The notes below the pieces were generated by a model. The model did no database searches, was not told the origin of the DNA, and saw only the letters and a program-made list of their open reading frames with translations. Shown here piece by piece: positions 1 through 64,000 of a stretch of DNA of 64,000 nucleotides. The DNA comes from Burkholderiales bacterium (GTDB taxonomy: Bacteria > Pseudomonadota > Gammaproteobacteria > Burkholderiales > Casimicrobiaceae), in contig JANXNI010000057.1 of assembly GCA_025354165.1 (NCBI GenBank), positions 1 through 64,000 on the forward strand. Direction: 5' to 3'. The position numbers and the translations under genes were made by a program. Within the stretch, counting starts at the first letter, position 1. Each line of letters starts with the position of its first letter.

Positions 1-241
1 GTGGACCAAGATCGACCAGGGGCAAAACGTACGCGGTTTCGAGCGCTACGCCACGTTCAAAGCCAATCTCGGCAGCAAGCTGTACTACGGCATGTACGGC
101 GTGGTTTCGAGGTAGAGCAGGTAGTTGCCTTTCTTGCCGACGCCGTACATGCCGTAGTACAGCTTGCTGCCGAGATTGGCTTTGAACGTGGCGTAGCGCT
201 CGAAACCGCGTACGTTTTGCCCCTGGTCGATCTTGGTCCAC
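1..241. repeat. Foldback inverted repeat at window edge
   Basis: Bases 1-102 are the exact reverse complement of 140-241 (position i pairs with 242-i), with a 37-base spacer at 103-139. The arm sequence is part of the coding sequence of the exported protein on the minus strand, so the gene's own codons are copied back in opposite orientation. A 102-bp perfect hairpin inside a gene and at the very end of the window is what a chimeric read or snap-back assembly end produces. A genuine inversion duplication is possible but less likely. Confidence 0.9.
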
Positions 242-543
242 GCGGCAGCCGAAATGCCGATGGTGCGTAGCGCGTATTGCTCGATGTCCTCGTTCGTTTC
301 CTTGGCACCGAGCTTGGCTTGGGCGTAGAACAGCACGTCGCCCTCGCGGCCACTCAGACCACCCCAGTTGCCGCCCCATTCACGCTCCACGAGCCGCACC
401 CCGGTGGGTACCAGCATCGAAAATCCGTACGGTTTGCTCTCGTAGTAGCGCCAGTCGGACGCGGACGCCACCGTGGCGGCAGCCGCCATCAGCAGGGCTG
501 ACAGGCCCAAGAGTAGTTTTGACAGAAATGCTTTGCTTTTCAT
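85..543 (-). CDS. Putative exported protein, 3' end lost in foldback
   Basis: The start is set at ATG 543 because AGGTGA lies six bases upstream. A longer reading from 585 would place a non-signal stretch ahead of the leader. The first 28 or so residues form a Sec signal peptide (basic MKSK, hydrophobic core, ending ASA before SDWRYY), so the product should be periplasmic. The mature part is rich in Tyr, Trp and Gly, with no motif I recognise. Downstream of the residues LLYLETT the reading frame enters the inverted copy and stops after four residues, so the true C-terminus is missing. Function is unknown. Confidence 0.55.
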   Translation of the reverse strand: MKSKAFLSKLLLGLSALLMAAAATVASASDWRYYESKPYGFSMLVPTGVRLVEREWGGNWGGLSGREGDVLFYAQAKLGAKETNEDIEQYALRTIGISAAAWTKIDQGQNVRGFERYATFKANLGSKLYYGMYGVGKKGNYLLYLETTPYMP

Positions 544-688
544 GAAATCACCTTTTTCGGGTTGAACAGATTGCTGAAACTGCAATTCAAGCCCCGCGTT
601 CCAGTGCTGTCAGTATGTGTCGATCCCGATGCGCGGCCCATACTGCGAATGCAGTAGGCGTGGTGCTTCAGTCGCTCAATTCGACGGC

Positions 689-3037
689 TCAATTCGGGTT
701 GTAAAGTCCCAGCTTTACGGCGTAAGCGGTGATTTCGGCCGCGTTGCGCAGCTCCAGCTTTTCCATAAGATGCTGGCGATGCGTGCGCACGGTCAGCACG
801 CTGATGCCGAGCAGCCCGGCGATGTCACCGTTGTTAAAGCCGCGTGCCACGAGCGAGAGAATTTCGCGTTCGCGCGGTGTCAACGCTACCGCGTCGACAC
901 CGACACGAACGTTCTGGGCGCTTTCGGCGACGCGTCGTGCGACCGCTTCCCGGCTTGTGATCGGGCCGATCTGGGTAAGCCAGCTTCGTATCTCGTCAAT
1001 CGCCGCGCCATACGACAACGCTCGTCCCTCGGCCGTTGCCGTGGCGTGACCGAGTTCACCGAGCGAGATGCGCGCCAGCTCGATGCGTGAGGCCAGAAAC
1101 GCCTCGTCCGCGGCGTCGCGATGTCGCCCCATTTCCATCGTGTGAAAACGTGTCGCCGCGTCGAAACGGGTCGTGCGGTGCCATTGTCCGAGATCGGCGG
1201 CGAGCCCGGCGCACACCTCCATCACAACGAGCCGTCCGCGCCGCGAATCCAGCTCGTCGCAGATCGCGAGTGATTCGAGCGCCAGCGTACGCACGCGTGC
1301 CATGTCGCCCAGCCCGAGCGCGGTCATCGAAAGATTGTTGAGCGCAATCATCGTGCCCTGGCGGTCGCCGCTCGCGCGATACGTCGCGAGCGTCTGTTCG
1401 TACAGCGGCGCGGCGGCATCAAAGCGTCCTTCGAGCCGTTCCAGCTCGGCCAGATTCGAGATCGCGACCGACCTCGCGCGTGCGCCTTCTCCCGTTGTTT
1501 CGGCAAGCGCGCGCGCTTCTTCGAGCGCGGCGCGTGAGGCGACGCGGTCACCAAGCTCAAGCAGCGCATAACCCATTCGTGCGAGCGATTCGGCCACCAC
1601 ATGCGGCGCTGCGCAGCTACGTCCAGCATCGATGCTTTGCCGGTAGGCCGTGATCGCTTCCGCATGCAGGCCGCGAAAGGCGTGTAGCCTGGCCGTGTTC
1701 ATGAGTCCAATGGCGTACAACGTGCCTTGCGCTTTGGCCCCCTGTCGTGTGGTCGCTTCGCGCAGGACGCGTGCGCCTTGCAGCAGCGCGCCGCGATTGA
1801 ACCAGTAGCGCATGAGCGCGTTGACCAGACGCAACCCGCGCGCGGCACCTTCGGGCGCGCTGTCGCAGGCGCGGTGCGCAGCGAACAGATTGTCGCGTTC
1901 GAGATCGAGCCGCTTCAGCCACTCGCCTTGCTGCGGCCCATCGAGCCCTTCGCTGGCGGACTCAGTGAGCTTCAGAAAGTGTGCGAGATGGCGCTCGCGC
2001 AATGGCGCCTCCTCTGCCGCTGCTGCGAGACGATCCTGCGCGAAGTGCCGCATCGTCTCCAGCAGACGAAAACGCGGCTCCGCGCCGGGATGCGAATCGG
2101 TAACCACCAGCGACTTGTCGACCAGAGCGGCGAGCGTGTCCAGCACCTCCCAAACGCCCGCGTCGGGTTCGGCGCAAATCTGCTGAGCAGTTCCCATATC
2201 GAAACTGCCTGACATCACACCCAATCGACGAAAAACCACTTGCTGTTCCGCTGTCAACAGGCCGTGACTCCACTCCAGCGCGGCACGTAGCGTTCGATGA
2301 CGCGGCGGCTGATCACCCGCACCGCCCGTGAAGAGGCGCAGGCGCTCGTGCAGACGCGAGCGCAGACCCTCGACCCCAAGCAGTCGCACACGGGCGGCCG
2401 CCAGCTCGATGGCGAGTGGAATGCCGTCGAGTTGCCGACAGATGTCGCAGACGGCCACGACATTGCTCGCGTCGATGACGAAATGCTGATCGGCGGCGCA
2501 AGCGCGGTCTTCGAACAACGCCAGCGCACCAATCCGTCGTGCCACCTGCAGCGGCAATCGATCCTCGGGTATCGTCAGGGTGCCGAGACGATACACCTGC
2601 TCATCGTGCAGGTTAAGTGCTTCCTGTGAAGTCGACAACACCCGTAATTGCGGCGCGGCGTTGAGCAGTGTCATGATCAGTTCGGCCACCGGTCGCAGCA
2701 GGTGTTCGCAGTTGTCGAGCACCAGCAGCAACTGGCAGCCAGCCAGCTTCTTCGTCACCGCGTCGAGCGCAGCGACGGAGCCCACCCCCAGCTTCAGTGC
2801 AGTAACCAGCGTGGGCAATACTTGCTGCGCATCGGTTAGCGGCGCAAGATCCACGCTGCACACACCATCCGCGAAGTCTTCGGTCAACGCATGGAAAAGC
2901 GTCTGCGCCAGCGCCGTCTTGCCAACGCCGCCTGCGCCGACGATGCTCACGAGACGATGATTGCTAAGTAACCGGCGAAGCGCCTGCAAATCGGACTCCC
3001 GACCAATGAGCGCAGTTGGGGCAACGGTCATGGACAC
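689..3037 (-). CDS. LuxR-family transcriptional regulator with N-terminal ATPase domain
   Basis: A 782-residue large ATP-binding LuxR-type (LAL/MalT-like) regulator. A P-loop GAGGVGKT lies at about residues 34-41, followed by a Walker B-like LLLVLDNCEH segment near residue 110, as in NB-ARC/AAA signalling ATPases. The middle, about residues 380-660, is an Ala/Leu-rich helical region that looks like TPR repeats. The C-terminal 60 residues carry a LuxR helix-turn-helix (LTPREREILSLVARG, then TVRTHRQHLMEKL). Such proteins sense a ligand through the repeats and activate transcription, but the target is not evident here. The start is GTG 3037 or ATG 3031; an AAGGAG lies 12 bases before the GTG. 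It stands alone, with no obvious operon partner. Confidence 0.85.
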   Translation of the reverse strand: MSMTVAPTALIGRESDLQALRRLLSNHRLVSIVGAGGVGKTALAQTLFHALTEDFADGVCSVDLAPLTDAQQVLPTLVTALKLGVGSVAALDAVTKKLAGCQLLLVLDNCEHLLRPVAELIMTLLNAAPQLRVLSTSQEALNLHDEQVYRLGTLTIPEDRLPLQVARRIGALALFEDRACAADQHFVIDASNVVAVCDICRQLDGIPLAIELAAARVRLLGVEGLRSRLHERLRLFTGGAGDQPPRHRTLRAALEWSHGLLTAEQQVVFRRLGVMSGSFDMGTAQQICAEPDAGVWEVLDTLAALVDKSLVVTDSHPGAEPRFRLLETMRHFAQDRLAAAAEEAPLRERHLAHFLKLTESASEGLDGPQQGEWLKRLDLERDNLFAAHRACDSAPEGAARGLRLVNALMRYWFNRGALLQGARVLREATTRQGAKAQGTLYAIGLMNTARLHAFRGLHAEAITAYRQSIDAGRSCAAPHVVAESLARMGYALLELGDRVASRAALEEARALAETTGEGARARSVAISNLAELERLEGRFDAAAPLYEQTLATYRASGDRQGTMIALNNLSMTALGLGDMARVRTLALESLAICDELDSRRGRLVVMEVCAGLAADLGQWHRTTRFDAATRFHTMEMGRHRDAADEAFLASRIELARISLGELGHATATAEGRALSYGAAIDEIRSWLTQIGPITSREAVARRVAESAQNVRVGVDAVALTPREREILSLVARGFNNGDIAGLLGISVLTVRTHRQHLMEKLELRNAAEITAYAVKLGLYNPN

Positions 3038-3437
3038 AACACGCGCAGGCTCCTTGCGCAGGCGAGGCTTCGCGACTCAATAAGCACGCTGCCGTAAAGA
3101 TTTGAGTACGTACGACTACCCGAAATACTCTCGTCGCATTAGATGAACAATTTACGCATACTGATTTTACTGAACACAATATCAGTCGCTGAATAATTAT
3201 CCTTGGCCTCACGAGGCGGTTTTAACTATCTATGGTTGAAGAAATCACCCGACGACTTCGAAGTCGTGGCGCAGATGATTTACGACGAGTTATAGCGCGA
3301 GGTGGTGGGCGGGATGTCGGTCGATGATCTGGTGACGCCTTTGCGTGCGGGGGCGCTGCGACGCGTGCAGGTGAAACCCGAGTTCTTCATCATGCGCTAT
3401 TGATCTGCGGCGATAGCGCGCCGCCACGGGCTCCGCA
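3038..3437. other. Intergenic region with a possible degraded coding fragment
   Basis: There is no intact gene in these 400 bases. On the plus strand, about 3200-3405 reads as two protein-like blocks in one frame separated by a TAG: a segment containing SPDDFEVVAQMIYDEL, then one containing GMSVDDLVTPLRAG and ending IMRY before TGA at 3403-3405. There is no start codon with a ribosome-binding site. It could be the 3' remnant of a lost gene. I do not recognise the family. Confidence 0.3.
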
Positions 3438-4259
3438 CTACGATTGCAACATGCCTGCGATAGCCTCTCGTCTAGTGCGGACAGGGTCGCGCGCAATCCA
3501 GTCTGCGACCTGTGTGTCGTAGCTCGGATGTTTCGCCAACAAGCGCTCGCCACCGACTTTCATCAGCGCCTGCGTTGACTCACTGAACGACACGCCGCCC
3601 TCGTGCGCGACGTAAGCATTCGGGCAGAGCACGTTGCGAAAACCAGCGCTCGCCGCTCGCATACAAAAGTCATTTTCTTCGCCGTAGCCGCGCGGAAAGT
3701 TTTCGAGGTCAAACAGTCCGACTTTGGCGCGGCATGCGGTCGAAATCAGCAGACAAAATCCCACGCCGGTGGGCAGATCTATCGCTGCTGCAGGGTGTTC
3801 GCGCAGCGCCCGGGCAATGCGTTCGCGCTCGACTTTTTCAGGCACCGGCCATGCCCGCGAAAAGTCCGGGAATGAGCAGATGGTTGCGTTGTTGGAGAAC
3901 GGCGTGACGGTGCCGACACTCACGTCGTCGACCACACACTTCAGCATTTCATCGAGCCAGTGCGACGTCACCAGCGTGTCCGAGTTCAGGAGACACAGAT
4001 GCTCATCCGCGCTCGCTGCCACGAAGGCTTGATTCACATTCCACGTGAAACCGCGATTGGTCGCGTTGTGCCGGACCTGCATTCGCGGGTTTGCCAGAGC
4101 GAGCGCATTGAGCATCGGCGCGATGCGTTCGTCAGGCGAGGCGTCGTTGATGACGACGGTGCGAAATGACGCGTTGACGCGTGCGGAGGCCAGTGCGGAC
4201 AGGCAACGTTCAACACTTTCAAAACCGTCGTAAACGGGCACGCAAACGAGTACGCTCAT
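3438..4259 (-). CDS. Family 2 glycosyltransferase
   Basis: A 273-residue GT-A fold glycosyltransferase of the GT2/rhamnosyltransferase-like type, expected to transfer a nucleotide-activated sugar in the cytoplasm to a surface glycan. The N-terminus VLVCVPVYDGFESVERCL is the usual first strand. INDASPD is at residues 37-43, NRGFTWNVNQA at about 68-78, and the DxD-equivalent NSDT at 92-95. A later GYGEENDFCMRA block supplies the catalytic-base region. No membrane segment is seen. The ATG lies only five bases from the 116-bp palindromic repeat at 4265-4380, so the repeat forms its leader and no normal Shine-Dalgarno is visible. No polysaccharide cluster surrounds it, so acceptor and donor are unknown. 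Confidence 0.85.
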   Translation of the reverse strand: MSVLVCVPVYDGFESVERCLSALASARVNASFRTVVINDASPDERIAPMLNALALANPRMQVRHNATNRGFTWNVNQAFVAASADEHLCLLNSDTLVTSHWLDEMLKCVVDDVSVGTVTPFSNNATICSFPDFSRAWPVPEKVERERIARALREHPAAAIDLPTGVGFCLLISTACRAKVGLFDLENFPRGYGEENDFCMRAASAGFRNVLCPNAYVAHEGGVSFSESTQALMKVGGERLLAKHPSYDTQVADWIARDPVRTRREAIAGMLQS

Positions 4260-4264
4260 CGAAT

Positions 4265-4380
4265 CAGCTTTTTGCTGAAATGACGCGGAAACGGGGGCTA
4301 TACGCAGAAAAGCACATTTGTCGATAATCGGCGAATATTGCGATCTTCCCTTGTATAGTGGTGGTTTCAGTCAAAAGCTG
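4265..4380. repeat. 116-bp palindromic intergenic element, copy 1
   Basis: The ends read CAGCTTTTTGCTGAAA and, on the other strand, CAGCTTTTGACTGAAA (14 of 16 identical). GGGCTA is at offset 31-36, and the central TGTCGATA lies at the midpoint. The copy lies between the divergent glycosyltransferase and the Ala/Lys-rich gene. The remaining 184 bases to 4564 show no further feature apart from the downstream gene's ribosome-binding site. Confidence 0.85.
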
Positions 4381-4564
4381 TTTCAGAAAATTCAATTGAT
4401 CCGCCGCCGTCATGACGCCTGTCGCCGAAGTTTAGCGGGCGCAGTCACGCGGTCTATCGTTGTCCGCTGACAATTCCGAAAATGTGCGGATCCATCGCGC
4501 CGCGTGGCTCGTCGCCGCCGTGTGCGCCTACACTCGCGCTCTTGCCATCAACTTCGGAGTCCCC

Positions 4565-4972
4565 ATGAGCTTATTCGACAAAGCTAAAGACGCAGCACAA
4601 GCTGCCCTCGACAAAACTAAAGAGGCCGCAAGCGCAGCCGCGCACGCCGCAAAGGATGCGGGCAGTGCTGTTGCCCATGCCGCGAAAGACGCGGGTCACG
4701 CCGTCGCCGACGGCGCGAGCACGGTTGCGCACAAAGCGAAAGACTTGGCCGGTGATGCGGTCGATGCGACCAAGAGCGCAGGCCATGCGGTTGCTGAGGG
4801 CGCAAGCGCTGCCGCTGACAAAGCGAAAGCCGCAGGCAGCTCTGTCGCCGACGCAGGCAAAGGCGCAGCGTCAACGATGGGCGACGCCGCCAAAAAAGCG
4901 GGCAATGCCACACTCGCGGCCGCTGAAAAGCTCACCGGAAAAGACCTGAACAAAGACGGAAAAATCGGCTGA
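4565..4972 (+). CDS. Ala/Lys-rich LEA-like protein with C-terminal EF-hand-like loop
   Basis: The start is ATG 4565, with GGAG a few bases upstream; the open frame runs further back to 4460 but without coding character. The 135-residue product is almost entirely Ala, Lys, Asp, Gly, Ser and Val, in repeats of the AAHAAKDAGSAV, AVADGASTVAHKAK kind that would make an amphipathic helix. This composition is typical of LEA-like or YtxH/CsbD-like stress proteins and of histone H1-like Lys/Ala proteins. The last ten residues KDLNKDGKIG match the first part of an EF-hand calcium loop (DxNxDGxI). No signal peptide is seen. A role in desiccation or stress protection, or DNA/granule binding, is inference only. 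Confidence 0.7.
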   Translation: MSLFDKAKDAAQAALDKTKEAASAAAHAAKDAGSAVAHAAKDAGHAVADGASTVAHKAKDLAGDAVDATKSAGHAVAEGASAAADKAKAAGSSVADAGKGAASTMGDAAKKAGNATLAAAEKLTGKDLNKDGKIG

Positions 4973-5005
4973 TACACCTCCCACGGCGGGAGCTGAAAAA
5001 CGCGC

Positions 5006-6655
5006 CTAGTTATCCCAACAGACGCGATCTTTGCCTTCAGCTTTCGCCCGATACATGGCCGCATCCGCGCGCGCCAGCAGGGCCTGCGGCGATTCGCCGG
5101 GACGCGCGGTGGCGAGCCCGATGCTCACGGTGACTGGCGCTTCCACGCCCACCGCCCGCCAATCGATCGCAGCAAGCGCACCGCGCAACTGTGCGCACAG
5201 TTCCATGCCCTGTTCCAGCGAAGTCTCGGGCAACGCGATCACCAACTCTTCGCCACCCAGACGCGCCACGATGTCGCTACTGCGCCGCTCGCGCTGCAAC
5301 TGCTGGGCAATCGCCACGAGAACGGCGTCGCCCACCGCGTGCGACTTTGTATCGTTAATGCGCTTGAAATTATCAACGTCCAGCAGCGCCAGCGCCAATG
5401 GCCGCTCATGTCGATCAGCGCGTGCGCATTCACTGGCCAGCGCCTCGTCCAGTGCGCGCCGATTGAGCAGGCCTGTCAATGCGTCTTCACGCGATTGCCG
5501 ATGCAATTCGGCGACCAGCTGATCTTTCTTTTCGTTGGCACCTTGCAATGCCGTTTGCGTTCGTTGCAGTTCATCCAGCGTTTCGCGCAGCGCAAGCTCG
5601 CGGGTGCGAGCCTGTTCCGCCTCTCGTTGCGCCTGCTCGGCGGCGCGGCGCTCAACAGCCGTGGCGGCTTGCAGCACGGCGCGCTCGCGTCGTAGCTGCT
5701 CATCCATCGTATACACGCGCTGCCCGGCCTCGAAAGCGGCCTTGTAATCACCCGACGCGACGTGGTTGTCACTTAAGGCCTGCCACAGTTCCCGCTCTTC
5801 GCGTAACGCGCCTGTTTCCTGCGCCATCCTGATGCCTGACTGGAGGCAACCAATCGCGTCGCCAAACCGGCTTTGCTGCGTCGCTATCAGTCCGCGAATC
5901 AGCCAGGATTCAATCTGCCCGAAGTGATTTTCTGTTTCGTCGATCAACGGCTGTACGCGCAAGAGCGTCGCTGCCGCCTGTTCCGGTTTGTGCTCCGACA
6001 AATCGATCCGAGCGAGATTAAACAGCGTGCCCATTTGCGCCGCATAGTGGGTCAACGACATTGACAGCGCAAAGCCTTCTTCCAGCAATTGACGGCCACG
6101 CCCATACTCGCCGAGCAGATTGCAAACATGTCCGATATTTACGCGAACACGGGCGCGTTCGGTCAACATCTGCATGCGGTCGGCGCGCTCCATCGCCACG
6201 CCCAGAACCCGTGCCGCCTCCGGCAAGTCGCCACGGCGTGTCCACAAGACGCCCAGATTGCTCAGCGAGCGCACCACGCCTTCGTCGTCACCGAGTGCTT
6301 CAAAATTCGTACGTGCACGTTCGCTCATTTCGAGCGCCGCCACATCGTCACCCGCAAAGTCATACACCCAGCCGAGCCGCCGCTCAACACAGGCGGCGAT
6401 CCAGCGCTCACCGCGCGCCTCGGCCACGCTCAGCGCCTCCAGCAGTGGCCGGATCGTTAGGGCATGACGGCCCGACGCAAACGTCTCGCGATCGAGCAGC
6501 TGATCGGCATCGCGAAATTGCTCGGCAGTGCCCATACGTGCAATGGCAGTGATGGCTGCGAGGATCGGCGTCAAGGCGCGGCCGGGACGATTCTTGGCGG
6601 CCTCGCGCGCGAGGTGCAGTGTGTCGAGAATAAGCGCCTGATTCCCCACGCTCAT
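5006..6655 (-). CDS. TPR-repeat diguanylate cyclase (GGDEF)
   Basis: A 549-residue protein predicted to make cyclic di-GMP from two GTP. Residues of about 1-310 are helical tetratricopeptide-like repeats. About 320-385 is a Glu/Arg/Ala-rich coiled coil (RRAAEQAQREAEQAR). The rest is a GGDEF domain with an active site GGEEL at 467-471. An RSSD sequence five residues upstream of it fits the inhibitory I-site RxxD, so product feedback is likely. There is no transmembrane segment or signal peptide, so it should be cytosolic, with the TPR region sensing a partner protein. It ends 33 bases from the convergent Ala/Lys-rich gene and starts 16 bases from the end of the ligase gene, which may be co-transcribed. 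Confidence 0.92.
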   Translation of the reverse strand: MSVGNQALILDTLHLAREAAKNRPGRALTPILAAITAIARMGTAEQFRDADQLLDRETFASGRHALTIRPLLEALSVAEARGERWIAACVERRLGWVYDFAGDDVAALEMSERARTNFEALGDDEGVVRSLSNLGVLWTRRGDLPEAARVLGVAMERADRMQMLTERARVRVNIGHVCNLLGEYGRGRQLLEEGFALSMSLTHYAAQMGTLFNLARIDLSEHKPEQAAATLLRVQPLIDETENHFGQIESWLIRGLIATQQSRFGDAIGCLQSGIRMAQETGALREERELWQALSDNHVASGDYKAAFEAGQRVYTMDEQLRRERAVLQAATAVERRAAEQAQREAEQARTRELALRETLDELQRTQTALQGANEKKDQLVAELHRQSREDALTGLLNRRALDEALASECARADRHERPLALALLDVDNFKRINDTKSHAVGDAVLVAIAQQLQRERRSSDIVARLGGEELVIALPETSLEQGMELCAQLRGALAAIDWRAVGVEAPVTVSIGLATARPGESPQALLARADAAMYRAKAEGKDRVCWDN

Positions 6656-6670
6656 GCACTCAATTGGAAA

Positions 6671-7525
6671 TTACGGATCATCGCGAACTCGCAAAAAACT
6701 TGCAAAGCGCGGCTTGCCACTCGGCGTGACGTCACGGTAGGTATAAGTGACAAGCGTGCCGACAGGCGGCGGGTTTGCACGCACGGAATCAGAAAATCCG
6801 GTACCGAGCTTAAAGCGCACACCCGCCTTGGTTTCAACCCACAGCGCGCCCATTTTCCCCGCGTACTTGCCCTTGCCGGGAACGTGTTCGATCACGGTTG
6901 CTTCGGTGTCCAGCAGTGGCTTTAACTTCAGCAACACATCACTGCGGCCCGTCACATACGACGCATCCGCGAGGTGCAGCATTAAGCCTTCGCCTTTGCC
7001 TTTCACCACGGCATCAAGCTCGCGCTTGAGGGCCGCACGATCTTTCACCGGATGCTGGTCGACAGCTTTCAGCGCCGGGAAATTGGAGCGCGCGATGATC
7101 GCCTTGATCCGGTTTGCGCGCTCGGTAAACGGCATCGCCGCCGCGCCCTCCGCCTGCGGCAACTCAAAGATCATGTAGTTAACGCGTTGCCATTCGGCGT
7201 CCTCAGGTACCGCTTTGCGTACGATGCCGGAGAGCGCATCAAATTGTCCACGCGCCAACCAAAGCTCGCCGTCCAGCGATTCGGGTGGTAATTTCGCGAT
7301 AAACCAGTCGGGCGCCGCTACTGTGCGCCCGCTGCGGAAGCGCAACGTCTTGCCATCCCAAATCGCGCGTACGCCGTCGTACTTTTCGCTCACCAGATAT
7401 TGCGTGACATCCACCGACGGGCCGAGCACATTTGCCAGCAAAATTGGCGGCGCGGAAAAGCATGAAGTCGCGGCTAACCCTACGAAAACAAGTAGCGTGC
7501 GAATGAAGTGAACAGTTTGTTTCAT
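6671..7525 (-). CDS. ligE: Exported ATP-dependent DNA ligase (Lig E type)
   Basis: This enzyme seals DNA nicks through a lysine adenylate. Motif I, EKYDGVRAIWDG, holds the nucleophile Lys at about residue 48. ESLDGELW is motif III, GEGLMLH motif IV and LLKLKP motif V, followed by a short OB-fold domain. There is no DNA-binding domain beyond this core, as is usual for Lig E. The N-terminus (KQTVHFIRT then LLVFVGLAATSCFSA) is a Sec signal peptide, which fits the proposal that Lig E works in the periplasm on extracellular or incoming DNA. Start ATG 7525 is preferred because the reading from 7546 puts residues MPGEGRP in front of the leader. It lies downstream of, and in the same direction as, the purine operon but beyond its terminator. 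Confidence 0.9.
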   Translation of the reverse strand: MKQTVHFIRTLLVFVGLAATSCFSAPPILLANVLGPSVDVTQYLVSEKYDGVRAIWDGKTLRFRSGRTVAAPDWFIAKLPPESLDGELWLARGQFDALSGIVRKAVPEDAEWQRVNYMIFELPQAEGAAAMPFTERANRIKAIIARSNFPALKAVDQHPVKDRAALKRELDAVVKGKGEGLMLHLADASYVTGRSDVLLKLKPLLDTEATVIEHVPGKGKYAGKMGALWVETKAGVRFKLGTGFSDSVRANPPPVGTLVTYTYRDVTPSGKPRFASFLRVRDDP

Positions 7526-7652
7526 AGGACGACCCTCTCCGGGCACTAAACGTGATTCACAGGATATGCCGACAACGTCTCAGCGTTCGACAAACCAAGA
7601 TTTTTCTGCATATTCGACTGGCCATCGAACAATTTTCACTGAAACGCAGGTA

Positions 7653-7685
7653 TAAAAAAGCCGTCGCAGTTTTCACGCGACGGCT
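7653..7685 (-). terminator. Rho-independent terminator of the xdh-ABC operon
   Basis: On the minus strand AGCCGTCGC (7685-7677) pairs perfectly with GCGACGGCT (7667-7659) across a nine-base loop and runs straight into six T residues. It sits 25 bases after the stop of the BMP lipoprotein gene, the last gene of the leftward operon. Confidence 0.9.
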
Positions 7686-7709
7686 GATTCGCATCGAGAA
7701 TGCTTTGGC

Positions 7710-8846
7710 TTATTTGCCTCCGGGTACTTTGCCTTCCACGCCCTTGACGTAGACGTTCAATCCACCCAGGAACTTGTCGTCTGCGTTGGCGCCCTTGGCG
7801 ACGAGCTCTTTGCCCGCTTGATCCACAATCGGGCCAGCCCACGGATGGAACGTGCCGGCTTTAAGGCCCGCCTTGATTTCGTCAATCTTCGCTTTGGTTT
7901 CAGCGGGAACGTCATCTGCGATCGACACCATGTCGATCGCGCCTTCTTTCACGCCCCACCATGACGAACCGGTTGCCCACTTGCCTTCAAGTACGTCTCT
8001 GGTCGACTTGATGTAGTACGGTGCCCAGTTAATCACCGCCGAACCAAGGTGAGCTTTCGGGCCGTAAGCCGTCATGTCGCTGTCCCAGCCGAATGCGCGC
8101 TTGCCCTTTTCCTGTGCCGTTTTCAGCACCGCGGGCGAATCGGTGTTTTGCATCAGCACGTCGGCACCACCGTTGATGAGCGCGGTGGCGGCTTCGGTTT
8201 CTTTGGGTGGGTTAAACCATTCGTTGACCCAGACGACTTTGGTCTTGATCTTCGGGTTCACGCTTTGCGCGCCCAGCGTGAAGCTGTTGATATTTCGGAT
8301 CACTTCCGGAATCGGGATCGAGCCGACGACGCCGAGCGTGTTGGTCTTGGTCATCTTGCCTGCGATCACGCCCGCCATGTAGGCACCTTCGTAGGTGCGG
8401 CTGTCGTAGGTGCGCATGTTTTCGGCGGTTTTGTAGCCTGTTGCGTGCTCAAACTTGATGTCCTTGAAGTCCGGCGCGATTTTCAGCATTGGCTCCATGT
8501 AGCCAAACGTGGTGCCAAAGATCAGCTTGTTGCCTTGGCTGGCGAGGTCGCGGAACACGCGCTCAGCGTCAGCGCTCTCTGGCACTTTCTCGACAAACGA
8601 GGTGACGATCTTGTCGCCGAATTCTTTTTCCAGCGCTTTGCGCGCGTTGTCATGGGCAAACGTCCAGCCGCCGTCGCCAACCGGGCCGACATAGGCGAAG
8701 GCCACTTTGAGGGGCTCGGCTTTGGCCGGCGCAGCGGCTGGCGCAGGGGCCGCCGCTTTGGGCTCTTCCTTTTTGCCGCAACCGGCTAATGCGGCTAAAA
8801 GCGCCGCGCTGATGCCTGCTGCGAGCAGGGTGCGTTTCGTGTTCAT
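7710..8846 (-). CDS. BMP/PnrA-family substrate-binding lipoprotein of ABC importer
   Basis: A 378-residue binding lipoprotein. The lipobox LAGC puts the lipidated Cys at residue 23, followed by an Ala/Pro/Lys linker to about residue 45 and then a basic-membrane-protein (Bmp/Med) domain beginning LKVAFAYVGPVGDGGWTF. Family members bind nucleosides (PnrA, BmpA), and in several proteobacteria they accompany purine catabolism genes. Here it is the last gene of a cluster holding the matching permeases and ATPase plus xdhABC. The substrate is therefore probably a purine nucleoside or base such as xanthine, guanosine or inosine; this is inference from context. A short hairpin (8892-8906) lies in the 62-base gap to the permease gene. 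Confidence 0.9.
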   Translation of the reverse strand: MNTKRTLLAAGISAALLAALAGCGKKEEPKAAAPAPAAAPAKAEPLKVAFAYVGPVGDGGWTFAHDNARKALEKEFGDKIVTSFVEKVPESADAERVFRDLASQGNKLIFGTTFGYMEPMLKIAPDFKDIKFEHATGYKTAENMRTYDSRTYEGAYMAGVIAGKMTKTNTLGVVGSIPIPEVIRNINSFTLGAQSVNPKIKTKVVWVNEWFNPPKETEAATALINGGADVLMQNTDSPAVLKTAQEKGKRAFGWDSDMTAYGPKAHLGSAVINWAPYYIKSTRDVLEGKWATGSSWWGVKEGAIDMVSIADDVPAETKAKIDEIKAGLKAGTFHPWAGPIVDQAGKELVAKGANADDKFLGGLNVYVKGVEGKVPGGK

Positions 8847-8891
8847 TCCAGATCCCCTATGTAATTGAAAGGTAGGTTAGTGAAAATTGTA

Positions 8892-8906
8892 AGCATGATT
8901 CATGCT
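8892..8906. promoter_or_regulatory. Intra-operon hairpin before the BMP gene
   Basis: AGCATGA and TCATGCT form a perfect 7-bp stem around one base in the gap between the second permease gene and the binding-protein gene. Such hairpins often stabilise or process a polycistronic mRNA so that the binding protein is made in excess. There is no T-run, so it is not a terminator. The function is inferred. Confidence 0.35.
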
Positions 8907-8908
8907 AA

Positions 8909-9829
8909 CTACGAGCCAGGATAGAACGGTTTACCGATTGAAGCTGGCATGTTAATGCGGATAAGTGCAGGATTTCGCGAGATCAGCGCCAGCACCACGA
9001 TGGTCGCGATGTAAGGCGTCATCGAAAGGAACTGGCTCGGAATCTCCACGCCTTGCCCCTGCAAATGAAACTGCAACATGGTGACGCCGCCAAATAAATA
9101 CGCGCCGAACAGCACGCGTAGCGGTCGCCAGGTCGCAAACGTAGTCAGCGCCAGCGCGATCCAGCCCTTGCCGGACACCATGCCCTCAACCCCTAGCGGC
9201 GTGTAAATGATCGAAAGGTACGCGCCGGCCAAGCCACACAACATGCCCCCTACAACCACCGCTGCCAAACGGATCCGCCGCACCGGATAGCCCAGTGAAT
9301 GCGCCGCCTCAGGCGATTCGCCGATCGAGCGCAACACCAGACCGGAGCGGGTTTTGAACAGGAACCAGATGATGAAAGCGGTAAGCGCCATCGCAAAATA
9401 AACCATTGGGTGCTGCTTGAACAGCGCGGTGCCCAGCAAAGGTATATCGCCCAAACCGGGGACGGAAAAGCTTGACCGTTCTGGCAGCTTTTCCTGCACA
9501 TATTTCACGCCTGCAAACGCGGAAAACCCGGCACCGAATAAGGTAAGGGCAAGCCCCGTGGCAAATTGATTGGTGTTGAGCCAGATCACCAGATAGCCGA
9601 ACATTGCGGCCAGCACGCCGCCCGCCAGCATGCCCGCGCCAAAACCCACCCAGTCATTGCCGGTGTGAACGACCGTGGCAAAGCCAGCGATAGCCGCGCA
9701 GAGCATCATGCCCTCTGCGCCAAGATTGACGATGCCGGAGCGCTCGTTGATCAAGAGCCCCAGCGCGGCTATCGCCAGCACCGTCCCGGCGTTCAGCGTC
9801 GCAGCGATCAGTAGTGCGTACTGTTCCAT
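8909..9829 (-). CDS. ABC importer permease, nucleoside/branched-chain type, second subunit
   Basis: A 306-residue inner-membrane permease of the BPD_transp_2 family (like YufQ/NupQ), with about eight hydrophobic segments. Family hallmarks visible are the N-terminal GLLINERSGIVNLGAEGMML, the central LRSIGESPEAAHSLGYPVRR coupling loop, and the C-terminal SGKGWIALALTTFATWRPLR. It forms the translocation pore with the partner permease, whose stop codon TAA (9830-9832) directly abuts this ATG, showing tight translational coupling. It acts with the two-domain ATPase and the BMP lipoprotein. Confidence 0.92.
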   Translation of the reverse strand: MEQYALLIAATLNAGTVLAIAALGLLINERSGIVNLGAEGMMLCAAIAGFATVVHTGNDWVGFGAGMLAGGVLAAMFGYLVIWLNTNQFATGLALTLFGAGFSAFAGVKYVQEKLPERSSFSVPGLGDIPLLGTALFKQHPMVYFAMALTAFIIWFLFKTRSGLVLRSIGESPEAAHSLGYPVRRIRLAAVVVGGMLCGLAGAYLSIIYTPLGVEGMVSGKGWIALALTTFATWRPLRVLFGAYLFGGVTMLQFHLQGQGVEIPSQFLSMTPYIATIVVLALISRNPALIRINMPASIGKPFYPGS

Positions 9830-10909
9830 TTATTTGGCCCCCGACGTGACGTTGCTTGACTTCCATACGACTCGATAGGCGATCAACGTGTCGCAAGCGA
9901 GCAGAGTGAATAGCAGCAATCCCTGAAACACACCGGTCAACGATTTCGGCAGACCAAGCCGCGACTGCGCCAGCTCGCCACCGATGTAGAACATGCTCAT
10001 GAGGATGGCTGAAAACACGATGCCGATCGGATTTAACCGGCCAACAAAAGCCACGATGATGGCTGCAAAGCCGTAGCCCGCAGGCACGTAAGGCGTGAGC
10101 TGCCCTATCGGCCCTGCGACCTCAAGTGCGCCTGCGAGACCGGCTGCACCTCCAGAAACCAGCAACGCCGTCCACAGCGCACGACGTGATGAAAAGCCTG
10201 CATACCGGGCCGCAGCCGGTGCAAGGCCACCCACTTGCAACTGGAATCCACCGTAAGTACGAAACATATAAATCCACATGCCCGCCACACCAAAGAGCGC
10301 GATCACCAGCCCGATGTTGATCCGTGTTCCGGCAAACAATCTGGGAATTTGCGTGACTTTTTCGAAGGTTTTTGTTTGCGGAAAGTTAAAGCCATTCGGG
10401 TCTTTCCACGGGCCGTAGACGAGATACGAAAGCACCAGATCGGCCACGTAAACCAGCATCAAAGTGACGAGAATTTCGTTGGCATTGAAACGATCCCGCA
10501 GCAAAGCTGCGATTCCCGCCCACAACATACCGCCGAGAACGCCTGCCAGCAGAATCGCTGGAATGATCCACGGGCCAGTTGTCGAGTCAGCCAGCAGCGC
10601 CACGCCACCCGCAGTGACCGCTCCGATGACAAACTGCCCTTCGGCACCAATGTTCCAGACGTTCGAACGGAAGCAAACGGCCAGACCCAGCGCGATGATG
10701 GCCAGCGGCGTCGCCTTCACTGCCAGCTCGGACAACGCATAACCCGATTTGATGGGTTCCCAGAAAAACACGAGCAGGCCCTTGATCGGGTCTTTGTCCA
10801 TCAACATAAAAATCGCGATGCCGATGACGACCGTGAACACCAGCGCGAGGAGCGGCGATCCGATGGCCCAGAATTTCGACGCTTGTGGCCGCGCTTCCAG
10901 CTTAAGCAT
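9830..10909 (-). CDS. ABC importer permease, nucleoside type, first subunit
   Basis: A 359-residue permease (YufP/NupP-like) with multiple transmembrane helices from about residue 15 onward. Recognisable blocks are FRSNVWNIGAEGQFVIGAV, the loop GLAPAAARYAGFSSRRALW that contacts the ATPase, and GYGFAAIIVAFVGRLNPIG. Start ATG 10909 is chosen because GAGGG stands just ahead of it; the reading from 10969 would translate part of the palindromic repeat at 10929-10996. This is the third transport gene in the leftward order ATPase, permease, permease, lipoprotein. Confidence 0.92.
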   Translation of the reverse strand: MLKLEARPQASKFWAIGSPLLALVFTVVIGIAIFMLMDKDPIKGLLVFFWEPIKSGYALSELAVKATPLAIIALGLAVCFRSNVWNIGAEGQFVIGAVTAGGVALLADSTTGPWIIPAILLAGVLGGMLWAGIAALLRDRFNANEILVTLMLVYVADLVLSYLVYGPWKDPNGFNFPQTKTFEKVTQIPRLFAGTRINIGLVIALFGVAGMWIYMFRTYGGFQLQVGGLAPAAARYAGFSSRRALWTALLVSGGAAGLAGALEVAGPIGQLTPYVPAGYGFAAIIVAFVGRLNPIGIVFSAILMSMFYIGGELAQSRLGLPKSLTGVFQGLLLFTLLACDTLIAYRVVWKSSNVTSGAK

Positions 10910-10928
10910 GGTGAGCCCTCTTGTTCTT

Positions 10929-10996
10929 GTAGGAGCGGCTTGCCGCGACCCATCGCAAAGAGGCAGCAAACTTGGGTCGCGGCAAGCCTCTCCTAC
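10929..10996. repeat. GTAGGAGCGG-type palindromic repeat between ATPase and permease genes
   Basis: Arms 10929-10952 and 10973-10996 are inverted copies with one mismatch, around a 20-base loop. The same 24-base arm recurs inside pbpC (51624-51690), and related forms lie at 32521 and 58071. The right arm overlaps the stop codon TAG (10993-10995) of the ATPase gene. As RNA it would form a strong stem between two co-transcribed genes, so it may attenuate or stabilise the message. Confidence 0.9.
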
Positions 10997-12522
10997 ACTG
11001 CATGTTCAACCTCCCACAATCCACTCATCCATTCACCAATTTTCTCGACAGTCGCTTCGCTCGTTTTGACGGAAGGCGAGAGCCGCCCCTTGGCGATCAC
11101 ATGCATACGGTCACAAATCTCGAACAATTCGTCCAGCTCCTCGCTCACCACCAGAAGCGCACAGCCTTCGTCGCGCAGCTTGAGTAATGCGCTGCGAATC
11201 TGCGCCGCGGCACCGACGTCTACGCCCCAGGTGGGCTGCGCTACGATCAAAACTTTCGGCTTCGCACCGATCTCCCGGCCTACGATGAATTTTTGCAAGT
11301 TGCCCCCGGACAGGCTCTTTGCCGCTGCATCGGGGCCACCCGCTTTGACGTTGAAATCCTTGATGATCTCGCTCGCCAGATTAGCCGTGAGCCTCGGTGA
11401 AACCCAGCCGATAGGACCTTTGCCAACCAAATCCGACGCCCGCGACAACAGTGTGTTTGCAGCCAATGCGAGTGTCGGCACCGCGCCACGCCCCAGCCGT
11501 TCTTCCGGTACAAAATGCAGGCCACCGGCACGGCGAGTGCGGGGATTTCGTTTGGAGATGTCGTTGCCGAAGAGTTTGATGCTGCCGCTCGGAGCACGAA
11601 TGCTTTCACCCGAGAGTGCGGCCAAAAGCTCCTGTTGACCATTCCCTGAAACACCGGCGATGCCGACAATTTCACCGGCACGCACTTCAAAGGCGATATT
11701 GTCGAGCGTCACGCCGAACGGATCTTCCGCCTGAATCGACAGCCCGTGAACCGTCATGCCGACGGCGCCTGTGTTGACTTCGCGATGCTGAAGCTTCGGT
11801 GGCTCCGCGCCAATCATCATGCGAGACAGTGAGGCATTGCTTTCATTTCGTGGATCGACGTGGCCCGTGACTTTGCCGCCACGCAACACCGTGCAATTGG
11901 TACAAAGTTCACGAATTTCATCGAGCTTGTGGCTGATGTACAGGATGCTGCACCCGGTCGCAGCGAGCTTGCGCAATGTCACGAACAACACGCGTACCGC
12001 TTGCGGCGTGAGCACTGACGTCGGCTCGTCGAGAATCAAAACTTTGGGGTCTGTCAATAGCGCGCGCACGATCTCCACGCGCTGTCGTTCGCCGACCGAG
12101 AGCGAATGCACAGGCCGATCTACTTCAACATCCAGCCCGTATTCTTTCGCTTTCTGTGCTGCTCTTTGCCGCACCGCATCGAGCGTGAAGCTCTTGTCGA
12201 GTCCAAGCCAGATGTTCTCAGCAACCGTCACCGTTTCGAATAATGAGAAGTGCTGGAACACCATGCTGATGCCAAGCGCCCGCGCCTCTTGCGGATTGCG
12301 AATGTGTGTGGGTTTGCCGTTAAACAGAACTTCACCAGTGTCCGGTTTCACTGCGCCGTAGATGATTTTCATCAGCGTCGATTTACCCGCGCCGTTTTCA
12401 CCCAGCACCGCATGAATTTCTCCGGGCGCGACGAGCAAACTCACATCGTCATTGGCGACGACGCCGGGGTATCGTTTGCTGACGTGCCTGACCTCAAGCC
12501 GAAGCGGCGTGGTTTCACTCAC
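10993..12522 (-). CDS. Two-domain ABC importer ATPase (nucleoside/sugar type)
   Basis: A 509-residue cytoplasmic ATPase with duplicated ABC domains, like YufO/RbsA. The first domain has Walker A GENGAGKS at 41-48, signature LSVGERQRVEIVRALL and Walker B LILDEPTSVLT. The second has a degenerate P-loop (GIAGVSGNGQQELL), signature LSGGNLQKFIVGREI and AQPTWGVDVGA in place of the usual DEPT. This asymmetry is normal for the family. It energises uptake by the two downstream permeases and the BMP lipoprotein. xdhC ends 23 bases upstream, so transport and xanthine oxidation are probably on one transcript. Confidence 0.93.
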   Translation of the reverse strand: MSETTPLRLEVRHVSKRYPGVVANDDVSLLVAPGEIHAVLGENGAGKSTLMKIIYGAVKPDTGEVLFNGKPTHIRNPQEARALGISMVFQHFSLFETVTVAENIWLGLDKSFTLDAVRQRAAQKAKEYGLDVEVDRPVHSLSVGERQRVEIVRALLTDPKVLILDEPTSVLTPQAVRVLFVTLRKLAATGCSILYISHKLDEIRELCTNCTVLRGGKVTGHVDPRNESNASLSRMMIGAEPPKLQHREVNTGAVGMTVHGLSIQAEDPFGVTLDNIAFEVRAGEIVGIAGVSGNGQQELLAALSGESIRAPSGSIKLFGNDISKRNPRTRRAGGLHFVPEERLGRGAVPTLALAANTLLSRASDLVGKGPIGWVSPRLTANLASEIIKDFNVKAGGPDAAAKSLSGGNLQKFIVGREIGAKPKVLIVAQPTWGVDVGAAAQIRSALLKLRDEGCALLVVSEELDELFEICDRMHVIAKGRLSPSVKTSEATVEKIGEWMSGLWEVEHAV

Positions 12523-12545
12523 CTGTGTTCCCCTCAGTTTCGTGA

Positions 12546-13469
12546 CTACGTGACATTGTTGTGTACGGCTCGTTCGACCGCTCTGCGGAGTTCAATTTTT
12601 TCGCGTTTCTCTGCGAGATCGGCAGCTACGCCCGCTGCAATGACGCCGGGATGTTTACTACGAAGCGTCGATAGCCCAATCGGGCACGTGATACGAGCAA
12701 TCTCAGTGCCAGAAAATCCGCGCGCCGCGAAGCGCTTACCGAAGATCGCCGCTTTCGTTGCCGAGCCAATCAGACCGCAATAGGCCAGATCATCGCGCTT
12801 CAGGAGTTGGAGGCAAATTTCGAGATCAAGTGCGTGGGAATGCGTGAGAACCAGCACGTCGGCACCAGCGGGTATGTGGTGCACTTCGCTGGCAGGTTCG
12901 TCGGATTCGATGACGCGTACATTTTCAGGCGGCATCTTTGGAAATGCTGCATCGCGTGAGTCCACCCAGGTCACGCTGCAGGGCAGCGTCGATAGCACCG
13001 TTACCAGCGCTACGCCGACATGTCCCGCGCCAAACACCCAGATCGTCCACGGATCAAAGTGAATGGGTAGTTTGAGCGTATCGCCCGTATCAAGTTGCCG
13101 CTCGATTTGGTACGTGCCGCCGCGCGCTTCGATGGCGCGAAGATGCTGCAAACTTTCGCGATGGATCTCCGCAATCGGCAGAAACGCAACGTCGACCGAA
13201 CCGCCGCAACATTGACCGAGCGCCGGGCCGAGTGGAAAGTGCCTGCGCGTGGCTGTCGCCGCACCCAACGTAAGCAATTCACGCGCGACTTCGATGGAGC
13301 GAAGTTCGAGATGACCGCCACCGATAGTGCCCAGCGAGTGCGAGGGCGTGACGATCATCGTGGTGCCCGCTTCGCGCGGCACAGAACCAGCGGAGCGCGC
13401 GATGCATATCCAGACGGCGGGCTCCGAGCGGTCGAGCAAATCAAGAAGACAGGCACCGGGGGTCAACAT
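12546..13469 (-). CDS. xdhC: XdhC, xanthine dehydrogenase molybdenum-cofactor chaperone
   Basis: XdhC binds molybdenum cofactor, promotes its sulfuration and inserts it into the XdhB subunit. The 307-residue product has the XdhC/CoxI N-terminal domain (RSAGSVPREAGTTMIV, then GTIGGGHLE) and the C-terminal Rossmann-like domain (IWVFGAGHVGVALV, DVLVLTHSHALDLEIC, YCGLIGSATKAAIF, CPIGL). Start ATG 13469 is preferred over 13526, because the extra residues derive from a half copy of the GTAGGAGCG-type repeat at about 13484-13515. It is the third xdh gene, between xdhB and the transport genes. Confidence 0.93.
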   Translation of the reverse strand: MLTPGACLLDLLDRSEPAVWICIARSAGSVPREAGTTMIVTPSHSLGTIGGGHLELRSIEVARELLTLGAATATRRHFPLGPALGQCCGGSVDVAFLPIAEIHRESLQHLRAIEARGGTYQIERQLDTGDTLKLPIHFDPWTIWVFGAGHVGVALVTVLSTLPCSVTWVDSRDAAFPKMPPENVRVIESDEPASEVHHIPAGADVLVLTHSHALDLEICLQLLKRDDLAYCGLIGSATKAAIFGKRFAARGFSGTEIARITCPIGLSTLRSKHPGVIAAGVAADLAEKREKIELRRAVERAVHNNVT

Positions 13470-13549
13470 GTCACGCACGTTCTTGTAGGAGCGACGAGAG
13501 TCGCGAACAGGTGGCGATCGCAGCAACGCGAATTCTTCTATTCACCATA

Positions 13550-13588
13550 CCCCTCACCCTAACCCTCTCCCGCAAGGGGAGAGGGGAC
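13550..13588. repeat. CCCTCACCC-type palindromic repeat at the xdhB 3' end
   Basis: A dispersed palindrome with CCCCTC...GAGGGG arms around CCCGCAAGGG. Near-identical copies lie at 27427, 52699, 54322 and 55607. It supplies the last eight or so codons (VPSPLAGEG) and the stop codon of xdhB. Confidence 0.85.
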
Positions 13589-15937
13589 CAGACGGTGCGC
13601 TTGCGCCGCCATCACTGCATTCAAAATCGCCTCAGCCGTAGCAGGCGCGGCGAGCTGTGCGCTCGCCTTGTAGCCAGAGACCGAACTCACGGCATCGCGG
13701 ATCGCCTGATGCACCGCGAAGGCGAGCATCAGCGGCGGCTCGCCGACGGCCTTGCTGCGATAAATCGTGTCTTCGCGATTCGGTGAATTCTCGACGAGCC
13801 ACACATTGAATTCTTCGGGGATATCCGCCGCCGTTGGGATTTTGTAGGTGCTCGGTGCATGCGTGGTGAGTACGCCTTTGCCGTTCCACACCAATTCTTC
13901 ACCCGTCAGCCAGCCCACGCCCTGAATGAATGCGCCTTCGATTTGGCCTTTGTCGAGCGCGGGATTTAGCGAGCTGCCAACATCATGCAGGATTTCAACA
14001 CGCTCCACTTTCAATTCACCGGTCAGTGTGTCGATGGCGACCTGTGCGCATGCCACACCGTACGCAAAGTAATAGAACGGTCGGCCCTTGAACGTGTCGC
14101 GGTTCCAGTGAATTTTTGGTGTTTTGTAGAAGCCTTGCGCAGAGAGCGAAATGCGAGAAAACCAGGCGTCGTGAACGAGATCGGCGAAGGCCCATCGCTT
14201 GACGCCATTGCCAGCGCCCGCTTCGATGCCATCATTGACGAAACGTATGGCGGATGTATCCACATCCCATTTCTTCCCCGCAAACTCCGCCAGTCGCGAG
14301 CGCAATGTTCGGCACGCATCTTTCGCTGCCATTCCATTCAAATCGCTACCGCTGGAAGCCGCTGTCGCGCTGGTATTCGGAACTTTGCTGGTGTCGGTCG
14401 TCGACACGCGAATGCGCTTGATATCGATCCCCAATTCTTCCGCCACCACTTGCGCGACTTTGGTGAATAAGCCCTGACCCATCTCGGTGCCACCGTGATT
14501 CACGATCACCGACCCGTCGGAATAAATATTGACCAGCGCTCCCGCCTGGTTGAGATGCGAAGCGTTGAATGAAATGCCAAACTTGACGGGCGTCATTGCG
14601 ATGCCGCGTTTGATGATGCGGCACGTTTTGTTCTGCTCGCGCAATGCGACGCGGCGTGCGCGATAGTCGGCACGACGCTCAAGCTCGGGCACGATGTCGT
14701 GCAGGATATTGTCGTCAACCGCTTGCCCGTAATGCGTTTCGTTGCGCTCGGTCAGACCATATAGATTGTGCTTGCGCACATCGAGCGGATCTTTGCCGAG
14801 TGCATGGGCAATTTCGTCCATCACATGCTCAATCAAAAACATGCCCTGCGGCCCGCCGAACCCGCGAAACGCGGTGTTGGAAACCTTGTGCGTCTTGCAT
14901 GGAAAATTGCGGATGCGCACATGCTCAAGGTAGTAGGCATTGTCGACATGGCAAATCGCGCGCGCGTTTACCGGGCCCGACAGATCAGCCGAATAGCCGC
15001 AGTCCGAAGCGAGCATCAAATCTGCACCGAGAATGCGCCCGTCATCGTCAAAACCAATGTCGTATTCAAACTGAAACGGATGCCGTTTGCCAGTGATGAT
15101 CATGTCGTCATCGCGATCAAGTCGCAGCTTCACACTGCACCCGAGTCGCGCTGCGGCAATCGCACAGAGTGATGCAAATAGGGCGGGCTGCGACTCCTTG
15201 CCGCCAAAGCCACCGCCCATGCGGCGGCACTCAACACGCACCTTCGCATCCGGCAGCGCCATCGCGCGCGCCACGATGTGTTGCACCTCGGTGGGGTGCT
15301 GTGTTGAGCACTGAATTGCAATCTGACCGTCCTCCACCGGATGCGCAATCGCAACCATACCTTCAAGATAGAAGTGATCTTGTCCGCCGTGGGCGGTCTT
15401 GCCGCCGATGCGATGCGGCGACCGCGCAAGCGCTGCCTCGGCATCGCCGCGACCCGTCGTTACAGGATCAAGCACGTAGCTCTTGGCGGCCAGAGCTTCG
15501 TCAATCGAGAGGATTGGAGTGCGGATTTCCAGAACGTATTTTGCGAGCCTGGCCGCCTTGCGAGCGAGCAGATGCGACTCGGCGACAACCAAGAACACGG
15601 GCTGCCCGTGATATTCAATCAGATCGTTCGCGAGGATCGGATCGTCGAGCACGATGCCGCCGTAATTATTGACGCCGGGTACGTCCTTCGCCGTGTAGAC
15701 GGCGATAACGCCAGGCGCTTTAAGAACCGCTCTTAAATCAAAAGACTTCAGTGCCGCGTGGGCGGCGGGTCCGTAGCCAATCGCGGCGGACAGCATGCCG
15801 CGCGGCGCGGCGATATCGTCGGTGTAAATCGCCTCGCCGGTGACATGCAGATGCGCGGATTCGTGCGGCATCGAGGTCGCTACTGCATGCTGCAACACAT
15901 CAATCCGGAGTTGTGTGGGGTTGAGTGGCGCGTTCAT
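13559..15937 (-). CDS. xdhB: Xanthine dehydrogenase large subunit, molybdopterin-binding
   Basis: The 792-residue catalytic subunit oxidises hypoxanthine to xanthine and urate with electron transfer to the small subunit. Visible signatures are the N-terminal SAHLHVTGEAIYTDD, the cofactor loop RMGGGFGGKESQ, the FRGFGGPQG loop, GGTEMGQGLFTKVAQV, and the C-terminal AVGEPPLMLAF with the catalytic Glu. The length matches the XdhB family. Its ATG is one base from the xdhA stop, so the two subunits are coupled. The C-terminal tail after the residues MAAQAHRL is encoded by the CCCTCACCC-type repeat, which replaced or extended the original end. It works with XdhA and XdhC in the cytoplasm. Confidence 0.95.
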   Translation of the reverse strand: MNAPLNPTQLRIDVLQHAVATSMPHESAHLHVTGEAIYTDDIAAPRGMLSAAIGYGPAAHAALKSFDLRAVLKAPGVIAVYTAKDVPGVNNYGGIVLDDPILANDLIEYHGQPVFLVVAESHLLARKAARLAKYVLEIRTPILSIDEALAAKSYVLDPVTTGRGDAEAALARSPHRIGGKTAHGGQDHFYLEGMVAIAHPVEDGQIAIQCSTQHPTEVQHIVARAMALPDAKVRVECRRMGGGFGGKESQPALFASLCAIAAARLGCSVKLRLDRDDDMIITGKRHPFQFEYDIGFDDDGRILGADLMLASDCGYSADLSGPVNARAICHVDNAYYLEHVRIRNFPCKTHKVSNTAFRGFGGPQGMFLIEHVMDEIAHALGKDPLDVRKHNLYGLTERNETHYGQAVDDNILHDIVPELERRADYRARRVALREQNKTCRIIKRGIAMTPVKFGISFNASHLNQAGALVNIYSDGSVIVNHGGTEMGQGLFTKVAQVVAEELGIDIKRIRVSTTDTSKVPNTSATAASSGSDLNGMAAKDACRTLRSRLAEFAGKKWDVDTSAIRFVNDGIEAGAGNGVKRWAFADLVHDAWFSRISLSAQGFYKTPKIHWNRDTFKGRPFYYFAYGVACAQVAIDTLTGELKVERVEILHDVGSSLNPALDKGQIEGAFIQGVGWLTGEELVWNGKGVLTTHAPSTYKIPTAADIPEEFNVWLVENSPNREDTIYRSKAVGEPPLMLAFAVHQAIRDAVSSVSGYKASAQLAAPATAEAILNAVMAAQAHRLVPSPLAGEG

Positions 15938-15938
15938 T

Positions 15939-17468
15939 TCAAAACAACCTCACTGCTTGAGGTTCTCCTTGCGATTCCAGCCAGAAACGGAGCAAGAGAT
16001 TTTGCGCGACCTGCATGCGATAAGCCGCACTTGAGCGCATGTCAGAGATCGGTGAATAGTCTTTACTCAGGGCTTCCATCGCGGCGCGAACGGTGGTTTC
16101 ACTCCACGCTTTTCCCGTGAGCGTCTGCTCGGTCAACGCCGCGCGCTTTGAGGTTCCTGCCATGCCACCGAATGCGATTCGACATTGCGAGACCACACCA
16201 CGCTCAGTTGTTACCGCTATTGCCGCGCAGACGGCGGAAATATCCTGCTCGTTGCGCTTTGAGTTTTTGTAACTGGCGATTTGGAACACACCCGCCGTTG
16301 AGCGTCTCGGCATGACGATCGCCTCAACCCATTCGCCCGCTTCACGCGACTGTTTTTTGTAGTCCAAGTAGAGCGATTCCAGTGGGATCGTGCGTTGCCG
16401 TTCACCTCGGCGCAGAACAACCTCTGCACCAATCGCAATCAGCGCAGGCATCGAGTCACCAATCGGTGAACCATTGGCCACATTGCCGCCGAACGTGCCG
16501 CTAGAACGAATCGGCCATGACGCGAATCGCGTCCAGACATGGGCAAGCTCGGGGTAGAGACGGTTCATCGCGTGAAAGGCCGCCTCCAGCGAAACCGCCG
16601 CGCCAATGCGAATTCCGGTATCTGTTTCGTCGACACGCTTGAGCGCAGCGACCTCACCTGTGTAGATGATGACTCCGTTAGTTTGCAGCCCCTTGGTGAC
16701 CCACAAACCGATATCAGTGCCGCCGCCAAGAATCCACGCGTCAGGATTCGCGAGCACTGCGGCGGAAAAGTCTTCAATCGTTCGTGGTGCGATGAACGTT
16801 CCGGCGGAAGACGTCAGGTGCAACGCCTCGGTGCGCACGAGCGATATCAGTTTTTCAGCCAGTTCAGACTCACCGGGCAGCGGCGGCGCGCCAGTGGTTG
16901 CGGGCGAAAACAACCACCGCTCCATGTCCGTCGAGCACGATGCCGCAGCGGGGGGCACCTTTTGATACATCACCTGGGCCGCATCAAGAATCGGTCGATA
17001 GCCGGTGCAGCGACAAAGATTGCCGGCGATCGCCTCGCACGTTCGCGCACGCGTCGGGCTGGTTTCGTTTTTGAACAACGCAAACAGCGCCATGACAAAA
17101 CCTGGCGTGCAGAAGCCGCACTGCGAGCCGTGACAATCGACCATCGCCTGCTGTGTTGGATGCAGTGTTCCGCTGGCGGACTTGAGCGACTCGACGGTGA
17201 ACACGGCTTTGCCATCAAGCGTCGGCAGCAATCGGATACAGGCGTTGATCGGCGACAGCGAAACGCGATCCCGCCCCGCACTGTCTTTGCTCAATTCGCC
17301 GATCACAACGGTGCATGCACCGCAATCGCCCTCTGCGCAACCTTCTTTGGTGCCAGTCAGTCGCCGCTCTTCGCGTACGAAATCGAGTAGCGTGGTGTGC
17401 GGATCAACGCCTTCGCGTTCGACCAACACACCGTTCAAAAAGAAACGCAAAACATTCACCGTATTCAA
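15939..17468 (-). CDS. xdhA: Xanthine dehydrogenase small subunit, 2Fe-2S and FAD
   Basis: A 509-residue electron-transfer subunit passing electrons from the molybdenum centre through two 2Fe-2S clusters and FAD to NAD. The plant-type cluster motif EGCAEGDCGACTVV is near residues 42-55. The second cluster cysteines are in SQCGFCTPGFVM and NLCRCTGYRPIL. The FAD domain follows (AWILGGGTDIGLWVTKG, FGGNVANGSPIGDSMPALIA), then a CO-dehydrogenase flavoprotein C-terminal domain. It is the first gene of the xdh-ABC operon. The 107-base gap to the divergent LysR gene should hold both promoters, and the LysR protein is the likely regulator. Confidence 0.95.
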   Translation of the reverse strand: MNTVNVLRFFLNGVLVEREGVDPHTTLLDFVREERRLTGTKEGCAEGDCGACTVVIGELSKDSAGRDRVSLSPINACIRLLPTLDGKAVFTVESLKSASGTLHPTQQAMVDCHGSQCGFCTPGFVMALFALFKNETSPTRARTCEAIAGNLCRCTGYRPILDAAQVMYQKVPPAAASCSTDMERWLFSPATTGAPPLPGESELAEKLISLVRTEALHLTSSAGTFIAPRTIEDFSAAVLANPDAWILGGGTDIGLWVTKGLQTNGVIIYTGEVAALKRVDETDTGIRIGAAVSLEAAFHAMNRLYPELAHVWTRFASWPIRSSGTFGGNVANGSPIGDSMPALIAIGAEVVLRRGERQRTIPLESLYLDYKKQSREAGEWVEAIVMPRRSTAGVFQIASYKNSKRNEQDISAVCAAIAVTTERGVVSQCRIAFGGMAGTSKRAALTEQTLTGKAWSETTVRAAMEALSKDYSPISDMRSSAAYRMQVAQNLLLRFWLESQGEPQAVRLF

Positions 17469-17575
17469 CCTGACTCAGCGCACTATACAAGCAATTTCCG
17501 CACTATAGACGGTGTTTCCAATTGCGCTGATAAGCTTGAGATTATTTCTGACATCACTGACGCTGGGGGGAGGAC

Positions 17576-18484
17576 ATGGCAGAGCCACTCGACACGCATT
17601 TGCTGCGTGTGCTCTATCTCGTGCTTCAGGAGAAGAGTGTTTCTCGTGCGGCTGATCGCCTTGGCATCACGCAACCCGCCGTGAGCAGCGCGCTGAAACG
17701 GCTGCGCGAAATCACCGGTGACGATTTGCTGGTGCGTACGCGCAGTGGCATGACGGCAACCGAGCGCGCCGAGGGTTTGATCGCTCCGACCAAGGCCGCG
17801 CTTGACGCGATTGACAGCATTCTGGTCAAAGCTGAGCCGTTCGATCCCGCAAAGTCGAAACGCGTTTTTGGCGTCGGCGCGCCGGATTATTTTGATGCAT
17901 TTTTTCTGTCGAATCTGATTGAGCGTTTTCGTGCACGCGTGCCGCAGGGTCGGCTCAATATTCGCTCGCTGTCGCTCGACATTGATTTCGAGCGTTTGCT
18001 GGAAGAAGGTGAGCTTGACGTGGTCGTCGGTAACTGGCCGAATCCGCCGGAGTATTTGCGCACTACACCGCTCTTTGACGATGAGGTCGTCTGCATGCTT
18101 TCGGATCGCCATCCACTGGCAAAAAAAGCTGAAATCAGCGCGGATGACTATATCGCCGCGAAGCATCTCGCGCCTGTCCGCTACGCCGGCGGCGTGCGCG
18201 GCGCGATTGATGAGCATTTGCACAAGCTTGGCATCAAGCGCGACATTCGCGTGTCGCTACCTTACTTTCACGTTGCGCCCTATGTGCTGACCACGACCGA
18301 TCTCGTGTTCACCACGGGCCGACGATTCGCCGCGCACTACGCCAAATTTTTGCCGATCAAAGTGATGCCTGCGCCGCTCGATTTCCCGCCGCTGCGCTTC
18401 TATCAGCTCTGGCACGAGCGTACGCATACGGCAGCCCCGGCGCGCTGGCTGCGCGAGCAGATTACGACGGTAGCGTCTGGGTAG
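17576..18484 (+). CDS. LysR-family transcriptional regulator divergent from xdhA
   Basis: A 302-residue regulator. The N-terminal winged helix-turn-helix is clear (VSRAADRLGITQPAVSSALKRLRE), and the rest is a periplasmic-binding-like effector domain. GGGGGGAGGA precedes the ATG, a strong ribosome-binding site. LysR genes commonly control the gene set they diverge from, here xdhABC plus the ABC importer, with a purine intermediate as plausible effector. That is inference. The intergenic region contains scattered LysR-like T-N11-A sites, but none is distinctive enough to call. Confidence 0.9.
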   Translation: MAEPLDTHLLRVLYLVLQEKSVSRAADRLGITQPAVSSALKRLREITGDDLLVRTRSGMTATERAEGLIAPTKAALDAIDSILVKAEPFDPAKSKRVFGVGAPDYFDAFFLSNLIERFRARVPQGRLNIRSLSLDIDFERLLEEGELDVVVGNWPNPPEYLRTTPLFDDEVVCMLSDRHPLAKKAEISADDYIAAKHLAPVRYAGGVRGAIDEHLHKLGIKRDIRVSLPYFHVAPYVLTTTDLVFTTGRRFAAHYAKFLPIKVMPAPLDFPPLRFYQLWHERTHTAAPARWLREQITTVASG

Positions 18485-18550
18485 CGCGTAGGCGGGTAGT
18501 TTTTCAAACTAAGAGCGAGCTCGTTGCTTCGAAGAGGTGAGAATCGCAAT

Positions 18551-18778
18551 ATGAACCCATTGCTTTATCTGTTCGAGCTCGTCAATCTCGTCGTAGGCAC
18601 TGGCGCTTTCTTCATCGCTGGCATTCCGGCGGCGGCCTGGCCGACGACCGCATTCTGCCATCAGCTTTTCTCTGTAAGTACGCTTTCAATTGGGCTAGAA
18701 GCCAATTGCGGCAAAAGTCGAGTTTTGCAGTTTCTGACCGTCAGCCCCAATGCAATAGCCATTTCAGAAAAAAGCTGA
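18551..18778 (+). pseudogene. Small membrane ORF whose 3' half is the palindromic element
   Basis: ATG 18551 opens a frame with a hydrophobic segment (MNPLLYLFELVNLVVGTGAF...). From 18662 it is encoded by the 116-bp repeat, including the stop codon TGA at 18776-18778. The first 37 residues look like a real membrane helix, so the element may have inserted into and truncated a small gene. A weak GAGGTG lies upstream. No continuation was recognisable beyond the repeat. Alternatively the ORF is spurious. Confidence 0.35.
18662..18777. repeat. 116-bp palindromic intergenic element, copy 2
   Basis: The ends are CAGCTTTTCTCTGTAA and, inverted, CAGCTTTTTTCTGAAA (14 of 16 identical). GGGCTA is at offset 31-36, CAGCCCC near 81, and AAAGTCGA ends at offset 60. 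No target-site duplication is visible at the edges. Confidence 0.9.
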
Positions 18779-19084
18779 AATATATAAACGAAAAAGCAAA
18801 GCTCGTGATCTCCACGCTCGGTCAACATCCGGAGCGCAGAAAAGGTGATCGCCTTCACGACGGCATATTCGCCGTTCTTCCGGGATCGGCCGCTGGCAAC
18901 ATGATGGCGAACACCCCTAACCTGTCGGCTGGGTACAAGTTCGCGCTCAAAGATTTAACTTCATCGCCGTATGCAAGATTGCCAACAAACACAGCTTCGT
19001 CGCGTTTTTTTCTTCGCGCTCTGATTGCGCCTGACCGTGGCTGAACGATAAGGAGGCCGTCCGTTCTGGCATAGACTTTCAGCT
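18779..19084. other. Intergenic region, no gene recognised
   Basis: This stretch between the palindromic element and ndh has open frames on both strands, but none combines a good start, ribosome-binding site and protein-like composition. A purine-rich AAGGAGG at about 19049 is too far from the ndh ATG (19085) to be its ribosome-binding site. Confidence 0.4.
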
Positions 19085-20439
<1,355 letters not shown>

Positions 20440-20443
<4 letters not shown>

Positions 20444-20940
20444 CCTTCGCCGACGTCGCGCAGCACCGTCTGGATGACTGCCGCACTGATCCGAAAATCG
20501 GTCGCGTGCAGTTTGGCAAAGCGCGCTTTGGCTGATGTAATCAAGCCGCGCTTCTTCGCAAGACCGATCAGCGCCGCCGTGCCTGCCACGCGAATTCCAT
20601 TCTCTGTTGCGACTGCGCGACCCGCCCGCTCATCCATCAGGATCAGGGTTTCGCTAACGCCGTGCGACACAGCGATGCGAATGCAGTCTGTCTCGCCTTC
20701 GTCCAGATCGGGGAGCGCAACGCCAGCGTCAGGAATCGATTTTCTCCAGACACGAATCGTCTTCCGTTTCACCGCTGCGGCAATCTCAAGCTCACCGCGC
20801 GCCGCGACACCCGGCAACACTTCTCGATGCACCGACGCTGGAACCCACACGTCGCCGAACAGTTCAGGAAGCCACGTCAACCCATCAACAATCGCGAGCC
20901 CGATCAACGGACTCGCATCGCTCAGGACAAGGCGAGCCAT
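20440..20940 (-). CDS. PIN-domain toxin, DUF3368 family
   Basis: A 166-residue putative endoribonuclease toxin. PIN acidic residues are visible in LSDASPLIGLA (first Asp), DEGETDCIRIA and ILMDERAGRAVA. DUF3368 proteins are usually paired with UPF0175 antitoxins, as here: the upstream gene overlaps this ATG by 19 bases, so the pair is one transcription unit. The acidic cluster is intact, so the toxin is probably functional. Confidence 0.85.
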
Positions 20941-21266
20941 TGATCGAGTGTTTCGATATCCCGTTGAGTCTCGGCTGCATCCATCTCGACCACCGTAATG
21001 CCCAGTCGCGATACATGCGCAATAAACGCAGCCAGCGGCAATTGCGCCATGCGCGCGCTGCGCACCAACGACAAGCCGCCATCACGAAACAGCGCCGTCG
21101 CCAGCGCGATACGCGCACCGGGCTCTCCCAGCAGTTTGCCCGACTGCAAACCAATCATCACCGCATCCGGCTGATCACGATTCATCACCACCACTACGTC
21201 GTCGCGGGCATTGCGCAGCGCTTCGCTGGGATTATTTTTTAAGCCTGAGACGTTAACGGTTTGCAT
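20922..21266 (-). CDS. UPF0175-family antitoxin with a Phd-like N-terminus
   Basis: A 114-residue antitoxin partner of the DUF3368 PIN protein. The C-terminal two thirds (LATALFRDGGLSLVRSARMA, then an Ala/Phe-rich helix-turn-helix) matches UPF0175. The first 40 residues (VNVSGLKNNPSEALRNARDD, VVVVMNRDQPDAVMIGL) resemble the DNA-binding fold of Phd/YefM antitoxins, so the protein may combine two antitoxin-type modules. AAAAAGGA precedes the ATG. It probably binds its own promoter as an autorepressor, alone or with the toxin. Confidence 0.8.
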   Translation of the reverse strand: MQTVNVSGLKNNPSEALRNARDDVVVVMNRDQPDAVMIGLQSGKLLGEPGARIALATALFRDGGLSLVRSARMAQLPLAAFIAHVSRLGITVVEMDAAETQRDIETLDQWLALS

Positions 21267-21301
21267 GATTCCTTTTTGATATAGGAAGATCGTATGGGTA
21301 T

Positions 21302-21307
21302 ATTATA
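21302..21307 (-). promoter_or_regulatory. Candidate -10 box of the toxin-antitoxin operon
   Basis: TATAAT on the minus strand, 36 bases ahead of the antitoxin ATG, in a strikingly AT-rich stretch for this genome. No convincing -35 hexamer was found at the usual spacing. Confidence 0.4.
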
Positions 21308-21389
21308 TAGGCGCTTATTAGCACCACTGAGTTTGCCGTCTCAACGTAGCCTGCGATAGCTGCGCAAACCAAGCGGCGATAATTTAGCC

Positions 21390-22307
21390 ATGAACCCCGT
21401 CCACACCTCCCAAATCACTTCCCTCCCACTCCTCGCGCGCGGCAAAGTACGTGACAACTATGCCGTGGGTACCGACCGTATCCTGATGGTGGCTTCCGAC
21501 CGCATTAGTGCGTTTGATGTGATCATGGGCGAGCCGATTACGGGCAAGGGTGCGTTGTTGACGCAGATGGCGCTGTTCTGGTTCGCAAAATTGACGGGGA
21601 TCGTGCCAAATCACCTGACCGGCGACGAACCGGAGAGCGTGGTGACCGAGGCCGAAAGGGCGCAGGTGGTGGGTCGTTCGATGCTGGTGAAGCGGCTGAA
21701 GCCGTTGCCTGTGGAGGCGGTGGTGCGCGGCTATCTGGCGGGGTCGGGCTGGGTTGAATATCAGCAGTCTCAGTCCGTCTGCGGCGTGCCGTTGCCAGCC
21801 GGACTCAAGAACGCCAGCAAGCTTCCGTCGCCGATTTTCACCCCTGCGACCAAGGCGGAAATGGGCGAGCATGACGAAAATATTTCGTTTGCACGCATGG
21901 TGGAAATCATTGGCGAACCGCTTGCGGTCAAGGTGCGTGATGCGGCCATTGCGCTCTACACGCGCGCCGCCGATTACGCGCTGACCAAGGGCATCATCAT
22001 CGCCGACACCAAGTTTGAATTCGGGCTCGACGAGCAGGGCACGCTGACCTTGATGGATGAAGTGTTGACGCCGGATTCGTCGCGTTACTGGCCGATTGAG
22101 GGATACGAGGCTGCGTTTTCCGCTGGCAAAAATCCGCCGAGCTACGACAAACAATATTTGCGCGATTGGCTAGAAAGCGTTCGCGTCGATGGCCAGCCGT
22201 GGGGTAAAAAAGCGCCCGCACCGACGTTGCCCCCCGAGGTGATTGTGGGGACTGCGGCGAAGTATCAGGAAGCGTTTGACCGGTTGGCAACGCCGGGTAG
22301 GGCCTAG
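21390..22307 (+). CDS. purC: SAICAR synthase (phosphoribosylaminoimidazole-succinocarboxamide synthase)
   Basis: Condenses CAIR with aspartate using ATP in purine synthesis. At 305 residues it is the longer, SAICAR synthase I type rather than the roughly 240-residue form. Visible are [14 protein letters not shown] (nucleotide loop), [50 protein letters not shown] and the catalytic [14 protein letters not shown]. It is followed within one base by a palindromic element and is convergent with the OGT-like gene. Confidence 0.96.
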
Positions 22308-22424
22308 CAACTTTTATTTGGCGTCCTTGTTTTATAAGGGCTGGTGGCTATTTTTGGCAAAAGTCGACTTGCTCAAGTTCTCGCAGTTAGCCGCGGCGCA
22401 TCCGAAGAAATTCCGTAAAAGCTG
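22308..22424. repeat. 116-bp-type palindromic element, copy 3 (117 bp)
   Basis: A more diverged copy with ends CAACTTTT and AAAAGCTG. AAGGGCT lies at offset 29-35, AAAAGTCGAC spans the midpoint, and TTAGCC is near offset 80. It lies between convergent purC and the OGT-like gene and could act as a bidirectional transcript end. Confidence 0.8.
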
Positions 22425-22429
22425 TTATC

Positions 22430-24457
22430 TCAACTGGCAGTGCTGGCATCCTTCGCCGCGTTGTTAAGCAACCACTCCCGTAACGTGGCTACCGGCGCGG
22501 GATCTTCAAAAAGTGTTGCCGCGCTAGTCGCAATTTCGTCGCGCAAACTGGCCCGCTCTTCAGCATCACGTAACAGGCGCACTGAAATAGCCACGTAGCC
22601 ATTCACGTCATTCGCCACCAGCGCAGAGCTCATCTTCACAGACAACGCGTTCAACATGGCGAACGTCTGCCGCCCGCGCATGAATTCGCCGGGCAAGGTA
22701 ACAATCGGCAAACCGACAGACAACGCATCCAGACTGGTGTTGCCGCCGGAAAAACCGAAGCTGTCCAGCGCGATGTCACAGACCGAAAGTACGGCAAGAA
22801 AATCAGCGCGAGCGCTTTGCGGCAGGCGAATCACACGCGTTTGGGTGATGAGGCCCAGCGGCGCGAAAAAGTGGTCGAGATAAGCATCGAACAGTCGTGA
22901 GCGGTTGCCGGCCGGACTATCGAACACGACCAGGCGCGCATCCGGCGATTGCGCAAGAATTTCGCCGACGGCGCGCGTGAATTGCGGACTCCACTTGAAC
23001 GGCGATTGCGCGCACACAGCGAGCGGAACGTTCTGCGGAAGGCGTAGTTGCGTTCGCGTCAATGCTGACGGTGCAGGCGGGCGCGGATAGCAGGTGCCTA
23101 GTCCCGGCAGCACCTGCAATCGCTCGCGATAGTGCGCCTGCGCGTTGCCTGGTTCAAGCGCAGCGGCGCTGAAGAACACATCTATCGTCGGCAACCCGCT
23201 GGTGACAGGATGCCCCCAGAGCATGCATTGCAGCGGTGCGAGACGCATCGCCGCAAGCTTCTCGATGATCGGCTCCATGCCGATTTCCGGGTAGATGAGT
23301 ACGTCGGGTGCGTCTGCCGCGATGGCCCGTGCCATCATGAGTAACGCCTGATCGTCATCTTCAAAATGCACGAGTTGCGCGACGCTGGCTTGCACTTCGT
23401 CGGTGAATGCGTCGCGCTGGCCGCAAGCGTAGATAAACACTTCAATCTGCTCATCGTTCTTCGCTGAAATGCCGGTGAAGAAGTGTTTGAAGTATTGTCC
23501 GACGGTGCAATCGCGGATGTGCTTCGACGCGAAAGCGACGCGGATTCTGTGGCCGCGATCTGTCGCGCGTTTTGCCAACGATGGCGTGAGGGGCTGCATG
23601 AGCGCTGCCAGCCAATCGCCGCGCCCTGATTGCAATTCGAGATCGTTACGCCCGTGATACGCGAGGCGAAACGCGGTGTGACGTACGAGTCCCAGTCGTT
23701 CATCGTCATTGAGCGTGGTCGGTGCCGCATTGGCAAGCTGTGCAAGACCGTCGCGATAACGCTCGCGCCACGCGTTAATCGCGCTCTCATCCGGATAGTT
23801 TTCCGGCACCGTCAAGCTCGAGTCCACGGAATCGGGCGTCAACTCAGTCAATGGCGGCAACGGGTTATCGGCCAACGCCTGAAGTGCGTTCAACGGTGCA
23901 TCGTCGGTGAGTCGCTTCACCCACAGCCATTGCGCCGCCGCGTTCTCGCGATGACGAGAAAAAGTGTGTCGCGCCAGTTCAACAGCCTCTGCGGAGCGCG
24001 ACTGTGCCGCCAGCGCGCGACTCACTGCCCACGCAATAGACACATCCGCGCTAACGTCAATCGCGTGCGACTCCGTGAGTTGCAACGCACGCGCACTCGT
24101 CGCTGGCGTTGACGCGGCATCCCAAAGATAGCGCCAGAAAGCCATTTGCGTCGGCGCAATTTGTACCAAGTGTTCGAAGTGCGGAAACGCACGCTCCGGA
24201 AACTTTTGATCAAGCGCAATGCGGCCCGCCAGTGCGCGTGTCGCCGGCTCTGGCGGCCACATCATCAGCGCACGCTGAATCGTCGCTTGTGCTGAGGTGA
24301 GATCGCCCGACTGCGCATGCGCCGCCGCTAACGTCCGCTGCGCCGCTTGCGTGTTGCGGTACGACGTGGGTGCCGCAGTAATGAGCCGCACGGCATCGGC
24401 AAACGCGCCCTGACGCAGCATTGCCATCGCCTGCCGAACCAGTTGCTCCGCGCTCAC
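22430..24457 (-). CDS. TPR-containing O-GlcNAc transferase-like (GT41/SPINDLY) glycosyltransferase
   Basis: A 675-residue protein with TPR-like helical repeats in roughly the first 260 residues and a GT41 catalytic region behind. The catalytic half contains RIRVAFASKHIRDCTVGQYF, DVLIYPEIGMEP, the family-typical LAPLQCMLWGHPVTSG, the UDP-binding-like FGFSGGNTSLDALSVGLPIV, then LPGEFMRGRQTFAML. Family members transfer GlcNAc or other sugars to Ser/Thr of proteins, or to Asn in HMW1C-like forms. In bacteria the targets are mostly unknown, and nothing nearby suggests one. The start is GTG 24457, overlapping the pdxY stop by four bases, so the two are translationally coupled. Confidence 0.88.
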   Translation of the reverse strand: MSAEQLVRQAMAMLRQGAFADAVRLITAAPTSYRNTQAAQRTLAAAHAQSGDLTSAQATIQRALMMWPPEPATRALAGRIALDQKFPERAFPHFEHLVQIAPTQMAFWRYLWDAASTPATSARALQLTESHAIDVSADVSIAWAVSRALAAQSRSAEAVELARHTFSRHRENAAAQWLWVKRLTDDAPLNALQALADNPLPPLTELTPDSVDSSLTVPENYPDESAINAWRERYRDGLAQLANAAPTTLNDDERLGLVRHTAFRLAYHGRNDLELQSGRGDWLAALMQPLTPSLAKRATDRGHRIRVAFASKHIRDCTVGQYFKHFFTGISAKNDEQIEVFIYACGQRDAFTDEVQASVAQLVHFEDDDQALLMMARAIAADAPDVLIYPEIGMEPIIEKLAAMRLAPLQCMLWGHPVTSGLPTIDVFFSAAALEPGNAQAHYRERLQVLPGLGTCYPRPPAPSALTRTQLRLPQNVPLAVCAQSPFKWSPQFTRAVGEILAQSPDARLVVFDSPAGNRSRLFDAYLDHFFAPLGLITQTRVIRLPQSARADFLAVLSVCDIALDSFGFSGGNTSLDALSVGLPIVTLPGEFMRGRQTFAMLNALSVKMSSALVANDVNGYVAISVRLLRDAEERASLRDEIATSAATLFEDPAPVATLREWLLNNAAKDASTAS

Positions 24458-25308
24458 AGAACCACAGCGGCGAAGTGTTGCGCGGGATTCACCAGCCGAT
24501 CCTGCATCGCAATCAGATTCAAGTCTCGCGGCATCGCAGCGTCAGTCCCCTGTATTAAGGCGAACAGCGAAGACACCGCCCGTGACAGCGCCAATGCAAT
24601 ATCGTGATGTTGCAAATAGCGCCCCAGAAAAAGCGCTGCAATGCAATCACCCATGCCATTGGGCATCGGTTCCAGTGGCAGGTAAGGCGTGTACACGGCC
24701 CACGCCGCGTCGGCGGTCACCGCGAGCGTCGCGATATCGTCGTCCGTTTCGGCGCGGGCGCTAGTGACGAGTGCAATGCGCGCGCCGCGTTCGAGCAATG
24801 TTCTGGAGGCAGCGACGAGTTCATCTTGCGTTTGCGGATTGCTTTCGGTGAGCAAGCCCAGCTCAAACACATTGGGCGTGATGATGTCGGCAACATCTAG
24901 CGCCGTTTTCGCGAAAAATTGCGGTACATCCGGTTTGACGAATACGCCACGCCCCACGTCACCCATCACCGGATCGCAGCAATACAGTGCGCCCGGATTT
25001 TGTGCCTTCACACGACGTACGGCGTCAGCAATCGCCTCACCCGTCTCAGCACTGCCGATGTAGCCGGACAGCACCGCGTCCACGCGCCCGAGCAGGCCAC
25101 GCGCATCCAGCCCATCCACCAACTCGCGCACGTGCGCTGCTGCGAACGCCTGTCCAGTCCAGGTGCCGTGGCCCGTGTGATTGGAGAACTGCACGGTGTG
25201 AATCGGCCACGCTTCAATGCCGAGTCGCTGCAACGTGAATGCCGCAGCGTCGTTACCAACGTGCCCGGCAACGACGTGCGACTGAATGGAGAGAACTTGG
25301 AGTGGCAT
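24454..25308 (-). CDS. pdxY: Pyridoxal kinase
   Basis: Phosphorylates pyridoxal to pyridoxal 5'-phosphate in vitamin B6 salvage. The 284-residue ribokinase-fold protein shows the PdxY N-terminus SIQSHVVAGHVGN, the substrate loop VQFSNHTGHGTW, CCDPVMGDVGRGVFV, DIITPNVFELGLLT, and the anion-hole/catalytic NGMGDCIAALFLG with its Asp. Start ATG 25308 fits the family; the longer reading to 25584 adds 92 residues of shadow sequence. It is joined to the OGT-like gene by a GTGA overlap. Confidence 0.94.
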   Translation of the reverse strand: MPLQVLSIQSHVVAGHVGNDAAAFTLQRLGIEAWPIHTVQFSNHTGHGTWTGQAFAAAHVRELVDGLDARGLLGRVDAVLSGYIGSAETGEAIADAVRRVKAQNPGALYCCDPVMGDVGRGVFVKPDVPQFFAKTALDVADIITPNVFELGLLTESNPQTQDELVAASRTLLERGARIALVTSARAETDDDIATLAVTADAAWAVYTPYLPLEPMPNGMGDCIAALFLGRYLQHHDIALALSRAVSSLFALIQGTDAAMPRDLNLIAMQDRLVNPAQHFAAVVL

Positions 25309-25367
25309 GCCGCAATTTTGGCATTGGCGAACGGAACATTGCGTTGCCGCCGTTGCGATTGCAATAC

Positions 25368-27311
25368 CTACGCGGCTTTTGACCGCTGATAGTTGAAGGG
25401 GCCACCCGTAAACGGCGCGAAACCGCAACCAAAAATCGCACCTGCGTCGGCCAGATCGCTGTCGGTGACCACGCCTTCTGCCAGCGCTTTGTTCGCTTCG
25501 TTCAACATCGGCGTGAGCAAACGATCCGTCAAACCTGCCGGTACGGCACCCGCCGCGCCTTTTTGCGGTTTGCCGTTGACCCAAACGTAGAAACCTTTAC
25601 CGGTCTTCTTGCCGAGTTCTTTTGCTTCGAGTTTCGCGGCTAACTTTCTCGGCGCATTCTGCAAAGCGGCTTCGCCGCCAACGACTTGTCCCACCGCTGC
25701 ACACACGTCGAGACCAACCACATCGGCGAGTTCAACCGGGCCCATCGGCATGCCGAACAGTAGCGCGGCTTCATCGAGTGTTTCCGGCGTGATGCCTTCA
25801 TCGAGGCAGCGCATCGCTTCGGTGAGATACGGAGCGAGGATACGGTTCACCCAGAATCCCGGCGCGCTCTTGCAGGCAAGCGGCAGCTTGTCGATTTGAT
25901 CGACGAAGGCCGTGGCTTTGCGCGCCATGTCGGGATTGGTTTGTGCGCCGCTAATGACTTCCACCAGCATCATCTGCGCGACTGGATTGAAGAAATGCAC
26001 GCCGACAAGGCGCGACGGATCTTTCAGCGCGGTGGCAATCTGCTCAAGCGGAATGCTTGAGGTGTTGGTCGCAAGCACGGCGTCGGGCTTGGCCTTCGCT
26101 TCGAGTTGCGCAAACACTTTTTGTTTGACGGCGAGATTTTCAACGATGGCTTCAATGATGAAGTCGGCGTTTTTCGCGCCGTCGCCCGTGATGTCCGGTT
26201 GCAGGCGATCCATCGCATCGCGAATGCGGCGCCCGTCACGCAGGCGCTTTTTGTACATATCAGCCGCGCGCTTGATCGAGGGCGCAATCTTCGATGCGTC
26301 CAGATCCTGCAGCGTGACCTTGATGCCGCGCAATGCGCACCAGGCCGCGATGTCGCCGCCCATCACACCCGCACCGACGACGTGAACATGCATCGCCTTG
26401 AAGTTGATGCCTTTGGCTTGTGCTTTCAGTTTTTCGCGCAGGCTGAACACGCGGATCAGATTCTTCGCCGTGGAATGTGACAGCAACGCCTGCATGGAAC
26501 ACGATTCAGTTGCGGCGGGCACGTGCACGTCGCCGTTGTACTTTTGCCAGAGATCGATGATCGCGTACGGCGCTGGGTAGTGCTCGGGCCGAGCGCGTTT
26601 TGCGACCTGCTTCCTGGCTTGCGACGCTACGTAGCCACGCAGGAAACCATTGGTCATGAGGTTCTGAACAAAACTCAACTGGCGTGGCGCAGGCAGCGTC
26701 TTGAGCACACCTGCGACGGTGTTACCCACGATGCGCGGCGGCACGGCTTCGTCCACGAGGCCGAGTTTTTTTGCCTTCGATGCGTCGACCGTTTTGCCGG
26801 AAAGCATGAGATCGAACGCAGCGGGCGCGCCGAGCAATTGCGGCAGGCGCTTGACGCCACCCCAGGCTGGAAGAATGCCCAGCATCACTTCAGGCAAGCC
26901 CATACGCGTGCCGGGCTCGTCGACCGCGACGCGATAGCGACACGCCATCGCAAGCTCTAGCCCACCGCCCATGCAGAAGCCCCTGATCAGCGCAAGCGTT
27001 GGGTACTTCACGACCGCGAGGCGCTCGTACAAATCGTAGCCACGCTTGATGAGGGTTGATGCGGCGGCGACATCGCTTGTTTTGCTGATGGCCTCGAATT
27101 CCTGAATGTTTGCGCCCGCGATGAAGCCGGAAGATTTCAGCGAATGAAAGACGACAGCCTTCGGAGATTCTTTGTCGAACTGATCCAGTAGAAATGCGAA
27201 TTCATCGAGTACCGGCGTACCCATCGTGTTGACGTTGCTGCCCGCCACATCAATACCGACCCATGTGATGCCGTTTTCGTCGGTCTTGAGTTTGAAGTTT
27301 TGATAGATCAT
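25368..27311 (-). CDS. fadJ: Fatty-acid oxidation multifunctional enzyme (enoyl-CoA hydratase / 3-hydroxyacyl-CoA dehydrogenase)
   Basis: Carries two successive beta-oxidation steps. The N-terminal crotonase half contains SSGFIAGANIQEF (oxyanion/CoA site), GFCMGGGLELAMACRYRVA, and GLPEVMLGILPAWGG. From about residue 305 the NAD-binding half begins (VHVVGAGVMGGDIAAWCALRG), with NTSSIPLEQIA, GVHFFNPVAQMMLVEVI and CKSAPGFWVNRILAPYL. At 647 residues it is shorter than E. coli FadJ (714) but keeps both domains. The true start is ATG 27311; the frame continues upstream through a repeat to 27452. It is the last gene of the regulator-thiolase-hydratase operon. Confidence 0.93.
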   Translation of the reverse strand: MIYQNFKLKTDENGITWVGIDVAGSNVNTMGTPVLDEFAFLLDQFDKESPKAVVFHSLKSSGFIAGANIQEFEAISKTSDVAAASTLIKRGYDLYERLAVVKYPTLALIRGFCMGGGLELAMACRYRVAVDEPGTRMGLPEVMLGILPAWGGVKRLPQLLGAPAAFDLMLSGKTVDASKAKKLGLVDEAVPPRIVGNTVAGVLKTLPAPRQLSFVQNLMTNGFLRGYVASQARKQVAKRARPEHYPAPYAIIDLWQKYNGDVHVPAATESCSMQALLSHSTAKNLIRVFSLREKLKAQAKGINFKAMHVHVVGAGVMGGDIAAWCALRGIKVTLQDLDASKIAPSIKRAADMYKKRLRDGRRIRDAMDRLQPDITGDGAKNADFIIEAIVENLAVKQKVFAQLEAKAKPDAVLATNTSSIPLEQIATALKDPSRLVGVHFFNPVAQMMLVEVISGAQTNPDMARKATAFVDQIDKLPLACKSAPGFWVNRILAPYLTEAMRCLDEGITPETLDEAALLFGMPMGPVELADVVGLDVCAAVGQVVGGEAALQNAPRKLAAKLEAKELGKKTGKGFYVWVNGKPQKGAAGAVPAGLTDRLLTPMLNEANKALAEGVVTDSDLADAGAIFGCGFAPFTGGPFNYQRSKAA

Positions 27312-27345
27312 TCTTGTGTCCTGTGCGCTTAATGTCACCGTTTTG

Positions 27346-27464
27346 ACCCCCTCTTCCTTGACGGGAGGGTTGGGGTGAGGGTGACGGGTTGCTTGGAGAT
27401 CAAATGTGACTGGGAGTGGCACGTAACCCCTCACCCTAGCCCTCTCTCGCAAGGGGAGAGGGGA
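27346..27464. repeat. Two inverted CCCTCACCC-type repeats between fadI and fadJ
   Basis: 27427-27464 is a full palindromic copy (CCCCTCACCCTAGCCC...GAGGGG). 27346-27388 is a diverged copy in the opposite orientation (CCCCTCTTCC, then GGTTGGGGTGAGGGTGACGG). They occupy most of the gap between two co-directional operon genes and could fold in the mRNA. Confidence 0.8.
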
Positions 27465-28763
27465 CTATGCGGCTTCCACCAGCATTGCGCCGCCTTGTCC
27501 GCCACCAATACAAATCGTCGCGAGCGCCCGTTTGCCGCCCGTGCGTTTAAGCACATTGAGAGCGTGGAGCACGATGCGCGCGCCCGACGCGCCGACCGGA
27601 TGGCCAAGCGCAACCGCGCCGCCATCGACGTTTAATTTATTCATGTCAATCGAACCCATCGCGCCGTCAAGACCCAACTCTTCCTTACAGAATTTATCGT
27701 CTTCCCACGCCAGTTTGCAGGCGAGCACCTGCGCGGCGAAGGCTTCGTTGATTTCGATGGTGTCGAGATCATTGAGCGTGAGACCGTTGCGCGTCAGGAT
27801 CGGTGTCGAGGCGTAGACCGGACCCAGACCCATCTGCGCTGGATCACAACCCGCCCATTGCGTGTCGACGATTTTGCCGAGTACGGGCAGGTTATGTTTC
27901 TCAACGGCGGCTTTGGTCGCGAGCACCAGCCACGCGCCGCCATCGGTAATTTGCGAGCTGTTCCCAGCCGTGACGTTGCCGTATTTCTTGTCGAAGAAGG
28001 GCTTCAGTTTGGCGAGCTTTTCTGGCGTTGAATCGGCGCGTGCGCCGTCGTCATCGTTGTAGACATTGCCCTTGTCGTCGATCAACGGAATCACTTCACC
28101 TTTGTAGGCACCTGCGGCCTGCGCAGCGAGCACTCGCTTGTGGCTCTCGGCCGCGAACGCATCCATCTCGGTGCGCGTGATGCCGAAGCGAAACGCAATG
28201 TTCTCGGCGGTCTGGCCCATGAGCAACCCAACCTTGGGATCGGTCAAACCTTTCATTAACGCGATGACGGGCGAGAGCAAAGCCGTTGGCGACAATTTCG
28301 CAAACGTGCCGATCTTCTGGCCCATCGTCTTTGCGCTGGCGAGCGCGGCGAACCACAGCACCATTGGCTTCGAATACAGGAGCGGCGCGTGCGATAACGC
28401 ATCGACACCACCCGCAAGCACCAGCTCCGAGCGCCCAGCGAGCATGTTGTTGATGGCAGAGTCGAGCGCCTGCATGCCGCTGGCGCAGTTCCGCATCACG
28501 GTCCAGCCGGTGACTTTGTCGCCGCAGCCGAGACGCATGGCCACGTAACGACCGATGTTCACTTCATCCGGCGATGGATTGGCACAGCCGAGGATCACCT
28601 CGTCGAACTGCGTCGGTTCAATCGGCAGGCGCGAAATCAGGACGCGACCTGCTGCGACCGACAAATCGGAAGCCGAAAACGGGCCCGGTGCGTTGCGTGC
28701 TTTCAGGAACGGTGTGCGTGCGCCGTCAACGACATAGATGGGTTCACGAAGGGCGGATGCCAT
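27465..28763 (-). CDS. fadI: Acetyl-CoA C-acyltransferase (3-ketoacyl-CoA thiolase, FadI type)
   Basis: The last step of the beta-oxidation cycle, releasing acetyl-CoA. The 432-residue protein has the nucleophilic Cys in MRNCASGMQALDSAI, the NEAFAAQVLA block, GHPVGASGARIVLHAL with the catalytic His, and the proton-donating Cys in ATICIGGGQGGAM. Its length agrees with FadI (about 436) rather than FadA (about 387), which pairs naturally with the FadJ-like downstream gene. The regulator gene ends 26 bases upstream. Confidence 0.95.
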   Translation of the reverse strand: MASALREPIYVVDGARTPFLKARNAPGPFSASDLSVAAGRVLISRLPIEPTQFDEVILGCANPSPDEVNIGRYVAMRLGCGDKVTGWTVMRNCASGMQALDSAINNMLAGRSELVLAGGVDALSHAPLLYSKPMVLWFAALASAKTMGQKIGTFAKLSPTALLSPVIALMKGLTDPKVGLLMGQTAENIAFRFGITRTEMDAFAAESHKRVLAAQAAGAYKGEVIPLIDDKGNVYNDDDGARADSTPEKLAKLKPFFDKKYGNVTAGNSSQITDGGAWLVLATKAAVEKHNLPVLGKIVDTQWAGCDPAQMGLGPVYASTPILTRNGLTLNDLDTIEINEAFAAQVLACKLAWEDDKFCKEELGLDGAMGSIDMNKLNVDGGAVALGHPVGASGARIVLHALNVLKRTGGKRALATICIGGGQGGAMLVEAA

Positions 28764-28789
28764 AGCGATACCTTTTTCGAAAAGTGGAT

Positions 28790-29551
28790 TTAGGCGAACG
28801 CCAGTACGGCGCGAATAGCTTCTTGCTGACTCGACTGATTGACTTTGGCGCGCAAGCTGCCCGCGAGGAACGGCGCAAGGTGAGCGAGCACGGCAGCGTC
28901 CTCATCAACCGCGCTGTTGCTGGTGGCGGCCAGGCCCGTCATCAGTTTTCGCGCGTCTTCGCTGGCGAGCGTGGACGAGATCGCATCGAGCATGAAATGC
29001 AGGCGCATCGATAAATCCTGGGTGGCGAGTTCGGGCAACGCTCGGGCGAAGGCCTGCACAAAGCGCGCGTTTTGTGCGGCGTAGCGTTCTTGCAACAGAT
29101 CACGAACGAACGTGGCGGGATCGGCGTAAGCGCGGCCCAGGAATTTCAGGAAATCTTCGCCGCCGCGCTCGGCGTTGCGCGCGAGGCGAAGCGCGGGCAG
29201 GAACATGGTGGCGATCAATTGTTCGACCGTATTCACGGCGTCAAAACCTTTCGCCTCCAGCGCATCAAGCAGGCGAACGCGCTCCAGATTAAGCGTATCG
29301 AGGCGGTTGGTTAACACCAGCGCAAACAGCTCTTCCTTGCTGCCGAAGTGATAGTTCACGGCGGCGAGATTCACGCCGGCCTCAGTCGTGATCGCGCGAA
29401 GGCTGGTAGCGTCGAATCCATGCACGATAAAGAGCTTTTCCGTCGCCGCGAGGATCCGCGTTTTGGTGGCCGCACGGCCCTCATTGCGTGGCTCGCGCTC
29501 ACGGATTTTGAGCGCGGGGAAACTGGGGGTGCTGAGCATAGCGAACGACAT
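28790..29551 (-). CDS. psrA: TetR-family regulator of fatty-acid oxidation (PsrA-like)
   Basis: A 253-residue repressor with an N-terminal TetR helix-turn-helix (RILAATEKLFIVHGFDATSL, then ITTEAGVNLAAVNYHFGSKEELF) and a ligand-binding helical domain. PsrA-type proteins release DNA when they bind long-chain acyl ligands. Start ATG 29551 is chosen for the GGAAGG six bases upstream; the frame to 29587 would need a TTG. It heads the fadI-fadJ unit, and a PsrA-type box lies 34 bases ahead of the start, so autoregulation together with fadIJ is likely. The name PsrA rests on operon context and the box. Confidence 0.8.
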   Translation of the reverse strand: MSFAMLSTPSFPALKIREREPRNEGRAATKTRILAATEKLFIVHGFDATSLRAITTEAGVNLAAVNYHFGSKEELFALVLTNRLDTLNLERVRLLDALEAKGFDAVNTVEQLIATMFLPALRLARNAERGGEDFLKFLGRAYADPATFVRDLLQERYAAQNARFVQAFARALPELATQDLSMRLHFMLDAISSTLASEDARKLMTGLAATSNSAVDEDAAVLAHLAPFLAGSLRAKVNQSSQQEAIRAVLAFA

Positions 29552-29584
29552 TGACGCCTTCCAGGTCGGTTTAATCGACCGATT

Positions 29585-29598
29585 CAAACAATTGTTCG
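29585..29598. promoter_or_regulatory. PsrA-type operator upstream of the fad operon
   Basis: CAAACAATTGTTCG differs at one position from the published PsrA consensus (G/C)AAAC-N(2-4)-GTTT(G/C). It is nearly palindromic about AATT and lies 34 bases ahead of the TetR gene start, where it would overlap the promoter. Confidence 0.6.
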
Positions 29599-29706
29599 AT
29601 TTTGCATGAAAACGCCTTAACGCCTAGTGTTTGCGCTAGAAAATTGGCTCTAGGCGTCGGTGTTGTGCTTCACCCAATGCGCGTGTAAGTTGGGTTTGAA
29701 GCGAGG

Positions 29707-29822
29707 CAGCTTTTCGCTGAAATGACGTATGAATAAGGGGTAACACTGATTTTTACAGATAGTCGATAAACAGCTATTTTGCCGGTCAGCCCTTATAAAA
29801 CGGTTAATTCATGAAAATGCTG
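29707..29822. repeat. 116-bp palindromic intergenic element, copy 4
   Basis: It starts CAGCTTTTCGCTGAAATGAC (the first 20 bases nearly identical to copy 1) and ends ATGAAAATGCTG. AAGGGGTAA is at offset 29-37, TAGTCGATA is central, and TCAGCCCTTAT is near offset 80. It lies between divergent psrA and the RHH gene. The neighbouring 29625-29665 also has an inverted pair CGCCTAG/CTAGGCG. Confidence 0.88.
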
Positions 29823-29870
29823 TTAGTCAGATAAAATTAAATCGATAGTTCATTGATCGAAAAATATCGC

Positions 29871-29896
29871 ATAAAACATCCACTTGGATGTTTTAT
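29871..29896. promoter_or_regulatory. Perfect 12-bp inverted repeat, likely operator of the RHH gene
   Basis: ATAAAACATCCA and TGGATGTTTTAT are perfect inverted copies separated by CT, centred about 35 bases ahead of ATG 29919. Ribbon-helix-helix proteins bind such short symmetric sites as paired dimers, so autorepression is the simplest reading. Confidence 0.6.
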
Positions 29897-29918
29897 GGAT
29901 GGATGCTATGATTCGCCC

Positions 29919-30344
29919 ATGCCTCCAAGAAGCAAAACTTCAATCGTCACCGCGACCAAACCGCCCGACGAAAAAATTACGATCAACCTCGGTTACGTCG
30001 ATCTCGGTCAGATTGATTTGTTGGTGCAGGAAGGCTTTTATGCCAACCGAACCGACCTTATTCGCACTGCAATCCGCAACCAGCTCGCCGGTCACGCCGA
30101 TGTCGTCAAGCAGGCGGTCGCGCGCAAAACGCTCATTCTCGGCATCCAGCAAATCAGCGCCGACGAACTGCGGGCGGCGCGCGCGGCCGGTCAATCGCTG
30201 CAAATTCGCGTGCTCGGCCTCGCATCAATCGCCGCGGATGTCACGCCGGAGTTAGCGCTTGCTGCCATCGAATCGGTTGTAGTGCTTGGTGCGTTGCATG
30301 CCAGCCCAGAAGTCAAAGCCGCTTTGGCTGCGCGCATTCGCTAA
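29919..30344 (+). CDS. Ribbon-helix-helix (CopG-like) DNA-binding protein
   Basis: The 141-residue product has a ribbon-helix-helix core at about residues 17-55: a beta strand EKITINLGYVDLGQID, then helix LLVQEGFYANRTDLIRTAIR. A C-terminal domain of unknown role (ISADELRAARAAGQSLQIRV, LGALHASPEVKAAL) follows. Start ATG 29919 is preferred over the upstream 29853, because the earlier start would translate the palindromic operator at 29871-29896. It is followed after 39 bases by the esterase gene in the same direction, a likely co-transcribed partner. Confidence 0.75.
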   Translation: MPPRSKTSIVTATKPPDEKITINLGYVDLGQIDLLVQEGFYANRTDLIRTAIRNQLAGHADVVKQAVARKTLILGIQQISADELRAARAAGQSLQIRVLGLASIAADVTPELALAAIESVVVLGALHASPEVKAALAARIR

Positions 30345-30383
30345 CGTCGTCATGTCCATCATTAACAATTGCCCAGCACCCTA

Positions 30384-31469
30384 ATGAACACCACTTTTGA
30401 TCGTCTGATGGCCGACGCAACCCGGCTTACGCAGGCGGGCGATTTGCGCGCCGCGACAGAGGCCATTCAAGCCGCGATGCGCGGATCGATGCGTGCGACA
30501 TCGACGTCGCCCAACGCGAACGACTCGGACGTCATTGATGGCACGGCGCGTCGCGTCGACGGCCTCGATCTGCCGAATCCGGATTCAACGCCTGCGCAAA
30601 AAGACGCGCCGCGAACTGGGCAGTTTATCGACGGGCGCCACACGTGGGCGAACGATTCATGTGAGTACAAATTGTTTGTCCCGCCTCAGGCTCACGGGCT
30701 CGAAAGCGGCACCGGAAAAACGCTGCCGCTGGTCGTGATGTTGCACGGCTGCACGCAAACCCCGGACGATTTCGCGCTCGGCACCGGCATGAACGAAGCG
30801 GCGCTGGCGTCCGACGAAGGATTTTTTGTGCTCTATCCCGCGCAAAACTCGCAAGCCAATCCGTCGCGCTGCTGGAACTGGTTTAAACGCAGCCATCAAC
30901 AACGCGATCTCGGCGAACCCGCGCTGCTTGCTGACATGACGCGCAGCGTCATCGAGCGCTACGCGATTGACCGGCAAAGCGTGTACGTCGCGGGTTTGTC
31001 TGCGGGCGGTGCGATGGCCGCGATTCTGGGCGAAGCGTACCCGGATATTTTTGCCGCCGTCGGCGTGCATTCGGGTCTGGCGGTTGGCGCTGCGAAGGAC
31101 GTGAATTCTGCGTTTACAGCGATGAAAAGTGGTGCGTCTGCCACGTTGAAATCCGACGGGAAACCGGTACCGACGATTGTCTTTCATGGCGACAAAGATA
31201 GCACCGTTCACCCCGTGAACGGAGAGCAGGTCGTGCACGCGAGCGCGAGAAGCGTCGCAGCAATCCTTACGACTGGCAGCGACAACGGACGCAGTTTTAC
31301 GCGTAGCGTTTACTCAGCGGACGGACGCGTATTGGCGGAACACTGGACGGTGCAAGGCGCTGGTCACGCTTGGTCAGGCGGTAGCGCAAAAGGATCGTAT
31401 GCGGACGCCAGGGGGCCGAACGCCACGAAAGAAATGCTGCGCTTTTTTCTGGCTAACAGGCTCGGTTGA
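30384..31469 (+). CDS. PHB-depolymerase-family esterase
   Basis: A 361-residue alpha/beta hydrolase of the LpqC/PHB depolymerase esterase family. LPLVVMLHGCTQTPDDFA carries the oxyanion region, NPSRCWNWFK is the family block, VYVAGLSAGGAMAA holds the nucleophile Ser, FHGDKDSTVHP the acid, and GAGHAWSGG the His. Targets of this family include poly-3-hydroxybutyrate or short esters (feruloyl, acetyl). No signal peptide is evident, so an intracellular substrate is likely. Start ATG 30384 is preferred over TTG 30369. The RHH gene precedes it, possibly as its regulator. Confidence 0.85.
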   Translation: MNTTFDRLMADATRLTQAGDLRAATEAIQAAMRGSMRATSTSPNANDSDVIDGTARRVDGLDLPNPDSTPAQKDAPRTGQFIDGRHTWANDSCEYKLFVPPQAHGLESGTGKTLPLVVMLHGCTQTPDDFALGTGMNEAALASDEGFFVLYPAQNSQANPSRCWNWFKRSHQQRDLGEPALLADMTRSVIERYAIDRQSVYVAGLSAGGAMAAILGEAYPDIFAAVGVHSGLAVGAAKDVNSAFTAMKSGASATLKSDGKPVPTIVFHGDKDSTVHPVNGEQVVHASARSVAAILTTGSDNGRSFTRSVYSADGRVLAEHWTVQGAGHAWSGGSAKGSYADARGPNATKEMLRFFLANRLG

Positions 31470-31482
31470 ACTGCGGCGGTAC

Positions 31483-31500
31483 GGCGCGTTTTTAACGCGC

Positions 31501-31501
<1 letters not shown>
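31483..31501. terminator. Hairpin between convergent esterase and hemB genes
   Basis: GGCGCGTT and AACGCGCC form a perfect 8-bp stem with a three-T loop. It sits 14 bases after the esterase stop and overlaps the hemB stop codon at 31501-31503. A bidirectional terminator role is likely, although neither side has a long U-tract. Confidence 0.5.
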
Positions 31502-32511
<1,010 letters not shown>

Positions 32512-32520
32512 TTAAGTGCT

Positions 32521-32604
32521 TGTAGAAGCGGCTTGCCGCCACCCGACGCTGCGAGTGAAACCCACGTTCCAATTCCGCCGTGGTCGCGGCAAGCCCCTCC
32601 TACA
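32521..32604. repeat. GTAGGAGCGG-type palindromic repeat between pepN and hemB
   Basis: TGTAGAAGCGGCTTGCCGC at 32521-32539 faces GCGGCAAGCCCCTCCTACA ending at 32604, around about 45 bases. It is an imperfect, longer-spaced relative of the repeats at 10929 and 51624. Confidence 0.8.
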
Positions 32605-32614
32605 AACGGCGGAA

Positions 32615-35251
32615 CTATGCGGGTGGCCCGCCCGCCCTCAACGCCTTCTCAATCAACTCGCGCACATTGGGCGACAACGCTGCCTGTGCGACGAGCATTT
32701 CGAGTTGTGCTTTCTGCAAACTGCGTTGTGGCTCGGTGCACTTGTGCCATCGCAGAAACGGGTCGCAGAATCGCGCAGCGAGCGAAGGATTCTGTGCGTC
32801 GTAATGCAGGATTTGTTGCGCAACAAATGCGTATCCGGCGCCATCTGCCGCGTGAAAACCACGCCAGTTTTGATCTCCGAATGCATGAACAACAGCGCGG
32901 ACGCGATTCGGATTTTTGCCGTCAAATTTTGGGTGTGTCAACAGTTCACGCACTCGCGCGAGCGCTGCGCCATCGGGCCGATTGGCGCAGGCTTCCATCT
33001 GGAACCAGCGATTCAACATCGACAAATCACTTAACCAGCGGTCATGGAATGTGGCGTACATCGTGTCACGCGCGACGCAAGGTAGATCGCGCAGTGCGGC
33101 TATAGCGCCCATCACATCGGTCAAATTATCGGCATCTGTCCACGCGATGAGCGCCAGCGCTTGACCCGCCTCACTGCCGGTCACATTGATCAAGGCAAGC
33201 AAGGTATTGGCCAGAGAGCGATGCGCCACCGCGTCGGCATGCATGGCGTAGGGCGCGTCCGCCAATGCCGAGCGTTCAACTCCGTATCTGCCAATCATCG
33301 CGGCGAAATTCGCAGTCGCAAGGCTCAACATCACGGCGTCTCGAGCGTCGGCAATAGCCGTCGCATCAATCACCGACTCACGATCAGCGATTTCGGCGTG
33401 ACCCGGAAGCGCGAGCATTTGCGCGATCAACGCCGGATCAGTCTGCTGATCGGCGAGCAGTGCGCTGATAGCTTGATGCAAGCCCGACGCGGATGGTTCG
33501 CCCCGTTTTTCGCTATCGAACGCGCGGAAGAAAAGCTCGCGCAGCGCCTGCCAGCGAACCACGCCGTCGCTGTCTTTCGCGACCAGCATCGCGAGCTCGT
33601 CATCGGTGTAGGCAAACGACACTTTCACCGGTGCGGAGAAGCCGCGTAGCAACGACGGAACCGGCTTGTCGCCCACGCCGTCGAAGTGAAATTCCTGCCG
33701 CGCCTCGGTGACGCTCAGCACCTGCGCATGTGACACCTTGCCGTCGCGTTGCACGAGCGCCATCGACAACGGGATGACCGTCGGCAATTTGTTCAGCTCT
33801 CCTGGCGTCGCGGGAACGGTTTGCTCGACAGTCAACGTGTAGCGCTTCGCTGTCGCATCGAACGCGTCCGTTACGTTGATCGTTGGCGTGCCCGCCTGAC
33901 TGTACCAACGCTTGAATTGCGTGAGATCAGCGCCGCTCGCATCTTCCATAGCGGTAACGAAATCATCGCACGTGGCTGCCGTGCCGTCGTGTCGCGAGAA
34001 GTAAAGATCGGTGCCTTTGCGATACGTTTCAGCGCCGAGCAACGTATGCAGCATGCGGATGACTTCCGCACCTTTTTCATACACGGTCACAGTGTAGAAA
34101 TTGTCGATTGCTTCGTATTCGTCTGGGCGAATCGGATGCGCCATCGGGCCCGCATCCTGCGCGAATTGACGCGATTGCATGAAGGCAGTTTCTTCAATGC
34201 GAACTACGGCGGGCGAGCCGCGAAATGCGGAATACTGTTGCTCGCGAAAAACCGTGAAACCTTCTTTCAAAGAGAGCTGAAACCAGTCACGACAGGTGAC
34301 GCGGTTACCGCTCCAGTTGTGAAAATATTCGTGCGCGACGATGGCGTCGACGACCTGAAAATCGATGTCGGTCGCAGTGTCTTTGTCGGCGAGCAAAAAA
34401 CGCGAATTAAAAATATTCAATCCCTTGTTTTCCATCGCCCCCATGTTGAAGTCATCTGCCGCGTAGATCATGAATCGATCAAGGTCGTACTCGCGACCGT
34501 ACGCCTCTTCGTCCCAGCGCATCGCGGCTTTCAGGCAGTCCATTGCCCAGAAGCAGCGCGGCAGATTTGCCGTGGTCGAATAAATTTCGAGCAACACGTT
34601 GCGGCCCGACTCAGTCACGAAATGATCGGCGAGCTTGTCGATTTTCCCTGCAACGAGCGCGAACAAATACGACGGCTTTTTGTGCGGGTCATGCCACACC
34701 GCTTCATGCCGCCCATCCGCTAAATCGGCTTCAGTCACGAGGTTACCGTTCGAGAGGAGCACCGGAAACTGCGCCTTGTCCGCGCGAATCGTGACACGAT
34801 ATTCAGACAGAACGTCCGGTCGATCCGGGAAGTAAGTAATGCGGCGGAAACCTTCGGCTTCACATTGCGTGCAGAACGTGCCGTTGGTGACGTACAGCCC
34901 TTCCAGCGCAAGGTTGGCCGACGGATTGAACCGCGTGACGATGCTGAGCGTGCTCGAATCGCCCGCGTAAGCAAACGCACTCGCGTTGATCACAATGCGG
35001 TTGGAGTCGAGACGGTAATCGGCGACCGTTAACGCATGCCCATTGTGCAAAATGGATTCAAGCGTCAGGCCGTCGCCGTTAAGGATTAGCGTATCGCTCG
35101 CGCCCGGTTGCGAGTTGCGCCGCAGCGCCAACGTGGACGTCACGCGGGTGTTGGTCACATCCAGATCAAACTGCAAATCGACGCGATCAATCCAGAACGC
35201 TGGGGCGCGGTAGTCTGCGCGGTGAATGGCTACAGCGCCCGGATTTTTCAT
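32615..35251 (-). CDS. pepN: Aminopeptidase N (M1 family)
   Basis: An 878-residue zinc metallopeptidase removing N-terminal residues from peptides in the cytoplasm. The exopeptidase motif GAMENKGLNIFNSRFLL is followed by zinc-binding VAHEYFHNWSGNR (HExxH) and the third ligand Glu in SLKEGFTVFREQQ. A catalytic Tyr-containing VYEKGAEVIRM comes later. The length matches proteobacterial PepN (about 870). It is followed by hemB and preceded at 12 bases by the FKBP gene in the same direction. Confidence 0.96.
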   Translation of the reverse strand: MKNPGAVAIHRADYRAPAFWIDRVDLQFDLDVTNTRVTSTLALRRNSQPGASDTLILNGDGLTLESILHNGHALTVADYRLDSNRIVINASAFAYAGDSSTLSIVTRFNPSANLALEGLYVTNGTFCTQCEAEGFRRITYFPDRPDVLSEYRVTIRADKAQFPVLLSNGNLVTEADLADGRHEAVWHDPHKKPSYLFALVAGKIDKLADHFVTESGRNVLLEIYSTTANLPRCFWAMDCLKAAMRWDEEAYGREYDLDRFMIYAADDFNMGAMENKGLNIFNSRFLLADKDTATDIDFQVVDAIVAHEYFHNWSGNRVTCRDWFQLSLKEGFTVFREQQYSAFRGSPAVVRIEETAFMQSRQFAQDAGPMAHPIRPDEYEAIDNFYTVTVYEKGAEVIRMLHTLLGAETYRKGTDLYFSRHDGTAATCDDFVTAMEDASGADLTQFKRWYSQAGTPTINVTDAFDATAKRYTLTVEQTVPATPGELNKLPTVIPLSMALVQRDGKVSHAQVLSVTEARQEFHFDGVGDKPVPSLLRGFSAPVKVSFAYTDDELAMLVAKDSDGVVRWQALRELFFRAFDSEKRGEPSASGLHQAISALLADQQTDPALIAQMLALPGHAEIADRESVIDATAIADARDAVMLSLATANFAAMIGRYGVERSALADAPYAMHADAVAHRSLANTLLALINVTGSEAGQALALIAWTDADNLTDVMGAIAALRDLPCVARDTMYATFHDRWLSDLSMLNRWFQMEACANRPDGAALARVRELLTHPKFDGKNPNRVRAVVHAFGDQNWRGFHAADGAGYAFVAQQILHYDAQNPSLAARFCDPFLRWHKCTEPQRSLQKAQLEMLVAQAALSPNVRELIEKALRAGGPPA

Positions 35252-35263
35252 GATGCTCTGTAC

Positions 35264-35782
35264 TTATTTTTTGGCGGCTGGAACGTAGGCTGACGGTTCT
35301 GCGGATGCGTTCACCGTTTTGCCAATCACCGAGATCAGTTCAACATCGAATACCAGCGTCGCATTGGGGGGAATGGAGCCGCCCGCGCCGCGCTCGCCGT
35401 AGCCTTTGTCTGGTGGGATGATTAGTGTGCGCTGACCGCCGACCTTCATGCCGACGACGCCTTCGTCCCAGCCCTTGATCACGCGGCCCGCACCCAGTAT
35501 GAAGCCGAACGGAACTTTGCGGTCAATTGAGGAATCGAATTTGGCACCTTTGTTGTCAGGGGCGGTCGCGTTCCAGAGATAACCGGTGTAGTGCACATTG
35601 ACCGGCACGCCGGTTTCGGCCAACGCGCCATCGCCGATTTTGCGGTCGATCAGTTTGAGCGTGGTCGGTGCGCCCATAGTTGAGGCTGGAGACGCCGTGG
35701 CGGCGGTTTGCGCCATCGCACTGCCGCTCAGGAGCGAGAAAAGAACGGCGGCTGCGATGACCGAGGGTTTAACTATATTCAT
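35264..35782 (-). CDS. Exported FKBP-type peptidyl-prolyl isomerase
   Basis: The 172-residue product starts at ATG 35782 with a Sec signal peptide (MNIVKPSVIAAAVLFSLLSG, cut after AMA), then an FKBP domain. The domain shows VPVNVHYTGYLW, KFDSSIDR, PFGFILGAGRVIKGWDEGVVGMK, GGQRTLIIPP, GYGERGAGGSIPPNATLVFDVELI, with all core active-site residues. It should assist protein folding in the periplasm. The frame to 35935 is not a credible start. It is possibly co-transcribed with pepN, 12 bases away. Confidence 0.93.
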   Translation of the reverse strand: MNIVKPSVIAAAVLFSLLSGSAMAQTAATASPASTMGAPTTLKLIDRKIGDGALAETGVPVNVHYTGYLWNATAPDNKGAKFDSSIDRKVPFGFILGAGRVIKGWDEGVVGMKVGGQRTLIIPPDKGYGERGAGGSIPPNATLVFDVELISVIGKTVNASAEPSAYVPAAKK

Positions 35783-35949
35783 AACGAGGAATCCATAGCG
35801 AAGTGAAAAATCGTGACAATTGGGGAGGGTAGAACCGCCTCTGGAGGCCGCTCGCCCGCTTTTGCTTGCCGCAGCAGGGATGGAGCGGTATTCTACGATT
35901 TGATAACAATTGCAATCGCGCGAGCGAAAGCTCAAAAAGACCGGTAAAC

Positions 35950-37602
35950 ATGCTCCGTTGGCTCACAAATTTGACCGATTCGCGCCCGTTGGGTTCAGCC
36001 AGCGGCGCGAGAAAGTTTGTCGCAGCACTGGATCGCGATATTTTTAGTGCCTCCGATGCGGTGTGCGCGGTGCTCCGGTCGTTCAATAGCGACGCTGAAA
36101 ATCAGGAGGTTTTGAGTCCGGCTCCGCTGTTTGAACTGGATGCGCGCACCGAGGCGATGACGATGCGCCTCGAGCGTGATTATCTTGCCGCGTCGCTGCA
36201 ATCGCATTCGCTGCGCGAGCGTTTGTGGGATACGGGGTACGACTGGGCGATGCGCTTTGCCGATGCGTATCGGCTGATTTTGATGCGCGAGACGGCGTCT
36301 GTCGCAGGCCGTTCGGCCTCGGAATTTGCACGTGTGGCGATTCGTTTCTTTTACTTCCGTGCGATGGCTTATCGCTATCGGTTGTATCGTCATGAAGAGT
36401 GGATTCCCGCGATCTGGGTCGAGACGCATCAGGTGTTTCGCAAGGCCTGTGACCTGGGCGTTGACCACGTCGTTGTAGCTGGGGCTGAAAGTGGGCAGGT
36501 GAGCTATCCAGCGCGGGCGTTCGCCGCGCTTGCGCTGTTGCGGCTTGGTAACGCGGGCGGCTATACGCCATCGCAGATCAACGCGCTGTACAAGAAAATT
36601 GAAGAATTCACGCACGATCTCAAGCTGACTGCGCGTCCAGCGAACGAGAGTGGCTTTGCCATCAATCTGGCGGGCTCGGACGGGCTGGTGCCGCGTCACT
36701 CGGTACCGCAGGGCGGGCAATATTTGTATTGCGACACCACGGCGATTCACGCCCGCGCACTGGCCTGGCTCGATCAGGTGGAATCGGAAGACGGCGGTCG
36801 CAACGTGACGCTTGGCGGATCGCTGTCGCAAAATCCACTGCTCTCGCTGCGCAGCGCGGTGCTGCGGATTGACCCTGAATTCAAGCCACTCACGCGGGCC
36901 AGCGCGCGTAATGATGATCATGGCCGCGTCGCTGCTACCTATAGCGTTGGCAAGGTGGCAACAGCGATTTCGTTCGATCCGGGCATGTTGGCCGGAAGTC
37001 TTGAAGGCGATAGCTACGACTACGCCGATACGCTTGAAATTGAAACACTGGGGTTGCTTAAAGATTCAACCCTGAAGCGGCTCCGACGCGATTTGCCACC
37101 CGAGGCGGCGCGTTTGAATTTGCAGTTCTGGCATTTGCGTGATCGCAGCGATACAGGCTTTCGCTGTGTGGTGCCGAATACGTCGACCCAGCGCTTGCGG
37201 CTGCGCGACATTGTTGCCGTGACCGAGGAAGCACCTGCGGCAGGCTGGCAGGTCGCGACCATTGTGCGTTTGCTTAAGCTGCCCGCAGGCCACATCGAAA
37301 TTGGACTTCAGGTGCTTTCGCGTGAGGTGGACACCATCGAGCTGCGCACACTGCGATCACGCCACGGCCTTTATCGCGATAACGCCGCGACGCTGGTGGC
37401 CAGCGCAACATTCAAGGCCATCCGCTTGAAAAGCGCTTTTTTTGGACGTCCGATTTTGGGGGCGTCGTGGATCATGAGCGCCGCCGACTATCAGGCGGGC
37501 GTCACGTACGAAGTTCAGGGCTCACAGCGTCGCTACGAAGCGAGCGACGTGGTGAGCGAGGGCTCGGACTGGGTTTGGGTCAAACCGAACGAGCTCAGCT
37601 AG
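35950..37602 (+). CDS. Uncharacterised 550-residue cytoplasmic protein, possible PilZ-like C-terminus
   Basis: I recognise this only as a conserved betaproteobacterial-type hypothetical. Start ATG 35950 (MLRWLTNLTDSRPLGS) is chosen over the longer frame from 35866. The N-terminal 350 residues are helical, with Arg/Tyr-rich segments (FFYFRAMAYRYRLYRHEEW) and no signal peptide or membrane span. The C-terminal part (LRDIVAVTEEAPAAGWQVATI, VRLLKLPAGHIEIGLQVLSR) resembles the strand pattern of PilZ-like domains, with a Gly-x-Gln core, but the classical RxxxR...DxSxxG signature is not obvious. A cyclic di-GMP link is speculative, although a diguanylate cyclase is encoded elsewhere in the window. 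Confidence 0.7.
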   Translation: MLRWLTNLTDSRPLGSASGARKFVAALDRDIFSASDAVCAVLRSFNSDAENQEVLSPAPLFELDARTEAMTMRLERDYLAASLQSHSLRERLWDTGYDWAMRFADAYRLILMRETASVAGRSASEFARVAIRFFYFRAMAYRYRLYRHEEWIPAIWVETHQVFRKACDLGVDHVVVAGAESGQVSYPARAFAALALLRLGNAGGYTPSQINALYKKIEEFTHDLKLTARPANESGFAINLAGSDGLVPRHSVPQGGQYLYCDTTAIHARALAWLDQVESEDGGRNVTLGGSLSQNPLLSLRSAVLRIDPEFKPLTRASARNDDHGRVAATYSVGKVATAISFDPGMLAGSLEGDSYDYADTLEIETLGLLKDSTLKRLRRDLPPEAARLNLQFWHLRDRSDTGFRCVVPNTSTQRLRLRDIVAVTEEAPAAGWQVATIVRLLKLPAGHIEIGLQVLSREVDTIELRTLRSRHGLYRDNAATLVASATFKAIRLKSAFFGRPILGASWIMSAADYQAGVTYEVQGSQRRYEASDVVSEGSDWVWVKPNELS

Positions 37603-37657
37603 CGCTCGCCCATGCGGGTGAGTGGTGCCCGCGAGCACCGCCGCAAACGATTGCCGG

Positions 37658-38548
37658 TCAGGCAACCCCGTTGGCTTTAAACCACGCGGTCAATTTTTCC
37701 CACGCATCATCAGCAGCGGCCTTGCGATAGCTCGGGCGATAATCCGCATTGAACCCGTGTGGCGTGTCCGGATACGAAATGATGGGACTTTGCTTGCCAG
37801 CTTTTTTGAGTGCGGCACGCATTTGATCCAGCGTGTCGAGTGGAATTCCAGCGTCTGCGCCACCGTAAAGACCAAGCACCTTCGCGTTGATTTTGTCGAC
37901 GAGATCAATCGGATTTTTCGGGTTCATCGCATTGGTCGGACCAACGAGGCGACCGTACCACGCGCCGCCCGCTTTCACGTTCTGGTTGTGTGCGGCGTAC
38001 AGCCACGTAATGCGACCGCCCCAGCAGAAGCCCGTAACCGCTAGCTTTTTCGTGTTGGCTTTGCCTGAGGCTTTAGCGAACGCGACGCAGGCGTCAAGGT
38101 CCGACATCACTTGTGAGTCAGGCACTTTGCTGACTACGTCCGACATGATTTTTGAGATGTCGGTGATCTTCGAGACATCGCCTTGCCGTGCGTAAAGTTC
38201 ACCCGCAATCGCGAAGTAGCCGAGCTTGGCAAAGCGGCGGCAGATGTCCTTGATGTGCTCATGCACACCGAAAATCTCCTGTACAACGAGTACGACCGGG
38301 AAGTTGGAGCCGTTGGCAGGCATCGCACGATAAGCGACCATGTCGCCGTCTTTGGTCGGCACTTTGACTTCACCGGCGATCAATCCGTCAGCGCTGGTCG
38401 TGATCGTTTGCGCCGACACCGGCAGCACCGCCGCGGCAAAGCCCGCGCCGAGCGAAGTGACGATAAAACCACGACGGTTTAACTTTGTCTCAGGCACCAG
38501 AGCATCAATTTCTGATTGGGTGGCGGCTAAATTTGACTCGTGCAACAT
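37658..38548 (-). CDS. Dienelactone hydrolase family protein with Tat-like signal
   Basis: A 296-residue alpha/beta hydrolase starting at ATG 38548. After an N-terminal stretch comes [20 protein letters not shown], a twin-arginine-like leader ending VSA, suggesting export in folded form. The catalytic triad is Cys in [12 protein letters not shown], Asp in YGGADAGIP and His in [11 protein letters not shown]. Family members open enol-lactones such as dienelactone, but many homologues have unknown carboxylester substrates. It is convergent with the 550-residue gene, with hairpin-rich sequence (37604-37650) in the gap. Confidence 0.88.
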
Positions 38549-38628
38549 CGAAACATCCTTAATAAAACAACAGCAGGGAATGCTGCTCACATTATGGACT
38601 GGCAGCCACGAGTTTGTTCGAGGTCACC

Positions 38629-39456
38629 CTATTGCGGCTTGCGCGCCGCCGTCACGCGCGGATGGCCTGCGAGGTCGCGCAGCGTGCACACCTCGGTGAA
38701 GCCGCTCGCCGTCATTAACGCCGGGACGGATTCACCCTGATCGTAACCGTGCTCTACGACCAGCCAGCCGCCCGCGTGCAAGTGCTTAATTGCGCCGCTT
38801 GCGAGTTGGCGGTAGCTCTCCAGCCCGTCGACCGCATCAGCCAGCGCGATGGCCGGTTCGAAGCGCAAATCGCCCTCCGTGAGGTGCACGTCTCCGGGCA
38901 CGATGTAGGGCGGATTGCTAACGATGAGGTCGAATTTTGCGTCGGCTTGGACCGCGCTGAACCAGTTGCTTTGAATGAATTCGACGTTGTTTGCGTGGAG
39001 ATGAACAGCGTTTTCTAGGGCTAATTCAAGCGCGTCGGGTGACACGTCGAGCGCGGCGATTCGCGCGTCGGGTCGCTCCAAAGCCAACGTGATGGCGATG
39101 CATCCGGTACCAGTGCCACCGTCCAGAATCGTCGGACTTGTCTTGGCTTCGACGAGTGTGAGCACATGCTCCACCAAGTGCTCCGTCTCCGGGCGCGGGA
39201 TCAGCGCGGCGGGCGAGCAGCGAAAGGTCCGCCCGAAAAAGTCACGCTCGCCGAGTAAATAGGCCATCGGTTCGCCAAGCATGCGCCGCGCCGCCAGAGT
39301 CGCAATGCCCTGTCGCTCGTTGTCCGAGACTGCTTCATCGTCATGCGCCACCAGCCACGCGCTGTCTCGATTCAGTACGTCGCTTACGAGCATGCGAACC
39401 TCAGCGCGGGGTAGCTCTCGCGTGACTAGAGACGTCATGAGTTCGCGGATATTCAC
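38629..39456 (-). CDS. prmC: Peptide chain release factor glutamine methyltransferase
   Basis: Methylates the Gln of the GGQ motif in release factors. The 275-residue protein has an N-terminal helical domain (RAEVRMLVSDVLNRDSAWLV), an AdoMet site ILDGGTGTGCIAI and the hallmark DLIVSNPPYIVPGD. Start GTG 39456 (residues VNIRELMTSL) gives a length close to the 277 of E. coli. The frame to 39540 would include repeat sequence. Its substrate gene prfA lies 1 kb upstream on the same strand, with pyrF and a palindromic element in between. Confidence 0.93.
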   Translation of the reverse strand: MNIRELMTSLVTRELPRAEVRMLVSDVLNRDSAWLVAHDDEAVSDNERQGIATLAARRMLGEPMAYLLGERDFFGRTFRCSPAALIPRPETEHLVEHVLTLVEAKTSPTILDGGTGTGCIAITLALERPDARIAALDVSPDALELALENAVHLHANNVEFIQSNWFSAVQADAKFDLIVSNPPYIVPGDVHLTEGDLRFEPAIALADAVDGLESYRQLASGAIKHLHAGGWLVVEHGYDQGESVPALMTASGFTEVCTLRDLAGHPRVTAARKPQ

Positions 39457-39504
39457 TGGCTGCAAGCGCTTCGTGTGATGATTATTTTCATGTTCGAAGA
39501 CATA

Positions 39505-39620
39505 TAGCTTTTCGCCAAAAGCACCCCTGAAAGCGGGCAAACAGCCGAAAAATAGAACAGTCGACTTTCCATGAAAATACGACTTAGCCCCAGTGCAGCA
39601 TACGATTCATGAAAAAGCTG
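39505..39620. repeat. 116-bp palindromic intergenic element, copy 5
   Basis: The clearest centre: AACAGTCGACTTT spans the exact midpoint with GTCGAC at offset 56-61. The ends are TAGCTTTT and AAAAGCTG, with AGCGGGC at offset 28-34 and TTAGCCCC near offset 80. It separates pyrF from prmC on the leftward transcript. Confidence 0.9.
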
Positions 39621-39638
39621 TAGGACTCAGAGCCAGCG

Positions 39639-40451
39639 TCAAGGCATCGCGCCATCTTCAATCATCTGTTCAACAACGCCGCGCGCCGCATGCGCAAAAT
39701 CGTCGCCACCGCTGGCGTAAATCACCGAGCGCGACGCGTTGATAATGAGCCCGGCGCCCTTGCTGTCGCGGCCCACGGCAACGGTCGCTTTCATGTCGCC
39801 GCCCTGCGCGCCAACACCAGGCACCAGAAGCGGCATATCGCCTACCACTTTGCGCACATCGGCGATCACCTGCGGCACCGTCGCGCCGACGACGAGGCCA
39901 ATGTTTTGGTTCGCGTTCCATTGTTGCGCCGCGAGTTTCGCCACACGCAGATACAACGGCTCGCCGTCGATCATCTGCTCCTGCAAATCAGCGCCGCCCG
40001 GATTCGACGTGCGGCACAGCAGGATCGTGCCCTTATTCGCATACTTCGTGAACGGCACAATCGAATCGCCGCCGAGGTACGGATTGACCGTGACCGCGTC
40101 GGCACGATAGCGCTCAAACGCTTCCACCGCGTAGAACTCGGCCGTGCTGCCGACGTCACCGCGCTTGGCATCGAGGATCACTGGTACATCGGGATAGCGG
40201 TCGTGAATGTAGTCAATGGTCGCCGCAAGCTGGTCTTCAGCCGCGATCGCGGCGTAATGTGCAAATTGCGGTTTGTACGCGCAAACGATGTCGTGCGTCG
40301 CATCGATGATCGCTTTGTTGAATGCAAAAATCGCATCGGGGCGATTGAACAGACGCTCGGGCAACCGCTTCTTTTCCGGGTCGAGGCCAACGCAGACGAG
40401 CGACCGTGATTTCGTCCACGCGGCTTGTAATTTTTGATTGAAAGTGGTCAT
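39639..40451 (-). CDS. pyrF: Orotidine 5'-phosphate decarboxylase
   Basis: The last step of UMP synthesis. The 270-residue protein is the longer subfamily-2 type. [34 protein letters not shown] and the catalytic [20 protein letters not shown] (Asp-Lys-Asp tetrad) are all present, along with the phosphate-binding [14 protein letters not shown]. Its ATG overlaps the prfA stop by four bases, so the two are translationally coupled. That is an unusual insertion of a pyrimidine gene into the prfA-prmC pair. Confidence 0.96.
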
Positions 40452-41533
40452 GCAATCGCTCCTTCCATCAAGGACATTTGTTCTGCCTGATGCTCGGAAA
40501 TCAGCGCATCGACCATGTCGCCAATGTCGCCATCCATAATGAAATCGAGCTTATACAGCGTCAGGTTGATGCGGTGATCGGTCATCCGGCCCTGCGGAAA
40601 ATTGTAGGTGCGGATGCGCTCGCTGCGGTCGCCGGAACCCACAAGCGATTTGCGTAATCCTGCTTCTTTCGCATGCGCCGCTGCGCGCTCGCGCTCCAGC
40701 AAACGCGACGCCAGCACTTCCATTGCGCGCGCCTTGTTCTGATGCTGCGAACGCCCGTCCTGACATTCGACGACCACGCCAGTCGGAATGTGCACGATGC
40801 GCACTGCCGAGTCGGTCTTGTTGATGTGCTGGCCGCCGGCACCGGACGCACGGAAGGTGTCGATGCGCAAGTCCGACGGATTGATCGTGATGTCTTTCAC
40901 CGGATCAGCTTCAGGCAGGATCGCCACCGTGCAGGCGCTGGTGTGGATGCGTCCCTGCGCCTCAGTCACCGGTACGCGCTGCACGCGATGCGTCCCCGAC
41001 TCAAACTTCATCTTCGAATACGCGCCCTGCCCGATGATGCGTGCGATCACCTCACGGTAACCGCCCAACTCGCTCTCGCTGGCCGAAACAATCTCCACCT
41101 GCCAGCGCTGCCGCTCGGCAAACCGCGTGTACATGCGCAGCAAATCGCCCGCAAACAGCGCTGACTCATCACCGCCCGTACCCGCGCGAATTTCGAGAAA
41201 AATATTGCGCTCATCGGCTGGGTCTTTCGGCAGCAAGCCTAGCGTCAACTCTTTCTCAATGCGCTCAATGTCGGCTTTGGCGGTGTCGATTTCTTCCTGC
41301 GCCATCTCCTTCATTTCCGGATCGGCGAGCATCTCCTGCGCGCCCGCCAGATCAGCCTCACGCGCCTGAAACTGCGCGAACAACGCTGAAATCGGCTCGA
41401 TGTCGCTCCGCTCCCGCGACAGCGCCCGAAAGCGATTCATGTCATTGGTCACGGACGGGTCAGACAGCAAGCTCTCCACCTCCACCTGTCGGCGCGAGAG
41501 TTGTTCAAGCTTGATGCGGAAAGTGTCTTTCAT
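40448..41533 (-). CDS. prfA: Peptide chain release factor 1
   Basis: Terminates translation at UAA and UAG. The 361-residue protein starts at ATG 41533 ([16 protein letters not shown]). The codon-recognition tripeptide PVT appears in [19 protein letters not shown], and the peptidyl-transferase motif GGQ is in [15 protein letters not shown]. It is the first gene of a prfA-pyrF unit. hemA, the usual neighbour, is not upstream. Confidence 0.97.
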
Positions 41534-41809
41534 GGGGGCTCTAGAAACGAAAAAGCCACGCGTAACACAAGCTATCACCCGGAAAGGCGAGGGAGCGGGT
41601 GGGCGTGGCTAAAGGGACATTGGGCTCAATTCTAGGCCGTTTGAACGGCACCACACTTCATTTGCAAGTGCCCTTTGGCGGCCAAAGGAGGACGTAGCGG
41701 TCTTGCCAGGTCAGTTTAGGTCGCTATTCGACTGAAACTGGCATGAAAGCACCAAATTGATGATATGATGCGCACTTAGATTCCACGCCCAACCTTACGC
41801 ACGCCAAAC

Positions 41810-42049
41810 ATGCGAACCACACTCAACCTTTCAGAAGACGCGCTGCATGTGGCCAAACACTACGCCACGCGCCAACAGCTCTCGCTAGGTGACGCCGTTT
41901 CTGCACTCGTTCGCGCTGGCGCTCAGGTGCAGGCGCAAGTGCCGTCGACGATGGCGGCGCTTCGCGGACGGTTCGCCATGCTGCCCGCGCGCGACGAAGT
42001 GATCACCATCGATCACGTGCGGGAGCTGATGGAACGCGAAGGCATCTGA
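41810..42049 (+). CDS. vapB: VapB-type antitoxin
   Basis: A 79-residue antitoxin. MRTTLNLSEDALHVAKHYAT, then QLSLGDAVSALVRAG is a ribbon-helix-helix DNA-binding start, and the acidic/basic tail (ITIDHVRELMEREGI) would wrap the toxin. The PIN toxin gene begins one base after its stop. A TATGAT at 41764-41769 may be the -10 element. Confidence 0.85.
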   Translation: MRTTLNLSEDALHVAKHYATRQQLSLGDAVSALVRAGAQVQAQVPSTMAALRGRFAMLPARDEVITIDHVRELMEREGI

Positions 42050-42050
42050 C

Positions 42051-42575
42051 ATGCCGCCCTCCATTGCTTTGAACCGTGATGCAGCACATTCCGTGCGCGA
42101 ACCGGATGCAAAGTACCTTGCGACGAAACAGTCTGCAACGCCGACGAGGCTTCTGCTCGATGTCAATGTGTGGGTCGCGTTGTTTGATGATGCGCACGTA
42201 GCGTCTGCGCGAGCGAACGCACTGATCGAGACGCCCGGCATCAAAATTGCCACCTGTCCGCTGGTCGAGAACGGTGTGATTCGCGTACTCAATGTGCCCA
42301 GTTACGGGCGGCGCGGTGCGCTGGGAATCATGGCGGTTCGCCAACAACTCGTGAACGCCTGCGCCGCGCTGGATCATGAGTTTTGGCCTGCCGACGTGTC
42401 GCTTCGCGACGATGCCGCGGTGGATTTCACGCGTGTCCACGGGCATAACCAGATTACCGATCTCTATCTGCTTGCGCTCGCGGTCAAGCACGAGGGCGTT
42501 CTGACGACCTTCGATCAAAATATTCCACTGCACGCAGTTCATGGTGCAACGGTGGCGCATTTGCGAATGTTGTGA
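42051..42575 (+). CDS. vapC: VapC-type PIN-domain ribonuclease toxin
   Basis: A 174-residue toxin. PIN residues are visible as Asp in RLLLDVNVWVALFDD, Glu in CPLVENGVIRVL, Asp in QITDLYLLALAV and Asp in LTTFDQNI, a complete acidic site. The PIN fold starts about 32 residues in; the N-terminal extension is unusual, and an internal start is possible but has no better ribosome-binding site. It is convergent with recG, with seven bases between them. Confidence 0.87.
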   Translation: MPPSIALNRDAAHSVREPDAKYLATKQSATPTRLLLDVNVWVALFDDAHVASARANALIETPGIKIATCPLVENGVIRVLNVPSYGRRGALGIMAVRQQLVNACAALDHEFWPADVSLRDDAAVDFTRVHGHNQITDLYLLALAVKHEGVLTTFDQNIPLHAVHGATVAHLRML

Positions 42576-42582
42576 AGAGCGA

Positions 42583-44748
42583 CTACGCCTTGGCGAACTC
42601 CGCGCGATGCTTGATCCATCGGTCGACAAACGCAGCTCTGTTGAAGGTAGCGTCGCTTTCAAGTTTCGTCGCTGCATCGCGTGCTGCTTCCACCAGATCG
42701 ATGTCTTCTTCGATGTTGGCATAGCGCAACGACGGTAACCCGGATTGCCTCGGGCCCAGCAATTCGCCGGGCCCCCGAATGCGCAAATCTTCGCGCGCGA
42801 TGATGAAGCCGTCAGTGTTTTCGTAGATGACTTTTAGCCGTTGCTTGGCGGTGTCAGAAAGCTTTCCCGCGAAGATCAGGATGCAGGTGGACGCCACGCT
42901 GCCGCGCCCGACGCGACCACGCAACTGATGCAACTGAGCTAGGCCGAAGCGCTCTGCATGCTCAATCACCATCCAGCTCGCGTTGGGCACATCCACGCCG
43001 ACCTCGATCACCGTGGTCGCCACTAAAATCTGAATACGATTCGCGGTGAAGTCCTTCATGATTGCGGCCTTTTCGTCCGCATTCATGCGGCCGTGCAGCA
43101 GCTTTACTTTCACGTTCGGCATCAGCGCAACGAGATCGGCATGCAGCGCAGTGGCGTCCTGCAGTTGCACATCCTGCTCGGCAAGTTTTTCGCTTTCCTC
43201 AATCAGCGGACACACCCAATAGGCCTGCGCGCCTTGCTGCGCCGCCTCATAAATACGACGCACGATTTCGCCGCGTCGTGCTTCGCTGACGAGCTTGGTC
43301 GCGATGGGCTGCCGTCCACCGGGCAGCTCGTCAATCACTGAAACATCGAGGTCAGCGTAATAGCTCATCGCGAGCGAACGAGGGATCGGTGTCGCGCTCA
43401 TCATCAAAGTGTGCGGCGCGACAATCGGTGTCAGCGTTAGGTTCTCTTCCCCCTCCAAGGGGGAGGGAGTAGAACGCTGGCCCCGCTGCCGCAGCTGCAA
43501 CCGCTGCTCGACGCCAAATCGATGCTGCTCATCCACCACCACCAACCCTAACCGCGCGAACGAAACTTTCTTCTGAAACAGCGCATGCGTCCCTATCACG
43601 ATATTGGCCTCTCCCCGTTTGCACGCCGCATGCGCAGCCCGCATTTCGGCCGCAGGTAGCGATCCCGTGAGCCACGTCAGTTTGATCGGCAACTCTGCCA
43701 ACCAGTGCGATAGTTTGTTGAAGTGTTGTTCGGCCAGCAGCTCCGTCGGAGCCATAAATGCAACCTGCCAACCCGCCTCCACGGCAACCAGCGCAGCAAG
43801 CGCCGCGACCACCGTTTTGCCACTGCCGACGTCACCCTGCAACAGGCGTGTCATCGGCGCGGCCTGCTGCATGTCGCGCAGCGCTTCGGACAGCGCTCGC
43901 TCCTGCGGAGCGGTGAGTTTGAACGGCAAGCGCTGACGCAGCAGCGTCGTGATCAAGCCCGTGGGATGTAGCTTAGGCGCGGCTTCCTCTGACCGCAGCG
44001 ACTTAGCGTCGCGCAGAGCGAGCTGCTGCGCAAGTAATTCGTCAAATTTGATGCGTCGCCACGCCGGGTGAGTGCGTGTTTCCAGCGGCATCACCGGCTC
44101 CGTGTTCGACGGCACGTGCAACACATCCAGCGCTACGCGCCACGCGGGCAGTGCAAGCGCCTCAGTAAACGCGCGCGGCAGCAAGTCCTGCTGCCAGTCA
44201 GCGATCTTTCTCGCCTTTGCCACGAGTGTGCGAATGGCAGCCTGCGGTACACCGGCAGCGCTGGGGTAAACGGGCGTCAGTCGCGCGGCCGAACCGGACA
44301 CTTCGCCTGCGCTACCCAGTGGAACCTCCGCGTCGGCTTTCTTGAAGACGGGATGGACCATCTCCAGCCCATAGCGACCGTCGCGAACGTCGCCGAACAC
44401 ACGAACCAGAGCGCCGGGCTTCAAGGCTTGCGTGATGTTCGGATAGAAATTGAAGTAGCGCAGCGTGAGTCTGGGCGCAAAGTTGTTGCCGCCATCGTCG
44501 TCCGCCGCCCGAACCAGCGCCACAAACTGCCGCCGTGGGCGAAACGTCGTTTCCGAGTGTTCGACCACGCCTTCGACCACGACCGATTCACCCGCCACCA
44601 GTTCGCTGATCGCTCGAACCCGCGTCTGGTCCTCATAGCGCATTGGCAGATGCAGCAGCAAGTCGCGCAAATGATGCACGCCCAATTTTGCGAATTTAGG
44701 TCGCAAAGCTGGGGGTAAATACGTCTGTTGTTCCTGTTCGGTCGTCAC
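42583..44748 (-). CDS. recG: ATP-dependent DNA helicase RecG
   Basis: A 721-residue helicase that remodels stalled forks and branched DNA. The N-terminal wedge/OB domain (about 60-170) is followed by Walker A LLQGDVGSGKTVVAAL, the DEQH box LVVVDEQHRFGVEQR, MMSATPIPRSLAMSYYADLD, the RecG-specific VIEVGVDVPNASWMVIEHAERFG with QLHQLRGRVGRG, and the C-terminal TRG-like segment. Between LRQRGQ and the ATPIPR motif lies a roughly 20-residue loop (STPSPLEGEENLTLTP) encoded by a palindromic repeat. It falls outside conserved motifs, so activity is probably kept. Confidence 0.95.
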   Translation of the reverse strand: MTTEQEQQTYLPPALRPKFAKLGVHHLRDLLLHLPMRYEDQTRVRAISELVAGESVVVEGVVEHSETTFRPRRQFVALVRAADDDGGNNFAPRLTLRYFNFYPNITQALKPGALVRVFGDVRDGRYGLEMVHPVFKKADAEVPLGSAGEVSGSAARLTPVYPSAAGVPQAAIRTLVAKARKIADWQQDLLPRAFTEALALPAWRVALDVLHVPSNTEPVMPLETRTHPAWRRIKFDELLAQQLALRDAKSLRSEEAAPKLHPTGLITTLLRQRLPFKLTAPQERALSEALRDMQQAAPMTRLLQGDVGSGKTVVAALAALVAVEAGWQVAFMAPTELLAEQHFNKLSHWLAELPIKLTWLTGSLPAAEMRAAHAACKRGEANIVIGTHALFQKKVSFARLGLVVVDEQHRFGVEQRLQLRQRGQRSTPSPLEGEENLTLTPIVAPHTLMMSATPIPRSLAMSYYADLDVSVIDELPGGRQPIATKLVSEARRGEIVRRIYEAAQQGAQAYWVCPLIEESEKLAEQDVQLQDATALHADLVALMPNVKVKLLHGRMNADEKAAIMKDFTANRIQILVATTVIEVGVDVPNASWMVIEHAERFGLAQLHQLRGRVGRGSVASTCILIFAGKLSDTAKQRLKVIYENTDGFIIAREDLRIRGPGELLGPRQSGLPSLRYANIEEDIDLVEAARDAATKLESDATFNRAAFVDRWIKHRAEFAKA
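43443..43470. repeat. CCCTC-type palindromic repeat inside recG
   Basis: CTTCCCCCTCC / GGGGGAGGGAG is an in-frame palindrome translated as SPLEGEE, the same peptide type as the repeat tail of XdhB (SPLAGEG). It appears to be an insertion into a variable loop of the helicase. Confidence 0.7.
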
Positions 44749-44857
44749 GCGCGAAGTTTATCGGGTGGCGATCCCGCCATCATTGCACCGCATAGCCGAC
44801 TGAGGTAGAACACTTCATTCGCAAATGCGCAACCCATCTTTAGCCTAACCGCCTCCT

Positions 44858-47800
44858 ATGCCTCGTCTTCCATTGACCGCCCTCCTGGCCGCGTTTGCGA
44901 TGTTTTCGTCGCAGGCCGCCGATCTGCCCGCACTTGCCGAATCGCGCCCGTCGCACGAGGCCAGGGACATTGACGAGCAGCAGGTTTTCCTGACCCGCGC
45001 CAAAGGTCCGGTCGACGCCAAAACCTTCATTGATCGCGTGTTTTGCGAAGTCGAAGGCGTGCGTTCGGTCAACACCGTACGTGTCGTGGGCGGCGCTCGC
45101 AAGACCGAGCTGCTCAAGGCAGCGGGTATCTCGAATGCGGAGAACTGGATCGCGTTTCGCTGCGCGCAAACGTTCCCCGCTGGAGCGGACGTCACCATTC
45201 GCTGGGACGCGGCGGCGAACAACCTGAAGAACGCAGTTGACACGCTCAAGTTCAAAGTTCGCTCCGGAGAGTGGATCGAGATGACTTGCGGACGCGAGAA
45301 CAAGGATGCGGGCTGCAATCCGCTCGCCACGGTTTACTTCAACCTCAAGCGCGGTATTGAACCGGCTGACACCGCACGCTTTCGCTTGCGCGATGACGCA
45401 GGCAAACTTTATCCTCCGATTGCGGGCGATTCCGACAGTGAAGGCGACCTTCACCAAGTTGCCGGCCGAAACGCGCTTCACACTGGTGGTGCCGCCGAAC
45501 CTGAAGGAATCCGGCACTACAACCGTACTCACGCTGAAACGCCCGATGACGCTGCGCACCAGCGCCTATCCACCGCTCGTCAAGTTTTCACGCAGCTTCG
45601 GCATCATCGAGCGCAACGCCGATCCGGCGCTACCGCTCACGGTGCGTAATCTCGAAGGCGGCGCAGGCGCAACCATCCGCAAGCTGCGCGTGACCAGCGA
45701 GCAGGACATGATCCGCTGGTACGCCCGCACGCTGGGTTTTCAGCAAAGCGATCGCTCGATGGACGACGAGGAATCCGACTATGCAGATTTCGGTGAACGA
45801 CAAAAAGGTGATGACGACAAGCGTGCGCGCTCGCTGCTGAAAGGCAATGCACAAGCAGTCGCTATGCCGCTACCGAAACCGGGCGGGCCAAAAGAGTTCG
45901 AGGTAATCGGCTTGCCACTGCCAGAGCCCGGTCTGCATGTCGTTGAGGCTGAATCCACGGCGCTTGGCGCATCACTGCTTGAGAAAAAGGGCGCGATGTT
46001 CGTGCGCACGATGGCGCTGGTCACCAATCTTGCCGTGCATACGAAAACGGGCACTGGCGGCGCGTTTGTCTGGGTCACGCGACTCAATGACGCGACCGTA
46101 GTGGCTGATGCCGCGGTTCGCATTCGCGATTGCAAGGGCGTTGAACTGGTGGCTGGCAAGACGGACAAGGATGGCATCGCACGTCTAGCACCGGACAAAG
46201 CAAAAGCACCCAAGCGCAACGATTCCTGCCCGATGTTTGTGTTTGCACAAAGTGGTGATGACGTGGCGTTCACGCGCAGCGACTGGACGCGCGGCATTGA
46301 GCAGTGGCGATTCAATTTGCCGTGGGACTATGACGGCGACAACGATACGAGCGGCAAACAAGCGTTCCACACCGTCCTCGCGCGGAACCTTTTGCGCCCC
46401 GGTGAAACGGTGTACATGAAACATTATGCGCGCGATTTGAAGCGCTTCGGTGCTGGCGCGCCAGAGGTCAGCAAACTGCCGAAAACGATTGCCGTGATCA
46501 ACGAGGGCAACAACCAGCGCAGCACGCTCAATCTGGAATGGAGCGCACGTGGCAACGCAATTACCGAACTCAAATTACCAACGAATGCGAAACGCGGGCA
46601 ATATCGTCTGGAGCTGGCCGGTCGCACCACGGGCCGTTTCACAGTAGCTGATTTCCGTTTGCCCGTTTACAAATCCGAAGTGAGCATCGCCAATGCGAAC
46701 GTGGTCGGCGGCGACAAAGCGAATGTGGACGTGCGTCTGTCGTTTCTGTCGGGTGGCCCAGCCAGTGGCGATGTCGTGACGGTGCGCTCGCGCTTTGATT
46801 CGCGCACCTGGCCCGGGTTTGATTCGCTGCCAGATTACAACTTCAACTTGTCAGCGTTTGACGATGAGGGTGCGCCACGTCGCGGCTCGCGGGAAAGCAA
46901 GCAGCCCGAAGGCGAAGACCAGTCGCTCGCGCTCTCCACTGCGGGCGCGGCGCGCGTTGCGCTGGCAACGCCGAATGTTGATCGCCCTTACAGCCTCGTC
47001 GCCGACATGGAATACAAAGACCCGAACGGTGAGATTTACACTGCACAAGCGCGCACCACCGTTTGGCCCGCCGCAGTGCTCGTGGGGATAAAGACGAGCG
47101 ATTGGGCGATGGCTCGCGAAAAACTCTCGTACGACATCATCACAACGGATGTCACCGGCAAGCCGGTCGGTGGCGTCAAGTTCAAAGTGCGCGGTACCAA
47201 CCGCACGTGGGACGCGTACCGCAAGCGCAACATTGGTGGCTTCTACAGCTACGAATCGAATCAGAAAAATAGCGATCTTGGCGTGCTCTGTGAAGGCACG
47301 TCAGATCGCAGCGGCAAATACACCTGTACCAGCAGCGTCACGGCGTCAGGCGAAGTGCAATTGCTTGCCGAAGTGACTGACAGCGCAGGCCGTTCAGCAA
47401 GCGCGGGTACATCGTTGTGGGCGTCGAATGGCGACGACTGGATGTTCCGTTCGGAAAGTTCGGATCGTATTGATTTGTTACCCGAGAAAAAGCGCTATGA
47501 GCCCAACGAAAAAGCCCGCTTTCAGGTGCGCATGCCTTTCCGCGAGGCGACTGTGCTGGTCACCGTCGAGCGCGAAGGCGCGGTGCTCTCAAGCTTCGTA
47601 ACGAAACTGTCGGGCAAATCCGCAGTGATCGAAGTGCCAGTGAAAGAAGAGTGGGCGCCGAACGCTTACGTCTCCGCATTGCTGATCCGTGGCCGCGTGG
47701 GAGCGCCTGCACCCACGGCACTGGTTGATCTGGCGAAACCCGCATTCAAGCTGGGCATCGCCAACGTCGACGTCAACTGGCAGCGCTATGGTCTCGACGT

Positions 47801-50093
47801 GAAAGTCACACCGGACAAACCGGAATACCAGACGCGCGAAAAGTCGATGGTTAAAGTCAAGGTGACGCGCACGAATAACAATCGCGCAGGTGATAACGCT
47901 GAGCTGGTCATCTTCGCCATTGACGAAGCGTTGCTCGAACTGCAAGGCAACAACACATGGAAATTGCTCGAAGCCATGATGAAGCGCCGCGACTATGGCA
48001 TCACCACGGCGACCGCGCAAATGCAGGTGATTGGCAAACGCCACTTCGGTCGTAAGGCGCTGCCACCGGGCGGCTCCGGCGGGCGCGGCGCGGGCACGCG
48101 TGAGCTGTTTGACACGTTGATTCTGTGGCAAGGCAGCGTCATGACCGATGCCAACGGCGAAGCCAGCGTTGAGGTGCCGTTGAACGATTCACTCACACGC
48201 TTCCGCATCGTTGCGGTGGCGGATGCATATGGTGAGAGATTCGGCACTGGTGAAGCCAGCATCCGCACCACGCGCGATTTGCAGCTCTTCTCAGGCTTGC
48301 CCGCCGTCACGCGGAATGGCGACGAATACCGCGCCGCGGTCACACTGCGCAACACTACACCTCGCGTCGTCACGGCCGACGTATCAGCCGATCTGAATGG
48401 CACCGCATTGCCCAAACGCGAGCAAAAAATCGCATCGGGCGAAAGCGCCGTCATCACATGGGACGTTAAAGCGCCGGCCGACGGCAAGGAAGCCGTCTGG
48501 AATTTCGCGGCTACTGAAAAAGGCAAAGATCGCGGCGACGCGCTGCGCATCAAGCAAGCGCTACAAACACCGCTGCCGGAGCGCACCGTGGCCGACACCA
48601 GCGCCGAAATCAAAGGCAAAACTGCGCTTACATTGAAACCGGATTCGCCCACAAGCAAGGGGGATTTAACGGTGTCGCTGGCGCGCACGTATGGCGCGGA
48701 CACCAGCGGCATACGTGCCTATTTCGCGCGCTATCCGTTCGCCTGCCTTGAGCAGCGCATGACGCGCACGATGGGTACTAAAGATGATGCGCTGTGGGAT
48801 GTGATCGCGGGCTCGTTGCTGAACTATTTGGCAGCTTCTGGTCTCGCTAACTATTACCCCGGCGACACGAACGAAGGCAATCCTGTGCTCACGGCGTTTG
48901 TGCTCGCAGGTGCGCATGAAGCCAAGTGGGTAATTCCCGATGAGGCGAAAGCGCGCATGTTGTCCGGGCTTGAACGCTATGTTGCGGGCGAGTTGAAGAC
49001 GCAGCGCTCATGGCTGCCGAATGACAGCTATTACCTGCTTTCAGAAAAACTGATCGCGCTCGAAGCGCTGTCCCGCTATGACCGTGCATCGAAGCGTTTG
49101 CTCGACACCATTCGTGTTGATCCGGTGAAGCTCACTGCGGCATCGCTCGCCGACTGGCTGGATATTTTGAATCGCGCGAAAGACATCCCGAACCGCGACG
49201 CGCAACGCGCCGCCGCGATCAGGGAACTGCGCGACAACATCAAGGTCGCCGCGAACGTTGCGTCCATCACACGTAGCGACGACCGCTGGTATTTCATGCG
49301 CAGCGATGATTACACGATGGCGCGCATGTTCCGTCTGAGCCTTGATACGCGCGAACTCGCTGAGTTCAAATTGCCGCTGCTCAAAGGTCTCAACAACCGC
49401 ATGCAACGCGGCGGCTATTTCTACAGTACGCAGGCCAATCTGTGGGCCGCTTTCGCGCTGGAGCGCCACAATAAGCAGGCGTCCGCCGATGGCCGCACGC
49501 GTGTCACCTACAACAATGAAACCAAAGAAGTTGTATGGGATAGCAACACGACCGAAGGCGAACTGACCTTCCCGTGGAGCAGCAACGCGACCGGCGTGGC
49601 GGTGGAGCATCTTGGCAAAGGCGAGCCGTGGGCGCGTGCGCAATTGCGCGCTCCCGTGCCGCTCGCAGGCAAGGTCGACAACGGCATCAACGTGTCGAAG
49701 GTTTTCAAAGCCGTGCAACAGAAGCGCGCCGGCCATTACAGCGTGGGCGACATCATTCAGGTCACCGTCACCGCTGATAACAAGGCAGGCATCGGCTGGT
49801 TAGCTGTGGATGACCCAGTGCCAGCGGGCAGCACGGTATTGGGTGGCCTCGCGAAGCTCGGCACCACCGCCGAAATGCCGCAAACCTGGAGCGGTTATCG
49901 CTACATCGAGCGCACATTTACCAATGTTCGTTCGTCGTTTGAATGGGCACCGAAAGGTCAGCACAGTTTCACCTATCAACTGCGCCTGACGACGCCGGGC
50001 AAGTTCTCAATGCCGCCCACGCATGCCGAAGCGATGTACTCGCCGGAGGTGAACGGGCAGCTGGGTAATACGGTGTTTGAGATTGAGCCTTGA
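44858..50093 (+). pseudogene. yfhM: Bacterial alpha-2-macroglobulin (YfhM-like), frameshifted
   Basis: A periplasmic protease-trapping protein, split by a frameshift. Frame one runs from ATG 44858 (Sec signal ending SSQA, not a lipobox) to 45649. The second frame carries the remainder to 50093. The switch is around 45425-45445: the first frame reads KLYPPIAGDSDS, and the homologous continuation TVKATFTKLPAETRFTLVVPPN is one base offset. No slippery homopolymer is visible. The second part has macroglobulin and bait-like domains and the thioester motif CLEQ (Cys codon 48744-48746). Joined, it would be about 1745 residues, normal for the family. It is paired with pbpC, as in many proteobacteria, to guard the envelope. 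A sequencing error cannot be excluded. Confidence 0.88.
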
Positions 50094-52429
50094 TTAGTCA
50101 GATTCATTTCGTAGGACGGGCATTGCCCGCCGGTGTTCACGAGGTGGGCAATGCCCGCCCTACGCAGGCTCAAAGGACGCATGGCTGGCTCGTGCTTGTC
50201 GTCGCTATGTTGTTGTCGACACAAACACTGGCGGTGCCAACGTACGAATCCCTGCGCGCCAACTACACCCCGAGCGAACGCGTCGTCCTTGACCGCAACG
50301 GCGCGCCCATTCAGCACATCCGCACCGACGATAAAGTGCGTCGCGCCACGTGGACGCCGTTCGATCAAATTTCACCCGCGCTCATTGATGCGGTGCTCGC
50401 GTCGGAAGACAAACGTTTCTTCGAACACAGTGGCGTAGATCTGCGTGCTGCCGCGTCGGCGGCTATCAACAATCTGCGCGGCGGCACCACGTTGCGCGGC
50501 GCGAGCAGCATCTCGATGCAGGTCGCGGCGATGCTGGACAAGTCGCTGACGCGTGCAAGCGATGGCCGCACCGTGCAGCAGAAGATCGATCAGGCGCAAG
50601 CCGCGTGGGAGCTTGAGCGCACCTGGTCGAAGCAGCAGATTCTTGAAACCTATCTCAACACGTTGTTTTTTCGTGGCGAGATTCAGGGCATTGGCGCAGC
50701 GGCTGAATTCTTGTTTGGTAAATCGCCGCATGGCCTGAACGCCACAGAATCTGCTTTACTTGCCGCGCTGATTCGCGGCCCGCAGGCGTCGCGCGCCGTC
50801 GTGGAGCGCCGCGCTTGCGAAGTGCTCAAAGGTCTCGATGCGAAAGGCGACTGCGCAACGCTCGCGTATTCGATTGATCGCTGGAGCAGCACGTCCAGCC
50901 TTCGCTCCGAAGCAGAATCTATCGCGCCGCACGTCGCAAAATATCTCCCCTCGTTCGCGGTGAGCCCGTCGAACCACAGCGCTTCGACAAACTCCCAGCG
51001 AACCGAAACCACAACGCTCGATCGCGAGCTGCAACTAGCCGCACGCGACGCCATCGCCAAGCATTTGCCGCAAATCAGTGGCCGCAACGCACATGATGCG
51101 GCGGTCATTGTCATCGACAACGCCACAGGCGAAGTGCTCGCCTATGTCGGCTCCTCGGGCCGACTGTCCGAAGCGGGCGAGGTCGACGCGGCGCGCGCGC
51201 CAAGGCAGGCAGGCTCCACGTTGAAGCCCTTCATCTACGGTCTCGGCATCGAGAAAAATCTGTTCACCGCAGCGACATTGCTCGACGATGCGCCGTTCTC
51301 TGTCGATGTCGGCGGCGGCGCGTACACGCCGCAGAACTACGCGCATGAATACGTCGGCCCAGTCACCGTGCGCACAGCGCTGGCGTCCTCGCTCAACGTC
51401 CCCGCCATCCGCGCGCTCACACTCGTCGGCGTCGCGCCCGCGCATGCGCTGCTGCGGCGCGCGGGCCTGACGACACTCGTTGACGATCCCGAGCATTACG
51501 GTTTTTCGCTCGCGCTCGGCAGCGCCGATGTGTCTTTGCTTGAGCTTACGAACGCGTATCGTGCGATTGCCAATGGCGGTGTGGCGAGCAGAGTCTCATT
51601 TACGCCGTGCAACGGAGGTTCTTGTAGGAGCGGCTTGCCGCGACCCACCGTGCCAGTAAAGCAAAGTGGGTCGCGGCAAGCCGCTCCTACAGCGGCTGCG
51701 CAGCGCCTCTTCTCCGAGCCCACCGCCTGGCTGATCGCCGACATGCTCGCGGATCGCGGCGCGCGCTACGTCACATTCGGCTTTGATAATCCGCTCGCGC
51801 TGTCGCACTGGGCCGCCGTGAAAACCGGCACCAGCAAAGACATGCGCGACAACTGGACCCTCGGCTTCAACACCCGCGTCACCGTCGGCGTGTGGGTCGG
51901 CAACGCCAGTGGTGCGTCGATGCACAGCGTTACCGGCATCACCGGTGCCGGGCCGATTTGGGCCGATGTGATGGAGGCTGCGGCCGCGCGTTACGGCGTG
52001 AGCCGCCCAGCCGCCGCGCCGGGCGCGCTGGTCAAGCGCCGGGTAATTTTTTCGGATGGGTTAGAGGCCTCGCGCGACGAGTGGTTTGTGCGCGGCACCG
52101 AGCCCAACGTCAACGCACAAATGCAGGTTGCAGCGAGAGAAGCCAGCGGCTCCGGCGCGCGCATCCTCTCACCCACCGACGGCACCATCATCGCGCTCGA
52201 CCCGGACATTCCGACTAAAAATCAGCGCGTCGCGCTGAAGAGCGGCGACGTTGCGCAGGCGGCGTGTTGGGAGGTGAACGGCGAATCGCTCGGCTGCTCC
52301 GAAGGCAACGGATTCTGGTCGCCGAGCGCGGGAAATTTCACGATTCGACTGCTGGATAAAGTGGGTGAAGAGCGGGATCGGGTGACCGTGACTGTTCGCG
52401 GGGGATTGAAAGTGGCGGAAGTTAGGTGA
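50090..52429 (+). CDS. pbpC: Penicillin-binding protein 1C
   Basis: A bifunctional inner-membrane peptidoglycan synthase of up to 779 residues. The N-terminal anchor is WLVLVVAMLLSTQTLA. The transglycosylase domain has LASEDKRFFEHSGVDLRAAA and GASSISMQVA. The transpeptidase domain has SxxK in AGSTLKPF, SxN in ASSLNVPA and KTG in AVKTGTSKD. A PBP1C C-terminal domain (ILSPTDGTIIALDPDIP) ends it. The furthest start, TTG 50090, overlaps the upstream stop and translates a palindromic repeat as a cytoplasmic tail; GTG 50192 is the alternative. A second repeat adds about 23 residues in the transpeptidase domain. All catalytic motifs survive. Confidence 0.92.
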   Translation: MISQIHFVGRALPAGVHEVGNARPTQAQRTHGWLVLVVAMLLSTQTLAVPTYESLRANYTPSERVVLDRNGAPIQHIRTDDKVRRATWTPFDQISPALIDAVLASEDKRFFEHSGVDLRAAASAAINNLRGGTTLRGASSISMQVAAMLDKSLTRASDGRTVQQKIDQAQAAWELERTWSKQQILETYLNTLFFRGEIQGIGAAAEFLFGKSPHGLNATESALLAALIRGPQASRAVVERRACEVLKGLDAKGDCATLAYSIDRWSSTSSLRSEAESIAPHVAKYLPSFAVSPSNHSASTNSQRTETTTLDRELQLAARDAIAKHLPQISGRNAHDAAVIVIDNATGEVLAYVGSSGRLSEAGEVDAARAPRQAGSTLKPFIYGLGIEKNLFTAATLLDDAPFSVDVGGGAYTPQNYAHEYVGPVTVRTALASSLNVPAIRALTLVGVAPAHALLRRAGLTTLVDDPEHYGFSLALGSADVSLLELTNAYRAIANGGVASRVSFTPCNGGSCRSGLPRPTVPVKQSGSRQAAPTAAAQRLFSEPTAWLIADMLADRGARYVTFGFDNPLALSHWAAVKTGTSKDMRDNWTLGFNTRVTVGVWVGNASGASMHSVTGITGAGPIWADVMEAAAARYGVSRPAAAPGALVKRRVIFSDGLEASRDEWFVRGTEPNVNAQMQVAAREASGSGARILSPTDGTIIALDPDIPTKNQRVALKSGDVAQAACWEVNGESLGCSEGNGFWSPSAGNFTIRLLDKVGEERDRVTVTVRGGLKVAEVR
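50110..50164. repeat. Palindromic repeat at the pbpC 5' end
   Basis: Arms 50110-50131 and 50143-50164 (GTAGGACGGGCATTGCCCGCC type) are inverted copies with two mismatches around 11 bases. It is a variant of the GTAGGAGCGG-type family. It lies between the stop of yfhM and the first hydrophobic codons of pbpC, possibly within the coding region. Confidence 0.85.
51624..51690. repeat. GTAGGAGCGG-type palindromic repeat inserted in frame in pbpC
   Basis: Perfect 24-base arms at 51624-51647 and 51667-51690 surround 19 bases. The reading frame stays open through both arms (CRSGLPRPTVPVKQSGSRQA). It lies between the residues VASRVSFTPCNGG and the conserved FSEPTAWLIADML of the transpeptidase domain. 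Confidence 0.93.
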
Positions 52430-52466
52430 CGGGTTCGAAGGGTTTGTACGGACAGAATTGAGGTAT

Positions 52467-52582
52467 CAGCTTTTTGATGAAAGCACTATTACATAGGGGC
52501 TGTACGCGCATTTAGACTTAACTCGATAAATAGCGTTTTACGAATCTAGCCCCGGTGAAGAATGGGTTTCATAGAAAAGCTG
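52467..52582. repeat. 116-bp palindromic intergenic element, copy 6
   Basis: The ends are CAGCTTTTTGATGAAA and GTTTCATAGAAAAGCTG. TAGGGGCTG is at offset 29-37, ACTCGATA is at the centre, and TCTAGCCCCG is near offset 79. It lies 38 bases after the pbpC stop. Confidence 0.88.
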
Positions 52583-52636
52583 ATTGCTATGTTCAGACGC
52601 AAAATGTCCCACTGCAATCAAGTTATCGAACCACAG

Positions 52637-52737
52637 CAACGCCGCCATTCTCGGCGCAGCCGGGAATCCAGTTCGTAAACCACGCGAAGCGCAAATCAGT
52701 CCCCTCTCCCCTTGCGGGAGAGGGTTAGGGTGACGGG
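52637..52737. repeat. Outer left repeat of nested inverted pair (R2)
   Basis: Contains CATTCTCGGCGCAGCCGGGA, then ATCCAG, GCGAAGCGCAAATCAGTCC and a CCCTCACCC-type palindrome. The same three blocks occur in reverse complement and mirrored order at 54321-54426, on the other side of the orphan gene. The 89 bases before the inner repeat include the hairpin TTTTGGCATTGCCCAAAA (52796-52813). Confidence 0.88.
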
Positions 52738-52826
52738 TTTGGTGGAGTGAGGTGGTTCGTATGCCACAGCCTCATTTCGCCTGAAGGCGAGTCACTTTTG
52801 GCATTGCCCAAAAGTGACCAAAAGGG

Positions 52827-52980
52827 TAGCCCCTACTGCCCGCCTGATCCTCCAGTGCTCGCGTTGTGCGGGACGCGTCGAACGGCAAACGAATGCTTCG
52901 CTATCGCTACGCAGAGTGTGTGCTAGAGGCCGCTTCTACGACCGCACAACACTGCGCGCTTCGGGGCGGGCAGAAGGGGC
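52827..52980. repeat. Inner left repeat of nested inverted pair (R1, 154 bp)
   Basis: Runs from TAGCCCCTACTGCCCGCCTG to the residues GCAGAAGGGGC. Its reverse complement recurs at 53995-54147 with roughly 90% identity by eye. The block encodes spurious ORFs on the plus strand (CAGRVERQTNASLSLRRV type), which should not be annotated as genes. Confidence 0.92.
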
Positions 52981-52987
52981 AATCCGC

Positions 52988-53899
52988 TCAGTTGACGGGT
53001 AGCTTCCTTAGGTATTCTTTAAAGAGATGCTTGTCATCATCTCGACGTATGAATACTTCGAGCGGCTTAAGATTTGACTGCGTTAGGAGCCTGCGCGCAA
53101 TATTGACAATTTCTTCAACGCGATCCAGATTCCGATCCAATGCGGATGTCCACTTCACCCACTTTCGAAGCTCGTCAAAGGACATCAAGTCGACATCTTC
53201 AGTTTCAAATTTACTTAGAGGCTCTTCCAGTTCCTTAACGAGCAGGACATGCAAGTCGTTCTCAGGAAACAACGCGTCCAAACCATCTAAGTTAGCTACG
53301 GGTTCCTCGATGTAGTGTGGCCGAGGTAACGTCGTGTCGTTGAACGCCTCAAGGCGCTGCACTTCATCCTCAGTGGCTTGTCGACTAATCGTAATGGCAG
53401 AGATCCTTGTTTTGATCATCCTCAAAATATTCGTTACGACTGGTTCGGGACATCCTGAAGATAGTACGCGCAACGGTCGCATAAGAGCTTGAATTCGCTT
53501 TGCGCCTAGTTCCCCCTCACGGCTCGAAGAGATTCGGGCTCGAATCTCTTCGAGTCGAAAGGAAAACGTTACAAGTAATTCACGATTGTTCTTCTCGGAA
53601 ATGTCGCGATCCAATTTTCGGGACAATGTCTCAAAGTCAACGCCGAAATACTTTTTGCCACAGTCGCGCCCTATGTTGGTTTCCAGACCATCGGTGGTGA
53701 GTACCAAATAACCTTTTCCATGCGGCGTATGACACTCCGACAATCCGCAGTTGACGGTATCTCTGAACATGTAGCGGCCAAGAATAGCTTTGAGCGAATG
53801 CGCCTGCGCATTTAGGTTGTTAACGAAACCCGGACGGCTAACAACGTCATCCCACGTTTCGATATTAACGAGACCTTTGTCAGAATTTATTGTGATCAT
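52988..53899 (-). CDS. Orphan accessory protein with Cys/His putative zinc site
   Basis: I do not recognise the family. Start ATG 53899 gives 303 residues; TTG 53908 is the only earlier choice. Residues C51, C56, H57, H60 and C80 lie in CGLSECHTPHGKGYLVLTTD and NIGRDCGKKYFG, a spacing that could bind zinc, preceded by a short helical region. The rest is helical and charged (about 90-200 and 230-303), with acidic clusters, and has no signal peptide or membrane span. Base composition looks clearly more AT-rich than neighbouring genes. It is the only gene between the mirrored repeats 52637-52980 and 53995-54426, between core genes pbpC and ftsY. Horizontal acquisition is likely; a defence or nucleic-acid role is only a guess. 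Confidence 0.75.
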   Translation of the reverse strand: MITINSDKGLVNIETWDDVVSRPGFVNNLNAQAHSLKAILGRYMFRDTVNCGLSECHTPHGKGYLVLTTDGLETNIGRDCGKKYFGVDFETLSRKLDRDISEKNNRELLVTFSFRLEEIRARISSSREGELGAKRIQALMRPLRVLSSGCPEPVVTNILRMIKTRISAITISRQATEDEVQRLEAFNDTTLPRPHYIEEPVANLDGLDALFPENDLHVLLVKELEEPLSKFETEDVDLMSFDELRKWVKWTSALDRNLDRVEEIVNIARRLLTQSNLKPLEVFIRRDDDKHLFKEYLRKLPVN

Positions 53900-53994
53900 G
53901 TGTCGCAACTACCATGCAAGACGTCGAAGCCTGATTGTATAGAGCGGCTGTTTTTACATACAGCCTACTATCTCCGCGCGAAGTCCGAGTTAAC

Positions 53995-54147
53995 GCCCCT
54001 TTTGCCCGCCCCGAAGCGCGCAGTGTTGTGCGGTCGTAGATGCGTCGTCGGCACACACTCTGCGTAGCGATAGCGAAGCTTTCGTGTGCCGTTCGACGCG
54101 TCCCGCACAACGCGAGCACTGGAGGATCAGGCGGGCAGTAGGGGCTA
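53995..54147. repeat. Inner right repeat of nested inverted pair (R1)
   Basis: Reverse complement of 52827-52980 with scattered substitutions. It begins 96 bases ahead of the orphan gene's start codon, so it lies in the upstream region of that gene. A hairpin TTTCTGGCAATGCCAGAAA (54162-54180) follows, mirroring the hairpin outside the left copy with a different stem sequence. Confidence 0.92.
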
Positions 54148-54320
54148 GCCTCTTTGCCTACTTTCTGGGCAATGCCAGAAAGTAGGTCGCCCCGCGCGGC
54201 GACAGAGCGCGTTGGTGGTGTGTGAATCCACGTTTGTTCTTCTATTCGTGTTCATGGTTCGACGGGCTCACCACGAACGGCGAATTGGTTCTTCAATCCA
54301 TGCTGCAATCGGACGCAACC

Positions 54321-54426
54321 GACCCCTCACCCTAACCCTCTCCCGCAAGGGGCGAGGGGACTGATTTGCGCTTCGCGGGGACTACGCGCTGGATTCCCGG
54401 CTGCGCCGAGAATGACGGCGTTGTTG
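54321..54426. repeat. Outer right repeat of nested inverted pair (R2)
   Basis: Mirror copy of 52637-52737: a CCCTCACCC-type palindrome, CTGATTTGCGCTTCGCG, then CTGGATTCCCGGCTGCGCCG and AGAATGACGGCG. About 173 bases of unshared sequence (54148-54320) separate it from the inner repeat, against 89 on the left. The remaining 55 bases to the ftsY stop are GGTGG/GTGGC-rich and featureless. Confidence 0.88.
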
Positions 54427-54481
54427 GCGGTGATGGTGGACGTGGCTGTGGTGGTCGCGGTGGCACGGGCGAGGCGAACCC

Positions 54482-55525
54482 CTAAACCAGCGCCTCTGCA
54501 AACTCCCTCGCCACAAACGGCCTCAGATCATCAATCCCTTCTCCCACCCCAATAAACCTGAGCGCAATCGGCCGCTCTTTGGCGATGGCGCAGATGACGC
54601 CGCCTTTCGCGCTGCCATCAAGTTTGGTCATCACAAGCCCGGTCAAACCCAACGCATCATCAAACGCCTTCACCTGCGCGATGGCGTTTTGGCCGGTGGT
54701 GCCGTCTAGCACTAGCAGCACTTCGTGCGGCGCGCCCGCCATCGCTTTACCAATCACGCGTTTGGCTTTTTTCAGTTCTTCCATGAGGTTCAGTTGCGTG
54801 GGCAGGCGGCCTGCGGTGTCGCACATCACGACGTCCGTTCCGCGCGCTTTGCCGGCGGCTACGGCGTCGAACATGACGGCTGCAGGATCGCCGCCGGCTT
54901 GCTGAATGACCGTGACGTTGTTACGTTCGCCCCAGATCGCTAGCTGCTCGCGGGCGGCGGCGCGGAAGGTGTCGCCTGCTGCCAGCAATACGCTCGCGCC
55001 CTGACCCTGCAGGTACTTCGCGAGCTTGCCGATGCTGGTGGTTTTGCCTGCGCCGTTGACGCCTGCGATCATGATCACGAAGGGCGCTTCTTTGGCGACT
55101 GCGAAGGGCTGCTCAAGCGGTTTCAACAAATCAGTGAGTGCGTCGACGAGCATCGCGCGCGGATCGCCCGCACCGCCCGCCGCCTTCCAGCGTTTGCGCA
55201 GGTCATCAAGCAGGTGTTGCGTGGCGGGCATGCCGCAATCAGCCATGAGCAACTGCGCTTCCAGTTGTTCGAGTGTCTCTTCATCGAGTTTGCCCGCGAA
55301 CAGGACATTGAGCCCGAGCTTGTTGCGCGTCGCCGTCAGGCCGGTTTTAAGTTTGTCGAGCCAGCCTTTTTTTTCTTCGACAACAGTGACGAGGACAGCA
55401 ACGGGGACGGTCTCCGCAGGTAATTTTGCGGGAACGTCGGAGGTCGAAAGGGTTTCGGCTATCGCGGGTGACTCAACCGGTTCTGCGACGGTCGGTTGAG
55501 TTTTTTTCTTGAACAAGCCCCACAT
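54482..55525 (-). CDS. ftsY: Signal recognition particle receptor FtsY
   Basis: A 347-residue GTPase docking SRP-ribosome complexes at the membrane. The N-terminal MWGLFKKK is a membrane-targeting helix, followed by a short acidic A region (to about residue 55), the helical N domain, then the G domain: G1 [29 protein letters not shown]3 [18 protein letters not shown]4 [10 protein letters not shown] and [12 protein letters not shown]. It is divergent from rsmD, an arrangement related to the usual ftsY-rsmD neighbourhood. Confidence 0.97.
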
Positions 55526-55606
55526 GGAGCGCTTTCTTACGGGATTCGAGACAATTGCATTTTAGGCGGCAGTGCTCACGGCGAGCGTTGCTCTTTATCT
55601 ACGATA

Positions 55607-55645
55607 CCCCTCACCCTAACCCTCTCCCGCAAGGGGAGAGGGGAC
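55607..55645. repeat. CCCTCACCC-type palindromic repeat in front of rsmD
   Basis: A full copy ending GGGGAGAGGGGAC seven bases ahead of the rsmD ATG. Its purine-rich right arm is the only Shine-Dalgarno-like sequence available for rsmD. Confidence 0.85.
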
Positions 55646-55652
55646 TTTCGGC

Positions 55653-56764
<1,112 letters not shown>

Positions 56765-56818
56765 TCGTTGCAGGCGCGGCTAAAGCCGCACAGACGCGAT
56801 CAACGCCGCTGCACCTAA

Positions 56819-57492
<674 letters not shown>

Positions 57493-57496
57493 GCAT

Positions 57497-57612
57497 CAGC
57501 TTTTCGCTGATAGCTTCAGTGCATAAGGGCTAACGCCTGAAAACGTAGCTAGTCGATTTTTAGGTTTTTGTGTGATTGGTCCCAATGCAGCATGGGCTGT
57601 AGCCAAAAGCCG
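57497..57612. repeat. 116-bp palindromic intergenic element, copy 7
   Basis: The ends are CAGCTTTTCGCTGATA and TAGCCAAAAGCCG. ATAAGGGCTAACG is at offset 27-39, CTAGTCGATT is central, and TGGTCCCAATGCAGCATGGG is at 81-100. It lies in the 151-base gap between the HbpS-like and MAPEG genes. Confidence 0.88.
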
Positions 57613-57643
57613 TTAACTGAAAACACTCAAAGAAAGTCACACA

Positions 57644-58045
57644 ATGACCATCGCGCTGTTCTGCATTTTATTAGCCACCCTCATGCCAATCGTCTGCGCG
57701 GGCCTTGCCAAGGGACGTGACATGGCCGTTTCGCATAAGGACGGCGGCTACGACAATCGTAGTCCGCGCGACTGGGTCGCGAAGCAGGAGGGCTTCAAAA
57801 AGTGGGCACAGGCCGCGCAGGAGAACTGCTGGGAAGCGCTGCCGTTTTTCGCCGCAGCGGTGATCGTGAGCCACATGCTGGGCGTGATCGGCTGGTTGCC
57901 CAATGCGCTCGCGGTGGCGTTCATCGTGCTTCGCGTGATCTATGTCTGGCTTTATGTCACTGCAAAACAGCGTGCACGATCACTGGTATGGAGCGCCGCA
58001 TTTTTTGTGAATATTGCAATTTTTCTGCTGCCGCTATTTAAGTAA
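57644..58045 (+). CDS. MAPEG-family membrane protein
   Basis: A 133-residue integral membrane protein with four hydrophobic helices (residues of about 1-20, 62-83, 86-106 and 115-132). The family motif region AQENCWEALPFFAAAVIVSH holds the typical E-N-x-x-E-x-L-P-x-F pattern, and LRVIYVWLYV follows. Bacterial MAPEG proteins are distant relatives of microsomal glutathione transferases; their substrates are mostly unknown. It stands alone, with a palindromic repeat downstream acting as a plausible terminator. Confidence 0.88.
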   Translation: MTIALFCILLATLMPIVCAGLAKGRDMAVSHKDGGYDNRSPRDWVAKQEGFKKWAQAAQENCWEALPFFAAAVIVSHMLGVIGWLPNALAVAFIVLRVIYVWLYVTAKQRARSLVWSAAFFVNIAIFLLPLFK

Positions 58046-58070
58046 GGTGCGCTGAATCTGACGATGTATT

Positions 58071-58132
58071 GTGGGAGCGGTTCAACCGCGATTGCCCTCG
58101 CGACGATCTATGGCGGTCGAACCGCTCCCCCA
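58071..58132. repeat. GTGGGAGCGG-type palindromic repeat between convergent genes
   Basis: GTGGGAGCGGTTCAACCGC (58071-58089) faces GCGGTCGAACCGCTCCCCCAC (58112-58132). It is a variant of the GTAGGAGCGG family with the TTC/GAA core. Placed between convergent MAPEG and PDO-rhodanese genes, it is likely a transcript-end structure. Confidence 0.85.
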
Positions 58133-58163
58133 CGCTAGACAGCACTCCGAAATCACTGCACGC

Positions 58164-59321
58164 TCAATTCTGTCGCCACGGCAACCCGCGATAGCGCCAG
58201 CCACCGCGTGAACTGCGATGCGCGACTGCATCCGGGTCGCCCTCAAACCCTTCGAGAATGTTGTAGGCCGTGAGGCCCAGTTCGGTCGCGCGTTTTGCCG
58301 CTGCAATCGAGCGAACTCCGGAGCGACAGAGCATGACCAGCGGCTTGCCGCCCGACGCATCCACCACTGAGCGAATTTGCGCGTCAAATTCCGGGTTCAT
58401 CGCCATGCCGGGCCACTCTTTCCACGCGACGTGTAGTGCGTCCGGTACAAAGCCGACCCATTCTCGCTCCGCTTGCGTGCGAATGTCCACGAATACAGCC
58501 TTGCCCGATTGCCACCAACGCCACGCCAGCTCCGGCGACACGTCCCCCGCGTAACCCGCGGCTACCTTCGGCGCATCATCGTCGACTGCGCCCGCGTGAT
58601 GTTGCACGCCGAGCCAAAGATTGGCGGGGACCGCTTCGTCAATGCGCCGCGGCTTTGGCAGGTGCAGCGCATCCATGATCGCGATGAATTCAGCGCGGGT
58701 TTTGTGGGCGAGACGACTGTTGTGAGCTCGCTCATGACCAATGCTGCTGTGAGCGCGGCCCCTGTAATCATGCGCAGGCCACACGAGGGTTTCCGGCGGC
58801 AGCGTGAACAAGCGCTCCGTAATGCTGGTGTAGAGCGCGTCGGCCGAACCTGACTGAAAATCAGTGCGGCCACACCCATCGATCAACAGCGTGTCTCCGG
58901 TAAACACGTTGTTGCGCCACAGAAACGACATACTCCCCGCCGTATGCCCCGGCGTATGAATTGCTCTGATCGATTCGCCGCCAAACTCAATCACGTCGCC
59001 GTCCTGCAGTTGCCGCGCCGCCGACTGAATGCCACATCCAGCGGGCACCGCAGCCTTTGCGCCAGTGTGCTCGATCAACTGACCGGCTGAGGTAATGTGA
59101 TCGGCATGGGCGTGCGTCTCAAGAATCCAGTTGAGACGAACGTTATGTTCCTTCAGCGCCGCAAGATCGTGCTCCAGTTGCGTATCGACCGGGTCGATCA
59201 GCACGGCATCGCGCGTGGTTTCGTCAATCAGCAGATAGGTGTAGGTGGACGATTCGGGGTCGAACCATTGAATGGGTTGCATGAGGATGCTCTCGCTTTT
59301 GGGGATACTTTGATCAGGCAT
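58164..59321 (-). CDS. Persulfide dioxygenase-rhodanese fusion
   Basis: A 385-residue two-domain enzyme. The N-terminal metallo-beta-lactamase fold has THAHADH at about 69-75, HTPGHTAGSMSF and FTGDTLLIDGCGRTDF, as in ETHE1-like persulfide dioxygenases with a mononuclear Fe(II) site. The C-terminal rhodanese domain (about 275-370) carries the catalytic Cys loop LCRSGVRS. A linker of about 60 residues joins them. The arrangement matches the PRF fusion described from Burkholderia phytofirmans, oxidising glutathione persulfide and exchanging sulfur with thiosulfate. ATG 59321 overlaps the repressor gene by eight bases; ATG 59282 is the alternative. Confidence 0.9.
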   Translation of the reverse strand: MPDQSIPKSESILMQPIQWFDPESSTYTYLLIDETTRDAVLIDPVDTQLEHDLAALKEHNVRLNWILETHAHADHITSAGQLIEHTGAKAAVPAGCGIQSAARQLQDGDVIEFGGESIRAIHTPGHTAGSMSFLWRNNVFTGDTLLIDGCGRTDFQSGSADALYTSITERLFTLPPETLVWPAHDYRGRAHSSIGHERAHNSRLAHKTRAEFIAIMDALHLPKPRRIDEAVPANLWLGVQHHAGAVDDDAPKVAAGYAGDVSPELAWRWWQSGKAVFVDIRTQAEREWVGFVPDALHVAWKEWPGMAMNPEFDAQIRSVVDASGGKPLVMLCRSGVRSIAAAKRATELGLTAYNILEGFEGDPDAVAHRSSRGGWRYRGLPWRQN

Positions 59322-59622
59322 ATTTTGCTAGCAAATTCGTCACACCATCAGGTGGCACCTGCCCGTGCTGCACGGCACAGCCAACGAGCACGAAGAATGC
59401 CTGATCGAGGGCGCGCCTGGCAGCAGTCAATTGCTGCGCGACGACTGCGCAGTCTTCGCCTTCTTCGATCAGACGTGCCACAGCGCGCACCTGCCCCTCG
59501 GCGCGACGCAGGCGCGAGGTCAGTGCCCGTACATTTGCGTCCGACATTGCGCTGCGCTTCGGTGCGCGTTTGGAAGAGACGACTTTCAGTGTGCCTGTGT
59601 TCGCTGGTTCGCTAATTTTCAT
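59314..59622 (-). CDS. CsoR/CstR-family repressor of sulfur module
   Basis: A 102-residue all-helical repressor (SRLRRAEGQVRAVARLIEEG, EDCAVVAQQLTAARRALDQA). One Cys is in EDCAVV and a second is in LVGCAVQHG, 24 residues on. The His between the cysteines required for copper sensing is missing, which favours sulfur-persulfide sensing by disulfide/polysulfide formation, as in CstR. The spacing is about five residues shorter than the usual CsoR/CstR pair. It is encoded ahead of the persulfide dioxygenase and divergent from two YeeE-type genes, with a shared operator between them. Confidence 0.85.
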   Translation of the reverse strand: MKISEPANTGTLKVVSSKRAPKRSAMSDANVRALTSRLRRAEGQVRAVARLIEEGEDCAVVAQQLTAARRALDQAFFVLVGCAVQHGQVPPDGVTNLLAKYA

Positions 59623-59630
59623 TATGTCTA

Positions 59631-59651
59631 ATATACTCCCTACCAGTATAT
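59631..59651. promoter_or_regulatory. Operator between repressor and YeeE genes
   Basis: A perfect inverted repeat with ATATACT and AGTATAT arms spaced by CCCTACC, nine bases from the repressor ATG and 24 from the YeeE ATG. The C/G-rich centre flanked by AT arms is the usual CsoR/CstR operator layout. Binding here would control both directions. Confidence 0.65.
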
Positions 59652-59674
59652 AAATGAAATGGTGCTTTTGACCT

Positions 59675-60091
59675 ATGCATCCCTATCTGGTTTCACTTTT
59701 TGGCGGGCTATTGATCGGCGCGTCGGTATGGCTCATGCTCGCCGGTCTGGGTCGAGTCACTGGCATTAGCGGCATTGCAGCAACAGCACTCACTGCCCCA
59801 AAAGAAAGTCTGTGGCGTTACGCTTTCCTGATCGGACTCATCGGCGGTGGACTGCTGTTCATGCGCCTGTTCAACACGGCGTCCATAGGCGTTGCCAGCA
59901 CACCCGGGTTGATCGTTGCCGGATTGCTGGTGGGGTTTGGCACCGTGCTCGGCGGCGGCTGCACGAGTGGCCACGGCGTATGCGGTTTGGGCCGTCGCTC
60001 GCCACGCTCGCTCATCGCGACGTTCACGTTTATGGTGGCAGGCATGGCAACGGTCGCTGTGATCCGTGCACTCAGTGGCAGTGCAGCATGA
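59675..60091 (+). CDS. YeeE/YedE-family sulfur transporter, N-terminal half protein
   Basis: A 138-residue membrane protein with four predicted helices. The pore-type motif VLGGGCTSGHGVCGLGRRS with two Cys is that of TsuA-like YeeE proteins, which pass thiosulfate. Such proteins are often split into two genes beside persulfide dioxygenases, as here. It overlaps the next half by ATGA. Confidence 0.88.
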   Translation: MHPYLVSLFGGLLIGASVWLMLAGLGRVTGISGIAATALTAPKESLWRYAFLIGLIGGGLLFMRLFNTASIGVASTPGLIVAGLLVGFGTVLGGGCTSGHGVCGLGRRSPRSLIATFTFMVAGMATVAVIRALSGSAA

Positions 60092-60540
60092 GTTCGACGA
60101 TGTCGAATATCCGCGCTGCAACCATCGCGCTTTTCGCAGGCATCCTCTTTGCGGCGGGCCTGACGCTTGGCGGCATGATGGATCCGCGTAAGGTGCAAGG
60201 CTTTCTAGATGTTGGCGCTCTGTTTGGCTGGGGCGGCGGCAAGTGGGATCCCAGTCTTGCCTTTGTGATGGGCGGCGCGCTGGTGGTGTCACTGTTTGCC
60301 TTTGGCACGGTGAAGTCACATCACGTGCCGTGGGTGGGCGCGCGTTTCGAATTGCCAACACGACGTGACATTGATGCGAAGCTGGTCGTCGGGGCGATCC
60401 TGTTTGGAGTGGGCTGGGGCATCGCGGGCTATTGCCCCGGCCCCGCGCTGTCCAGCCTGTTCACTGGCGGCACGGACATTCTGTGGTTTCTGGGAGCGAT
60501 GCTGCCGGGTATGCTTGTCGCTAAGAAGTGGTTCTCCTGA
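60088..60540 (+). CDS. YeeE/YedE-family sulfur transporter, C-terminal half protein
   Basis: A 150-residue partner half with helices around LFAGILFAAGLTLGGMMDP, LAFVMGGALVVSLFAF, LVVGAILFGVGWGI and the motif GIAGYCPGPALSSL, containing the conserved Cys. DPRKVQGFLDVGALFGWGGGKWDPSLAF is typical of the family. Start ATG 60088 overlaps the previous stop. Together the halves would form one thiosulfate-type channel in the inner membrane. Confidence 0.88.
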   Translation: MSSTMSNIRAATIALFAGILFAAGLTLGGMMDPRKVQGFLDVGALFGWGGGKWDPSLAFVMGGALVVSLFAFGTVKSHHVPWVGARFELPTRRDIDAKLVVGAILFGVGWGIAGYCPGPALSSLFTGGTDILWFLGAMLPGMLVAKKWFS

Positions 60541-60555
60541 TCTGAAATTTGAGTG

Positions 60556-60909
60556 ATGTCACCCAGTCCACAACCCAGAGACATTGTCCTCGTTCAAAGC
60601 ATGCGCAACACCATCATGGTGGCGAGTGTGCTGGCTTCGGCCGCGCTGCTCGGCGTGATGGCTTTCGTCGGTGCGACGCATGGGCTGCAGGGCGGGTCAT
60701 CGTCGACGTTGATCCGCTTTTCAGTAGGTGCAATGGCATTACTGGCGGTAGCATTTTCCGTCGTCGCGCTGGTGCTGCTGTCGCACGCGAGTCGCGACTC
60801 GGATCCCGATTTGATCGAGCGTGACTGGAGGCGTGCGCACCGCTGCGTGATGATCGCGGGCGCTGCTTTTGTGCTGTTTGCATTTGGCGCGCTCTGGGTC
60901 GCGCTGTGA
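60556..60909 (+). CDS. Small membrane protein, function unknown
   Basis: The 117-residue protein has hydrophobic stretches at about residues 19-37, 48-70 and 95-115 and a basic/acidic loop (HASRDSDPDLIERDWRRAHR). No family was recognised. It follows the YeeE pair in the same direction after 15 bases, so it may be co-transcribed with the sulfur module. GTG 60553 is the codon just before ATG 60556. Confidence 0.65.
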   Translation: MSPSPQPRDIVLVQSMRNTIMVASVLASAALLGVMAFVGATHGLQGGSSSTLIRFSVGAMALLAVAFSVVALVLLSHASRDSDPDLIERDWRRAHRCVMIAGAAFVLFAFGALWVAL

Positions 60910-60951
60910 CCTGTTCGGGTCTCTGCAAAAACGAATTTTTACAGGCGCCCG

Positions 60952-61641
60952 TTAGCAGAGAAACGAAAACCTGACACCGTGCAATCGATCCGGTAGCAGA
61001 TACATGTTCCACGCGACCAGCAGTAGCAGCATGGCACCCAGCCAGCGTCGCGTTTGGCGCGTGCGCAATCGCTTCACGGCGGTCTGCGACAACATACCGA
61101 GCGCGAGCAACACCGGGAGCGTTGATGCGCCGAACGCCGCCATCACCAGCGCGCCGTCAAGAGGATTCGCGGCGAGTACGGCGAGCCCCAACGCGCTATA
61201 GATCATGCCGCATGGCAGCATGCCCCACAGCGCGCCACGAATGAAATCGCCGCCCGCACCTGACTTCGATGACGCCCACTTGCGCGGGCCTTCAAGTCCG
61301 CGCCACACGCGACGACCCGCACTTTCAACCGGCGCGTACGCCTGCTGAAAGCCCATAAGATAGAGCGCCGAGAACAGGAGCAACAGGTTCGGCAGCAACA
61401 GCCATGCAGTTTGCAGCACCTCGCTGCGCAAGAAACTCGTTGCGGCAGCGCTGAAAGCGGCGACCATCGCACCGAGCAGCGAATAGACACTGATGCGGCC
61501 AAGGTGCGACACCAGCGGTTGTCGCGGGCGTTCGGGGGTGCGAGTGACCAGAGCCAGTGTGATCGGGCCGCACATGGTGGCGCAGTGGCCCGCACCCATC
61601 AGCCCCATGATGACGGCAGATGCGAGAAGCGAGAGCGTCAT
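60952..61641 (-). CDS. SafE/TauE-like (DsbD-type) membrane protein of the cbb3 assembly cluster
   Basis: A 229-residue membrane protein with about six helices. MGAGHCATMCGPI at residues of about 16-28 and FIRGALWGMLPCGMIYSALGLA near 145 are the paired-Cys motifs of the sulfite exporter TauE/SafE family group found in ccoGHIS neighbourhoods. A role in copper or thiol handling for oxidase assembly is likely from context. It starts 16 bases after hemN and is the last gene of the leftward cluster. Confidence 0.8.
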   Translation of the reverse strand: MTLSLLASAVIMGLMGAGHCATMCGPITLALVTRTPERPRQPLVSHLGRISVYSLLGAMVAAFSAAATSFLRSEVLQTAWLLLPNLLLLFSALYLMGFQQAYAPVESAGRRVWRGLEGPRKWASSKSGAGGDFIRGALWGMLPCGMIYSALGLAVLAANPLDGALVMAAFGASTLPVLLALGMLSQTAVKRLRTRQTRRWLGAMLLLLVAWNMYLLPDRLHGVRFSFLC

Positions 61642-61656
61642 ATTGGAGTGAGTTGG

Positions 61657-63015
61657 CTAGGCGATGCGTGAGAAGGTGATCGTCTGTTCACGCTTCAATG
61701 GCAAGTGCGCGTCAAACACCATAGCCACCGCGCGCAGCAGCAGTCGCCCTCGCGGCGTTACTACCAGCTGCGAGTCATCAAGCGTGACAATGCCTTCAGC
61801 GACAAACTGCGCAAGCGCTTTGCGCTCAGCGCTGAAATAAGTCTCGCAGTCAATCGCAAAGACTTGCGCGATGGCGGCCCAGTTGACGCTCCCCATGCAC
61901 ATGATCTGCTCAATCACTGCCGCGCGAACCTGGTCATCGTGAGTCAGTGCAAAGCCACGCACCGTGGCGAATTCCCCGCTTTCGATGCGCTCGCGATAGA
62001 CATCAAGCTGCGGGCTATTTTGCGAGAACACGCCGTTAAGATTGCTGATCGCTGATACACCGAGTCCGATGAGATCGGTGCTTTGATGCGTGCTGTAGCC
62101 CTGAAAATTACGGCGCAACGTACCTGCGCTCAGCGCTTGTGCCAGCGAGTCGCTGGGTTTGGCGAAATGGTCGAGGCCAATCGCCACGTAACCCGCATCA
62201 ACGAGACGCTCGGTTGCATAGAGAAAAAGCTCCGTACGCAACTCAATGGTTGGCAGCGTATGCGTTGGTATGCGCCGCTGCGCCTTGAAGCGCTCAGGGA
62301 TGTGGGCATAGTTGAACAGGGCCAGGCGATCAGGTTCAAGTGATAGCGTCCGTTCGAGTGTCGCCGCAAATGTCTCACGCGACTGAATCGGTAAACCATA
62401 AACCAGATCAAACGAGATCGACGGAATGCCGCTATCTCGGGCGGCACGAACTGCCTGGGCTGTTTGCTCAAACGATTGCGAGCGATGGATGAGCGTCTGC
62501 ACGCGCTCGTCAAAGTCCTGCACCCCGTAACTGACGCGGTTGAAGCCCATCGCGGGCAGAGCGCTTACGTAGGCTGCGTCGAGATAGCGCGGATCCAGTT
62601 CAATGCTTTGCTCGCGCTCGCCGAGCAATTCGAACTTACTCGACAAATCAGCCATCAGACGGCTAAGTTGTTCGATGGTCAGAAAGTTTGGTGTGCCGCC
62701 GCCAAATGCCAGTTGCGCAATCGGCAACTCCGGCACCGTGTCGGAAATCAGCGCCGTTTCCTGCGTCAGAGTAACCAGGTATTCGTTCGCCACCGTCGTG
62801 CTCTTGCTGATGATCTTGTTACACGCGCAGTAGTGACACAGCGAGCGGCAGAAGGGCACGTGCACGTAGAGCGAAGCACGACGATGCTGCATCGTTTGCA
62901 GCGCCCGTGCGTAGTCTTCAGCCTGAAAGGTTGCGGTGAATCGATCGGCAGTGGGATACGAGGTATATCGCGGCCCATTGAGGTCAAAGCGATTGAGTAC
63001 GTCTGCTGAAAACAC
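61657..63015 (-). CDS. hemN: Oxygen-independent coproporphyrinogen III oxidase
   Basis: A radical-SAM enzyme making protoporphyrinogen IX under low oxygen. The 452-residue protein has VHVPFCRSLCHYCACN, with the cluster cysteines C56, C60 and C63 and the HemN-specific C65. AFGGGTPNFL is the AdoMet glycine motif, and ELDPRYLD and SYGVQDFD are further family blocks. Start is GTG 63015. The position in the cbb3 cluster fits microaerobic expression, as haem is needed for the oxidase. Confidence 0.96.
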   Translation of the reverse strand: MFSADVLNRFDLNGPRYTSYPTADRFTATFQAEDYARALQTMQHRRASLYVHVPFCRSLCHYCACNKIISKSTTVANEYLVTLTQETALISDTVPELPIAQLAFGGGTPNFLTIEQLSRLMADLSSKFELLGEREQSIELDPRYLDAAYVSALPAMGFNRVSYGVQDFDERVQTLIHRSQSFEQTAQAVRAARDSGIPSISFDLVYGLPIQSRETFAATLERTLSLEPDRLALFNYAHIPERFKAQRRIPTHTLPTIELRTELFLYATERLVDAGYVAIGLDHFAKPSDSLAQALSAGTLRRNFQGYSTHQSTDLIGLGVSAISNLNGVFSQNSPQLDVYRERIESGEFATVRGFALTHDDQVRAAVIEQIMCMGSVNWAAIAQVFAIDCETYFSAERKALAQFVAEGIVTLDDSQLVVTPRGRLLLRAVAMVFDAHLPLKREQTITFSRIA

Positions 63016-63076
63016 GGCTAGTGCTGTAGTTCGGATGAAGTCGGCACGAGTATCGAACCAACAACGGCGGTTGTTG

Positions 63077-63090
63077 TTGACCCAAGTCAG
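63077..63090. promoter_or_regulatory. Weak FNR/ANR-like box ahead of hemN
   Basis: TTGACCCAAGTCAG resembles TTGAT-N4-ATCAA but misses at least three positions. It lies 62 bases ahead of the hemN start and overlaps the 3' end of the small membrane gene. Plausible because hemN is a typical FNR target, but the match is poor. Confidence 0.25.
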
Positions 63091-63344
63091 CGCAACGGTC
63101 GCTGCTTCGATTTTTCTGCGTTGTCAGCGTGCAACCACAATGCAGTTAAGCTGACGATGATCATGATGAACCAGAATACAAAGAAACCAACGGTATAGGC
63201 TGACGGTCTCGACACACCTGATTGCACGCCGAACAGCATGATCGTCTCGGGGTCGATCAATGTGAACAACACGGCGTCGGCCAGCGCTGCGCCAAGAAAA
63301 GCGGGCCACAACACAGCCCCCCAGGTGGCGGCGTTGAACTTCAT
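63087..63344 (-). CDS. Small two-helix membrane protein between fixH and hemN
   Basis: The 85-residue protein starts at ATG 63344 with GGAGGAGG just upstream. The two hydrophobic helices are at about residues 8-33 (VLWPAFLGAALADAVLFTLI) and 51-71 (TVGFFVFWFIMIIVSLTALW). Position inside the cbb3 assembly cluster suggests an oxidase maturation role. I do not recognise a named family, and it is not CcoS or CcoQ by sequence. Confidence 0.7.
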   Translation of the reverse strand: MKFNAATWGAVLWPAFLGAALADAVLFTLIDPETIMLFGVQSGVSRPSAYTVGFFVFWFIMIIVSLTALWLHADNAEKSKQRPLR

Positions 63345-63375
63345 GCATCCTCCTCCAAAACCAGATAAGGGCGCA

Positions 63376-63858
63376 CTAGCGGTGTGCCGGAATGAGTAGA
63401 GACTCCACACGCCAGCTTCGCAAGGGCGCATCATTGACGATCACGCGACGACGCTCGCCGAGCTGCTTCTGCAACGGAATCTCGTATACGCCTGCCACAT
63501 TCGGCGAGACGGTAGCTCGAATATCCAGATCGGGTTCGACCGGATGCGCAAGCACCACCTCAATACGGTCGCGCAGCAGCGAATCGGGAAACGTAATCAA
63601 AACGGCACGCTCAGTTACGACCATTTTCATGGTACTCAAACCCAGCTCCTCGGCCCGATGCAGATGTGCAAGATGCGCATTAATTGCCTTGCCCTGCTGG
63701 TAGTAGTCGCTTGCCACCAGACCGTCCGGATGCCGGACAATGAAAAACGCGGTGATGATGCAGGCAACGACCACCGAAGCCGGACCAGCGATCAGAATGC
63801 CAGGCCATATCCAGCGGCTCACAGGCACTATGAGAGGATCGGCGGTTGTTGAATTCAC
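63376..63858 (-). CDS. fixH: FixH/CcoH-type cbb3 oxidase assembly protein
   Basis: A 160-residue inner-membrane protein. A single helix (WPGILIAGPASVVVACIITAFFI region) is followed by the FixH motif PDGLVASDYYQQGKAIN and a periplasmic beta domain (LRDRIEVVLAHP, GVYEIPLQKQLGERRR). FixH/CcoH assists assembly of the cbb3 oxidase. The start is GTG 63858, three bases after the ccoG stop, indicating coupling. Confidence 0.92.
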   Translation of the reverse strand: MNSTTADPLIVPVSRWIWPGILIAGPASVVVACIITAFFIVRHPDGLVASDYYQQGKAINAHLAHLHRAEELGLSTMKMVVTERAVLITFPDSLLRDRIEVVLAHPVEPDLDIRATVSPNVAGVYEIPLQKQLGERRRVIVNDAPLRSWRVESLLIPAHR

Positions 63859-63861
63859 AGG

Positions 63862-64000
63862 TTACCTCGGAACAAGAAATACAGTCTTCTCGGTGACGCT
63901 GATGGCAGCGTCCTGTTCAGACTGAACTTTGAAATGAATGGTGTGACTGCCTGGCTTGGCAGTGTCGACCGGGATACGCACCGCAACGCTCGAAGCGGCA
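63862..64000 (-). CDS. ccoG: CcoG/FixG-type cbb3 assembly protein, C-terminal fragment
   Basis: The last 45 residues and the stop of a gene that continues beyond the window edge. AVRIPVDTAKPGSHTIHFKV, then SVTEKTVFLVPR is the typical end of CcoG, the polyferredoxin copper-handling protein acting before fixH. Only the C-terminal domain is visible. Confidence 0.85.
   Translation of the reverse strand, partial: AASSVAVRIPVDTAKPGSHTIHFKVQSEQDAAISVTEKTVFLVPR

Follow-up and report, generated by a model that had tools for sequence, protein, structure and literature searches.

A two-fold symmetric 116-bp intergenic element recurring along a Casimicrobiaceae chromosome is a candidate docking site for a chromosome-organizing protein

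Between prmC and pyrF, a Burkholderiales bacterium of the Casimicrobiaceae carries a 116-bp palindromic element that recurs in six other places of the stretch analyzed here (64,000 nt in full, referred to as the window), which raises the question of what kind of chromosomal site it represents. A reading of the sequence alone had located seven copies, and all of them were recovered in the same places, six being 116 bp long and the one at 22308 measuring 117 bp. Scored with a covariance model of the seven copies or with a profile of 43 copies (no strand is assigned to any of the features), they lie at 4265..4380 (in a divergent gene pair; 97.5 bits with the covariance model and 69.7 bits with the 43-copy profile), 18662..18777 (116 bp; 104.8 and 81.8 bits, respectively), 22308..22424 (117 bp; 34.7 bits with the 43-copy profile, only one half being detected by a half-site profile), 29707..29822 (116 bp; 97.4 bits with the covariance model), 39505..39620 (the copy between prmC and pyrF; 94.1 bits with the covariance model), 52467..52582 (116 bp; 104.9 bits), and 57497..57612 (116 bp; 96.5 bits). 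Orthologous copies were found in relatives for the one at 39505, in genome G001 for the one at 52467, and in G001, G005, G006, and G012 for the one at 57497. A pattern of fixed spacing that combines the ends with the inner pair and allows at most three mismatches matched six of the seven, all except the copy at 22308, and gave no match in 100 dinucleotide-preserving shuffles.

The ends CAGCTTTT/AAAAGCTG, which had been attributed to all copies, are exact in three of them (4265, 18662, and 52467) and carry one substitution in the other four. Likewise, the GGGCTA/TAGCCC pair stands as a consensus but is not invariant across the copies, and the two-fold symmetry ascribed to the whole unit is a property of the consensus, one half of the 22308 copy being degraded. 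TCGA occupies the dyad in all seven window copies, as had been reported, and all seven are intergenic, provided that the start of prmC near the copy at 39505 is over-long. As called, the prmC ORF overlaps this copy by 36 bp; we regard this as an over-long start call, because in 14 of 16 relatives the alignment to prmC begins no earlier than residue 23. The sequence-only reading had been unable to name a published family, and no Rfam family reached the gathering threshold in the window. Where it had put the frequency at about one copy per 8 kb, we obtained approximately one per 9 kb for the window and, from a contiguous sample of larger size, one per 10.6 kb.

The window also contains other repeats. 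A perfect 102-nt inverted repeat with arms at 1-102 and 140-241 occupies positions 1-241, at the start of the contig, and is possibly an assembly artefact. Nested long inverted repeats (arms of 105, 104, and 55 nt, 91-96% complementary) surround approximately 1 kb at 52634-54426, where the two ORFs tested had no Pfam matches. A second, unrelated dispersed repeat of the form CCCCTCACCCTAACCCTCTCCC...GGGGAGAGGGG is located at 13539-13588, 27416-27465, 54312-54361, and 55596-55645; its copies share 82-94% identity with the reference copy, it is stem-loop-like, and it has many matches in relatives.

How far the 116-bp family extends was addressed in the own genome (G000; 4.72 Mb in 97 contigs). 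The half-pattern CAGCTTTT-N(15-30)-GGGCTA matched 168 times in this genome, with nearly constant spacing among the matches listed, as compared with a single match of the reversed pattern used as control. The seven-copy covariance model yielded at least 150 matches (150 of 1370 candidates were scored, and some places appear on both strands), nearly all of exactly 116 bp. The description as a fixed-length palindromic intergenic family is thus borne out, with many more copies genome-wide. For a contiguous count, 643,821 bases (contigs C72 and C4 as a whole and positions 1-84000 of C8) were searched with the 43-copy profile. This sample holds 61 elements, i.e., one per 10.6 kb, which extrapolates to ~447 (about 450) copies per genome. 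Fifty-six of the 61 score above 42 bits and five at 32-35 bits (the weakest at 32.5), while the next match reaches 8.4 bits and the best match in the reversed-sequence control 8.8 bits. A part of the 43 training copies came from the sampled contigs; for the 29 elements located beyond the training stretches, scores range from 32.5 to 76.4 bits. The elements are clearly set apart from noise by their scores and show little decay. Pairwise identity among 64 copies averages 55%, with a maximum of 70%.

What is held constant in these copies becomes apparent from their anatomy. In the copy between prmC and pyrF, the conservation profile delimits a left outer block at 39503..39520 (consensus AW-CAGCTTTT..cTGAAA, positions -2 to 16), a left inner block at 39535..39540 (consensus GGGCTA, positions 31-36), a left A/T tract at 39548..39551 (positions 44-47), the dyad centre TCGA at 39561..39564 (positions 57-60), a right inner block at 39585..39590 (TAGCCC, positions 81-86), and a right outer block at 39605..39622 (TTTCA..AAAAGCTG-WT). 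Read from the outside inward, each half consists of AW-CAGCTTTT, TGAAA (12-16), a T at 24, an A at 27, GGGCT(A) at 31-36, the A/T tract at 44-47, A or T at 54-55, and TC/GA divided by the dyad. The core unit measures 116 bp and conservation extends to ~120 bp, the two bases just outside the core being A/T-biased. Positions 45-46 are almost never G or C, and A and T are about equally frequent there, mostly as AAA or TTT, which suggests shape readout. Over the 84 copies of exactly 116 bp, the unit contains ~93 bits of information. Its length is rigid, with exactly 116 bp in 49 of the 61 copies of the contiguous sample; the copies in G005 mostly measure 117-118 bp (15 of 22). The A/T content peaks near positions 6, 15, 25, 36, 45, and 54, and its best period is 9.5 bp (permutation P 0.0025, against a null that shuffles single positions and ignores local correlation), with low power at 10.5 bp. 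As the period is 9.5 and not 10.5 bp, helical phasing or wrapping of the DNA is only suggestive.

A palindrome of this size could act as a folded single strand or as double-stranded DNA. The sequence-only reading had likened the element to ERIC, and this comparison with a stem-forming repeat did not survive, since the halves vary independently and their pairs do not covary. The check set beforehand, a search for compensating base changes across the dyad, found none: matched half positions amounted to 2675 of 4872 in 84 copies versus 2645±28 with the halves permuted (P 0.15), and to 1363 versus 1371 in the first 43 copies. In the 25 most variable columns of the 84 copies, 722 matched halves were counted versus 685±21 expected (P 0.05), a weak excess that is a trace at most. 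Mutual information over 128 halves revealed no base-pair signal within the halves either; the strongest couplings were those of neighbouring bases (45-46 as AA/TT, 55-56, 19-20, and 22-23). Because a change in one half is not matched in the opposite half, the palindrome does not work by self-pairing, and hairpin or RNA stems, including those of REPIN type, were ruled out by the lack of covariation (43, then 84 copies; 128 halves). This negative result removes the hairpin and RNA reading and leaves the element itself in place. With halves that vary independently, the element behaves as a double-stranded protein-binding site and not as a hairpin, RNA, or REPIN, and its symmetry would come from a putative two-fold symmetric partner that reads the double-stranded DNA twice.

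The same data bear on a transcribed RNA structure, such as a bidirectional terminator, a stabilizer of mRNA 3' ends, or an attenuator. Five of the seven window copies do fold well as RNA (z < -2.7), and the elements are situated close to gene 3' ends, with a higher frequency between convergent genes. However, good folding is a by-product to be expected because the consensus is symmetric, the dyad stem is refuted by the absent compensatory change, and no pairing signal exists within the halves. Moreover, the ends read AAAAGCTG and not a T run, copies occur between divergent genes as well, and Rfam returned no matches. We regard a function as transcribed RNA as highly improbable.

Comparison with relatives adds vertical inheritance in place, species dialects, and an over-even spacing to the original description, which was correct but had captured a smaller family. 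A model of the own type identified elements in 9 of 17 genus genomes (with one match in G007 and three in G009) and in none of 23 genomes of other genera. A search of the order (399 genomes) for perfect ends with the correct separation gave matches in four, namely G000 (90), G005 (27), G009 (1), and, outside the genus, G203 (1); in the part shown of the single G203 match, the inner blocks are absent. Several apparent negatives of the genus carry the element in another dialect, i.e., in the same layout with other words. In G013, G003, and G008 the inner blocks are of the GGTCGTT type, G014 has GGCGTCCATGACGGGCTT, and in G002 and G011 GCC...GGC inner dyads are kept while the TCGA centre is not conserved. 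The profiles for these dialects were iterated on small samples, and the equal element lengths that they return are imposed by the model. Leave-one-out tests confirmed every member in G013 (5 of 5, the reversed control reaching up to 12.2 bits), in G003/G008 (4 of 4, including one orthologous pair), in G014 (6 of 6, including a pair that resembles a local duplication), and in G010 (9 of 9). In G002, 10 of 12 members were confirmed, with E ≤ 0.01, and in G011 5 of 6. No dialect is claimed for G007, because none of its four candidates passed this test. Some members lie wholly or nearly inside called ORFs (3 of 6 in G014, 1 of 12 in G002, 1 of 6 in G011, and 2 of 9 in G010). The dialect profiles had no matches in ~247 kb of seven other genomes of the family or in the stretches searched of G016, whereas the same search recovered G010; G015 was sampled at one locus only. 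By the own-type, end-pattern, and dialect-profile searches, the element is found in one genus only. Viral contigs had no matches to a 21-base pattern of the own dialect, and plasmids none to one copy used as blastn query. A generic scan for symmetry by self-complementary positions was discarded, as controls scored at least as high as element-bearing loci, a failure that we put down to coding-phase background.

Two of these loci deserve separate mention. The sole own-type match of G007 (L196:9854-9969) adjoins a gene for a 905-aa protein with an HSDR_N domain and may be located on horizontally acquired DNA that retained the dialect of its donor. In G014, two similar copies at L204:11952-12072 and 12699-12819, ~750 bp apart, apparently arose by local duplication.

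Whether the copies were inherited in place was assessed at orthologous loci. Empty sites in relatives, which the sequence-only reading had proposed to look for, were not seen: all 15 alignable intervals of the same dialect (for seven loci of the own genome, in G001, G004, G005, G006, and G012) hold the element. With one locus left out, as the length of its own copy differs from 116 bp, 13 ortholog pairs were compared. Their constrained columns agree at 403 of 482 positions (0.84, the same value as for paralogs in one genome) and their free columns at 256 of 529 (0.48 versus 0.31 between unrelated copies). Since agreement in the free columns exceeds that of paralogs and the blocks are held, these are true orthologs in which the free positions have largely been lost. 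The element between prmC and pyrF was detected in 11 of 16 relatives overall. The profile of the own dialect located it in the same place in G001, G003, G004, G005, G006, G008, and G012 and weakly in G014 and G002 (16.2 and 15.2 bits). This profile had no match in the prmC-pyrF interval of G010 and G011, and the dialect profiles of G013 and G011 themselves identified the element in these two genomes. In G009 and G016, the gap at this site is merely short and the element is absent. Two own loci on C72 have counterparts in place in G013, which the own profile scores at 10.8 and 10.9 bits and which belong to the G013 set confirmed by leave-one-out. Thus, the dialect at a fixed locus can differ between species.

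These observations have to be weighed against an origin from old, now quiet mobile palindromes, either MITE- or ERIC-like or REPINs moved by a RAYT, which would have become fixed in the distant past and been co-opted in part as protein sites. The family does comprise hundreds of palindromic copies that are scattered between genes and have conserved inverted ends, as such an origin would leave behind, and RAYT-like genes (PF01797) are encoded in 15 of 17 genus genomes and absent where the element is rare or not found (G009 and G016). However, the only RAYT match of the own genome has an in-frame stop and its 3.2-kb locus lacks the element. A search for linkage to RAYT genes, which covered 8 of 44 RAYT matches (~22 kb) with the own-dialect profile only, gave two partial matches near background. 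The absence of a target duplication noted by the sequence-only reading holds for all 61 copies at 4-10 bp; shorter flank repeats occur in 13 of 61 copies for 2 bp (10.2 expected) and in 1 of 61 for 3 bp (2.0 expected), and the A/T-rich 2 bp outside each end form no fixed TA duplication. Mobility is further contradicted by the lack of empty sites in the 15 same-dialect intervals, the lack of orphan half sites in 644 kb, the lack of near-identical recent copies (maximum identity 70% among 64), the little decay, the unpaired halves, and the over-even spacing. By most defining tests (hairpin, target duplication, empty sites, near-identical copies), the element is not a mobile palindrome, and we disfavour this reading as unlikely. 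Six elements have one detectable half (C72:223520, C4:159400, C4:172300, C72:82266, C72:71699, and the window copy at 22308); at C72:223520, the missing half ends in repeat sequence of the GCGGGAATC type. The PF01797 Y1 transposases missing from G009 and G016, two small genomes, may be tied to other repeats.

The positions of the elements on the chromosome were analyzed in the contiguous sample, of which 85% is coding. None of the 61 elements overlaps a called gene by more than 60 bp, and 11 overlap one by some bases. The 60 elements flanked by genes on both sides comprise 29 in tandem, 18 in convergent, and 13 in divergent context, whereas the available gaps of at least 95 bp number 122, 45, and 64, respectively. 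Convergent gaps are thus somewhat favoured (18/45, as compared with 29/122 for tandem and 13/64 for divergent gaps), and the median distance is 22 bp to gene 3' ends versus 89 bp to starts. This preference could reflect a role at transcription ends, or merely the room that promoters need. The distribution is chromosome-wide, with all orientations represented, and not bound to one gene context. Spacing is more even than for random intergenic gaps (CV 0.62 vs 0.91±0.12, P 0.001), and only 3 gaps between elements are shorter than 3 kb where 12.3 are expected (P 0.0002); this null relies on crude gene calls by codon usage. We prefer the contiguous test because the stretches of the first spacing test had partly been chosen for holding matches. 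In the complete genome of G005, 20 evenly placed 20-kb samples contain 0-3 elements each and at least one in 18 of 20, which is under-dispersed (index 0.40, p 0.009). Judged by eye from the translations, the two largest gaps without an element contain ordinary-looking genes and no island.

A conventional global regulon, in which the elements are the operators of one transcription factor over hundreds of genes, would agree with a symmetric, operator-like intergenic site that is conserved in place. However, it would not predict a preference for convergent gaps, a position nearer to 3' ends than to starts, or regular spacing, and the information in the element would be far above the need of a regulator, ~22 bits for a genome of 4.7 Mb. 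We therefore consider a regulon very unlikely.

Regular spacing and dialects would be better explained by a signal through which cells recognize their own DNA for uptake or transfer. Molecular drive (biased recombination) would keep and spread such a signal in place, as with DUS/USS, and no benefit to the chromosome would be needed. USS are evenly spaced. Drive might produce both the even spacing and the maintenance in place, and the species dialects mirror those of DUS, which are described as 10-12-mers with thousands of copies and species dialects (PMC3630211). The element, in contrast, spans ~120 bp and contains 93 bits, occurs once per 10.6 kb and between genes, and has a two-fold symmetry that would fit a nucleoprotein complex better than an uptake receptor. 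A signal maintained by drive is the rival that best accounts for dialects and even spacing, yet length and information content speak against it and make it an unlikely solution.

The dimensions of the element also recall a strong loading or cleavage site of gyrase (type II topoisomerase), in which the DNA would wrap to either side of a central 4-bp cut at TCGA. The Escherichia coli gyrase motif is reported to be degenerate and ~130 bp long, with phased G+C in its arms and symmetry around a 4-bp stagger (PMC6379681). The ~120 bp of the element, their symmetry about TCGA, and the A/T peaks would suit this reading. However, ~93 bits in base-specific blocks differ from a degenerate motif, and the A/T period is 9.5 bp and not 10.75 bp. 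Furthermore, the blocks change among relatives (GGGCTA versus GGTCGTT, and a TCGA that is not conserved in G002) while the GyrA repeats are unchanged where found: C-terminal GyrA repeats are present in 16 of 17 genus genomes, G009 and G016 included, usually six in each, and none were found in G014. To our knowledge, no species dialects are known for gyrase sites. A gyrase site appears decidedly unlikely on these grounds.

The observations that any reading has to accommodate are a single dyad-symmetric site of ~120 bp with its ends, TGAAA, GGGCTA, the A/T tract, and TCGA at rigid spacing, which lies between genes about once per 10 kb and keeps its blocks at orthologous loci while the unconstrained positions are largely randomized. 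From these we infer, with about even confidence, that the element is a chromosome-organizing docking site for a dedicated putative protein. The pattern would result from purifying selection for binding of the double-stranded DNA by this putative protein or protein set, which would probably be multi-domain or multi-dimer, contact both halves, and fold or wrap the ~11-turn site into a fixed nucleoprotein complex. Lineage-specific changes in the DNA-binding surface of the binder might then give rise to the dialects. Less firmly, its task may be chromosome architecture, i.e., the anchoring of loops or supercoil domains in a quasi-regular scaffold. Architecture is preferred over the control of particular genes because the sites occupy tandem, convergent, and divergent gaps at near-regular intervals; molecular drive can produce even spacing too. 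Taken to its full extent, the proposal is a scaffold of quasi-regular sites of ~120 bp (11 helical turns), one per ~10 kb, at which dedicated putative symmetric complexes would fix the boundaries of loops or supercoil domains, and whose ~450 copies per genome would be rewritten in place into dialects as the specificity of the putative protein drifts; we put this forward tentatively, as a possibility that is somewhat short of probable.

Candidates for the partner were sought among 17 genus genomes. KfrA_N, found in four of them, and GyrA showed no useful presence pattern. The ORF translations beside the G007 match and beside one of the three G009 matches, the 905-aa neighbour alone being scanned for domains, revealed no candidate binding protein.

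Where the boundaries of supercoil domains lie in bacteria is an open question, as is their encoding by DNA sequence. These boundaries are often treated as stochastic. If the proposal is true, the question could be put to a direct test in a genus with hundreds of explicit, evenly spaced sites maintained by selection, and the scaffold would represent a bacterial analogue of sequence-encoded insulators. The number of elements per genome would match the scale of the 400-500 supercoiled domains reported for E. coli (PMC3820752). Through the dialects, the coevolution of protein and DNA could be studied in a natural experiment that runs at hundreds of sites in parallel. Should the elements instead be drive signals or gyrase sites, we know of none of either kind that would be longer or richer in information.

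In the literature searched, with most subscription papers outside reach, no description of such an element was found. Among known systems, the REPIN and REP-BIME units associated with RAYTs in Pseudomonas and enterics are similar in that hundreds of symmetric units of several sequence types are dispersed extragenically. REPINs are, however, reported to form hairpins in which compensatory changes are common, and to possess two invariant 16-mers (PMC3116915), whereas the halves of the element do not covary and its copies are at most 70% alike and without invariant 16-mers. ERIC (30 to 711 copies according to PMC10969869) and other MITEs (Correia/NEMIS, RUP, BOX) resemble the element in size range, inverted ends, intergenic position, and copy number, but the element showed no target duplications, no empty sites in the intervals compared, and no orphan ends in 644 kb, and it exhibits little decay and even spacing; from ERIC, with its consensus of ~127 bp, it is set apart on the basis of these features. 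The betaproteobacterial repeat element BRE is also a mostly intergenic repeat of Betaproteobacteria, but differs in length, copy number, and tandem copies (~90 bp, up to 29 copies, and variable tandem copies are stated in PMC3110155), a distinction made by description only. DUS/USS share genome-wide occurrence and species dialects with the element, but DUS comprise 10-12 bp in thousands of copies. The E. coli gyrase motif and the strong gyrase site of Mu are alike in their ~130 bp, symmetry, 4-bp centre, and phased A/T content, the motif being degenerate and not of ~93 bits. The sequence-specific chromosome-organizing sites parS, matS, and KOPS have 8-16 bp and are clustered near ori or in ter, or are strand-polar; the likeness to them consists in the candidate organizing role, while the element is longer and evenly spread. 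Finally, the organizing protein CdbA is reported to occupy more than 500 sites in Myxococcus xanthus with a modest transcriptional effect (PMC7156744). Its sites are comparable as hundreds of chromosome-wide sites of an organizing protein, which for the element is putative, but they consist of a short direct-repeat motif of moderate specificity, with ~35% of the peaks being intergenic (PMC7156744).
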